DNA of 64,000 nt from Brachyhypopomus gauderio (Eukaryota > Chordata > Actinopteri > Gymnotiformes > Hypopomidae): NCBI RefSeq assembly GCF_052324685.1, contig NC_135222.1, forward strand, positions 10,275,873-10,339,872, given 5' to 3'. Under the pieces are notes generated by a model, which saw only the letters and a list, made by a program, of their open reading frames with translations, did no database searches and was not told the origin of the DNA. Below are positions 1 to 64,000 of the stretch, piece after piece. A program made the translations under genes and the position numbers. Within the stretch, counting starts at the first letter, position 1. Every line of letters begins with the position of its first letter.

Positions 1-114
1 TCAGCAAGGTGCTAAGGAGCTCAGTGATGGAATGCTCATTATAAAAAAGTGTACACATCTCACACACACGACTAAATATAGTCCCTCTTCCATCAGGTCA
101 AGACATGCTCCACG

Positions 115-254
<140 letters not shown>

Positions 255-3243
255 CCTGACACAAGATCATACAGACCCACACTCTTAGCATATAACACAC
301 ACATTGTATAATCAGAGTTGTCCATGCATATCCATAACAAACCCACGCAGGAAAAAGCTGGCTTGCTTCAAGCTGCTCTCTGCCGTGTTTGAGATGTGTG
401 GCCGTTGACCTGGGAGGGGGCCACAGCTCTTGCTGCTCACACTCATGAGGCCATTACTGCACATAACTTCTCCTCCAACGCGGCCTGGATCTCACCACCC
501 TACCGCGCCGCTTCACGCCGACAGATACGACTGTAGCAGAAAACCATATAACACGGGCTCAGCTCATCAAACGCCTTAAAAAGCCCTAACCGAGCATAAA
601 AGTGCCTCATCTCAAAGCCTCTCCACAGCTGGCACACGTCATCCCTCCACATACGAAGCACACAAGGTCCGTGTCAGTCAACAGAAGTGGACCACGGGCC
701 CGTGTCTGTCAGGGGCCCGGCCCCCTGCTGGGGGAGTCCAGCTTGGGACACCGTTCCTGTGACTCTTCCACTCTCCGCTGTCTCTACGCCATAGGCAACC
801 CACCGCAGCTGGGGTGGGGTGTCTCAGTATATAGAGCGCTGTAGTATAATCCTCTAACCCCTCTAGGACTTCCTGCAAGCAAGGACACCCTGGACACTGA
901 CCTTGCACAGCTAATGAAGTACTCTCTCACCGATGATGCTTCAGTCACTACGGTAACAGCAGGGTCACACCCACCAACCCCCTGTCCTTTTGACCAGCAC
1001 CAGAAGACAATGACTGGAGAGTCCCTGACAAAAAGAGTGTCTGCTAAACACAGAAAGTGACATCAAGAGAGGAGGGCCATACAGGGGGAAAAAGAAGGGA
1101 TAGAAAAAGAGGAGTATGTGCACTAATCCATACAGTTGATAGATTTGCAAACTATTGGTTTGTGCTCAGGGCATTTGTATGCTATGCTTGACATGCACGG
1201 GTGTCATTAATCTTTAAATTGATATTAAACCCCCTTAGGCTGAGTTCGCTGTGTCAAAGCGAGTGAACAAGTTGGTCAGGCAGGATAAAACAGAGCAAAC
1301 CAAAAGCCCTCCAAAGATACAACATAAGCCCACTTCCAAAGAGATTCCAGAGAGGAAATGAAATGGAGTGAGTACCGTTCCAGCGTTTTGGGATACGCTC
1401 TCAATCCTCTCAGCTGTGGTGCAAGCTTACGCAACACTCATGTAGTCCGTGTTAAAATAATCATGCTCTTTCATTTAGTTCTAACCCCCACACCCCTACC
1501 CCACTCACTCCCAGCCCCCAGGGGACATGTGGCCCGGTTTGAAATAAATCACAGTGCGACAGAACCTCCAAAGATGCTCCATCGACCACCACTGTTCCTA
1601 CAGAAACAGCTCCAGATCACTGCCTTTCAAACAAAGTGCTGTGGGCCAGTATAATGGTGATCTGGAGATCTTTCTCAACACACACGCATGAGCAGACACA
1701 CAAACAGGTGGATCTGTATTACTGTTTGGGGTTGCATCTGTGTATGATTATGTCCTATGAGGTAGCACATTCTAATTTGCACTGTTAACAAGCATTTTAC
1801 ATTCATGGCTCGGTTTCTGTGAATAGCTGCTTAAGGCTGTAAGTCGATGAATGTGACCATTTTGGTGAGGATGGAGAAACCCATCAGTTTCAGTCCAAAC
1901 GGCATTACTGATCACCACCCTCTGGGTCCATGCAATGCTAATCAAGTATACTGGACTGTTACAGCAACAGATTGGTCCTTTTACAAAATCACAACTACAT
2001 AATTCTGATAAATTGTTCTATATGCTGAACAGATTCTAAAACAAGCCTTTTCCTGTCAGTTGTCTTTAATATAGAGCATCAGTGACATTTGACCTGTGAC
2101 CTCTCTATTGATTTAGTCCTCGCACTAACTAAAGTCTTTATTGATGGCTTTGGCTTGATAACAATGTAGTCTTGCAGAACAATGTTGTTCCAGGACAATC
2201 CCACAGCTCCATCTGACTTCAACTGTCTTTATTTCAGAAAGACTGACATGAGGTTCTAGAGGATGAGGGGACTGAATGAGTCACCCTGCTGTTGCCCATG
2301 CTGACTTTGTGTGCCTGTATCTTATGTAATGACTGTTTAATGTGGTCAGCTGGGGCAATGTAAGTAGGACTTCACATTAAGGGGGCATATTTATGCTTTT
2401 TTAATACCTGTTATAATCTACTGACATAAAACACAGCTGCAGGTGCAGAGAGTGGGAGACAGTTATTTCTCACTGGAGATTAATCACTCTTTAACGATGC
2501 CCAAATGCACAGAGCTCAGCGCCCCATCGGTTCTCGTTATTTAGACTCGGCGTTCTAGCTCGTTGCATTTGAAATGCCTCTGAGGTCAGAAAGCAGGGTC
2601 TCTGTCTCATTTATAAAAAAACAAAGCAACAGAAAAACTGTTATGCGTTTTCAAGGGATTGATTAGGAGTTACGGCACGCTTCCTAACTTAGCGGCAGGT
2701 TTTTGCTTTTGAAGCTTGCGGCTTTCACGGTTGTTTGTCATTAGGCATGCTCGACAAACATTCAAGTGCCCTCTTAGTTTTTGCTCTTATAGGCTATTGG
2801 TGACATAGTCGATATATGGGGCACGAAGTGTGAGGTCACCCCACACGAGGCTGAGATATCCGAATAAATAATTCAGAAGAATAATCAAAGCCCCGGCCTT
2901 CTGAAAATCAGCTATTTTGGTCTTTCAGTGAGAAACTAAAGGCACTAGGGAACGGCCCAGCAGTAATTACCTGGAATGCTAAGTTAGTTGGTGACAGGGG
3001 AGGCTTTTGGGTATGTGTAAGTGCCTTCAAATGAGGACACACTAAATGCTGCAGTCTGCAGAAGTCTGAACCTACTCGCTCCGGCGTCAGCGAAGCCGAA
3101 CGTGTAGGGCCGGCGGCACACCGGCCTGTTCACCAAGGAGCTTAGTTGGGTCCAAAAGGAGACATTTGTCTGGCTAGACCAGTCCTGACCCAGCAAAGGA
3201 GGTGAAACAGCTGAAGGAGCAGCCTGGAGGCTAGAAGCCCCAG

Positions 3244-3359
3244 CACCACGGAAGCGCTGTCAATAACAGAGGCCCAGGCAACAAGGAGGAGCTGTTGATA
3301 ACAGAGGCCCAGACAACAAGCAGGAGCTGTCGATAAGAGAGGCCCAGGCAACAGCTGTC
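3244..3359. repeat. 35-bp imperfect minisatellite
   Basis: About three copies of a unit starting CAGAGGCCCAGGCAACAAGG and ending GAGCTGTTGATAA. The last copy is truncated. Confidence 0.8.
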
Positions 3360-3921
3360 AGAGGGGCCGCACACAGTGTCTGTCCGTCAGGGACCTCTGA
3401 CTGGAGCTATGCACGAGCGAGAGGTAACCGAGCATTAAAGCATCGCTTCCTTAATGAACATAATGGTCATCTGTCCACTGCATTTTTGCCCTCACCATAC
3501 AACCCTCAGTCGTATTGATTTGTTCACAATTATGTCATTTGTCATCCACAATTTAGGGAATCACATTACAGCCGTTTTCATTTCGCCGCTATTAGCAGAG
3601 GTGGTAATCACAGCGAGGTATCGGACCGAGAGGCGGCGGGAGGGAGAGAGAGGGGTTGCAATTCCCACAGCAGATTTAGAAACCTCCTCAGGTGTTCTTC
3701 TTTTCTGTCTTTCTTTGCTTTCTGGCCTCCCTCCCTTCCTCTCACCCTTGCTCTCTCTCTCGCATACTCTCCGGCTTCTCTCACTTCGTCTCTTTTCCTC
3801 CTCTCCCTCTGTCATCATCACCAGAGCCACTGCACCGTGTGTCATTTCCTAGCAGAGGCAGCATGCTGAGACGGACAGCTTAAATCACTGTCAGAAACCC
3901 ACACACACCCAGCCTTTACTT

Positions 3922-3924
<3 letters not shown>

Positions 3925-3970
<46 letters not shown>

Positions 3971-4084
3971 ACACACACAGTCTTTTCTTCCTCTCATACA
4001 TTCTATCTCTAGCTTTCATGCACACGTGCACACACAGACACACACATACACAGGCACAAACACACACACACACACACACACAAA
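3925..4084. repeat. Two (AC)n microsatellite blocks
   Basis: A long AC run at 3925-3980 and a second, interrupted AC/ACAG block at 4021-4084. Confidence 0.9.
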
Positions 4085-6928
4085 TGCACATGCATTCACT
4101 CTGGCAAGGACAGGGAGGGACGGATCAGTATCTTCATCCCCGGGATATGGAAATAAATGGTAGCCAAGCATGACAGCGCATGGACTTAGCAAGCGCTCAC
4201 TGGCGAAAGCGCAGCGGAGGGGCAACGCAGACACTTGTGCGGTGCTCCGAGAGCACGCGTGCAGAATCAGCCCCGCCGCACACACTAAGCCGCACGGCTC
4301 ATGCAGGGGGCGTGTACGGGAATGCCGGGCGAAAGACGCTAACATGGACTACATGGGCAGAACGTCTGTGTTTGTTTAGATTTATTCAGATTAATTCATG
4401 TTAACAGAATGACAAATGTGCACCGATAAAGAGAATGTGAAGGCCAAATCTATGTACTCAGTGCAAATGACAGAATCCAGAGTCCAGAGGAATTGTTAGG
4501 GAGAGCACCGGCTCAGCGATGTAAGGAAGCAAACAAGCTGTGGCAATGAGGAGTTGGTGAGAGGAGCCTAAATAATGCAAGTGAGGAAAGGTAACAAGCC
4601 TCAGGCCTAAGAAACAACTCAAAACTGGGTGGGAGTGTGACCTCCGCAGGCGTGGAAGAGAGTCTTCGGGACAATATGTAACAAAGTAGGTGTGTGTGTT
4701 TATATTATTTACAAAGCACATATATAGGCCCTTTTATAACTCAGTTATGGTACGGTATAGCCCCTTTTATAATTAAATACAAGTATACAGATGTACAGGT
4801 ACATATTTTGTCAGTTTATGTTCACTGGACAGAATCATAAAACTCAACAAAAGTATTGCCACTAATCAAACACAAACCACTATGGTATAGGGCACATCCA
4901 TCTCTTTAGTGTCAATGACCACAGAGAACAGATGCTCTAAGATTGTTAATGACACAATCTCCCGCTTACTGGAAAAAAAACATGCTGCATGTCTGCAGAG
5001 AAATCTCTATTTGACAAATGTTCTCGGCTTGCCAGGACGCCTGAGAGGGGTTGGGTCCTCTCCAGTAATGCCCGGCTGCTTTATTGAGCTCAACAGAACA
5101 TGCAGGTGTATTTATTGCTCAGTGGCTTAATGCCACATCATCCAGAGCCGGTGAACCTTTCAGTCCCCACGCCGACCCTCCGATTCAAGGGTCTTTGTTG
5201 CCGCACAACAGCATTAGTGGTCTGCACATTTGGTTCAGGTCTGTGGTTGAAAAACTAACAAACAGGAAAAACGCAAACAGTAGGAAGACACTGAAGTACA
5301 AGACAGAGAAAGAGATGCAAATTAAGAAAGAAGTTCAGTTACAAACCAACATCCACCATTATCAGATATCATCAGTGTGCACTGTTCCAGTCATACGTAT
5401 GTGCACTGTTGCACAGCCATACGTATGTGCAGAAAAGGAATCAATTCAGTAATAAGCATAATGGGAGTAGACTAATGTGGCATGCAGTCAAAACTACAAA
5501 TTTGAAAAATGTTTTATGCACCACCACGAGTGCAATCATTTCAAGACTACATAACTCAAAACTGGGGGCAGCATTTGTTAGTCTTGCAGGTGAAGTAAAA
5601 AGTATCTAGTTGTTTGGAAATAACTTCTCCAAGAACTAAGGGAAAGATCGTGGCTTTGGTCACTAGTGCATACTGTCTAAGAAGGAAGGAGCTGAAATAT
5701 GTGGTGTATTGTCTAAGAGGAGCAGCGGGCGAGAGTTGTCGCCACCTTTTTCATGTGTTTGATATTAAAGGAGGTCACATCCAATCATTCTTGTTCACAG
5801 ACCAATCAAGTTTCTCCGATGTATGAGAGTTGAGAGTCTGTCATACCAGACAATAATAGATCATGCCAGAATGCTTTGGATGATTGCAGAATTGAATTTC
5901 ACAAGCTGTTGTCTTTAGCTGGCAAATGCAGTCTCTGTTGGGCCTTACTGATGTTTTAATGCCATTTTAATAAATTGCTTGGTGTACTCTCACCACCCAG
6001 TTTATTAGAAACTTAGAAATCTTACACTCAGAAGCTACTGACTACTGAAGGTACTGTATACAGACTACAGACTGTTGGCATGTACAACTACACCACTCAC
6101 AACAGTCATCTCTACGAAGTCCATTTTGGTCCTCAGGTGCACTGCTAACCGGATAGTATTTGGTTTGTGGACCTTTCGTATCACAGTAGTGAGTTGTGCT
6201 GGTATCAGGCACAACAGTGATGGTGGCAGTGACGTGTCCATGGCACATCATGACTTTGAGGGCTGTACATCCAGTAATCTCCAGCCAGCCGTGATCTTGT
6301 GGTCAGATAGTGATTAGTCTTGAAGAGGTAGAGGATGGCTAACACAGACTGAATGGGCTGTAGGCTAACTGTAAATGTGCAAAGTGTTTCATGTAAAGTT
6401 CATAATGCCTATTGGCAGATTATCGGTTCTGAAAGGAGTCTTGTGGTTGTAATTTTGGAGAGTTTGATTTTTGTTATTTTGAGGATATTTTTGTCTTTAC
6501 ACCATTTTACTGCATGTGCCAGCTCCTGTGCCTGAAATTAGTATGATTGTGATTAGGCTTTGAGACTCTTTTGAATTTTATTTGACTAGGGAATCTGTTC
6601 ATGAACTGAAGGAAGATAAGGGGACAGAAAACACAGCCCTGAGGTGTTCTGTGCTGTGGGACAGGACTTAAGAACTTGTATCATTCACCTTGACTACCTG
6701 GGTTCTGTAAAGTCTCGTATCAAGTAGCACAAAGTGAAGTTCACTTTCATGTCCCGAAGTCCTAAAACAATGTTTAAAGTATGCCACATATACAAAGTTT
6801 ATGAAGAGAATGCAAGTTTAGTTGCTGGGACACATATAAAGATGCTGAATTCCCAGGTTGACAGTATGTGGGGACATAGTCTTCAACTTGTGGCATAACT
6901 TGCCACAAATACAGATCTGATTTGTGTA

Positions 6929-6934
6929 CACACA

Positions 6935-6978
<44 letters not shown>
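6929..6978. repeat. Back-to-back (CA)n and (GT)n run
   Basis: A short CACACACACG run turns directly into about 20 GT dinucleotides, giving a perfect inverted repeat at the junction (CACACACGTGTGTG). Confidence 0.9.
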
Positions 6979-6982
<4 letters not shown>

Positions 6983-9652
6983 CTCCAAAACTGTGCTGTG
7001 AACCTAAAAGAAAGTAGTTTTGTTGTAAGTTTGGGTTCTCTCCATACACTCAGGCTTTGAGATGACATCAGGTGTCATGACTGCAGCATTTACTGGTTCT
7101 GCTCATCGAGGTCCACACAGATCCTACTCAAGGTTCCAGTTTTACAGGCTCTATAAAGGCCTTCAGAAAGAGACATTCAGAAAGAAAGTCCTCTCAAGGG
7201 CACTGTGTGGGCTTGGCTTTGCTTTTCGACTGAGATGTATAAATTGGCAAGATGGTTCATGGAGAGGAAAACTTAGTCACTTCCCATCATTCTGTCTTAA
7301 GCCAGAGCACCATCATATGATCAGAGCTCTCTTTCCTACACCACAAAAACACTGGGCTTATTAGCGATCAATAAACCCACATTCTAGATGAGTCCCTGGG
7401 ATCTGCCAAGTCTGTAATACAAAATATGCATGAGGAGGTTGTCATAAGGTCTTAGAACCACTTCAGATTATCAGTGCAGATGTGTCTCAGTGTGCTACTT
7501 CAGGAAATCCCCATGAAACAATGTTATTTTACTGATTGTTTATATATATTATATATAAACAACTGTGGTGTTATAATGGTGCTTTGTCCTAGGACCGAGT
7601 GTATGCCAGTGGATATTTTTTCTGCAGAAACCATCATGCCAAAATCAGTGAACACTGTCCATGAAACTAATGCAGGTCTGTCCCCTATTGGAGCTGATCG
7701 GACTTTTAAATGTAATACTTTTAATATATGATGCATGATTTAATGGAGTACAGGCCCAAATCAGATTAGATATAATTGGCAAACTTAAAACATAAATAAA
7801 CATAAAATGTAAAAAGCTCCTTTCAGTCCTGCTGTCTTGTCATGCTTTGTGATCTGCTGTTTTGCTAAGCCTAAACCATCCGAAGCAAAGTGTAGTTACA
7901 TAATCCCACCGCCTCTGTGGCTCTTCAGAGCCTGTGCATTGGAGTGAGCTTTACACCCTGCCTCTAAATAGTAGTGAAAGTTGCCAAATGGCAATGGTAA
8001 AGAGTGCCGGAAAGGGCAGGTACCATGCAAACTGGGAGTGACACATATGACAGACAAACTTCGGAAAGCCTAAGGGACGTGGCTATGGCCTTGCACAGAA
8101 ACCAGGCGACCCTTAAACCATTAAACATGAAACCATTAAACTATTTTTAAGCATCGTTTTCATAAACTGTTTCTAAGGAAAGGCAGCAAATGTGTCTCAG
8201 GTTAACAGACAGAAGCATCTGTTACGGTTAGAATTATAGAGAAGCTTAGGTGCTTAAAACTGACTTCATCGTATATCTGTGGTTGTTTGATTCACTAAAA
8301 GAAAATCACTAAGTTGTATTCAAATCACGCTCTCCGCTCCATGCAATCCTCTGAAGTGTTGCTGTCTGTCCAAGATATATAGTCATGTGAATCCATGCCT
8401 TCCTCAGAGAAAAGCCACAGTGATCTCCCAGTGATTATATTTGCTCTTTGCTTTGCCTGAGAGGATTTGTGTAAAAATAAATCTCCATAACAATCTCAAG
8501 TTCTTGTGTTCCCATTCCTTACAAAGTCTCTCTCAAAAAAGATAAAAAATTTGAGACATCAGATGCGTTTTTTTTTTGGATTAAGTCAGTCAATTAAGGG
8601 GGTCAGATGGAAGTGGAAGCTGTCGGATGAAAAACGGGAGGGGAGTTGAAGATCACTGCAAATAAAAAGAGTGAAGATCTTGCCAATTTTTAAGTGTGAA
8701 TTCAGTATGCAAGACCGCATGCTTGACCACATTATTTTCAGGTTTGTCAGCTTGAAAATGCTTTAATACTGGAAAATCCTGTTCTCTAAGCTGATGAGCT
8801 CCTGGAGTATTGTGTTTAAGCAGAAGTTTGTACAGATTGCTCTTGCTGATTTACAACATACAAAACGGGGGCTATCAACACTGGGCCTGGAGTTGAGCAT
8901 CGTTAGGTTATTTTGTGACTTGTTAATTACCTGGTTTGTAAAGTGTTTTGCCAGATTTTGTCATAACTGACAAATATCCAGCCTCAGGACCGATTATGAT
9001 CATTGCAAATTAATAATGATACTTGTAGTGGGACATAATCGAAGAACAGCAATGTCGTTTCTGAGACACCCCATGACAGCCCAAAGAAAAGTTGTCAGAA
9101 TTTTTTTTGGCATTTTCTCACCTACTCTGACATTACCTGCAATGCATTGCTTGACGTTGACCAATAGTTTAACAGTGCTCTCAAGTGTGCATATGCAAGA
9201 AATCGGAAAGAAAATGACTTCTGTTGGGTGGAACAATGAAAAACATGTTTGTTAAGCTGTGAGTTTTCAATGGGAGAATCATGACAGACTTAAAAAGATA
9301 TATATGTTGGCATGAAATAGCCAAACATCATTCCCCAGTAGCTGAGCTCCTACCTTCCTCTTCATCATACCCAGGAATAGATTCACAATAATTTTTTCCT
9401 TTTCCTTTTAGAAGTCAAAACCATCAGCCATACTGCCACCATTGACAATTTGTTGACCCTCCTCCCTGACAAACTATGAACTCACGCAAGGGCATTAATG
9501 ATAATTTGTCATCACCAAACATGTAGTGTGGCTAGTGTTGCCATCAAGGCATGCCAAGAATGCATGCCACTATGATTGCCTAATCTGATTTACTGACCAC
9601 TGTGATGGACAGAAATATTGTGTAGTCTGACCATGGCATTAGAGGTGAGAAA

Positions 9653-10189
9653 CAGAGGGGTTAAAAAATCACAAAATACAAGTCCAAGTCAAGTCTCAAT
9701 CAATACCAGGGTAAGCTTAGGGACATGGAAAAAACTGTATTTTACATATTAGCTGTATTGACGGCTAATATATACAACAAATCCAGATGTGTTTTCATGA
9801 AGTTTGATGTGGTCGTTCCAGTGTCTTTCATTGTTTTCCACATTCTTTACATGTTGCCGTCCCTCAGATATGTGCAAATATTGTAAACTACTACCACATA
9901 TGGTACCTCAATTGTTTACTTTTGAAGCTTCTCTCCTTCGCGATAAGTGATGTTGTGATACGTCACGAGAAAAGAGGCTGCATCGCAAATCACTGAAACA
10001 AAACTTTTTTTAATATATATAAAGTTTTCACACAGTGCCTGGATAACGGACTGACTCTTATTGCTCACGAGTTATTTTGGACGATTCCGAGTCAAGCTAG
10101 GGACGAATTTCATGTCAAGTCTGAAGTCTTTTTCTAGGCGACTTAAGTGCGACTTCAACTCGGGTCGCTCACTCGAGTGCCCATCTCTG
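9653..10189. mobile_element. Non-autonomous hAT-type element (537 bp) with 8-bp target duplication
   Basis: Left end CAGAGGGGTTAAAAAATC; right end, reverse-complemented, CAGAGATGGGCACTCGAGTG. The perfect 8-bp direct repeat GTGAGAAA flanks it (9645-9652 and 10190-10197). The interior has the CAAGTCCAAGTCAAGTC and GACTTAAGTGCGACTTC motifs (ACTTG/CAAGT-rich) of a repeat type widespread in fish. There is no transposase frame. Confidence 0.85.
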
Positions 10190-10634
10190 GTGAGAAACCA
10201 CCAAACTGTGCTGGACTCTGGCCCTCCTGAACAGGATGTGGGCACAGCGGTATAACACATCCAGAGCTGTGTTCCCTATGACTCCTCCGCTGGTGACTTC
10301 CTCTCTTAGATCTCTATTATAGAAGCCCACACATCAATTCAAAACCTGTGTGTCCTGAGACATTTCATGAAGGTCCAATCATACGACTGTTGAACTAAGC
10401 AGCATTTTAAGAGTATGTGTGATTGTACATGTGTGAACACACCCCTACAGTGTTTGTGTGAACACACCCCTACAGTGTCTGTTTCATTTTTCACATGCCT
10501 CCCGTTTTTCACTTCTTGGCATTCATCCTCCACTATTGGCCCCTTCCATCACTCTGTAACTCCCTTTAGCGATTAATCTTTTCCTTCCCCCCTCACCCTC
10601 ATTCTCATCTCACACAATTTCTTCCTATCTCCAA

Positions 10635-10637
<3 letters not shown>

Positions 10638-10707
<70 letters not shown>
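10638..10707. repeat. (CT)n microsatellite
   Basis: About 34 CT dinucleotides without interruption, a homopurine/homopyrimidine run. Confidence 0.95.
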
Positions 10708-10710
<3 letters not shown>

Positions 10711-11257
10711 CAGTCCTCTTTCACAACTTGCCAGCATGTCACTGTGTCCTTGGCCCCCACCCCTGCAGGTGTGTGACCTCATTTCTGTGCAGATATTACA
10801 GCCGAGTTTGGTTGATATGATGTTGAAGTTTGATTGAAATTGGCTTTCTGGCCAAATATCAATTAGTTCACAATTATGAAGCACACATGAGATGATTTTA
10901 AAACATTTTACAATACTCTTCTTGCAAATTCACTTTGAAAGATGGTGATGAAAACATGGAAAAAGTGCAGATATAGCTGTGTTTTGAACACTTTTTAGTG
11001 TTTGCTCACATGCTTCTTGTGCATTTTTGACTGAATACTTTTTTGAAAAGAGGCCACAAGTTGCAAATCTTGGTGTGTACATTACTGGAGTTCAATATTG
11101 CATAGAGATGACGATGAAGAGTACGAGAATGATGAAGAGGATGAGCAACCATAATGGATGAGATCAGAGTCACTCTGGTTGACCATGTGGTGATGGAGGA
11201 AGCTTGATGATATTTTGTCTTATTTTCTTTTTTTGTTGTTCATGTGTTTACAGTATA

Positions 11258-11456
11258 TACATTTACATTTACGGCATTTGGCAGACACCCTTATCCAGAT
11301 CGACTTACATTTTATCTCAATTTTATACAAGTGAGCAATTGAGGGTTAAGGGCCTTGCTCAGGGGCACCTCAGTCATGGCCTCAGGTCTGGGAATTGAAC
11401 CCACGACCCTCCGGTCACAAAACCAGTTCCCTAACCACCAGGCCATGACTGCCCTC
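11258..11456. repeat. Dispersed teleost repeat (GGCATTTGGCAGAC type)
   Basis: Contains GGCATTTGGCAGACACCCTT, CAATTGAGGGTTAAGGGCCT, GCTCAGGGGC and GGGAATTGAACCCACGACCC in the order I know from a very abundant interspersed repeat of fish genomes. The GAATTGAACCCACGACC part superficially resembles a tRNA T-arm but no cloverleaf can be formed. The family name was not resolved. Confidence 0.65.
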
Positions 11457-12036
11457 AACATATACAGCATGTGTTGCTGTAGTGTTCATGCAAAACCAAA
11501 AAAAAATCCTTCCCCTTATAATGGCATTTTAATTTATGGTGTAAATGTACTGAATATGCAAGAGCTTTGGTTGAAGTGTGTGTTTTTTCCAAAAGTGTGA
11601 GATGTTTTGCCTGTTGTGTGCGTAGCATTGGCTGCTGTGTGTTAAGTTTCGACAAAAAAAAACTTAAAATTGTGTCTTAGTGTCTGCAAAAAACTGTAAT
11701 GTACCTCTGAATGAAAAATCCCAACTGCTCTTATACAAGTATTTCTACTGAATAATATATTCTCATCTGCTTCCCCTTGACATGTCATAACAGTGCTCAT
11801 AACTGTAAATATAATTTTCCACTGTAGAGAAGAGCCTTTTTCTCAAACAAAGTCTCCATGTCAGAAGCTCTCTGCATGACATGTCTCAGTGAAATGATAA
11901 GTAGAGATTTTTCAATATCAAATTAAAAGGTGGGGCATGTTCTTTATATACGTTTTATTGTGAATAGTCTTTAGATAATTTGTGATGCGGGACAGATGGG
12001 AGAATTATGCTAGTGTTTGTGTGGCATATTAAGAGT

Positions 12037-12192
<156 letters not shown>

Positions 12193-12319
12193 AATGAGCG
12201 TTTTCGTGGGGAGTGGCTGATCAGCTGTTCACTAGGATTAACTCAGCCCAAATTCTCGTCTAATTACAATCGATTGTCTTTTTGTCCAGTTGAATTCAGG
12301 CACAAGGGTTATGTACATT

Positions 12320-12370
12320 TACATCCAGAACGTGTTCTTACATCCAGAACGTGTTCTTACATCCAGAACA
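12320..12370. repeat. 19-bp tandem repeat
   Basis: ACATCCAGAACGTGTTCTT repeated 2.5 times. Each unit holds the near-palindrome AGAACGTGTTCT, a half-site arrangement similar in form to a steroid-receptor element (AGAACANNNTGTTCT) but with a different spacer, so function is doubtful. Confidence 0.85.
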
Positions 12371-12708
12371 AAAAATGTGAGGGAGTGAGAGCACCTTCAT
12401 GTTTGGTTTAATGATTTGTTTATCCATTATAATAGTTAATAAATTATTATAATAAATTATTATAATTCTCATACAATTATGTCCTTGCCATACTGGGTGA
12501 TACATTTGTGTGCATCAACTTTCAAATGTTTTATGACACATCAAAAGTCAAGTGTTTGGAATCTCTATCAGAATCTTTACCATGACATTTTCAAAGACTG
12601 CTTAAGACTGATAAATCATTTCTGTCTGTTATCTAGTTTAAACCAGAACTTTTGGTGCTATAGAGTGTGTATCACGGTCTTCAGCAGATGTACAGTACGT
12701 TTGACCTG

Positions 12709-12822
12709 AACAAACATTCAAACATCAGAAATGAGAACAAACTTTCAAACATCAGAAACGAAAATGAGCTTTCAAACATCAGAAATGAGAACGAGCTTTC
12801 AAACCTCAGAAACGGGTCACTC
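12709..12822. repeat. 30-bp minisatellite
   Basis: About four copies of a unit of the form TTTCAAACATCAGAAATGAG plus AACGAGC, with point differences between copies. Confidence 0.85.
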
Positions 12823-13766
12823 ATGACCCACGTAGCTTTTTGGAATGATGACATGATGGCACCTTCACCCTCCGTAGAAGGTCAGAGCTGCAACAGAGGA
12901 CCTGTGCCCTCACATGCCGCTGCAACACACAGAGCAACATCAAGCTTGTTGTTTTATTCACACACCTCATTTTATATCAGTATGAAATGATTTTTATGAG
13001 ACCAGATTTGGCAGGATAAATGTTACTGAAATTTTGTTCTTGTGCTATGCCCCAAGGGTGTTTATGGATAGTGAAAAAGAGGTTTTTTTAATCTGTGACG
13101 TAAGAGCACATTCGTTCCTTATTCCTGTTACACCTGCTGACATTAAGCCCAATGGTAGAGGAAGCCTTGGATATATTGTAAGTGATATTTTGTGATATCC
13201 ATTACCAAGTCACTGGAGGATCACAGTTAAATAGGCAGTTCTAATAGTTTTGCTGAAGTTGCTGATGCAGCTAATGCTTAATGAAAATTAATAGGATTAC
13301 CATGATCTAATTTGCATAATGCTAATTAGTGGTTGCTACTTTTTATTCTTTTATTTAATTAACAATTTGGTTAAATTGATCCTTTACAAGCAGAGAATAA
13401 TGCAAACTAATATATTGTCATATAGCGTTACAGTAGATTTAAGGAACATATTACATTACATATGTATTAAACTTTTTCATCTAGGCTGTTACTAAAAAAA
13501 AAAATAATGAGATAAGGAGCGTAGAGATGTTTTCCTGTAACTGTGAACAGATTTTTAAAAGAGAAAGATGTGGTTTCCCAAATGACTGTGCTGGTCACTC
13601 TAACCGCTAAGACACGGAGAGCATGTCAGCCTTGTAATCATTATCGCACGAGGCGGTTTCTCTTTCAGGGATACCCTGATGGAAACTACTTTCAAGACAG
13701 AATTGGACATGGCTTTGGACATGGCTTTACGGGAATGATTGGTGTTCCTAGATTTGAGTGTGTGTA

Positions 13767-13769
13767 TCT

Positions 13770-13803
<34 letters not shown>

Positions 13804-13896
13804 TAGGTAGGCCCACCTGGCACACATCATCTCCTTTGCTCCTCTCTTTATGGTGTCTGGCTATTAGGACCCCCCCCCCCCCCCCCCTCCAACCAA

Positions 13897-13943
<47 letters not shown>
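13767..13943. repeat. (GT)n, poly(C) and (AC)n cluster
   Basis: (GT)n at 13767-13801, a run of about 18 C at 13869-13887 and (AC)n at 13897-13943. The GT and AC runs are complementary and about 95 bp apart, so a long hairpin can form. Confidence 0.9.
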
Positions 13944-13944
<1 letters not shown>

Positions 13945-14525
13945 CCCAGGTGGGCATGCTTTCTCACTGACTGTTGCCTTGCCAACAACCTATGTTTCAT
14001 CACTGTTGCTATCCCTGAAGGCATAAGCCAGATATCCGTCACCCCCCTCTGGCAGCTATATGTCACTGCAAGTACAGCTGGAATCTGAAATTTACTATTG
14101 TATGTAGATCACAGCACAGTAGATCTGATATAAAAAATCACCAGCAAATCTGCTTGCTTTCTGTGTATTGTGTGTCCCTTAATCTCTCCTTTTTCAGCTG
14201 CTTTGTATCTCCTAATACAGTCTAAAAATGCAAGGAAGTAAGGCAAGCAAATCTGACTGGCCCGATCTGATTGGGCAGAATCTGATCTAATTGATCTTAG
14301 CATGTTAAAGGCTAATATAAATGGTTAACAAACAGTTGTCTGGAATTTGAAATGTGCCCTTCCTCTCCCAAAGAGATGTATTTCCAATTTATTTTTGGTA
14401 CACTTTTCTTGCGTATATCTGCCAGAGCTGCTGGCACTGGAGAGGTGTGGTCCCTGTGGCCCTGTGGCCCTGTGGCCTGTGGCCTGTGGCCTATCCTCAG
14501 TGCCTGCCTCTCTCTGCTTCCTCAG

Positions 14526-15937
14526 AGCTGTTGGGAACAGGCCTGGGAGCAGCCCTAAAGGCCAGACTCCTGAGGAGAGCGGCCGCCGCACAGACGCCAA
14601 CTCCTCCGTCTCAGACCTGGCTAACTCCGTCACGAGCGACATGCTGATGGTAAGAGAGTGAAGCGCACATGTGTGTTTGTGTGTGTGTGGAGTGTGTGTG
14701 CACGCATGTGTGTGTCCATGTGGAAGCATATTTTGTTGTGTGTTTTGATCTAATCCAGTCATCCATTGCTTATTATTCTCCTTTCCCACAATGCCCCTAG
14801 ATCACCATTGCTTCTGAGCGGGGCATAACATTTAACCACACAGTGCACTAAGTACAGGGTTGAAGCGCTACTCTCCCCCACTCCAGTTGCGCACACATAC
14901 ACAAATTTGTCAGAAAGCACTGGGTTTCAGCAAGAGCCCAGTAATTAGAGCTGGAGCTCTCTGCTATGGGGGCTGTAGGGATTTGTCTTCGCTGGGGATG
15001 CCTGTCATTATGTGGGTGGCTTGGCCCTTGTTTCTTTTAAACAACCTCTGATGATAACTAATGATGGTTCTTCCATGCTGAGTGACTGCCCGAGGGAACA
15101 GAGGCGGGGATCTTTGGCTGCCCCCAGACCTGGAGTCAGGATTCAACCTCTTGGCAGGCAGCTCATAGGTTTTCGAGGCTAGAGGGGCAGGTGGGGAAGA
15201 GACTTGTGTACTCTGAAATGGCAAACTCCTGCCCAAGAAAGAGGCTTTTGTAAGGATTGGTTATGTGAGAGATATGATTGTAGGCCCTAATTGGAGTGCT
15301 TATGCACACATAATTTTGCTTTGATGCATTTTTTTCCCCATGGTTATGTTGAGTGATGAGTGGTGTGTCTTGTGACACAGTATGTCTGCACATTTTGAAT
15401 TAACAGTTATAAACAGAGGGAAAGAGGCTGGTTAGTTTATTTATGTAGTGCCAACACAGTGTAAAATCAGATTTTAACCTGTCTCTCTCTCAGTTGTCTC
15501 CTGGCTCTGAGGAAGAGGAGCACGAAGGCCCAGTGTGTGAGAAACTTGGCCGTATCCAGTTCAGCGTGGGCTACAGCTTCCAAGACTCCACACTCACAGT
15601 CAAAATTCTCAAAGGCCAGGATCTACCTGCAAAAGATTTCTCTGGAACCTCAGACCCTTTCGTCAAAATCTACCTATTACCAGACAAGAAGCACAAACTG
15701 GAGACCAAGGTCAAAAGAAAGAACCTTAACCCACATTGGAATGAGACCTTCCTGTTTGAAGGTGGGGAACAGTTATTCAGGTAATATCAGTTACACTCAG
15801 ACAAGGCCCTATGTTATAGAAAGTGTTATACCACACAGCTGTGTTTGCAATTAATTGGATTGCTACCTCTGTTTTCTCTCTCTTTGAAGCATTGCTACTG
15901 AAGCATTGCACTCTGATGATAATGCAAAACTCTTTCT

Positions 15938-15985
<48 letters not shown>

Positions 15986-18713
15986 GTCTCTCTCTCTTCA
16001 TGTGTCTCCCCCAGGTTTCCCCTATGAGAAGGTGGTGCAGCGTACTCTTTACCTGCAGGTGCTGGATTATGATCGCTTCAGTAGGAATGATCCTATAGGC
16101 GAGGTGTCCATCCCACTCAACAAGATCGACCTGGCCAACATGCAGGCTTTCTGGAAGGAACTTAAACCATGCAGTGATGGCAGTGTGAGTGACAAAGTGC
16201 ACGTGTGTTTGAGCGTGTGTGTGTGTGTCCACAGATGTAAGAATATGTGGGTGAAGAGTGAGGCAGAGAGACTCAGCGAATAGACCCATCTCTTTAAAGA
16301 TACAACTCTTTTAATGATGATGTGCTTAAAACAAATGTAATGACAGTGTGGAAATTGTTCCAATAGCAAGAACAAGGTATTAGTGCTTCTTCTTTAGCAC
16401 AGAGAAATCGGAACAAAGGATGACCTTTGGGTGTAAAATGGGCTCGTCCAAGACATCAAAATGACCATAGTGACTTAATTGTGCTGTGGGAACACATGGT
16501 GCATTTCCTGCCCCCCATAAAGGGTCTCTAGCCACGTTCTGTCACCCACCTCAGCCACACGATGGAATAAGCAGTGCAGAAGGGAATCGCACACCAGCGA
16601 GGTCGTCTATACACTGAACTACACTGTTCATGCATCTGTTCTAGTGAACTACACTGTTCAGGCATTTATACCAGTGATGAGTGACAGTTTGGCAGGCCAG
16701 TACAGACATAGCCTGCTTTACCCAAAAATGTGGGAAAATATTTTGGCTAATGTGAGCAGTATGTTAAGCAAAATTTCAAAGATTTCAAATGAGTTCAAAT
16801 TCAGTGAATCTGGCATCCTGAGTGGTTCAACAGAATTATGTCCACTATCTTGGGAATGGTGTTCACTTTTCCGCTGGTGATATTACAGAGATCCATAGCC
16901 AGGAGTCCAAGCGAGTGAATTGGTGCTGTTCTCTGGGTTGGAGGGATGTCATTACTCTGGACCCTGTCAGTCACAGACACTCTAGTCAATCATGGATGTC
17001 TGTGTGCTCACACTTGCTGACAAGATCAGTTAGCGCTTTCCTCTAGGTGCATTCAGCCACCTGCATCACAGCTGCTTGCTGGTTCTGGTTCTTGGCTTCA
17101 TGTGTCTCTGAGGAAGCATGTGCTTGCTGTACCCTCTATGACTAGTCCCATCATACAGCAGCCAAACATTACATTTTTAAATGAAAATTATAAAAATACA
17201 TTATATTATATATTATAAAATGAATAAAGAAAATGTGCATTTATTGCAATGTGCATCCATTGCTACATGGGCTTGCATTGTAACTAAGACTTTGCTACAT
17301 CCCAGTGATACGCCAGCCCTAGCTGGCTGTGCTGCTCATGTTGTCCATCAAGGCCCTGACTGAACCCCATACTAAAACTTCACTTCAGTAATCACATGTG
17401 GATGAAAACGTAAGATCAAAACCTTGTTGGGCTCCAAGAGGACAATCTTTGTAGCGCCTATTTGAGGACATGATGGTACGGTATTGGTGTTCAGGGTAAT
17501 GGTGTTCAGGTTAGTGGGGTCCAGGGAAGTGGTGAGAATCAGAATTAGACTTGCCCCACTGGGTCTTCTATGGTTATTTAGAGAATCTGCCTCTTCCAGT
17601 GGCAGCTAGCTGCAGGTGAGGGACATGTGTCTTTGCTGCTGTCTTCATCCCATCATCGCCTTTTGATTGTCTTCTTTTTTGTGCGTTTAGGGAAGTCGGG
17701 GTGATCTGCTCGTCTCTCTGTGCTATAATCCCACGGCTAACATCATCACTGTGAACATCATAAAGGCACGCAATCTCAAAGCCATGGACATCGGTGGCAC
17801 ATCTGGTAGGCTTGCTTACCTGACAGCAGTAATGGAAAGCAATGCTGGGCCGATTAAACAATGAGCCATGAGCCGAAGGAACATAAATCAAACCGCTTTT
17901 GATTTTACTGGTCCAATTATGTTTTTGAGGTAGACAAATTGGAATAGAGAATGTAAATGATGGATAAACTGCAGGAGATCATACATCTGTAGAACAAGTA
18001 TTAAGCACCTAAGTAATGCCCAATGCTTCGTCACTGAACCTAACTTTTACATGTCCAAATGATATAGTTCACATAGCACATAGCTAGTGTTGCTCAGAGG
18101 TAACTGTAATGCTTGTCCCTTTTTCTGCACCTCAGACCCCTACGTTAAAGTGTGGCTCATGCACAAAGATAAGCGTGTGGAGAAGAAGAAGACGGTAGTG
18201 ATGAAGAGGTGCCTGAACCCCGTCTTCAATGAATCCTTCCCATTTGATGTCCCCGCTCACGTCCTGCGAGAGACCACCATCGTCATTACAGTCATGGACA
18301 AGGACAGGCTGAGTCGCAATGATGTCATAGGCAAGGTAAAGTGTGGAGGCAGTGCTCTCTCATGTGTACTTACTGAGAAAACCACAGCAAACCAGACACT
18401 AAAGAAGAAACCTTAAACTAGCGAGTGAGGGATTTTGTTGTGCAGGGAGAGCTGCTATGATTGAATTGGTACTCATCACAATTCCTGTAGTAGAGTAGTT
18501 TTGGCCTTGTAAATTGCACCATAGATCCCAGAAAACGTGCAATATTTGAAAAGAAACACAATGGGAAAACATACAAAATTATTCATTTTCCCCTTCCTCT
18601 CTCTATAGATCTATCTTTCATGGAAGAGTGGACCAGCAGAGGTGAAACACTGGAAAGATATGATGGGTCATCCTCGCACTGCTGTTGCACAGTGGCATTC
18701 TCTCAAAGCTTAA
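14526..18713 (+). CDS. syt7: Synaptotagmin-7, C-terminal six coding exons (linker end, C2A, C2B)
   Basis: Synaptotagmin-7 is a high-affinity Ca2+ sensor on secretory vesicles and plasma membrane, acting in asynchronous release, facilitation and lysosome/granule exocytosis. Coding exons read as 14526-14649, 15494-15761, 16015-16184, 17691-17805, 18136-18335 and 18609-18713. All have GT-AG borders and compatible phases, giving about 327 C-terminal residues. The first exon ends the linker ([16 protein letters not shown]). C2A starts near [12 protein letters not shown] and carries the Ca2+-binding loops DFSGTSDPF and [12 protein letters not shown]2B carries MDIGGTSDPYVK and [13 protein letters not shown] and ends WHSLKA with stop TAA at 18711-18713. 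These match vertebrate SYT7 nearly residue for residue, and all expected loop aspartates are present. The N-terminal luminal/TM exon and upstream linker exons are not seen and should lie left of the window or in unrecognised exons. Whether this is the a or b teleost paralogue cannot be decided here. Confidence 0.95.
15937..16000 (+). repeat. (TC)n run serving as polypyrimidine tract upstream of a syt7 exon
   Basis: About 60 bp of nearly pure TC lie 15-75 bp before the acceptor at 16013-16014 of syt7. Confidence 0.9.
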
Positions 18714-20590
18714 AGGACCCACCCACCAATCCCCCAAGAAGGAAGACCACACCTTCAACCCCTTGTTGATATGCACAAGATTGAACACGGGTACCAAAAG
18801 CCATCCAACATTGTCTCTATCCTTCTTGTTTTTAAAGTCCGCAGAGGAGCTAGGGAGGTCCTTCTTTCATTTATCTTCTTTTATCTTCCACTCGCCTGTT
18901 TTTACAGACCTCCCAGGACCTCCTTTCTTTTCACCAAAAAGAGGCTAAGCACTGCCAAGAAGAAATCCTGTGTTGCTTAGAGGAAAACAGTCTTTGTCTT
19001 CCTTGAAATTAACCTTGACTGCTCAACCGACTGAATCCGGTGACTGCCAAACTTGGCACTGCCAAACTTCCAATGTGATAAAAATCAGAAAACAGATTAA
19101 AAGAATGTGCACTGCCCGTCTCCAAAAAACACCCCAAACAAAACACAAAAACAATTTTGCCCCTCAATCCTTAATTACCTTTTTTGTATTCCATCCCTCA
19201 CGTCCAGCCTCTTTCTTTCCAAATATACAGAAAGATCCAGAAGAGTTTCATCACACTGCAATACCTGGTAGAGGGAGAGATGAACTTGCTGCGTGAACCT
19301 GTGTGTCATCTCTTGCTGTTTTTCTTTTCTTGTAGAAACCCCTCTTTTGCTGGAACCCCTTGTTGTCTCAGTGTACTATAGGTGCTGTGATGTGACAGAA
19401 AAGTATTGCTCTTTAAAAAAAAAAACTCACCTTATCTGACTGGCTCGGTTATAAGGTTTAGAGGAAATCGAAAAGACACTAAACATTCCAATATAAACAT
19501 GAAGAAATGAGACAGATGTGAACTAAAACTGAGATGGCCAAACAAACTATTATTCCAGAGCAGAGCAGTTCTGTTCTGTTTGAGAGGTGCTGTTGGTGGG
19601 TGGCAGATGTACTAGAGTGTGTGTGTGTGTGTGAGTGTGAGCAACGTACACATGTGGATGAGTGTGTATGTGAGTGTGAGCAGCGTACGTGTGTAGATGA
19701 GTGTGTGTGGGTGTGATACAGTGTATGTTAATCTAAGTGAGAGTTGCATTACCTGCATCAGTCTCTTTAACTAGCGCTGCCAGTATGAACTCAAATTTTG
19801 CCTAAATGTTCTTCATGTATTTCCACAAGAACCAAAGTAGTACCCAGAGTCCTTCAGCAAATGTTGTAGCCACTGTAGAATGTAGAGAGAGAGACAGAGA
19901 GAGAGAGTGAGCGACTTATAAATGTGATGTTTCATATGACTGTAAGAAGGGAAAATTTATGAATGGCATGCGACACATTAAAGTCGGAACATATTTATGA
20001 GTCTTAAAACTAAAATGAAGCCATTATAATCTGCCCACAGAATATTTTAAGAGCAGTATTTCATAACATTCCAACTGCTGCCCTACTGTTTACACAAAAA
20101 TTTAAACTTAATGACAAAATTGTATGTGTGTGCACATGTGGATGCGTCCGCATGAGTGTGAGCACGTGCGGGTGTGTCTGTGTGTATTGACTATGTGTGG
20201 GTTAAATGGATATGTGTGGGAGAGCTTGTCTTCTGTGTACTTTGTTCTTTGTTTGTCCCTTTATTTCTGGTAAACCCACATTTGGTAAGTGCGTTGTCAG
20301 TGTCTATAACATTTCCTATTAGATAACCTGAGCAAACGTCTACAAAGAATGAACTATATTTGTCTGTCGTCTTCATCTTCAATACGTGATAAACAGCAAT
20401 GCTATACATTTAGGTAGAGCAGTACTGCAAATGGCTTTAGAAAGATATTATGGCAGAAGACATTATTCCAAGGTAATCGAATGGCTATATATACCTTTGA
20501 TAAAGACATTTTCTCAAGAAGCAATATTAACGCACAATGGTTGTGAAGTATATTGGGCAAATAGACAATAAAAAGGAAAGACTTTGACGG
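18714..20590 (+). other. syt7: Probable syt7 3' UTR
   Basis: The sequence after the syt7 stop has no coding exon. The first canonical AATAAA on this strand is at 20567-20572, with an ATTAAA variant near 19976. The segment is A/T-rich with short GT/GA-rich stretches around 19.6-19.9 kb and 20.1-20.2 kb. The 3' end is inferred from the poly(A) hexamer only. Confidence 0.4.
20567..20572 (+). terminator. syt7: Candidate poly(A) signal for syt7 (AATAAA)
   Basis: First AATAAA downstream of the syt7 stop codon on the sense strand. It lies about 1.85 kb past the stop, a normal 3' UTR length for a synaptotagmin. No transcript evidence is available. Confidence 0.35.
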
Positions 20591-20599
20591 TAAATGTAC

Positions 20600-23500
20600 A
20601 ACTATAACTACACACATGCACACACACGTACAAAGACACACACTCCCACACACGTACAGGGTGTTTTCGGTATCTAAGAAAATGCGTTGACATCATACCC
20701 TCTGAAATTCTCTTGCTGGGAGCATTAGAGAGGAGGGTGAGACACAGACAGGAGATGAGAGCATCACTGGCAGATAGCTCTGGCTGGCTGACCTCTCCAC
20801 CCTAACGAGCTGTGACAAGTGTGTCCTCCAAGACGCTCGGGGTCAGAGCAAAGTGTTCGGAGGACAAAAGCAAGCCAAAAGAAAAGCAAGAGCTAAACAT
20901 CATAACAAAGAGCTCAGGCAGAACTCAGTACTAATCATTAAAATTTTGGGTTGTGAGTGGGAGAAAATGTGAACATTGATTTTTGGATATTTCGATTCCA
21001 CACATTTTAAAGGAGGGTGCTTATTATGAGAAGATAAGCATGTGGCAATGAGTATGGACATGGATGAGATTCAGAACAATGTAGGTGAACGGGCATTTTC
21101 TGCATCCCATTTCGATATTCAAACTTGTGAGGCAGCTAATGTGGTCATGTCTGTTTTACTGTTGTGCTATACACATCATTTGTTATCAAGCACCGGACTT
21201 CGGATCGAGCCATTTTCCAGTATCTGGGTGTAAACTACATCCTCTGTATTTTGACCTTAACAAAGGGGGGTGGGAGCAAAATTAACTTTGAAACAACCAG
21301 CATACGAATGGGTACGCCTGTCACCTCCACGCCAGCAAAAGACAGCGTAATGTCAAATGGAGGACACGAAACACTGGTGGATGTCACGCTGGCCATGCTG
21401 CAAAACTTGTACAAAAATCGTATGTTTGTGCGTGTGTGTGTGTGCACGCTTGTCAGATTGCAGCCTTCTTATTTGGGGTGTTGTTTGATGATGAACACCA
21501 TCCTCTTTCAGTTCCAGTATCCTACGTACAGTTTGTGACTTATTTTTGGCATAAATGTACAGTGTACATAGGTATAAATGTGTATATAAAAGATGAAACA
21601 AACAATTGACTCCACTGAACAAATTTATTGCTTGAAATTGCTTATTTTTTGTGTTGCTTGTCTGTGAAAGCTCAACAAGAAAGTGTCAACAAAAGCATTT
21701 CCATCGTCATTTTAACTTTTTTGGCGTATTCAGCTTTGATCACTTGCGTCATCGTAGGTTTCAGTCTCAGCCTGTAACTCTTTTAGAAATGCTTGGACCA
21801 CCCAAGTGACCGCAGGGTGCTTGGAATGGAAGCGTGTTCATAAATATGAGTAACATCCTGAATGTCTGAAAGAATGAAGACTTTTAGCAGGTGGGGTAAG
21901 GTGAGCAGAACTCTTGCTGTGCTTCACATGCTGCAAGACATGCTTTTTCCCCATTGGCCATAACATACGAAGAAATTTGCAACATGACACAAAAAATCTA
22001 AAAATATTCCCTATTGCACTTTTAAAGGGCAAATCCACAAAGAACAGTGCGTATTTTGTGACTGCAGACCACATCAATGAACTCAAAGTGGTTGGAGGCC
22101 AGTGGGAGAGGCCATCCAGGAGTCGGGGTGGAGATGTTATGTTAAACAAGCATGCAGTAGTTAGGTGGTAAAAACCCATCACAGAGGGCAATAGAAGGGC
22201 TTCAGGCATGAACTTTCTGCCATTTTGTACGCCTCTATCACCAGTTAGGGAGACGCATTTCTTATATATTCACTGGAGATGTTGAGGCTTGCTTATGCAG
22301 AAACAGACCTGGTTTATTGTGTGTTATGAAGCTTTCATGTACCCAGACTGCTTTAAAGCCCCTTTGCATATACAAATACTACTGTCCAACACCAATAAAT
22401 GCACTAAGCTGTTCGCTACTGTCAAACTTGCCACATACCATTATTTTGAATTAAAAAAAACTATTGTCTGCCTGTATGGGATTTTTACACTTCCAACCAC
22501 ATAATTGCAATGCAGATGAAATCCTTAGGGATGTACATTACTGGTTACTGTTCTGTGGTAAAACCTATTTTGCATGAATACAGATGTAGTCTCAGTATTA
22601 TGCTGCTTTGAGGGGGATGTCAGAGGGAAACAACAAATTCTGAAGAGCCTTCATTAACGTAAAGTCCCACATTTATGGGCACGGTCACTATAGACAGTGG
22701 TGAAGTCCAGTGGTGAGGTTTCCCTCCAAGTCCTCGCTGCTTGAGAGCTGTAAGACAGGAGCAAGCGCTCGTGCTCCAGAGCAGCGTGCGCTCTTGTTCG
22801 TTTATTCGGGGCTGTGTGTGGGCACAGAGCACAGCATGGAGCCTGGAAACTCATATTTATTTCCTGTAAGGGCAGCTGTCTGCAGACTCTGATGTATTAA
22901 AGGCTCTCTTGAAAAAAAACAAGTTGATGCGATGAGCAAACAAAGGGATGGAAAGAGGGACCCCCAAAAAAACAAAAAGGGAGAGGATGCGAAGAGGCTG
23001 CAATTTTAAGAGAGACAGAGGGGGAGGGGGAGATGGAGAGAGCAAAGGAAAGATGGGGAGGCATCGAATGAAGTGTAAGCTTGTCACGACGTGCACACCC
23101 CACTTGCTCGGGCACACACACACACACACACATATATGCACGTGCACACGCACGCATTTGCCGAGCTGCAGGATGACAGGAACATGTCAGAGGGAAATGA
23201 GAGTCGCGAGTGGGTGAGCGTGGGCGATCGCGCACGCGGCACACCAAACACGCAGCGTGCAAGGGCATCGGCATGCAGCACGTCTCCTAAGCATCATTAC
23301 CGAACCCACAGCCAGTGCAGCTTAGCTTAATACACTCCGTAGGAAAGAAGGCAAAAACAGCGCCGTGCACAATTCTAAATCAGACATGAAGTGACAAGTT
23401 ATCAGCCACCAGCAGGAGAAGAGACAGAGAGAGCAGACAGCCAGGCAATGAGTCAGACAGCGAGAGCAAGGCAGGGCACGCAGCCGCTGCCAATTCACAG

Positions 23501-26500
23501 TTGGAGAATACTGAGTGCTTGCATTAGGCTAGAAACCCCGCGCCCCTGTGGCCTGGTCGCAGGCTGTTGGATGCCCAACATTAGGCTACTCCTGCAGTCA
23601 GGCCTCAAAGTGCAGCACGTCTTACTGTATCACTTTCACTGCACCGGCGCTGTTTAGGTCATTAGCTGAAGGGCTCGATCGGGTGTGACGAAGCACAAAA
23701 CGTCCATCGTTTCCCATCTGTGCGTTGGTCTCGTGCCGGAGACACACCCACACCTCTGTGGTCGGGGCTCTGTACCGCCAGCACTGCGATGATCAGGCAC
23801 GCATCACACACGGCGGTCTCTACAAGCAGCAGGGATGGCCTGTTCTTAGCACCATCTCCATAGAGACAGATGGTGGGGAGGTCAGAGCGGTCACGCAGCC
23901 GGCTTTCTCGCCGCTATTTAAAGCCACGTCTCACCTGCGTGCCAGGTATCACACCGCTCCCCTTTCAGAGGACTGCAGTTGAACTGAAGGCTGATCTGGC
24001 CTGGCCGTAAAGCTCACCGCACATACTTGGCTTGCAGTGTGTGTGATGTCTAAAGATTTTTTTACATAATGCATCAAGAAAAAAATGGTTTCATTGTAAT
24101 TCAAGCCATGGGTGACCTTCTGTGTTCTGAAGCATTCACATTTACTATTCTAAGAACTCATGTGACGATACTCTGAAATTAATGAAGAGGTATTGAATGT
24201 AGCCCCAGTATACCGCCAAGTTATTGTTCTACAGCTTTCAGAAGTATTGTACGATATACGTAATCTACTAGACAAGCTATATAGCTGTGCTGCCACCTAG
24301 AGGTCAGCGATCAATACGACACCACATATCCTCCCTTGACGAACCAATTACATTTACACCTCACATTAGAATGCTGCTGCTCATAACTCGCTTGCTCTTG
24401 GGAAATAAAGCTGGAGTTTAATCTTAAGCTTTTTCATCCATCAGGGACATGTGTTTGTTCTCAAGTCTTTACCATAGCAGACACACCATGCACATTAATG
24501 CTACATTTTAATAACTTCTAAAGGTGCAGCGTTTCTTCAATGGCAAACTATCATTGTAATTCTCTAGTATTTAACACACTGGTGGAGACTGTTGCCTTTG
24601 ATATTCTGAAGTGAGCTAATTAACTGTGTTGTACTGCTGCTTCATGGGTAATTAAAATCCCAATCAGAACATGACAGCACTGTAACCAGCTCAGCGGTAG
24701 GGCTGTTTTTACCAAGACACTTACAGCAAACATCATTTTTTTCATGTTTCAGTGGAAGCATTGATGTTGTTCAGAAAGCTGTGTTGGTTTAGTGCTGGTC
24801 AACTGCAGTTATCATTATCTCAAGCTTTAAAGACATGCATAACACGCGAGGTTGGCTTCACACATTCTGACTAACAGGGCCTGGAGCCTGTGTTTTGGAA
24901 CAACATACTGACGTGAGCAGAGTCATAACAAGAGTATTTGACTACACAATATAAGAACTGGTGTGAGATTTTGTAACTGCAAATTAATTCAAATAACTAC
25001 TGCTCTGCTGTTGCTCATGGTTTCTGTGCTGGGTTGAGTGCTCATACCCATCACTTTTGCATTAACAAGGACATCGCAGCCATTGAGTGAATGGTTAAAA
25101 AGGGCTTAACAGTGCTAAAATGGTACAAATGGTTCAGTAACCTCAGATTAAAGAACACTGGGAATGTGTTGCATAATTCCACTTTTTGTCAAAATTGAAG
25201 CTGAAAGTTGAGTGTGCGTTATTCAATAGGTTAGACTGCAGAGTCCTCAGAGCTCTCTATGATAGTCCGACTTGCACCAGCAGTGCCCTGGATAAGGGGC
25301 TCCCTATGAGTAATAACCTTCACTTTACATCTTAAGCAGGGTATCCAGAGTTACTGAATTACCACCATTTGGGCCCAGATGGCAACAGGGAGTGTCCCAT
25401 TCCCTCTGACAGCTTGTGATGTGCTCTTGAGCTTTTAAAGCCACACTGCTTCAGTGCTGTAACACGATGCCTGTCTCCCTTGAAGAAAAGCAATGAAATC
25501 TCAGCAGTCTTACTAGAAATAAATAATGCATGTAAAAACAAGGCTCATTATTTGGTGGTGCTGCAAGGAAAGAGTCAAGTGTTCTATTAAATATACTGTA
25601 CAGAGGTTATTTAATGTAACTCTCTTTAGATGTAATTGAGAGCCTGCAGAATATGTATGCTTGTAAAGCAAAACAGCTAATCATTAACATTACCTTTAAT
25701 ATGGTCCTGCCCTTAGATGATTTAAATGTTCAAATTACAATCACAGTATAATGCTATGATAACTGCACTATCAAAGCAATGATTATGTATTTCAGCATCT
25801 CTCAATGTACAGTATAAATGGTTTCACTTTAACAAAGAATTGAGAAGAAACCGTGAACTCTGACGGAGTGCATACACAAAGGCATCCATACAGTTTGTTC
25901 GTCTAAAAGTCTTGAAATAAAATAAATGAAAACAAGCTCACTTTTGCAAAGCTCCTGCAAAATGCAAGTATTCTGATTATCTCTTCTGGTCAGGGTTAAA
26001 GGAATGGTTCAACCAAAAATGCTAATGATTCAAGTCATACCTACTAACATTTTCTGTTTGAAATGTAAGCACATTTGCCTTAACTACCCTTTTAAGCATG
26101 TTCTTCTCAAGATAACATTAGCAATGTGATTGGTCTAATATGAAGTTCCCCGACTTTCACTGACTAAAAAGCTGAATTTGCATGATCCATAATGAATGGA
26201 TAAACAGGTCACCTTTTAAAAATGGACACAGAAAATGAAGTACCACAACAACCTCTCACACATGAAAAATGAGAGAATGTCATTTTCATCAATGGGAACT
26301 AAAATTGATAGACGCTACAGACAAAACCCCATGATATTCCATGGCTTCACCCAAGAAATGATCAAACCTCCTGACCGGAATAGACTTTTTAAAATCCCAT
26401 GATTTGTAGATAGCTAGTAGGATCCCAGCATATGTTAACTCCCCTGGTGCCCACAGGGAATTTGAAACCCATGAAAATATATCACATTGCTGCCCAATGA

Positions 26501-26920
26501 AAAACAAAATTTACCTAATGTTCTAATATTTTTTAAGACCCTTATCAGTCACAGGCCTCAAGGATCATTCATAACTTCATACGATGTCCTGGTTACTGCC
26601 CCCTGATGGCAGGAAAGTAAGTACCCCAGTATACTTCAAATAAAACAGAATTTGGCATGTTTACAGAGGATGTTGATCTGCTATTGTACACAGTGCTACA
26701 AGCAACTATCCACCTGGTCACTGTCATTCCATAACATCTTCTTGCATGTGTGACAACCAAACACAAGACACTGCTAACTAACTGAAGGCAGCTATGTGCG
26801 ACACCACGACGGTGCAAAAGTTCAGCTGCCTGGATGGTGTGCGGACACCAAATCCCTGTATGACGCACTGCGTTAGTCACAAGGCCCACCATTCTGCCTG
26901 TCCAAAACACCAATCTCATT
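20600..26920. other. Intergenic region between syt7 and sdhaf2, no gene recognised
   Basis: No coding exon was recognised on either strand. A G/C- and CpG-richer patch at about 23050-24000 (with CGATCGCGCACGCGG-type sequence near 23225) stands out from the A/T-rich surroundings and could be an enhancer or a non-coding promoter. In human the genes PPP1R32 (SAXO4) and LRRC10B lie between SYT7 and SDHAF2. Nothing resembling a single-exon leucine-rich-repeat gene is present here. Confidence 0.6.
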
Positions 26921-26926
26921 TTTATT
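26921..26926 (-). terminator. sdhaf2: Candidate poly(A) signal for sdhaf2
   Basis: TTTATT on the plus strand reads AATAAA on the sdhaf2 strand, only 25 nt after the TGA. This implies a very short 3' UTR, which is plausible for a housekeeping mitochondrial assembly factor but not proven. Confidence 0.45.
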
Positions 26927-26950
26927 TGAAGTATTCTGTAGCTTAAGGTT

Positions 26951-28778
26951 TCAACGGCAGCTTTTATCGAGGTATTCAAGGTTAGGCGCATCCAGTCTCT
27001 GCTCCATCTCCCTGTTCTTTGCGAACTCCTTCAGCATGTCCATTACTTCTCCCTGGTAGACTTCTGGGACTGGCTTTGCCTCTGGGGACAGACACAGATG
27101 GAAGGGCTTTTTGAAAAAGCTATCACTCATCCTTATCTACCCTTTCCGTTGGCTATATATATAGTGAAATCATATGTACATATGAAATCACTCATCTGCA
27201 CAGTTCTTTAGTTACAGACCAGAGAAACAGAATACCATAGTATACCTATCATCCAGTAGAAGATGTCCCAGTCATTGCTTGGCTCATTAATAAGTCTGTC
27301 GTACTGACGTAGTTGGGTTTCATTCATGCTCTCCAGGTACTGTTTGGCAAAAATGCTGCCTCAGGAGAAAACATTTTTTAAATGCAGTTAATATAACTCT
27401 TATAAACAGGGGCACTTTGAAATAAATGAATACATCTGTAACAATGTTATTTTGGACAGTTGTTGAGATATCATACTTATTTTGTACATGTAGCCGATAT
27501 CACGAACACCAACCTCAGCAGGATGCAGTTCTCCAACATGCCTCTCTTTCGGCTCTCGTACAGCAGACGCTTCCTCTTTATGTCCAGTGACTCACTCTTC
27601 TTCTCCTCCCATGGGGGCAGGGGCACCTCTATCAGATGTGGTTCTGGGGCATTGCCACGGTAGCCTCGAGCCACCACTGACGCTGCAACAGTTGGCCGCA
27701 GGGCCGTCCGGCCAGCAGCACAGAGGAGCTGGCAGTGGAAAATCAACTTAGAGTTAACAGAGTTCTCTGTGGCGTACCATTTCACCATATGCAATTTAGC
27801 TCAGACAAACTCATGTGGCATAAACTGCTGCCACAAGCTATGTTTATTTTTTGTTAATGTGAAATTACAGTGATAGTACTGTAGTTTGAACATTCCCTAA
27901 CTCTATTGTAAGTCTTATCTCAAATCGGCTCAAATAATCGGCTAAATTACTGATGTCTTAGTGCATTAGCTAATAATTTAATACTGCCTGTATGGGTTTT
28001 TCATGTCGGTACTTTCACTGGTAATATATATGAAATATAATTTTCTTAGATATTTGACGAGAAGCAGATCCCTGACGTGGACAGAGAAATACACATTTTC
28101 TAATTAGATCAGTGTTTCTTAATTGATTTTATAATCTAATGAGATCCTTCATAATTCTGGCCGGTAAGGCCGCTGCACTTTGTTATGATGGGTTATGAGC
28201 CTGCAATGGTGGCAGGCCAATAGTGGTACCAAATAAATTTGGTAGTACTTCATGAACATACTCCGAACTTCTATGTTACGTTACTTAAAAGTTTGTTTTT
28301 AGTACCTAGATAAATAACCGGCTACCATCACATTACGAGAGACATAGCAGCCGTAGTTGGAGAACACCCACACATTTGTCCAGTGCTCTTGCCCATCAGT
28401 TTGCTTGGTTTATGTGACATTTCATGACAGAAAATTGCAAATAATGAAAAACATAGCTAGATAATGAATAATAAGTAATGAAAAACGTAACTAGATAATG
28501 AATAATAAGTAATGAAAAACATAGCTAGATTGCGAATCTAACGTCAACCTTTAGAGGCAGTTCATATAGCTGGCTAACCGCTTAGCTAACTAGCCCTCAC
28601 TGTTAGAAGTCGATAAACAGTTAGTTTAATTAATCAAGTGTTAAACGCTAGATAATAAAGTACATTTAGCGTTCCTTTAGCCGGTTTTGTACGTGTCGGT
28701 GTTTAAGTAACGATCATATAACTACAAGCAGACACAAAAATAACACACGCTTCTCACCGTCCTTGTAACCGTCAGCAT
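26951..28778 (-). CDS. sdhaf2: Succinate dehydrogenase assembly factor 2, mitochondrial (4 exons, 158 aa)
   Basis: SDHAF2 (yeast Sdh5) is a mitochondrial matrix factor needed for covalent FAD attachment to the SDHA flavoprotein of complex II. Minus-strand exons: 28758-28778 (MLTVTRT), 27514-27728, 27246-27355 and 26951-27081 (TGA at 26951-26953). The phases join exactly to 477 nt, 158 residues plus stop; human SDHAF2 is 166. Hallmarks are [29 protein letters not shown], the helix-rich [21 protein letters not shown], and a tail with [13 protein letters not shown]. The poorly conserved first about 40 residues are Arg/Ala-rich and low in acidic residues, as expected of a mitochondrial presequence. 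An ATG in intron 1 (27794) gives a longer open frame but is not the start: the exon-1 ATG splices in frame to the acceptor at 27729-27730. The gene is divergent from cpsf7. Confidence 0.93.
28443..28530. repeat. 34-bp tandem repeat in sdhaf2 intron 1
   Basis: About 2.6 copies of a 34-bp A/T-rich unit start at 28443, 28477 and 28511 (unit begins AATGAAAAAC). The copies differ by only one or two bases, so the duplication is recent. No function is implied. Confidence 0.85.
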
Positions 28779-29389
28779 GGCGAGCTGCTTCAGAGACGCT
28801 GCGGACAAACACAAGTTCACGTTTATCTACACATCACCACTGACATTGTCGCCGCTATTTCCCCCGCATGTATAAGCACGTCAAGTGATTTTTATTTTTG
28901 ATTTCTGAATATTTTAAGGCATTAACGTCGCCCAAATTGCTGGCCCAATTACAGGGTGGAACCCCAAAACAGTGCGACGTGTTTCGCGCAGGACCGTATT
29001 GTGGTTGGGACGCGACGCTGTGAAGTGATTTTTTCCCCCTCTGGTAAAACTGATGAAGCGCCGTGTTGTTAATACCCATTCAGGAGAATTTCGTTAGAAA
29101 TCCTTCAAACTAGCAACACCACCAGGTTCCGTCAATGCGTCCTGGCTGCGTTTCGCCTTTTTGTTCGTGAACGCTCCGCGTTTTAACTAAGCAGCTGTAT
29201 CGTAGTGGTTCGGAGCAGCCGGTGGGGGGTGGCACGTTGCTAGCTGGCCTACAGTAACCCGGTGGTGCGGGCTCGTTTACACCCGGGTAAACACGCCCGT
29301 CCTCGGTTTGCGTGTGTGCTCGTCCGCCGTATAACTCGTGGAGGCTGCAGGTTTGTGCAGAGTGCGGGCGGTTGGGTTCGTCATCGGTG
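28779..29389. promoter_or_regulatory. Bidirectional promoter between sdhaf2 and cpsf7
   Basis: Only 611 bp separate the two divergent start codons, the head-to-head arrangement also known for human SDHAF2/CPSF7. The segment is CpG-rich (around 28980-29330) and TATA-less, with a CCAAT motif near 28947 and a CGCGCAGG sequence near 28985 resembling part of an NRF-1 site. Both 5' UTRs must lie inside it. On the sdhaf2 side an upstream ATG near 28850 opens a 7-codon uORF if the transcript starts far enough upstream. Exact transcription starts cannot be read from sequence. Confidence 0.75.
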
Positions 29390-32300
29390 ATGGCTGCTGC
29401 CAGGAGCGATGGAGGGGCGTCAGAGCACATCGACATCTACGACGACCTAAACACCGAGGAGGTATGAGGAGGGAGCAGGGGCCCAGACCCACCACCCGCT
29501 CCACAGCAAACTCTTCTGCGAAGCCAGGGATGGAATTTTAAAAGAAACTTTTTTTTATGACGAGTAACATCACATTCCTATGTAGTTTAGATTCACTCAA
29601 CCAGCTACTACGTCTACTTTGGCTGATCAGTGTTGTCCTCTGAGGTTGTAACGAACCATTTTAACCCATACAAACGTGCATTGCGATGTGACATCAGATT
29701 GCAATGTTAAACTTATTCTCTACATACAATAACGGGTGGACGCATCTTCAGAGGTGTTTTGGCCATATAGTTTACTCCTAATGTCCAGTTCTCTGCATAC
29801 AGATAGAGCTCATTCAGGTTGACACGACGTTGTAGTTGTGAACCGTCATCAGGGAAAATCGGTTTTAACCTCAGAGCTAGAATGCAAAAGATAAACATTC
29901 TTTCAATAACATTGAATGATTGAAACAAGTAGCCCTAAACAAAGCTGCCATTTATAACACACATCCCATTCTTTGTGCCAGATTTTTTTCCCTTCAAAAG
30001 TGTTTTTGCCCTTTAAATGAGACGCATACCTGGCACATTAAATTTGCTCTTTAACCTCTCTGCATTAATTTTCTCCAGAGAGGCATGAAGTCGTGTAGCC
30101 TTCTCCCTGAAGCTGGACAGCATCTTGATGTGATGCCATGGGAAACAGCCCACTCATAAAACACTCGTGTGTCTGCAGGCTGGTGACTTCCTGACGAACG
30201 AAGCTGATGCTCTCTATGACGATGTCTTGACCGGATCTGTGAGTGGTGAGAGAGAACCAGGCAAAGAGCATTCTAAGGAGGTTGGCAAGCCATCCATAGT
30301 CTACACATATAAAGGATGCATGGGAGATAAATCCAAGAGGTTTGCTGTTTATGTGGGCAACTTCTCCTGGGTAAGCTGACTTCATTCTTCAGTCCTAGCA
30401 TGAGTATAAAGGTTGTTTATGATGTACCCGCTGCTGTAATCTTGGGCTGATATACGTGTTTTGCCATTTCTTTTTCTTCATTCACTCTAATTGGTCAACC
30501 GTCATCTTTATGAATCCTGACCCAAGTGGACTTCAGACAAAGATTTAATATCAATGGCAAGAACACTAGGGGTTAAAGATGTTGTGGAGATTAAGTTTGC
30601 TGAGAACAGAGCGAATGGTCAGTCAAGAGGGTGAGTCCACCCCCACCCCAAACCCCATCCACACTGTCTACTGTCATGCCCATGTTTAAAACATTTTGTC
30701 TCTGTGTTCCTCACAGCTTTGCTGAAATGGTGGTGTCCACAGAGGAGTCTTTGAGGCGGCTAATAGACATGATGCCACAGTGTCAGATAAACGGGGAGAA
30801 AGTGGACTGTCGCTTCGCCACACGCCAAAACCTGGCTGTGTTCGAGGCTCAGGCCAAAAAACGTGAGGGTTTCCTTCACAGCACTATATGAAAATCAGTA
30901 ACCTGTGCTAATGGATTCAACAGTAAGGGACTTGTTCTGATAAGGTCAGGCTAGGTCAGCATTTTAATGGTAATACCCCATGCATGTTGTGTTTTCCACA
31001 CATCACCCAAATGAGCGCATCACTGCATATAAAATGCATTACCTGACCATTAGCAAAATTCTGTGCATGAATATCAGCACAGGAGCCTTATAAGTAGTGA
31101 TATGAAGGGGAGATTGTATGCAGTCCAGGTTTAAGAGTTTTATCTCCTTTAAACTCAGCAGGCCATGACTAGACACACCTCATGACATGTCAGGGGTCTT
31201 GGAGCAAGATAACTACAAAGGGACCGGCTGCATTACTGGTCATCAGAGTAATATGAATATTTCCTTCTTTCTGGACAGGCATACCTCAGCGCTCAAACTC
31301 CAAAGCAGAGTCGGAGAAAACTGAAGGGCGTTCTATGATTTTGTCACCTACAGAGCTGCCAATGCCCCCTTTCTCTCCAATGTACCCCCCTCCCCCACAC
31401 ATAGCCAAGCCTCCTTGCCTGATTCACTCCTTTTTTAACCCTCCTCCCTTACCCTTTCCCCCGCCCCGCCTTCAGACTCCACCCATGCCACATCTTTACC
31501 CTCCACCCTCCCCTCACATCCCCAGCACACACATCCCCTCTCCTCACATGCCTGGCACACCTGCGCCATCGCTACACATCAACCCCGCCTTCTTCTCCGC
31601 CGCCCACGACACCCACAACAGCAGCACAGCGTACAGCCAACACAGGTGAAGATAAACCATTTTTGTTTGTATGTGTGGGACATGCTACCATTAATATTTT
31701 TGGTGTTTAGGTCGCTAGATGTAAATGTGGCTATTTATCAAAAAGATAGATATCATAGATTACAAAATACTTTACCAATGAGTGAATGCTGATAACATTT
31801 ATCAAAACTGCTCTTTTTTGTATCTTCTTTGCTGTGACACACTTAAATCTCCTCAAGACTTTAACAATTACATCACAGGTGGAACCGGGTGTGTCAGTGA
31901 AAAAACACAAACATGCTATGTGTGTGGTCTGTAGTTCTGGGACTGAAACCCACTGGCACAAGCAGCACTAGAAGGTGTTAATTAATTAATTAACACATTG
32001 CCTCATTTAATGTTTTCTGAAAAGCCACCACAAGGGATGAAGTTATTACATTTTACACGTCAATAAAGGGGAGGTGGTGCGGGGTTTCATCTGGGTGATA
32101 ACTTCGTCAGAACGTGTGTAAGGGGAGGCGGAGTGTGTTTTGAGAAATAACAAGCCGGTGTTCACCAGGGAGGGGGATGTTCCTACGGCGCTGCAGTCAG
32201 ACGGAGAGTTTGAAGAGCTGATGAACAGGAACAGGACCATTGCGAGCAGCGCCATCACTAAGGCCATGTCCGGAGCCACTACAGGTCACAGCTTCACAGA

Positions 32301-33138
32301 TTGCTTGTGTTATACCAAGCTAGTGTTGTACCATTCAGTGGCTTATTTTCAGAGATTTTATGTGCTAGTATCTTGGTATGAAAAGCATTCGACAAGCAAG
32401 AAGACAAAAATTAGACAATAGACTTCACTGCATAACTGAGCATCATGTGCATCATGTATGTAAAACTGTAAAACAGCTGTATTTTCTTTTTGTAATTTGT
32501 AACCTAGGTTTAAATTGAGCAGTGATCACGTTTAAATCATGGATTAATGGATATGGATATGTCTCCTTGATGGCTTTCTCCCTTTAGGTGACATTTCTAT
32601 GGCCATTGAGACCCTCCTCACAGCCATAGCAGTGATCAGACAGTCTCGGGTGTACAGTGATGACAGATGCCGGGCACTCGTTGACTCCCTGAAAGACTGC
32701 CTGTATTCCATAGAGAGCAAGTCCTATGGATCTCGGTGTGTATGCACTTTGTCGGCCATTTCTTGCACCTATACATTTTTGTTACTCAAGAATGTTAATG
32801 TTTAATAATTTTATTTGGCCCTGTATTGCTCATTAATAATAAATTATTAGGGCAATATGGTGTCACCTGAAAACATGTTCAGCATCTTATTTATGAGTAT
32901 CTTCTCCAATAAACTCAACCTCTCCAGGAAGAGGCACCGGTCTCGGGAGAAGGAGCGGGGCCGTGAGCGCGTGCGGAGCAGGGATCGGAGCAGGGATCGG
33001 GCCAGGGAGCGCTCACACAGCCAGGGCTGGCCAGACGGAAGCACGCTGCGTCGGCATGGCGAGCGCTCGGTCAGTGCAGAGCGGGAGCGGGCGCGCGAGC
33101 GGGAACGCCATAGGGAACACCGAGACAAGCATCGCTAG
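29390..33138 (+). CDS. cpsf7: Cleavage and polyadenylation specificity factor subunit 7 (CFIm59), 8 exons
   Basis: CPSF7 is the 59-kDa large subunit of cleavage factor Im, which with NUDT21 binds UGUA motifs in nuclear pre-mRNA and steers poly(A) site choice. Exons: 29390-29461, 30179-30370, 30527-30630, 30717-30862, 31279-31645, 32145 (or 32169)-32284, 32588-32735 and 32928-33138. The protein is 459 (or 451) aa; human is 471. Order: acidic N-terminus with DIYDDL and ALYDDVL; an RRM with RNP2-like AVYVGNFSW and RNP1-like [14 protein letters not shown]; a Pro-rich centre encoded by exon 5; a conserved helix ([20 protein letters not shown], then [12 protein letters not shown]); and a C-terminal Arg/Glu/Ser/Asp-rich domain ending EHRDKHR. 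The exon 6 acceptor is ambiguous (AG before 32145 or before 32169); both keep frame and differ by 8 residues. Confidence 0.95.
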
Positions 33139-33442
33139 GTGGGCAACTTCCCCTCTGCCTGCCCACACTTACATAAATGGATGTTTAACTTGCCGTCGGT
33201 GGGCAATTCAAACAAGGCCATCATTTATCTGTCATGGAGCTGCATATATACGGAATACGGTCACAGTGCTGAGGTCAAATTGCCAGAGTAGTTGTCTGTC
33301 TCCACTGCAAATTTGTGAGTCTCCTTGCTCTAAGTCTTAATTAAGGTAACTGTTAAAACCTGTCATGAGCAAGAAAACATCAAATATGTACAGCGTATGG
33401 GATTCCCAGCATTGCAACTGAGAACTGTTGCAGTATAGAATT

Positions 33443-34469
33443 ATACACTGGTCAGCCATAACTTTAAAACCACCTGCCTTACATTGTGTAGGTCCAATTC
33501 ATGCCAACAAAATGGCTCTAATCCACTGTATGAACTACACGAGACCTCTGAAGGTGTCCTGTGGTTTCTGGCACCAAGACATTAGTAGCAGATCCTTTAA
33601 GTCCTGTATGTTATGAGGTGGGGCTTATGTTTCCAGCAAAACCCACAGATGCTTGATTAGGTTGAGATCTTGGGTATTTGTAATCAACACATTGTTCCTC
33701 CCACCATTCCTACACAATTTTTGATTGAACTTTTTGCACATTAACCTGCCAGAAAACACCACCGTGAATAGTGAATATGTTGGCAGGGGTCAGCAACAAT
33801 GTTTAGGTAGGTGGTGCATGTTAACGTAACTGACATGAATGCCAGAACCCAGAGTTTCCCAGCAGAATATTGCCCAGAGCATCACATTTCCTCTGCTAGC
33901 TTGCCTAATTCCCACAATGCATCCTGGTGCCATCTCTTCACCAGGTAAGCCATGCACATGCACCTGACCACATAATGTAAAAGAACATATGATTCATCTC
34001 ACAAGGCAAATTTGTCTCCATGTGATATGTGTTCACTGGCATGAGTGCTCAACTGGTCTGTGGCATGCGGAGATGCGCTGTGTTATGACGCCTTTATCAT
34101 AGACAGTGATACTTTTTAGCAATTTGTACTTTAATGGTTCTTCTGTGGGATTAGATGAGCTTGCCTTTGCTCACTATGCACATAAATTACCCTTGGCACA
34201 ATCACCCTAGCTCTTCCTTCAACCACCTTTGGTAGGTTCCATCTCCGAGTGCTGGAGACTCAGGTTGTCTGGCCATCACAGTTTGGCCCTTGATGCTCAG
34301 ATCGCTATTCTTGCCTATTTTTCTGGTTTCCAATGCATCATCTTCAAGACCTGACGATTCACTTGCTGCCTAATATAGCCCACATTTTATCAGGTGCCAG
34401 TGTAAAGAGAGCTTGTTTCACTTCACATTTCTTTTAATGTAAGTTTGATATCGTGGCTGATCTGAGTAT
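33443..34469 (-). mobile_element. Decayed Tc1/mariner-type transposon
   Basis: The ends are imperfect terminal inverted repeats. The left end starts TACACTGGTCAGCCATA; the right end, reverse-complemented, starts TACTCAGATCAGCCACGA; a TA dinucleotide lies at each end, as in this superfamily. On the minus strand, fragments of a DDE transposase remain readable around 33790-33910, for example VMLWAIFCWETLGSGIHV, which fits Tc1-like transposases. Frameshifts and stops elsewhere show that it is dead. The interior (steps such as ATCCTTTAAGTCCTGTA near 33590) resembles a repeat I recall as common in teleost genomes. It lies in the cpsf7 3' UTR. Confidence 0.8.
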
Positions 34470-34925
34470 TTGCTGGACTTAAACACATCCCCAGTTTTCT
34501 CAGCCTCCCTTAACTATGTTTCAGAATCTCATTTTTGCCTTATTTGACTTAATCTGATTATTTTCAGATCATTGACACTCAGGACCCGAAAAGCGTGTGT
34601 GAAACAGCTGGTGAGCCTACGGGGGACCAGAGACAAATGGCAAACGCCCAGAATTCATTCCCCAATGCTGAACACAAATACCCTTCACAACGCCTTAGTC
34701 CATACCCAATTTAATTTTCATCAATGTTTGTAAATCTCCATTCACCTTACTATGTAAAAAGGACTGTAAAAGAATGTTTCAATTGCAAAATGGAAATTTT
34801 CAGTGGCTACTGACTGTTCATACTGTGGTACTACCCTGTTTTATTTTGTTTCTTAACTTGGTAAAGTTAATACATCCTTTTTCTCTTTCATTGTACATTT
34901 TTTGTAATGAAAAGCAACAGTAGGA

Positions 34926-34931
34926 ATTAAA
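34926..34931 (+). terminator. cpsf7: Candidate cpsf7 poly(A) signal (ATTAAA)
   Basis: Common hexamer variant in an A/T-rich context about 1.8 kb after the stop and 156 bp before the convergent polr2l signal. No other strong hexamer was noticed between the stop and this point. Confidence 0.35.
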
Positions 34932-35086
34932 ATAATTTACTTATTAAGATGTTTTTGATGTGCCAAGATGTCAAGGTTAAAGATGGTAGCATTTTATATT
35001 TCCTTTAGGTTATATAGGCCACCTTCCTTTAGGTTTTTGTGTATTTTGCACAGAACGTCTAACATCACCATCAGTTAGTTCCACAC

Positions 35087-35092
35087 TTTATT
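35087..35092 (-). terminator. polr2l: Candidate polr2l poly(A) signal (AATAAA)
   Basis: Plus-strand TTTATT reads AATAAA on the gene strand, 156 nt downstream of the polr2l stop codon. This is a typical short 3' UTR for a small RNA polymerase subunit. Confidence 0.6.
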
Positions 35093-35247
35093 TATAAAAG
35101 TCATCTAAAGCAACGAAAACAATGAACTGCATATCCACAATACAACTTGTCCATATAGTCACCCAGACGTTGGTGACAGCGCGGAGTAAGCGCCATGCTC
35201 GCTGATTGCGAAATACCGCAATTTCAATAAGCGCTAATCCATGAAGT

Positions 35248-36080
<833 letters not shown>

Positions 36081-36109
36081 GACAACCTAGAATTCCAGAA
36101 AACGTGAGG

Positions 36110-37610
36110 CCCTGATTTCATAAACAAACAAAATGCAAAATAAATAAACAAATCCAAACGTAATTATGTTTTCGATTGCCTAATGGGGCACCAGTACAGT
36201 TTTGCTTGTTACCATGTCTTTATTTGTAGTCATAAGCATAGGATAGAGGTTAGTCTGTTTAGTCCTCGGGCAATCTCAGTAGAAGTGTCCATAGTCATTT
36301 TATTTCATCTCACAACAAACCTCGACCAGATAATCAAGAGCTCTGCATGTAACTCAGGTATATGAGGAACTGGAGAAACAAACTTGATCTAACTATGAGC
36401 ACCCAAGGATAATTAAATATTAAATAATAAGTCTTTTGTAGTCATCAAATCCTAGAGCTCAAATACAATTATTTTGTTCTTCTTTTAAAAGAAAAAAGTG
36501 GGTCAATTACTTAGTAAAAATAAAAAAACATAAAAAATACATCTTTGTATTTCACACAATTAATTACTAGCACTGAGGAACATGTTTCTGAAGTATTCAA
36601 GAAAGCAATATTAGAAATCTATAAACAACTAAAAATACACTTTTAAAAAAGTCTGAAGCCATCTGAGAAAATATGGTTCATAGATCTTTAATAAGGTCAA
36701 CAATTCACAAGGAAGCCATCTTGTTTAACATTACACAAGGACCAGTGGAAGGGCATTTGGGGAGAGTATGTGCAAAACCAACACATTAATATTAAGAAGC
36801 AGTTATCCATATAATTAACACCACCATCATAAAGACAGCCACCATCCACAAAGTTCCCAGTCACCATCACGGCTTACTATCAGTAGCACTGCTAGTTTAA
36901 AAAGTACTATCAACTTAGCCCATTTGATCTACAGAGTTCTATTGGTATTATTGCATTACATACGCACTTGAGGGAAAGGAAAATCCTGTTGTGCTGTTGT
37001 AACAGCTGGAACATGACTAGTCATAGACATTTTTGTATTGCGTGCATATTTTGGTTATTTCGGATCATGTCCATTTTAGCCCAGCTGTCCTAGTGAGACT
37101 GGGTTAGAATGACTGATCTGCATCCCCATAATGCATTGTTTTGCAGTCATGTGAGACATTTAGAGTGACTAAAAATAATCTCTACTTGGTACAACAACTG
37201 ACATAAAAAATAGTAATAGGAAAAATGAATAAATAAATCAAAGTTGAAATACCCTTACAGGAACATACATACACATTTAGATAAATATAAATTATATTTT
37301 CCAATAGTTTGGTTTTTTTTTGTTAGATTTTTTTTTTAAGAATTCAGTACGGAGTAATCCATCAGTGCAGTTTCTATATCTAGGCTAGGGCATGCACATA
37401 CATACAATCACACGCCTACTTTGGCTATCTCTCGAGTACAAAGTGCATAATGTTTAAACCTCATGGCTAACCCACTCTGAGACAGTGATTTGACATACTT
37501 TACCAACAATCTGTCCTTCACTCTTACATCTGTTATCGAATATCATCTTGGATTACATCACTTTATAACTGATTCAGAACCATATTACTAAACTGGAATA
37601 TTTTACAGTA
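36110..37610. other. A/T-rich intergenic stretch between polr2l and cend1
   Basis: No exon, RNA gene or clear mobile element was recognised. It is strongly A/T-rich with several A- and T-runs (for example 36510-36540 and 37310-37340). Confidence 0.6.
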
Positions 37611-37619
37611 ATATTGCAC

Positions 37620-37625
37620 TTTATT
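37620..37625 (-). terminator. cend1: Candidate cend1 poly(A) signal
   Basis: Plus-strand TTTATT gives AATAAA on the cend1 strand about 480 nt after its stop. If used, the 3' UTR includes the long (GT)n/(CA)n run at 37770-37853. Evidence is the hexamer only. Confidence 0.35.
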
Positions 37626-37768
37626 TTAATGATAACATCTACATTGTCATATGGTTAATTGTGACATTCTTTATAGAGCACAAATATATTAGAGATGGCA
37701 GCTGGAATGAACTTAAAAAAAGAGTTAAGATAAATGCTGCAAATATGTGCAAGATAAAAGTCTGTGCC

Positions 37769-37769
<1 letters not shown>

Positions 37770-37853
<84 letters not shown>
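37770..37853. repeat. (GT)n microsatellite in the probable cend1 3' UTR
   Basis: About 42 perfect GT dinucleotides. On the cend1 mRNA strand it would be a (CA)n run, a known type of hnRNP L binding site. Length is likely polymorphic. Confidence 0.95.
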
Positions 37854-37856
<3 letters not shown>

Positions 37857-38101
37857 CTATAGGGTGTTCGTTACTTGTGTCAGATGTTCAAATGATTGTG
37901 CATGGTCACATTCATACCAGAATGTGCCTTGAGCAAGCTTGCTACTATGGCTATTACCAATATCACTACTAGCATCAAAATTTAAGCACTGCTTGAAAAT
38001 GAAGAAGCACAGTGGCTCCCCAACCCAGCATATAAACACCACCCCTCTGATAGTGTATGACCCAATCACCCATTAACCAATCAGCTAATCACACAATCCT
38101 G

Positions 38102-38389
38102 TCATTTCTTCTTGGCTAATAAGATTACACCCACCAATACAGCTCCAAGGGCAATAACTGCTCCACCAATGAGGAAAGGTTTCAGGTTCTCCAGGATTTC
38201 GCAACTGCCCCCTGATGCCTCGCCCCCATCTGATGCACCCTCTGGATTAGAAGCCCCATCTTCTGCTGGTTTCTCTGGTTTCGCAGAGGCAGGGTCAGCT
38301 GGGGCAGGGTCAACTTTTGGAGGGGGTGCTGGTTCTTTCTTCTCCATCTTTGGAGCTGATTTCACCCCACTCTTGGCTTTAGCTTCCAT
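38102..38389 (-). CDS. cend1: CEND1/BM88-like tail-anchored neuronal protein (95 aa)
   Basis: CEND1 (BM88) is a neuron-lineage protein anchored by its C-terminus in mitochondrial/ER-type membranes and linked to cell-cycle exit of neuronal precursors. The single coding exon gives 95 residues: a Lys/Pro/Ala-rich N-terminal half, an acidic Gly/Ser stretch (residues about 44-62), then SCEILENLKPFLIGG and a hydrophobic helix of about 20 residues ending LLAKKK. This tail parallels the mammalian end (SCENFNPLLVAGG, hydrophobic helix, VRKK), which is the diagnostic part. It is shorter than mammalian CEND1 (149 aa), the loss being in the low-complexity N-terminal region. The start is the only ATG in frame. 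A strong acceptor (long pyrimidine tract then TGTGTAG) ends at 38449, so the ATG lies in exon 2 with 59 nt of 5' UTR. Confidence 0.8.
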   Translation of the reverse strand: MEAKAKSGVKSAPKMEKKEPAPPPKVDPAPADPASAKPEKPAEDGASNPEGASDGGEASGGSCEILENLKPFLIGGAVIALGAVLVGVILLAKKK

Positions 38390-39620
38390 GTAGATGTGTC
38401 AGAAAAGAACGTCAACTGTTATCTGTCTTCTGGTATGTTTGGATGTCCCTACACAGATGAACGGTGAGAAGTGCAGAGAGGGGAAGAGGGGAAGAGGGGA
38501 GAGGAGAAAAACGAGAGACTCATGAGAGAAAAGGAGGCAAAACATGTAATGTATATGTAAATCCAGTAACACAAAGAATACAACATCAGATAATCCATCT
38601 CCTTTCTCACCCACAAATGTAGAAAACTGACGGAGGTGGATATTCCAGGTTCAGAAAGTAAAAGTCACCAAAATTTTCCTCAGGCTTCCTGGATTGTGTT
38701 GATTCCACTAATTTTACCTGGAACTAATTTGAAAATCCAGCAAGCTTGAATAAAATCCAGGAAAGGAGTTTTACCTTCTGAACCTGGAATGTCCACCTCT
38801 GAAAACTGAAATACTCTAAGTTTCAGAGAGAGCATGACCTTGAAATACTGTAATGTGCACCGGATACATAAACTGTAACATACATTATCGCATTTGCTTC
38901 TTATGGGCAGCTTGCCAAATTGCTGCTTTTGGGACAACAGCCAATAAATTTGGAATAGTGCACATCCGTGTATGTGCATACTTGTAAGTACACGCGTGTC
39001 AGTGTGTGTCATTGATAGCAGGCGTGCACGTTTGCAAAACAGGCCTGGTAATAAAAGTCACAAACACAAAGCCCCTTTTGCCCCAACATTCACATGCACG
39101 TGTTGCACACAATAGAATATGTGTTACCCAAATAGCGCAGCATGAGACAAAGCTGTGACAACTACTGCAGCATTCAAAACGCTTCTCTATACTCTGCGTC
39201 CACTCCTGCCTCTCTCTCTCTGTGAAACTGCATGAGTCATATGCTGCACAAGAGAAGGGGGAGGGGAGGAAAATCAGGGAATAAATGAAGGGGACAGAAT
39301 AAAGTTGAGTCCTAAAAGAAAGAGGAAATGCACAAGAAAGTGATATGGGTGCATGCAGAATGGTACTGAGTAAAAGGTCTTGATGGCCTTGCAGAGGTGC
39401 AGGCCTGGGGAGACACCAAGGTGTACAAGCCCCAGGGCCCCTCATCCTCCCCGAGCAGAACGAGCAGCACAAATTAAAGATGATCTGCGCCTACCTTCGT
39501 CTTCTTCGTCTCCGTATTCCTCCACAGTCCTGGGCTAAATTGATGGGACGGAGAGAGAAGCAGGCCCCCGGATGTGCAGTCAGGGCTCGATTTCGACCTC
39601 AAGGAGAAATAGAGAATGAG
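38390..39620 (-). other. cend1: Probable cend1 5' UTR exons and intron
   Basis: Exon 2 appears to start at 38448, after a pyrimidine-rich acceptor. A good donor on the same strand (GACGAAG then GTAGGC) ends a GC-richer exon at 39495, which would start somewhere around 39.6-39.7 kb. The intron (38449-39494) contains the hAT MITE at 38631-38801. The pairing is inferred from splice-site quality; no protein sequence constrains it. Confidence 0.45.
38631..38801. mobile_element. Non-autonomous hAT-type MITE (171 bp) with 8-bp target duplication
   Basis: The left end starts CGGAGGTGGATATTCCAGG; the right end, reverse-complemented, starts CAGAGGTGGACATTCCAGG. The inverted repeats extend to about 32 bp with three mismatches (38631-38663 against 38769-38801). 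The 8-bp direct repeat AAAACTGA flanks both sides (38623-38630 and 38802-38809). CAGAGG-type ends with an 8-bp TSD are the signature of hAT elements. There is no coding capacity. Confidence 0.88.
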
Positions 39621-39716
39621 GGGAAATGCAATGATGGAGGATGCAGCAGCCAGGGACTGGAGGACAGAGGGGAGGAGGGGTTTGGGCTGTACCACTCTGG
39701 CTAGGACTGGAGGATG

Positions 39717-39734
39717 GGGGGGGGGGGGGGGGGT
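39717..39734. repeat. Poly(G) tract within a tandemly duplicated G-rich segment
   Basis: A run of about 18 G interrupts a repeated segment: GGCTGTACCACT..TGGCTAGGACTGGAGG occurs at about 39688-39716 and again at about 39736-39764. The tract is a candidate G-quadruplex site and a likely sequencing/assembly weak point. Confidence 0.8.
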
Positions 39735-40179
39735 TGGGCTGTACCACTTTGGCTAGGACTGGAGGGGGTAGGGGGGGAGCTGTACAACTGGAATGTGTTG
39801 CTTCATTGGAATTAAACTGGGACTGTTGACCACTGTACCTGTGATTGTGCATGTTGCTTTAGAAAAGTCTACAAAGGTATATTTTATACACTTTCGAACA
39901 GCATGTTATAGTATACTGGGTGAAAAACACAATGTTTGATGGAAAATGAGGATAAACTATGAGATACTAGGAGAGATACTGGCTGCATTGACAGTAATTG
40001 ACAGGGACAAATGACGTGTCTTCACACACATAAAAGCAAAATATATGCAGAACATAAGATCACTTTCTAACTATATAGTGTACAGTATATTACAACTGCT
40101 ACCCATATAATCATTTTAAAGCAGTACTCAACAGGATATGGTAGAGGGTATATTTGAGAGCAAGCACTTAGAGGTATGA

Positions 40180-41111
40180 GGCAAACCCTCTTAATTAAAG
40201 TCCATCGAAACTCAGGAAATGACGCAGTCTCACTCCGCAACCTTTTTTCGGGCGATCCACGCTATTCACGAAGGCTGATGTCGCACGCCTCCCTACAGTA
40301 TGCCAGCGGTTTCGTACGGGCGGAAAATCGCAGTGACGTTCGCCGAAAACGCAGAGAAAACGAAGCGCTTGGAGAACCAAAAGGGTGACGTAAACTACGT
40401 TAAGGACGCAGCTAGAAATCGTGATCCAAACGACACACGCGTAATTATCGATGTGAATACCAACGACGCCCGTTTTCTCGGGGGGGAAAAACGGAGGGAA
40501 GGCAAGTCAATGTCTTGAGACCTGCTGCCGTCCGTGCTGGCCCAAGTATTCCACTTGATTTTCCCGAGGCGGAGGAAAAAGTCACACCCAGACTTGAGAT
40601 TACACGTAGTCCGATTTTGCGTCCTCTTAGACTACTGATCACTGGGATCATGGAATACCTGTCAGTGGGAGACCAGCGAATGTGATATAAAACGACAAGT
40701 ACGGCGTGAAATATTCTGAGTTTCTGAACCAGTGTTCCGCGGAACGGACGGACATTCAAGCAGTTTGAATAAGATCAGTTTGAGACGGTGGCGCCGGACC
40801 ACACGCACCATGTCACATCTGATCACTCCCAGCGAGTCTGACTGACCCGGATTTCTTATTCATCTGGTTTATTTACAGGACAGAGTAGATACAGGACCGT
40901 CTTTGCGGTTTTATCCCGTGCAACCGCCGTTTTCTCGCGGCCAGGTCTAGGCGATCGCCCAGCGCCGCGATATCTCAGCCGCATTATTCCATCGGCGGAA
41001 CCTGTGGTCGGTTCTGCTGCTGGACTGTCCGTGTGGACCCGCAGAGGATGGGAATGAGAGAACGAACAGAATCGAAGAAGAGGGTCTCGGGACGACGCCG
41101 TCAAAATACAG
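40180..41111 (+). promoter_or_regulatory. dagla: CpG-rich promoter and probable non-coding first exon of dagla
   Basis: This roughly 1-kb segment is visibly CpG-rich compared with both flanks and has no TATA box in an obvious place. It ends in a perfect donor (ATACAG then GTGAGC, exon end 41111). The next acceptor of the right kind is at 50031-50032, 7 bp upstream of the dagla ATG, so 41111 is the likely 5' UTR exon border. Mammalian DAGLA also has a non-coding first exon. Transcription start unknown. The island may also contribute to cend1 expression on the other strand. Confidence 0.6.
41048..41111 (+). promoter_or_regulatory. dagla: Probable upstream ORF in dagla exon 1, overlapping the main ATG
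   Basis: ATG at 41048 has A at -3 and G at +4, a strong context. Its frame runs 21 codons to the exon end and, after splicing 41111 to 50033, ends with codons GGG, CAG and TGA (50038-50040). The A of TGA is the A of the dagla ATG (50040-50042), giving the overlap TGATG. It would encode a 23-residue, Arg/Lys-rich peptide. It depends on the inferred exon 1-exon 2 junction. Confidence 0.45.
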
Positions 41112-41697
41112 GTGAGCACGTACTGGCAAAGCGGCAGGCTGGGGAAGGTTTTATCGGCGTGGCTAATACGTGTCGGTGGATTCTGGCGAACGGACCAAGG
41201 TTCGGCAGATTCCTTATGAATACAACCCGGGTCTTCGCGTAGTGTCGTCGGTCATTTGTCATTGGTGTGTATGTGCGCGCGTGTGAGCTCGCGCGCGCGT
41301 ATGTGTGATAACGCATACTAACGATTACCGAACCAGTTATGAACATGACCTGCATTTTTTTGCGGCGTGCTCTCTTAGTCGTCGTCTGTGTAACCCATCG
41401 CAGCCCCTGTCAGTTGCGATTACCCCTTTATGTTGACCATGGGTATGACGCATCTGGAGGCTGCCTGCACGGCTGGGCTTGTGTGCAAGCTGCCTCTACA
41501 GTGCACAGATCTCATGTGTTCGGCCAACACACACACACACATGCATATTCTAGAAATAGTTGGTCTGCCCTGAAATGCCAGAAGTATCACATAGACGCAT
41601 TAATGGCTTGCTTGTTCAGATGAATGGGTTTAATGGAAATGATTCGGGCTTTTTCCCCAGGGACATAGATATGCATTTGTAGCAGCAAATGGGAACT

Positions 41698-41700
<3 letters not shown>

Positions 41701-41738
<38 letters not shown>
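41701..41738. repeat. (GT)n microsatellite in dagla intron 1
   Basis: About 19 GT dinucleotides followed by GCGCATGCGCGCATGTGC, an alternating purine-pyrimidine stretch that can adopt Z-DNA. Confidence 0.9.
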
Positions 41739-41741
<3 letters not shown>

Positions 41742-44700
41742 ATGCGCGCATGTGCATGAGATAGATGCATGCAGGATAACATGCCATGACACATCTGATT
41801 GAAGAACTCGTACAGTCTGAGCTCAGCTGGGATGAGGCAGGCGCCTATGAAGCCATGTCTCTAGGGAAAAATTCCTCCTATGTGCTGCAACAACAAACAA
41901 ATGTTCTCACAGTTACCAGGAAGTACATCCTAGTTTTTGTAGTGACACCCGATCTTAAGCAAGAACTCTAATTTGTGTTGAACCGACATAGAACTATTGT
42001 AATCTACAGTAATGTAAACAGTCATATTGTCAAGCTATGTTTCTACATTTGCTTTGTCCAGTCATACCTCCCATTGTGTAAATATAATCTACAAGTCATC
42101 CAGGAGGTGGAAACAGGAAGTGTCTTCTGTTCAGACCCCTCGCAGAGCTGCTGCTTCTGTGGGCATATGATACACCCCTCGTGTTCCTCAGCACAAACCT
42201 GGGGGCCAACCAGATGCTACATATAACCCAGCTGTGACCCGCACCCAGGCCCGTTGGATTCAGTGTTCACAGTGGTTTGGATCAGCTGTTGTGATAATTA
42301 TGGTAAAAATAAGAAACTTCAACGACTAAACCACTATATTAGTGCAGGGCAGATGTATTGCAAGAGTGTGTGTGTGCACACATGTATGTGCCTGTGTATG
42401 AATGTAACCTTACATGTTCTCAGTTCTGCAGGCACACCTACACTGTCAAGATCAGTGCTACCACATCACTGTAAGGTGGAGAAATGGCCATACAGCAGAT
42501 TTTTCATAAAACGAATTCCTGAAGTCACAGAGTAGACCAGGAGTAGAACCATGTTTCACAGGGTTCAGAGCAACATGGGCAACTTGATTGATTATGTTAA
42601 TTGATACACAGAATATTGATTTTATTGATTTATTTTAAGGTCATCCCATAGTAATGTTACCAGCCCGCTTTTAAAGTCTCGTGCTGTTTTGTATCTATCT
42701 GTTGTATTGAGCTTTTTCGCTAATCCTATAATTTATTAATTAATCAAGATTTATTTATTATTATTTTTTTATTTGAGCAGTTTTGGATTTGCAGGAAAGT
42801 GATGTATTATGCCTCCAGATTAAATTCTGAGGCCTTTGCATCCTTGGTGTTGAGCTGAGCAGCTGTAGCTGATGTGCTGAAGCGGTGGAGTGTGGTGAAG
42901 GTGTGAGTTCAGCTGAGCTCTGGCAGAGCTTTTCACAACATCGCTCACATCTTGACAGTTGTGCCACATCTTCTGTGAGGACATACTGATAACCTGCATC
43001 CTCCTTTCTGTCTGACATCAGATGCCGCTTCCAGCCATTCTCATCCGCCTGTAACGGGGCGTGAACAGAATGAGGACGGTGAGATGTTACGGGATAGCAC
43101 AACCTGGGCGGACAGCGGCGCAATTTCTTCCAATCCCAAAGGAAGCAGTGAATATACTTGTAACTGGAGATGCAGAATTCCCTTCGGAAAACCGTGCATG
43201 AGTGAGATCAGTAATAGGCTTGGCTTCTGAAGATGTATTTATTTATTTGTTTTTGCAATTGCATGGAGAATATTTGAGTGTTCTTACAAAATCTCTACTG
43301 AAGATTCTGAGCAGGTTGCTTACAGAGCTTCTTTTAACACTTTTTATGAACCCTGAACCCTGAAAGTGCTCCTGAACAACTTTATAATTAGCTGATGGGC
43401 TGAAATAGATGGGATGGATCATGGCTACGAATGTTGATCTCTGCTGAATTCTGTTGCTAACATCAATTGAAATCTTGGCTCCTGTAAGTAAATGTACTTA
43501 TTTTACTGCAATGATAAATTTTTCATTTGCATGACTATAAGTATATATGACTACAAGTTGCTGATATATACATGTTTGGTTATTTATCAGAAGCTGAGAT
43601 AATTTAAATCAAATTCTCATTTAATTCTAAATGAAGTAAAGAACATTTTTAATTCTCAATTATCGAGCAATTGAATTTAGATTACCTATAAATGTGTGTG
43701 TGTGTGCACGCACGTGTGTGTGTGTGTTTTTTTTTTTTATCTTTTTTTTATTAGTCACAGCGAAATTGCATGAAACCCAAATGTTACTGGAAAGGAAGCT
43801 TTATATAAAGATACATTTTCCACTTACCTCAAAATTTAGATGATCAGCCGATACATGTTTAGTGTCCAAAATTTAGCTTGTGAAATATTGCCATTTGCAA
43901 TACTGAGCTTGCAGAAGGCTGCAATATGCAAATAAAATCTCTAACAGTTTTTTTTTTTTACATTGTGTGATGTGAGCATCCTTACCAGTCTCAGATATTC
44001 CTGATGAGTGTTCTGAGGGTGTTTAGATGAATCATGGCATTCGCATGACCCTACAGTGATGCTGTTTGGTGGTCATAAGCCTCCCATTAGCACAACCACT
44101 AAAGAACATGAACACCAGCTGTTTCTTGGCTAATCCACTTTATTCAAGGTAAATGGAAATTTGTGTAACACCCCTTCCCAATACACCACCATTTTTTTTG
44201 CTAAATGCTAAAGTTTGGGTCTGTAAAATAGTTTTACCTTAGGCAGTGTAAGTGTATGGCCAGTATTGGTGGGGTAGAAAGTAACCACCACTACAAGAGC
44301 AGGACTGCAACAGACTCCATCTCTCTCTCTCTGTTTTCTCTCTTTCACACTCTCTCCCTCATTCTCTCTCTTCCCCTGCCTTGTATTCAGTGCTGCTTCT
44401 CCTGCCATGACCCATTTATTTTTTAGCGTCCTTCATCATGCTGTGTTTCTACACGTCCCTTCGGCCAGTCGCAGTGTGCAGTTTCGCACCTCTCCCATCC
44501 ATGCTATTTCAGCCCTCACACTCTCCTTCTATACATCCAACATTTTAAGAGAACGCTACTTTTCCTTTTTCCTTTCCTCGCGTTCTATCGTGCTAAGCCT
44601 TGGTGTGATTTTTCAGGCATTCAGTTTTTTTCCTGAACAACTTTCTTCATTACCTTCCTGCCCAATATTCACCGAGCTGATATTCCTCACCGTTTTTACT

Positions 44701-47700
44701 TATTTATTTTTGTAGCTGCCTTCGTTTTAGTGGTTGGGCTGCCGCAGTCCTGTTATGTTAGAACAGTTTCTCCTGACCTCCATCTCCTCATCCTCCTCCG
44801 TCATCTGTCCTCATTGGCTCATAACTCTGCTTGTGTGTGGCGATCGTCACCGCTCCCCTCCACCCTCTCCACCCTCTCCACCGTCCCCTTTATCTGCACA
44901 TCCAGCTTCAGACTTTGGCATCAAACTGCACTCCTCCTTTTTTTAGAATGAGGACTATGTGCCAATCACACCCACTCTCCCTCTGCCTTTCTTCTCCATC
45001 TTAATCATTTCTTCTCTCTCTTTTACTATCCTCCTCTCTCTCTCTCTCTCTCTCACTCTCACTCTGTCCCTCGCCCCCCGTTTTGCTCTTGCTCTCCTCT
45101 TTCTTTATCTCCTGCACTCTTACCCTCTTGTTTTCTTTCATCTTTTCCTCGTCTCACTCACTCGCCACCACCCACTCAGTCCTCTCCACCTCTCCCAGCT
45201 TCACACGCGCGTTCATGTGCGTGCGAGCGCACGTGTGTGTGCGAGTGTGTGCGCATGTGAGCAAGTGTGCTGATACGTGTACATTTCAGAAGGTACATTT
45301 ATGTAGGAGTCCTGACACTGTTTGAGAACATTCTGTATACCATACACATCCGCAGGCAAACACCTGGGATAAACAAGGGCAGACTAATCTCATGCAATTT
45401 TAACAAAAACAACATAAGCACATTTCTGGCCAGCTTGGTGGAAGTTATCCACTGTTAAGGTCTGCCTCTGGGTGCTGGTTTTCTGGTCAATTTATCTGTG
45501 TGAACACATCCTTTTAAGTTTTATTTAGCATGAATATGGCTCTCTGGTGGGATTGGGGTGTTTGCTTTTCTTCAGGGAGTCATGGTAACAGAAAAAGGAA
45601 CAGTCATATTGTTTTATCAAAAAACAATTAGTTTATTGATGTTATCGTTTTGTAAAACTGCAGTGTGTTTTTGTGTGTTTAGGTAAAATGTGAGGCCTGA
45701 TTCCAACTGCCCAGCAGCAAGTTTGATGGGCTTTACCTCTGTGTGCGTGCGTGCGTGCGTGTGTGTGTGTGGACACTCGCCTGAGTCTGTCCATGCACAA
45801 TCCTGTGTGTGTGTGTTTGTCTATGCCTGCACCTGTGTCTATGCCTGCACCTGCACCACACTCACCACCCACCCACCCACCCCCCCCCCTCTCTCTCTCC
45901 TACCCACAATGTGTGGTCTCTGGTTGCTCTTTCTGTTTGATTGATGGATGGGGAATGGAGGCAATAGAGGTGGGAGAGATACCCCTCTCCATCAGGCACT
46001 TATCCCCTCGTAAAGATCAGTACTACCCTTTGCAGTCTTTGGACAGTGTGCAGGAGAAAAATAAATTGTGTCATGTCTAGAGGGCCATAACTGATTGGGC
46101 AAAGCTTGAGCTGTTCTAATGTTGATTGGATATGGGCTCACAGGGCCAGTCATTTTATTGGTTATCTGAGGAAAGGTGGCATACAGGGCGAGCACCCTTT
46201 GATCTGATTAATATCGTAAATCATAACATACTTTGCATAACATTTACATGTACAGCAGTGGTGCTGCAGGTTTTGGCTTCACACAAGGAACTGGAGTTGT
46301 TGGTTTGAAGTATGTCGTTCACACAAGGAACTGGAGTTGGATTGAAGGATTTTTGGGACATCAAAGACTGATGAGTGGGTTACAGTGTCACTATTCGTAC
46401 TGTGACTACTGAGGAGAGAGGTGCTACAAGTTTTCTCTGCCTTCTCTCTCTCCTTCTCTCTGGAAGCCCCCAAAAAGCCATGAACACCCTTTCTGCAAGC
46501 CAGTAAAGGGGCCCTTTGTATCAGCATCGCATAAATGAATGCTAAAAATGGGCTCTTTTATATGAGCACTGAATGAATGATTGATGCTTCTGACTGGTCC
46601 AAGCATGCATGTGTTCTTTACACCATGACATAAATCTATGCCACATTAATGACTTATTAATTTTATTAACGTTATTATTACATTCAAATACAAATAACCA
46701 TGTAGTCACACGTGTTGTCATTTATATTGCTATCATTTTGTGATAATTTTTGCCTTCCAGTGAGGGGATACCAGGTAATCTGCCTTTCAGAATATTTAAA
46801 TAAGACAAAGTAACTGATTTGTTTAATAATCCACTTAAAAAAAAAACAACAACCAATGTTTCCTGTGTGGCTGTGAAGTAAAGGAAGTTCAGCGTAGGGG
46901 AATGGAGAGAGCAGCAGAACCCTGACAGAAACTGAGGCGGAGAGGAAGAATAACCAACCAAGAAAATGACTCTACTTCTCTAAATTCAGGAACTTAATTT
47001 ACTCTATGGCTTTAAGACATTCAAACCACGTGAAAAATAGGAAGAGCTGCTGTTGGAGTGTAGCATTAGCTGTGCTAACTTTTAAGGTGAACTGGAAATT
47101 TTGAATAAGACGCTGGAGAATAAGCTAACTAAAAAGAATAACATCTGAAAAAAAAAATCCAGACAAACTATAGTGTGAATTTCCCGAGTCGTTGAAGAAG
47201 GCAGCTGCATGGAGTCGAGGGGTGAGCTGGGGGCGAGTACAGAACAGCTAAGAGCTAAGCAGGTGAGGACCAAGCCAATAAATATCTCACAGAAAAAATA
47301 CACTGTGTACGGCTGTGGAAGGGGAAAAAAGTCAATTAGTCATGTGAACAATTTTTAGTTATTTATATATATAATTGTTTTATATTTAGCATAATATGTA
47401 AAAATCTAGCATATATTATACATTCTACACAAAAACATTCTCCCAAATAACTGAATCACAGCTCCATGGTAGTTTTTAATGGAAATAGATCAGCATCGAT
47501 ATTGGGCAACATTCAAATGCAAAATATCGATATTGGATTGGTACAGAAAAATTGGTATCGTGCCATCTGTGATTACGGCCTGTTGGTTTTTTTTTTTATC
47601 CCCCACTGCCACATTAGTACGTCTTTGACAAGAACCAGTATCCATGGCAACCGTCACTAGCCTCTCTTTCAGTGACAGCCACAAGACTGTTGGACTAATG

Positions 47701-48309
47701 AACTCGGATGTCTCTACGTTGTTTTCCCGTTCTCTCTCTTTTGACTGTTTTGCTGTATGCTGTCAAACAGTATGCCTTGTTTTCTGAACCATCTGCTACC
47801 CACGTGTTTACACACGTGTTGCTTGTGGCGTCCATCTGAATCGGACACGTCCTCTTACACGTCGCCCTGTGCTTTCGTCTCCTTTTCCTTTCTGCTTTTC
47901 AATTGATGTGTATGTGATCTGTAACAGGTCTTTTTCTTGATTTCAGTATGAAAGCTTCTTGAATTCAATATGAATAATGTAATTAATATAATTTAGTATA
48001 GTATAATATAGTATATTTTATTAACTATATTTTGCATTTCTCGCTACAGTGCATTCTTACATCAATTCCTCTTTAGATTCTGCTTTGTGACATTGAATAT
48101 ATTTTCATTAATTTTTATGAAAATGTTTGCTTAAAATAACAATATGTAAATAAATGAATATTCATAATACAAAAAGTTACTTCAAAATCAGTACATATGC
48201 ACCCACACACCACTTGAAAATCGTGACCGTATTCTCTTATATTTTTGTATTATATATGTGCAGTGAATAGGAATCAGTACAGCCTCCGGATAATCTTAGA
48301 GCTACTGTG

Positions 48310-48605
48310 GCTCATTACCACATCATAGTTCACCACTTCATAATGGATCATTACCACATCATCATTGTTCATCACTTCATCATAGACCATTATCACATCA
48401 TCATAGTTCACCACTTCATAATACATCATTAAGACATCATAGTTCACCACTTCATAATACATCATTAAGACATCATAGTTCACCACTTCATAATACATCA
48501 TTAAGACATCATAGTTCACCACTTCATAATACATCATTACCACATCATAGTTCACCACTTCATAATACATCATTACCACATCATAGTTCACCACTTCATA
48601 ATAGA
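48310..48605. repeat. 36-bp A/T-rich minisatellite, about 8 copies
   Basis: Tandem unit of 36 bp beginning TTCATAATACATCATTAAGAC and ending with a TTCACCAC-type step. Right-hand copies are nearly identical and left-hand copies (48310-48400) diverged. Because 36 is a multiple of three, it produces an artificial repetitive open frame on the minus strand. Confidence 0.92.
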
Positions 48606-49812
48606 ATAATAATAATAAATTATAGCCACATGACTGTTGCTGATTCGGTACACAGACCTGTATTGAATTGAATTGAATTGAATTGAAACACCTACAGTGT
48701 TTAATAAGTCCAGCATGACATTAATCAACACTATACTGGTTCACTTGTGCTGTGGTGCATGAGCTGGATCTGATACTCTTTGGTAGTAATGTGAGCTTGG
48801 TCTAACCCTGGCCCTTTAAAATGCATGATTTGTTAATGTGAAATTAACTTCAGCATCTTGCCTGTAACATATCTGAGCCATGTAATAATTTTTTTACACC
48901 TGTACATATACAACATTTTATATTTGCATGTCCGTTTTACAAAATTTATAATAACTAAGTCCTACCAGCAACTGTTGTAGATTCAACTAAGGTTCTGGAT
49001 GAAGCTATTTCAGACATGAATGTTTGTACTACCTGAGTAGTTGAAAATAACACAAAGGCTAAAGAAGTTCATGAATGAAATATGTTTTTAAAAATTCCTA
49101 CATTGTTGAAACTTTGGTTTGAGCTGCACAAGTGGTAAAAGCAGAGCGAACCATAAGTTTACAGCAGTGCTTGATCTGTCAGAGAAACGAGTAATAGTTG
49201 GTTTCCTGAGTCAGGGCTGTGCGAATTTGTACAGGAAACACAAAAAAAACCCCTGAAAAGGTGTGTACATTAGTAAGAGTGACTGTACATTAGTGCGAGT
49301 GAGTGTAGGCTGTAGGCCAGTAACTGATCAAAAGGTTGTCTGCTCACTCAGGACATGATTGACACTGGTCAGCATGCTCACATCAAACACAATGGAGGCA
49401 GAGGGGATTTATGGCATGCCTCACTGCGCATCGGCATATTCTATAACGCAGCTGACTTTGGACTAACATATGACTGAGGCCCATATTTTGAGAAAAAAGA
49501 AGTTGTCCTGGTCCTTTCTCTGCTGCACAGTGATCCTGTGTCGACACCCACACGTTCTCATAACCTTTGTAGAATGGTTCCTTCATGCTTTCTTCGGTAA
49601 CGTCCATGAAAAGGCTTTGCCAGACTTTGAAAATTGTTCCACTCCTGTTTTTGAGAAAGAAAAAAAAACACGAGTTGCATAACTCTCTGGAGCAAGATAA
49701 AATGTAGAAGTGGTGAAATTTGGTAACGGTTGTTGTTGGCAGCTGTGTGTGTAGCTATTATTGGCAGGGGCTGCTGGCTGTGGTAGGGCCCATGCTGTTG
49801 AAGCTTTTAGGG

Positions 49813-49913
<101 letters not shown>

Positions 49914-50039
49914 GAGGTTTTAGGTTAATCAGGCCTTTTTTTAATGTGTGCCTATGTATTTATGTGTATGCCCATTAAAATAACCTGTGTGAGTATGTGT
50001 CGTTTGGTCAGTAATCCGTGTGTGTGTTTCAGGGCAGTG

Positions 50040-53000
50040 ATGCCGGGCATGGTGATGTTTCGGCGGCGGTGGTCAGTTGGCAGTGATGACCTGGTGCTGC
50101 CCGCTCTCTTCCTCTTCATACTGCACTGCATATGGTCAGTAAGTGTGCGTGTGTCTGTCTGTGCGTGTGTGTGTGTGTGTGATGAACTGATTTATTTATT
50201 TCCATAATCACTGTTCACTTTGGTTTTAATATGACATAATTTAGTGCCATCAGCCAACTCTTTGTATCTGTGTTTCACCATTGAGTTCAGCTTCGTGAAT
50301 TGATTTGAGCACATACTTGACTGACTCAGACAAAATTATAAATGATTCAACATAGACATGACTTTGACTCTGCACTGGTCATGTGGGCTGAATGTATAGT
50401 GACTTTAATATAACATGTTTGAGTTTGCTACCTTGCATCATCTCTGCGAGGAATCAGTAGTCAGAGTGTAGGCCATAAGTTAATGAAAGCCACTGTGAGC
50501 TCAAGCAAAGCAGTTTAGCTTAGCGTATCATAAAATAGAGACACTTTTAAGAAGAGGTAAATGGCTATAGGAGTTACAGGCAAACAGCTCAAGACATGGT
50601 CATCGTTTTCTGCTCAAATAATAGGAATCATGATGTGTCCAAATCTGTGTCTATGTGTTATTCACTCAGGCTGGTGGTTCTGTCCGTGGTTCTGTTTGGC
50701 CTGCCGTACGGGTTGGGCCAGTCCTGCTCCGTCACTCTAGTAGACCATGGCCGTGGCTACCTGGGGATCCTGGTCAGCTGCTTGATCTGTGAGAGCGCCA
50801 TCATGTGGTTGAGCATGCGTGGTAGCATCCTGTATACCCAGCCCAGGGAGGCCGTGCAGTACGTCCTTTATATTCGACTAGGTAAGACACACTCTCTCTC
50901 ACATGCACACACGCACACACCCCGTGTAGGCTCTGTCTACCTGATCTACTCTGGTTCAGTTATGTATCTCTCTAATTGTTGTTATGGTGGCCGGCGTCAG
51001 CAAGAGGAGGATGGGTTCCCCCCTGAGTCTTGGTTCCTCCCAAGGGTTCTTCCTCATGCTCTTAGGGAGTTTTTCCTTGCCACTGTCGCCCCTTGTCTTG
51101 CTCACTGGGGGCTAGGACTCGGACACTTGTAAAGCTGCTTTGTGACAACAACTGTTGTAAAAAAGCGCTATGTAATTTTTGATTTTGATTGATTGGGTTT
51201 CCTGTAACGATGTGTTTGCTGCCTGTCCGCGTTCCACAGCCATCCTACTGGTGGAACTGGTCTACGCTGTGGTGGGTATCGGCTGGCTGATGCAGTATTA
51301 CCAACCCTGCTCTGATGTCACTGCCAAGAACCTCGCCCTGGGTGAGGATGCGTGGTGGGCTGTACAGCAGCACTGAGAGATGGCATGACCCCATGGTATA
51401 TATTTAGGAGAGAGGCCAGGAAGAAAGAAAGATACATGGAAACCTTGGTGACCCTGGTCATTTAGGCTGTGTAGGGAATCATGTAAAGCCTTTACTGCAC
51501 AGCCTTTTTTAAGACTGATTTCAGTGTGTAATAATATTCTCAGTGCAGAATTTATTAAAGAGCATTTTAAAAGCAGTAACAGACTAGTAACAGACTGAAT
51601 CAAAGAAATCACATCTTGGTGATTTCCATTCCATCCACTAAAGTGGGACCCCTCTATAAACTGTGTGTGTGTGTGTCCGTGTGTGTGTGTTGCAGGAATT
51701 GTGGTCTGTAACTGGTTGGTGATCTTCAGTGTGTGTTTTACCATGATGTGTACGTTCGATCCCACTGGTCGAACCTTCGTCAAGCTGAAAGCCACCCGTC
51801 GCCGCCAACGCAATCTGACGACCTATACGCTCAGGTACCACACACACCCTAAATACGCTCAGGTACCACACACACCCTAAATACGCTCAGGTACCACACA
51901 CACCCTAAATACGCTCAGGTATCTTGCACACAGCCTAAAGTCCGAGTGTACACACTCTGGTAAAATGCTTTTGACCTAAACACTCAGGTAAAAAGAATAT
52001 GACCTAAACGCTCAGGTAAAACACATACAGAAAAGGTGTTGCTGACACATACCTTATGATCTAGCTGGCTAGCCAATAGGATTGGGTAGAATTCCCAACC
52101 GCGCAGCCCGTTGTTAGGGTTCCAGCTTGTGGGTCATTTTTTGGATGCACACAAACGGTACCCAGTCGGCTTTTCTAGTTGACTTGATTAACAAACCAAC
52201 TTGGGTGCAGCCCCTTGACAACACTGGTTCAAGTTTCTTCTCTTTTGGTCATACTGCCATCTTATTTTGTATAAACTATTTCACGGTGTCCCCATTTCTG
52301 TATATAAAATGCTGCTGAATTTGGAACACAAATTGTCCCTAAAAATGTTTTCTTCCCTGAGATAACCTAAACACTCAGGAAAAACATGACGCATGGGTAA
52401 AGTGACCATTGTGTACAGGCAAAAAACATGGGTACGACAGACAGGTGTAATAGCCGTATTTGTGGTTTGTATTTTCTAAACAGTGCATTGAGTTTACAGT
52501 TGCTTTCCCTGTCTGTCTGTCTGTCTTTCTCTCCCCTCACTTCTCTCTCTTTTTCAGACACAGGCTAGAGGAGGGCCAGGCCAGCAGTTGGAGTAGGAGA
52601 CTCAGGTTCTTCATGTGCTGCACAAGGGCCCAAGATTCCCAGTCTGTTAGTACATACACACACTTGCACTAAAGCAATTTACTGGCTCCACTAAGAGTTT
52701 ATATCTTTATAACCACTATTTATCTAAGGTGTGTGGAAGAATCCGCTCTACTCACTGTTTACATCATAACCGCGCTGGACTGAAAAGAATCAGTATGGGT
52801 TATACTGCATTCAAAGCCGCTTACCCTACTCTGCAGCAGAATTATGGGCTTCTGGTTTTAATTTTGTAATTACATGTAAATGGTCTGAGTTGAATGTCTT
52901 TTGTCAGGACGCATATTCAGAGGTGGCCAGCCTCTTCGCCGAGTTCTTCAGGGATCTGGACATAGTGCCAAGTGACATCATCGCGGGCCTTGTTCTCCTC

Positions 53001-53592
53001 AGACAGAGACAGAGAGCCAAGCGATCCGCCATCTTGGACCAGGTATGAGCTGATGGAGGAGCAGCTGGTGAGCTTTGAGTTATTAAGCTGCTTTTGCTTT
53101 ACAAAATTAACCTGCCACTTACTTCCCCTTAGTCACAAAAGCTACTGCAACCTTTAGTTGCCAGTTTTTTGGACATGGATTAAGCAGTCTTGGAATAAAT
53201 AGTAATGTTTGTGGTGATTCACCAATGCTTCACTTTAGTCTAGGTTTAAGGCTATTCTTGGTCAGGGAAATCGGCTCATAAGGCAGATACTGCAGTTATT
53301 TACTAGTAAGGACTTTAGATACCATACTGGTACTATGGAATGTTCTAGAACATTAACACTTGCTGTGTGTAAGGGCTCTGGAAGGGCCCCAGCCCTAGTA
53401 AGCTGAGGTCCGCAGGGAGTGGGCGGTTCAGAGCAGGAATCTGTTCCGTTCCCAGAGGAAGAGCCAGCCAGGCCCTTAAAGTGCAAATTAGGCTGAGAGT
53501 GCAAATTACTATGTGTTCTGTATGCATGAGAATTGACATGACAGTTGTGTGCTCCCCAACTCTCTTTCTCACACACACTATCTGTCTATCTA

Positions 53593-53631
<39 letters not shown>

Positions 53632-55160
53632 CAAACAACAACATTATAGCCTTCCTGTCCGGTATGCCTGTAACACGCAGCACACGCTACTTGGACCTCA
53701 AAAGCCCGGTAAGGGAGGGAACGCATGCGTGCCTTTATGTGCATCAATGATCGACTGTTCCAGGTGTTCTGTGGGTCATACGGTTTGAGTTTGACACGCA
53801 TTTCCTCCCTGGGCCTGGTTGTGTTTTCCAGATGGAGATGGCCATGTATAAGGAGGTGTGCTACTACATGCTCTTTGCTATGGCTGCATATGGCTGGCCC
53901 ATGTACCTGCTAAGGAAGCCTGCCTGTGGGCTCTGCAGGCTCCTCAGTTCCTGCCCGTAAGCCTCCCTTCAGACACCAGAACATCTGTACTGGACACCAG
54001 AACACCTACACTGGATATCGCACAGGGCCGTCATACTTGATATGAAACTTCGCTAATAAAAAAAAAAATGTAATCCTGTATCTGCTTGTAGAATCAATTC
54101 TAGTGATGAATGATGATTAATAATGATCTCTCTGTCACTCTGTCTCCATCCCTTCCTCTCTAGCTGTACATCTGGGTCCGGTTCGCGTCTGTCGCACTCA
54201 GTAACAGTGGAGGAGGACAACTGTTGTGGCTGCAACGTCCTGGCCATCCGCCGCCAGTTTTTAGACCGAGACCTCAAACAGGTTCAGATCGTCTACACAT
54301 CTTGCCATGACGCGGTGAGCATCCAGTCTGACGCCTTCAACCAGGACTCACTTTAAGCTCAACGCTAAAATGACAAGAGAAGGTTCTTCTGATCCTCCAG
54401 TGATTCATAAATTCGCCATTGTGTCACATCGAAGAAAGGCTGGTTTTGTTTTGGCTGAAACTATGATTATACTTCTCAAGAACTGTCTAGACCTCCAAGT
54501 CTCATCAGATAAAGAAGAAAAGGAAGTTTGAGCCTCCGTGTGAATCTAAACACAGAGAAATTCCTTAATGCTCCAATTTGAACATCATTACCTGTGATCT
54601 GAGCCAGGACAAAATAAACTTACTGATTTTCAAACTCTGGGCTACAGTGCAACAGTGTGGAGAACTGACAACTTAAATTATATATCTCACAATCATCTTG
54701 TTGACCTTCTTCCTGAATTTTACTTCCTGTCTTCTCTTTGTTTGTGTTATGTTAATGCTTTGTATAATTTGCTGTTGATCTATTGCATGATAGAGCTGTG
54801 CGACTCTCAAGTAGGACATGTATGTGAAGTATACCATTTTTTATTTTAGGTCTATGAGACACCTTTCTATGTAGCAGTAGACCATGGGAAAAAGAAAGTT
54901 GTCATCAGTATCAGGGGGACACTGTCACCTAAAGTGAGCCTTAACCTGCAATCCATACGCACTTGAACTCCTAAAAAACAAATAATACACTGAATAGGCT
55001 GAAACTACAGTGTTGGCTGTGTGTGTTTGTGTCTCATGATTTCTCACTGTCTATTTCTCCGTCTCTCATACTTTGTCTCAGGACGCACTCACTGATCTCA
55101 CAGGAGATTCAGAACGTTTGCCTGTGGAGGAACAGCATGGGGTCTGGCTTGGACATAAGG

Positions 55161-55213
<53 letters not shown>

Positions 55214-58117
55214 ATGTCTTTTGTAAAACAAATGTGTATAAGCTCAACAAAGCAGCAAAATATGATCTGTCTTTCTTGTGATATATATCTCCCCATCGCT
55301 CCTTCTCTCTCCCCATCGCTCCTTCTCTCTCCCCATCTCTCCCCTCTCCCCATCGCTCCTTCTCTCTCCCCATCGCTCCTTCTCTCTCCCCATCGCTCCT
55401 CTCTCCCCATCGCTCCTTCTCTCTCCCCATCTCTCCCCTCTCCCCATCGCTCCTTCTCTCTCCCCATCGCTCCTCTCTCCCCATCGCTCCTTCTCTCTCC
55501 CCATCTCTCCTCTCTCCCCATCTCTCCTCTCTCCCCATCGCTCCTCTCTCCCCATCGCTCCTTCTCTCTCCCCATCGCTCCTTCTCTCTCCCCATCGCTC
55601 CTCTCTCCCCATCGCTCCTTCTCTCTCCCCACCTCTCCCCTCTCCCCATCGCTCCTTCTCTCTCCCCATCGCTCCTTCTCTCTCCCCATCGCTCCTTCTC
55701 TCTCCCCATCTCTCCTCTCTCCCCATCGCTCCTCTCTCCCCATCGCTCCTTCTCTCTCCCCATCGCTCCTTCTCTCTCCCCATCGCTCCTTCTCTCTCCC
55801 CATCGCTCCTTCTCTCTCCCCATCGCTCCTCTCTCCCCATCGCTCCTTCTCTCTCCCCACCTCTCCCCTCTCCCCATCGCTCCTTCTCTCTCCCCATCTC
55901 TCCCCTCTCCCCATCTCTCCCCTCTCCCCATCGCTCCTTCTCTCTCCCCATCGCTCCTTCTCTCTCCCCATCGCTCCTTCTCTCTCCCCATCTCTCCCCT
56001 CTCCCCATCTCTCCCCTCTCCCCATCGCTCCTTCTCTCTCCCCATCGCTCCTCTCTCCCCATCGCTCCTCTCTCCCCATCGCTCCTTCTCTCTCCCCATC
56101 GCTCCTCTCTCCCCATCGCTCCTTCTCTCTCCCCATCTCTCCTCTCTCCCCATCGCTCCTCTCTCCCCATCGCTCCTTCTCTCTCCCCATCGCTCCTCTC
56201 TCCCCATCGCTCCTTCTCTCTCCCCATCGCTCCTCTCTCCCCATCGCTCCTTCTCTCTCCCCACCTCTCCCCTCTCCCCATCGCTCCTTCTCTCTCCCCA
56301 TCGCTCCTTCTCTCTCCCCATCGCTCCTTCTCTCTCCCCATCTCTCCTCTCTCCCCATCGCTCCTTCTCTCTCCCCATCGCTCCTCTCTCCCCATCGCTC
56401 CTTCTCTCTCCCCATCTCTCCCCTCTCCCCATCTCTCCCCTCTCCCCATCGCTCCTTCTCTCTCCCCATCGCTCCTTCTCTCTCCCCATCGCTCCTTCTC
56501 TCTCCCCATCTCTCCTCTCTCCCCATCGCTCCTTCTCTCTCCCCATCGCTCCTCTCTCCCCATCGCTCCTTCTCTCTCCCCATCGCTCCTCTCTCCCCAT
56601 CGCTCCTCTCTCCCCATCGCTCCTTCTCTCTCCCCATCGCTCCTTCTCTCTCCCCATCGCTCCTCTCTCCCCATCGCTCCTCTCTCCCCATCGCTCCTTC
56701 TCTCTCCCCATCGCTCCTTCTCTCTCCCCATCTCTCCCTTGATCCCTCTCTTTCAATGCTTGCACAGGGAATGGTTTACTCTGCAGAATACATAAAGAAG
56801 AAACTGGAACAAGAGATGATTCTGTCTCAGGCCTTCGGCAGAGATCTGGTGTGTTCCAATGCGCTGCATTCTCTTCCTTGGCGTTGTGACCGTGTTGCTC
56901 TGAATCGAGCTCTGCTCAACTGTCTGACCAGCAGCACTGTGCTCTAGCGTCTGTCCTCTCGCCCAATCAGAGCAAAGGAACCATGCATTACGGGCTGGTG
57001 ATCGTGGGCCACTCCCTAGGTGCTGGCACTGCCGCCATTCTCTCTTTCCTGCTCCGCCCCCAGTATCCCACACTGCACTGCTACTCCTACTCGCCCCCCG
57101 GAGGCCTTCTCAGGTGGGTGAGACTTGTGGGTGCGTTGGGATCTTACTCTCAACACCAGTTTGGGGCATTAGTCTCTGTGCCATTGCCACTGCTCATCAG
57201 ATTACCCATATCCTCACCCTTTCTGGTAATTCTATTAGAGGTTGGATGAGACACAATTAGTTAGACCAAGAGAGGCGGAAATGATGGGAAAGTCCATTAG
57301 GAGGACGTAATAGGTTCTTTGCTGTGGAGGATTGTCTAAATGACTTCAGTAAAAACCTCCCATCCTTATCTGTTAAGTGTGTTTTGGAATGCATAGAAGC
57401 TCCTTGCTGAGTGGGCCCTACACATGTGAACCAAGCCCTTGGGAGCACGCCCTGAGGTTTGCTTGATGCTGACTGCATATGCTGTGTCTTTTTCACAGTG
57501 AAGATGCTATGGAGTACTCAAAACAGTTCGTTACGTCCGTGGTGTTGGGAAAAGACCTCGTCCCTAGGTGAGCTCTGCGGAACGCCTGCATCAGTTTAGG
57601 GTGTGTCTGCATGTGTCTGGTTGGGTCATCGTTTTGTTTTGCATTTTCTCCTCAGGATCGGCCTTTCACAGCTTGAGGGCTTTCGTCGCCACCTACTTGA
57701 AGTCCTACAGAAGAGTGATAAACCAAAGGTACACACACGCTCACACACAAAATTCTTAAAAAGCAATGACGGGCAGCCCTCTGGTTGAATGCATGTGATG
57801 TTTCCGCCCTGCGTAGTGTATATACCCCTATGGGAATGGTGGGAATGGTCAGTGTAATGTAGCAGCTAAACCTCTGTACCCTCAATGCACTAAGCAGCTT
57901 CCAGCAGGGACCAATCACCAGGCGACATCTGCACGAGTGCGGCTCCTGCCACACGTTTACAGCCCAGCCAATCGCATCGCTCGGTTCTCCCTGCACAGCC
58001 TCGTCCACCTCACTTCCATTTCACTCGCACAGCACAGAATAACTTTCAGCCTTGGCCTCTCTAATCACTTACGTTAAGTGCACAGGTTTCTGAGGAATTC
58101 ATTCTCTGTATCTTCCA

Positions 58118-58165
<48 letters not shown>

Positions 58166-58589
58166 CTCTCTCTCTCTCCCCACCTCTCAGTGGAGGATCA
58201 TTATAGGGGGCACCAAGTGTATTCCTAAGACAGAACTGCCTCTGGAGGATGAGGTCCCATCTCAGGGCGTGACGCCCTCCAACTCCCGCCTGTGTCTACA
58301 CCCCAGTGACCTGAGCATTGCCCTGTCTGCCTCCACCCCACTCTACCTGCCTGGCCGGATCATCCACGTGGTTCACAACCACCCGCCAGAGACCTGGTGG
58401 GGCAGGGCATGAGTGCCCCATACTGAGTGTTTCATGTTTAATTATTGAACATTAGTGCTCAGTAATTGAAAATGATAATGCATGAATATTTGGTGTTTTT
58501 GTTTGTTTTTGTTACTGGGAATTAGCATTTCTATTCCTGAAATACTACTACATATTCTTTTTCCATTCTTATGTCCTGTCCCCCACCCC

Positions 58590-58621
<32 letters not shown>

Positions 58622-59150
58622 TACTCTGTCTCTCACTCTAGCTGTGGTCAGGAAGAGCCCACATATTCAGCTCTGTGGGGGGATAACAAGGCCTTTGATG
58701 AGGTCATCATCTCCCCAGCCATGCTGAATGAACACATGCCACACGTGGTGTTGGAGGGCCTCAACAAGGTGGGGGTGGTTGTGTGGTGGGTGTGTGGGAT
58801 GGGCCAATGTGTGTGCCCGCGCATGTCTGTGTGTGTATGTACGTACACGTGCATGCATCTGTAATTTCGTGCTTTTTCTGAGTGTCCCGTTCCTGGGACT
58901 GTGCTCTCTGTGTGTGGGGGGCTGGACTGTGGCACTGGAGGCTTCTGATCAGACCCAGCGCAGCTGAGCTTCGAGAGGCGGACACAATGCGAATCAGCAA
59001 ATCTGCCGCTCTCTTAGCAACACGAGTCATCGCTTTAATTAGCTCGATTCTGCAGACGGCTTGCTGTGGAGTGGCCTTGGGTTGTGTTGGGTTACATACC
59101 TCTCCTTCCTGTTTGGCAAAACTGGAACTGGGCATATCAGTGTTGCAAGG

Positions 59151-59210
<60 letters not shown>

Positions 59211-60456
59211 ATGAGAGAAAGGTAAACCATATGTGCCTTGCTGTGTGGAGGTCTTGGTACATTCTTCTTCTCTTTAGCTTTGATTTTTTTTTCCAGTTTG
59301 CTCTCTTTCCATCACTGTGGTGTCCTGGGTGCTGTGGACAGTCCTGATGCTCCTCGATCCTTTTTTTCCAAACACCCCCCCCCCCCCCCCCACCCCCGAG
59401 TCTGTCTGTGCATCCTACTATGTGAGTTGGTCATTACTAATATGTTCTGGTGTGTCTCTACAGGTGCTGGAAAACCCATTTTGCCTTTCAGAGCCAATCG
59501 CTGTTGAAGATGAGGATGCTAGTGCTCCAGTTGCCATTCAAACCCTACCAGACTCTCCCCTCACTCCTCTCATTGCAGACGCCCCCTTTGTGCCCCCCGC
59601 AACCCCACCAGCATCTCAGACTCCTTTGCAGCTCCAGCCCCCAGCTACCCAGGAAAGCTCTCCAATCCCCACTGGTGCTGTTAACCTGCCAGTGCTAGCG
59701 TCACTGTCAGATGCTCAAATAATGAAGCCTTCTCCAGCTGGAATGTGCTATCTGTCCGATATCCGAGACCCGGCCGGCACGCCTTCGACACAGGCAGACG
59801 GTCTGGCTTAATCTGGGATGCAGAACAAAGATCCAATAACACTGCTACTTAATCAAGCAGCATTGTGCCGTCAAAACCATTTCAGATAGCATTTCTTCTA
59901 GTCTGCTGCTGACGTATCTCTTCCCACAGCACCACAAACAGATTCTTCTTCAGCTGCTCCTCCGCAAAATATCCCACACAATCCAAGGGCCTCAATTACC
60001 CCCAACACCCTCCACCAACAGTGGCTCGAATCCATAGTGCCAGAGCTCATGGCCATAGATGGATGTCCCTAATTCTTGTCTGCGCTCCCTGAGATCCTTG
60101 GAAGTTGCACTCCAACAGTCCAGTCCGTTTCTCAGGACCCTGGCGAGCCCGCAGATCTCCTCCACCCAGCTGCTCTGTCCTTCGACGCTTTCACAGGGCC
60201 ACCGATCACCTTTCTTTTTACACCTCCAAGCGAAATCTCCAGGATGTGCGGAGAGTGCTGTTCAGGCTGCAACTCCTCAGTGTCCAGGGTGGAGTCCCAC
60301 ACCAGCTCCATCCAGGCCGACCACCTCCTCTCCATGCTGCTGTTTACCTGTTAAACCCCTTGCATTTACACCTGGGCTTTGTGGTGTACGACTGCTGCAT
60401 GGTGTGCTGCTCTCCCACCTTTCTCCTCTCCCTCTCTATGTTATAGAGAGAGAGAG

Positions 60457-60540
<84 letters not shown>

Positions 60541-63500
60541 CGCGAGAGTGAGAGAGTGTGTGAGTGTGAAAGTATCATTATTGTAAACTACAGAGTACAA
60601 ATGACCTCCTTCCCCTCAATCGTCTCTTCCCAAATGTTTCCTGTGTTTCTGTGCACCCTGTCACTGGTGACCCCTCCACCATTTCCGCTGGGAAAGGAGA
60701 CCCTGGAGTTGGTGTTTCCCCTTGTGCGTGGCTTTACAAGCTTGTGCTATGTGCACTGCCTGCTCCCTCTGCTAGCGGTGGCGGTGTAGAAATAACATTC
60801 TGCATGGGTTGTTGTAAATTGAGATGGTCTTCACCTCACTGAGATGGTCTTCTACTCGGTGCTGAAATGATTTATGACTACTAGAGTTCAGACCCCCCCC
60901 CCCTTCAACAGATCACATACAGTTTCATGGTCATATTTACATTATAAATAACTCCTTTTAGTGGGAGGACGTTTACAGGATTTTCATACAACATTCTGTA
61001 TCTGCAACCAATCTGGTTGCCTCGTTAACCAGGGATGCAGCCTAGAGAAGGCTGTGTGTGCAATCTGAGCTGGGCCTGTGTAATGTACTCTGGCTGTCAC
61101 TCATGCAAGGTCATGCCTGTAAGGCCCACTGTCATGCCTGTAAGGCCCACCTGGATTTATGTTCCTCTGATACATTTGTGTGTCATGCACTGATGCATTT
61201 TCGTGTGGGTGTGTGCGCATGTGGCCATCATTTCAGCTATTTATTCTTGCTTTATGAATTGAATTATTACATGTATTGTTCTGTGAATGTTTTAGTTATG
61301 TTTATGCTCATTAATAAAAAAAACAACTTCCTCTCAACATAGTGGTTGTGTGACTGGAGTTGTGTGTATAAGGGGTGTGTCATTTGTTTGTTATGTTTGT
61401 GATGTTTGTATCTGCACATCCTGCATGGTCTCTCCATAGCAGTCATTTTCCATTAACTGTCACTCAATATAATGGACAAAGCATTTAATCCTGTGGAAAC
61501 CCTGTTGGATGTCTAACAAAGTTTCTGGGTAACACCTGACATTTTAAAGAGTTAGTATGCAATACTAAGTCATTTCAGTAATTTATTAATACTGTTTAAT
61601 TATACGTCTCCTAACACATCATGCTGTTTTATAACGATGTAATTGACTATAAGCACATCAGCTTAACCTTACCTGATAATTCCCTACAGCTAAAATAAGT
61701 ACATTTTAAATATTATATTAATATATTCAACATAGGCTAGACCAAGTGCAACTGTGAAGCAGTTGGAATTTAGAAAAAAAAATACCTTAACAATATTGTC
61801 CCTTTTGATACATGTTTACAAACATTTCATCTGGAGGTTTCAGGAGGGAATCTGTTGCGTTTTGTGAAGTACTGATGTTCTACGGTAATACTGAGTTGCA
61901 TTGGATGGCTTGCGTATGGCACTGTATAGTTGCAGTTCTGCAGTTTTTGAGAGGTATGTGTGTGAGGGAGAGAGAAAGCGAGAAACAAAGTGTAAAGGAA
62001 TTAAGAGACTACAGAAGCTTGGGTGAAACGCTCAATAATGCTGTCTGTACATTTTCATAGCGTTGCATCATTTAGCATTTTGACTCATACTTGCAGGAGG
62101 CCAACATGATGTCATCAGCTTATTACAAAGTTTTACTTTCCCTCCCCCCTTTATATCTGTCACACTTGAAGGTTTTGGAAAACTACAATAAGGGGAAGAC
62201 AGCCCTTCTGTCAGCTGCCAAGATCATGGTTAGCCCCACGGATGTGGACCTGAACGCTGAGACTGTCTTCCTTGGGGCCTCCAACTCCCAGCAGCCCACA
62301 CCCCCCACTCACCACCGAAGGAACAGTAGCGTCCGGTGAGTCCTTCTTGCTAACCCTATGGGAGAGTAGACAGACAGTAACACACACCTGCACCTTGGAA
62401 GGGGATACAGTCAGCTAGAGCTGTTGTTTTTAAGGATGTGGGCTGGCTAGAGAGAATTGGTATTCTGCCTTGAAACAAATTTGAGCATTTCTTGGGAGGT
62501 AAAGTTAGCTGTACTGTGAATGCAGAATGTCAAATCAGTATTACTTGGTTATCTCTGTTGATTACTTGTGGTTTATCTTTGTTTTTCTGTCTTTGTTTCT
62601 GCTTCATATACCTGTTTCATATACCTCTTTTGATTTATATTATGTTTATTTTGGGTATATATATATATATTTCCTGTCCTCCACAATTTCTTATTCTCTC
62701 CTCTCGGCTTGCAGCTCCTGTGCACGCTCCGAAATCTCTCTGGATGGTTTTTCGGAGTGCCCCCCTCCACCTGTGCCCGTGGTGCTGACGGGTGCCCGCG
62801 AGCGGCTGACTGTGGAGCTGCAGGAGCGCAAGGCACCGCTAGCGGTCATGGAGAGCTTGTCTGATGTGGACTCCATCTACAGCCTGGACTCCCGCCGCTC
62901 CTCCGCTGCCCTGAGGGGCTCTCCATGCCTGGGCTCACTGCCATTCCCCCTGGACGCCCCCATCCCTGAGGAGAACCCGTCTTTGAGCTCACGCACCGAG
63001 CTTCTAGCAGCAGACGGGCTGCTCCAGTCCTCACCCGAGCGGGAGCTGGGAGAAGCCGGCCCCTACTGCCCCTCGCCGCCACAACTCATCCTGCCTTCCA
63101 ATGGGGGCCATCGCCTCTTACCTGCCAACCCACGGCACAGCGGTCACTTCCCTCCGCTTCTACTTGGACAGACCGTTATAGGTCATCCAGGCCGCCAGAG
63201 GGCGAGCTTGCGGCCCCCTTCGGCAGTGTTTGAGGCGTATAAGCAGTCGGGTGTCCCCATCAGCCGGGAAATGAAGCCCGCCACACCCTGGACCGGTCCT
63301 GATGGGGATGGTTGTGAAGAGAATGCGAGAGATGGAGGAGTGGAGAAAAACACGCAGAGCCAGGCAGAGGTCAGGGTGGAGCCGAAGAGTGAGCTTTCGC
63401 ACACCATGCCAACGGTAACCCCACTCTCCAATGGGAACCCCAGCCAGGCTGTGTTGGAGTTCGCCCAGTACCTCGACTCTCTCTTCAGGCTCGATGGCAG

Positions 63501-63855
63501 CAGCTCTCCTCCTCTGGAGCTCTCTGACGCAGAGTCCGAGTCTGGTCGTGGCTCCTGCAGTCAGACGGAGGGCCAGTGTGATGAACAGCATGGGGAGAAC
63601 TCGGACAGGGACAAGCAGCTTCTAGCTAGGGCCACGCTAGAGCCCAATCTCGTCCCCAAACCACCTCGCACCTTCGCCGGATCTGCTGACCCCTCGTCAG
63701 GCATCTCTCTCTCTCCGTCCTTCCCTTTATCCTCGTCGGGAGAGATGAATGAACTCTCACCCCCGGATGGACCACTGACGGTCAACCACTCCACACTACG
63801 AACTTCCACTGCCTGTCCTTACCCTGAGGAAAACACAATATCATCCATGGTGTAG
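50040..63855 (+). CDS. dagla: Diacylglycerol lipase alpha (19 coding exons, 1096 aa)
   Basis: DAGLA is an sn-1-specific DAG lipase of postsynaptic membranes that makes the endocannabinoid 2-AG. Exons: 50040-50134, 50670-50881, 51240-51341, 51696-51834, 52558-52645, 52908-53042, 53631-53708, 53832-53956, 54164-54314, 54850-54933, 55082-55159, 56768-56848, 56971-57113, 57499-57567, 57656-57728, 58191-58396, 58642-58768, 62172-62335 and 62715-63855. All phases close: 3291 nt. The start [21 protein letters not shown] equals the mammalian N-terminus. Four TM helices lie in residues about 20-155. The lipase core has GHSLG with nucleophile Ser471, Asp523 in LGKDLVPR and His651 in NEHMP, matching the human triad to within one residue. 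The tail has LESLSD-type [22 protein letters not shown] (a Homer-type PPxxF) and [21 protein letters not shown]. Human is 1042 aa. Confidence 0.97.
50955..51195 (+). repeat. 3' fragment of a dispersed teleost retroposon-like repeat
   Basis: The block contains GGGAGTTTTTCCTTGCCACT, AAAGCTGCTTTGTGACAACA and AAAAAGCGCTATGTAA and ends in a TGATTTTGATTGATTG tail. This string order is, from memory, a very common interspersed sequence of teleost genomes, usually with a degenerate ATTG-type 3' tail as in non-LTR retroposons. It lies in the dagla intron between 50881 and 51240. The family name was not resolved. Confidence 0.6.
51827..51924 (+). repeat. 28-bp minisatellite copying the dagla exon end and 5' splice site
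   Basis: The unit ACGCTCAGGTACCACACACA plus CCCTAAAT is repeated with 28-bp spacing; identical ACGCTCAG|GT steps end at 51834, 51862, 51890 and 51918. The first copy is the real exon end (51834). Diverged copies with CTCAGGTAAAA occur further on, near 51990, 52015 and 52375. Confidence 0.93.
53598..53628 (+). repeat. (TC)n run fused to a dagla 3' splice site
   Basis: A run of about 15 TC dinucleotides leads directly into the AG acceptor (CTCAG, exon at 53631), so the microsatellite itself is the polypyrimidine tract. Confidence 0.9.
55162..55209. repeat. (AC)n microsatellite directly after a dagla 5' splice site
   Basis: About 23 AC dinucleotides begin two or three bases after the donor GTATAC at 55160. 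Intronic CA runs so close to a 5' splice site are known hnRNP L targets. Confidence 0.95.
55281..56745. repeat. 1.46-kb pyrimidine-rich minisatellite, 17/20-bp units
   Basis: Roughly 79 tandem units. The 20-bp type is CCCCATCGCTCCTTCTCTCT. The 17-bp types are CCCCATCGCTCCTCTCT, CCCCATCTCTCCCCTCT, CCCCATCTCTCCTCTCT and CCCCACCTCTCCCCTCT. They differ by loss of TTC and by point changes. Rare variants such as CCCCACC recur about every 230-400 bp (near 55628, 55857 and 56261) in similar neighbourhoods, showing higher-order duplication. No unit contains a stop codon in any frame on either strand, which creates false open frames of about 500-600 codons. It lies in a dagla intron. Confidence 0.97.
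58120..58180 (+). repeat. (CT)n run upstream of a dagla 3' splice site
   Basis: About 58 bp of CT end about 10 bp before the CACCTCTCAG acceptor of the exon at 58191. Confidence 0.9.
58584..58622 (+). repeat. Poly(C) plus (CT)n run upstream of a dagla 3' splice site
   Basis: About 14 C followed by ten CT dinucleotides, about 20-60 bp before the acceptor of the exon at 58642. Confidence 0.85.
59153..59200. repeat. (GT)n microsatellite in dagla
   Basis: About 24 GT dinucleotides between the exon ending 58768 and the candidate alternative exon at 59464. A poly(C) run at 59375-59390 lies further on. Confidence 0.9.
59464..59811 (+). CDS. dagla: Candidate alternative terminal coding exon of dagla (115-residue tail)
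   Basis: After the exon ending 58768 (LEGLNK, phase 0) there is a strong acceptor: TACTAAT branch-point consensus at 59435-59441, then TGTGTCTCTACAG ending at 59463. The exon opens in the correct frame with [19 protein letters not shown] and runs 115 residues, Pro/Ser/Thr-rich, to TAA at 59809-59811. The canonical downstream exon (62172) also opens with VLEN ([10 protein letters not shown]), so the two exons are competing continuations that share the same first four residues. An AATAAA at 61313-61318 followed by a GT-rich stretch could end the transcript. The product would be 777 aa with the complete catalytic triad but without the long C-terminal tail and PPxxF motif. I do not recognise the tail. 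Confidence 0.55.
   Translation: MLENPFCLSEPIAVEDEDASAPVAIQTLPDSPLTPLIADAPFVPPATPPASQTPLQLQPPATQESSPIPTGAVNLPVLASLSDAQIMKPSPAGMCYLSDIRDPAGTPSTQADGLA
60441..60560. repeat. (AG)n-(GT)n-(AG)n compound microsatellite
   Basis: Short AG runs flank about 35 GT dinucleotides (60460-60528). It lies in the putative 3' UTR of the short dagla isoform. Confidence 0.9.
61313..61318 (+). terminator. dagla: Candidate poly(A) signal of the short dagla isoform
   Basis: AATAAA in TTAATAAAAAA, followed within about 25-75 bp by a GT-rich stretch (GTGGTTGTGTGACTGG, then GTTGTGTG and TTTGTTTGTTATG), the normal layout of a cleavage site. It is 1.5 kb after the stop of the alternative terminal exon and upstream of the canonical last exons. 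Confidence 0.5.
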
Positions 63856-64000
63856 TGCCCAACGTCTGACACACACACTTCCCGTTCCTTCTCTTGATGG
63901 TGTTATTACCCTCCCAAACAGAAAACAAACACACACAAAAAAACAGTGGGTGAAATTTTCTTGCTTTCTTGGACCAACTCCTAGAAACATGCATGCGTAG
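63856..64000 (+). other. dagla: Start of the dagla 3' UTR, cut by the window end
   Basis: Sequence after the TAG at 63853-63855. No poly(A) signal occurs before the window ends, so the 3' UTR continues outside. Confidence 0.85.

Follow-up and report, generated by a model that had tools for sequence, protein, structure and literature searches.

A putative alternative last exon of dagla in Brachyhypopomus gauderio would exchange the long C-terminal tail of DAGL-alpha for a short one

Results

The window, by which we mean the whole 64,000-nucleotide stretch of DNA that was analyzed, corresponds to C12:10275873-10339872 in a genome of 796 Mb and 840 contigs. On its + strand lies a gene that we take to be dagla from its DAGL-alpha landmarks (Table 1). 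In the rebuilt exon model, the 17 joined exons shared by both forms described below encode a stop-free product of 662 residues, the lipase part of which matches Lipase_3 in Pfam (E 5.2e-9) and, in the PDB, two distant lipases. The catalytic landmarks GHSLG (Ser471) and VVHNHP (His613/615) are both found before the junction at residue 662, with the positions of the triad taken from the human enzyme. A search of the 796-Mb genome with the lipase part gave nine matches, seven in dagla itself and two on contig C3 that are taken as DAGLB, and revealed no second copy of dagla. The DAGLB-like gene on contig C3 (last exon L014:4922-5119) has a short tail, without a long C-terminal extension. Elsewhere in the window, an exon-like stretch of a neighboring gene at 15449-15781 contains a C2 domain (Pfam E 2e-20) and is presumably SYT7-like, and the exon-like stretches of one or more neighboring genes at 30134-33135 are presumably CPSF7-like, a name for which Pfam offered no support.

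Table 1 Features of dagla and of the near exon, in window coordinates
Feature	Coordinates	Strand	Basis or remark
Shared coding exons of dagla, 17 (residues 1-662)	50040..58768	+	Open joined model, Lipase_3 match
Last shared exon, ending in phase 0	58642-58768	+	
(TG)25 array upstream of near exon	59152..59201	+	
TACTAAT branch-point-like site	59435..59441	+	Sequence; branch A 23 nt from AG
Near exon (putative alternative last exon), coding part, 115 codons and TAA	59464..59811	+	Sequence, periodicity, joined model
Putative 3' untranslated part of near exon	59812..61312	+	
(GT)35 array in putative 3' untranslated part	60460..60529	+	
AATAAA	61313..61318	+	Sole AATAAA/ATTAAA between 58.7 and 64 kb
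G/T-rich stretch after AATAAA	61329..61388	+	72% G/T, eight TGT
Canonical next exon, starting VLENYNKGK..., weak acceptor ending TTGAAG	62172..62335	+	3.4 bits
Canonical last coding exon, with PPRTF	62715..63855	+	

Two endings can be joined to the last shared exon, and both joined models are readable. Continuing through the two canonical exons gives the canonical protein of 1096 aa, while joining to the exon at 59464, referred to here as the near exon, gives a short form of 777 aa. An earlier note on this DNA had proposed that both endings follow position 58768 in the same phase, and the two open joins agree with this. The near exon has its own phase 0 acceptor, which reads TGTCTCTACAG/GTGCTG and allows it to join in frame, as well as its own stop codon (TAA, 59809-59811) and poly(A) signal. 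The TACTAAT site and the 115 open codons that had been described for it are present. The acceptor of the near exon reaches 9.3 bits, compared with 3.4 bits for the canonical exon at 62172, which bears out the suggestion that the near acceptor is the better of the two. Real dagla acceptors span 3.4-13.1 bits, with the canonical 62172 acceptor the lowest (n=18). However, between 58790 and 62700 another five AGs reach at least 9.3 bits, one of them within the near exon (59579), so that the near exon has a good acceptor but not the only one of this strength.

The AATAAA at 61313 is followed, as previously noted, by a G/T-rich element. When G/T content was scored over 60 bases, starting 10 after the AATAAA, this site ranked first among the 45 AATAAA of the window and also exceeded the 18 hexamers found over the following 7.1 kb. 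The region of the near exon is single-copy in the 796-Mb genome, which rules out a repeat or transposon as its source, and a search for RNA families returned just one bacterial match, far under its gathering score.

The near exon carries a coding signal. Its three-base periodicity (G = 37.4) was not reached by any of 5,000 dinucleotide shuffles (mean 6.2, maximum 28.0). Overlapping non-coding windows equaled or exceeded it in 87 of 13,465 cases, and the 25 highest listed all fall within the tandem array found at 48.3 kb. When a position model is trained on either half of the exon and applied to the remaining one, it selects the same frame there, a result matched by 0.14% of 4,842 and 0% of 4,825 null windows for the two directions. 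The start of the signal can be placed only roughly, with the best position at 59485 and 59449 almost equal to it. Codon usage is low for dagla and less convincing than periodicity. The log-odds of 0.12 bits per codon is below that of 14 of the 18 real dagla coding blocks, and is attained by 3.2% of 93 open, overlapping background windows. With a codon model trained on the canonical tail alone, no background window (0%) attains the near-exon score; with training on core exons only, 7.5% of windows do so, and within the near exon a wrong frame scores higher than the right one (0.065 versus -0.009).

Open length by itself is weak evidence for the exon. The 249 acceptor-like sites of at least 7 bits (131 on the + strand and 118 on the - strand, with real dagla acceptors excluded) lead into 17 open frames of 115 codons, including the near exon and some frames in real exons, and two further frames, of 117 and 175 codons, are open at ~60.1-60.6 kb. 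The frame stays open in 1.8% of near-exon shuffles and 0.43% of intron shuffles. These counts of open frames, together with a codon score that lies inside the background tail, are consistent with C-rich intron sequence being open by accident behind a good acceptor, as a cryptic exon with no function. We consider such an accident improbable, as the periodicity of the near exon is far above that of its shuffles and is the highest among the 17 acceptor-linked open frames, the next reaching 21.2, and because the exon opens with the residues VLEN.

As the earlier note had pointed out, VLEN opens both the near exon and the canonical exon at 62172, and these two exon starts are the only places where it occurs in the six frames. 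The first 12 bases of the two exons are identical at 10 positions, and GTTTTGGAAAAC is matched at 10 or more of its 12 bases in six other positions on the + strand, from which we estimate only ~0.02 chance matches at the region's 221 AGs. The same note had explained the shared start by exon duplication followed by divergence. This explanation fails past the first 12 bases: the best local DNA alignment of the two exons joins unrelated places and is equaled by 4.4% of 500 shuffles, and the protein comparison gives a shuffle-like score (46.7% of 1,000 shuffles), so that we rejected a tandem exon duplication beyond the start. A duplicated exon start is possible, and it is as likely that VLEN is needed after the lipase fold. 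The 115-residue tail has no Pfam match and no similarity to the DAGLB tail (62.6% of 2,000 shuffles equal the score), and a scan of viral contigs gave no relatives. In prokaryote contigs, a contig of the bacterial group KSB1 held a match of 31%, which was taken as a chance effect of proline-rich sequence and not as a true relative.

The codon pattern of the near exon continues in the same frame for ~435 bases past the TAA, through 59812-60246, with a margin of 44 bits that 0.26% of 4,253 null windows equal, and the preference is gone in 60247-60435. Further in-frame stops occur at 59887, 59899, and 60070. Within this region, 59902-60069 shows the preference (0.56% of null windows), and 60073-60246 shows it weakly (2.1%). 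The extended frame resembles the canonical tail with a similarity score of 62, which 1.7% of shuffles equal; for the part after the stop the figure is 0.3%, or 2.9% against tail residues 291-434, and for the other two frames it is 67% and 97%. The alignment is gapped and driven by proline, and we see no more than a suggestive likeness. In the near-exon frame but behind the stops, a PPITF occurs at 60199-60213 that may be due to chance. From the codon pattern, we are inclined to think that the tail was formerly longer and was cut back by stops, and it is perhaps eroding.

Two rival explanations start from the pattern beyond the stop. In the first, the exon is dying: a tail of once ~260 codons was cut by stops in this lineage, leaving a 115-codon remnant that is rarely or never used. 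Frame preference retained across three in-frame stops after the TAA, and weak codon usage in the exon itself, are consistent with such decay. However, the acceptor, the 115-codon frame, and the poly(A) signal are all intact, and the segment directly after the stop, 59812-59901, shows no frame preference when taken alone (65% of null windows equal it). We regard a dying exon as unlikely. In the second, the coding part is longer, with a small intron at 59801-59929 removed to give a tail of ~159 residues and a protein of 821 aa ending at 60072. Both ends of this intron are in phase 1, the joined frame is open, the acceptor scores 7.2 bits, and 59932-60069 favors the frame (2.3% of 6,136 null windows). 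Against it, the donor scores -1.2, with only one of 18 real donors lower, and 59803-59928, which would be removed, favors the frame too (2.7% of 6,290 null windows). We consider this longer coding part very unlikely.

Discussion

In dagla, the stretch from 59464 to ~61340 is probably a genuine alternative last exon, with putative use in RNA, judging from its sequence features. Splicing to the near, stronger acceptor at 59464, followed by cleavage after the AATAAA at 61313, would produce a 777-residue DAGL-alpha comprising the membrane and lipase part (residues 1-662) and a proline-rich tail of 115 residues (21 Pro, 16 Ala, 12 Leu, and 11 Ser). Otherwise, splicing would pass over the near exon to the weak acceptor at 62172 and yield the 1096-residue form.

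This tail swap would replace the 434 residues of the canonical tail, a segment with no match in the PDB. The canonical form has a single PPxxF motif, PPRTF at 1033, and five R..[ST] matches in its tail; the 777-aa form has no PPxxF, and its 115-residue tail has no R..[ST]. The part of the earlier proposal that described a short enzyme with the lipase part retained and PPxxF dropped is supported by the sequence, while the exon duplication that accompanied it is not supported beyond the first 12 bases. Mammalian DAGL-alpha reportedly uses PPxxF for binding Homer1 and residues 709-847 for binding ankyrin-G (PMC9356056). With the tail mutations of DAGLA patients, activity was reportedly kept and, in transfected cells, the enzyme was relocated to the perinuclear region (PMC11314389). 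Because these human mutations spare activity but shift location, the 777-aa form should, by analogy, be active but placed differently from the canonical enzyme. We infer that the short enzyme would still cleave diacylglycerol, without Homer anchoring or the phospho-regulated tail, and that it would act at another place in the cell.

The likeness to neuro-ocular DAGLA-related syndrome is that the tail is lost and the lipase part is kept, the syndrome being described as one of intact activity and changed location (PMC11314389, PMC12308783). The difference is that the mutations behind the syndrome fall in the canonical last part, and neither a replacement tail nor a separate exon is involved. The location of DAGL-alpha, a brain enzyme, sets the site of production of the endocannabinoid 2-AG. 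If the proposed exon is genuine, a natural tail-swapped DAGL-alpha would allow the need for Homer anchoring in retrograde signaling to be tested without disease mutations, and would show that what is harmful in people can, in another vertebrate, belong to the normal products of the gene.

The long and short isoforms of Drosophila inaE reportedly differ at the C terminus. The inaE gene resembles the proposed dagla arrangement in that one DAGL gene gives a longer and a shorter enzyme, named PD (2214-nt cDNA) and PA (1935-nt cDNA), and overexpression of either isoform is reported to extend lifespan and stress resistance (PMC4116436). Among the matches listed from the open-licence literature, no vertebrate DAGLA alternative last exon was found, but such isoforms may be present as predictions in gene annotation databases.

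Alternative last exons are a common feature of genes, and TDP-43 represses some of them. The near exon resembles these in that it precedes a distal ending, with which it would compete through an acceptor and a poly(A) site of its own, and the UG arrays around it are a candidate further likeness; no case of dagla was seen among the TDP-43-repressed exons in the part of the source consulted (PMC12586162). For mouse cortex depleted of TDP-43, the corresponding excerpt lists Dagla only as reduced (PMC6440020). The (TG)25 and (GT)35 arrays are possible sites for UG-binding proteins or splicing factors, but as the window holds nine pure (TG)12+ runs on its + strand, two such arrays near the exon are weak evidence. 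It is conceivable, though we think it a long shot, that the fish exon encodes the same loss of tail that causes human neuro-ocular disease, as part of a switch between synapse-anchored and free DAGL-alpha in which the strong near acceptor is set against a weak distal acceptor, while TDP-43 or other UG-binding proteins, bound to the two arrays, repress the near exon in neurons.

Tandem repeats are also found within the shared part of dagla. A 28-base tandem array at 51825-52021 overlaps an exon end and its donor CTCAG/GTACC, and because the array spans this donor, copies of the donor recur in the intron that follows. A C/T-rich minisatellite of 1.45 kb (55288-56737), with units of 20 and 37 bases, fills most of another dagla intron and stops ~30 bases short of the next exon.
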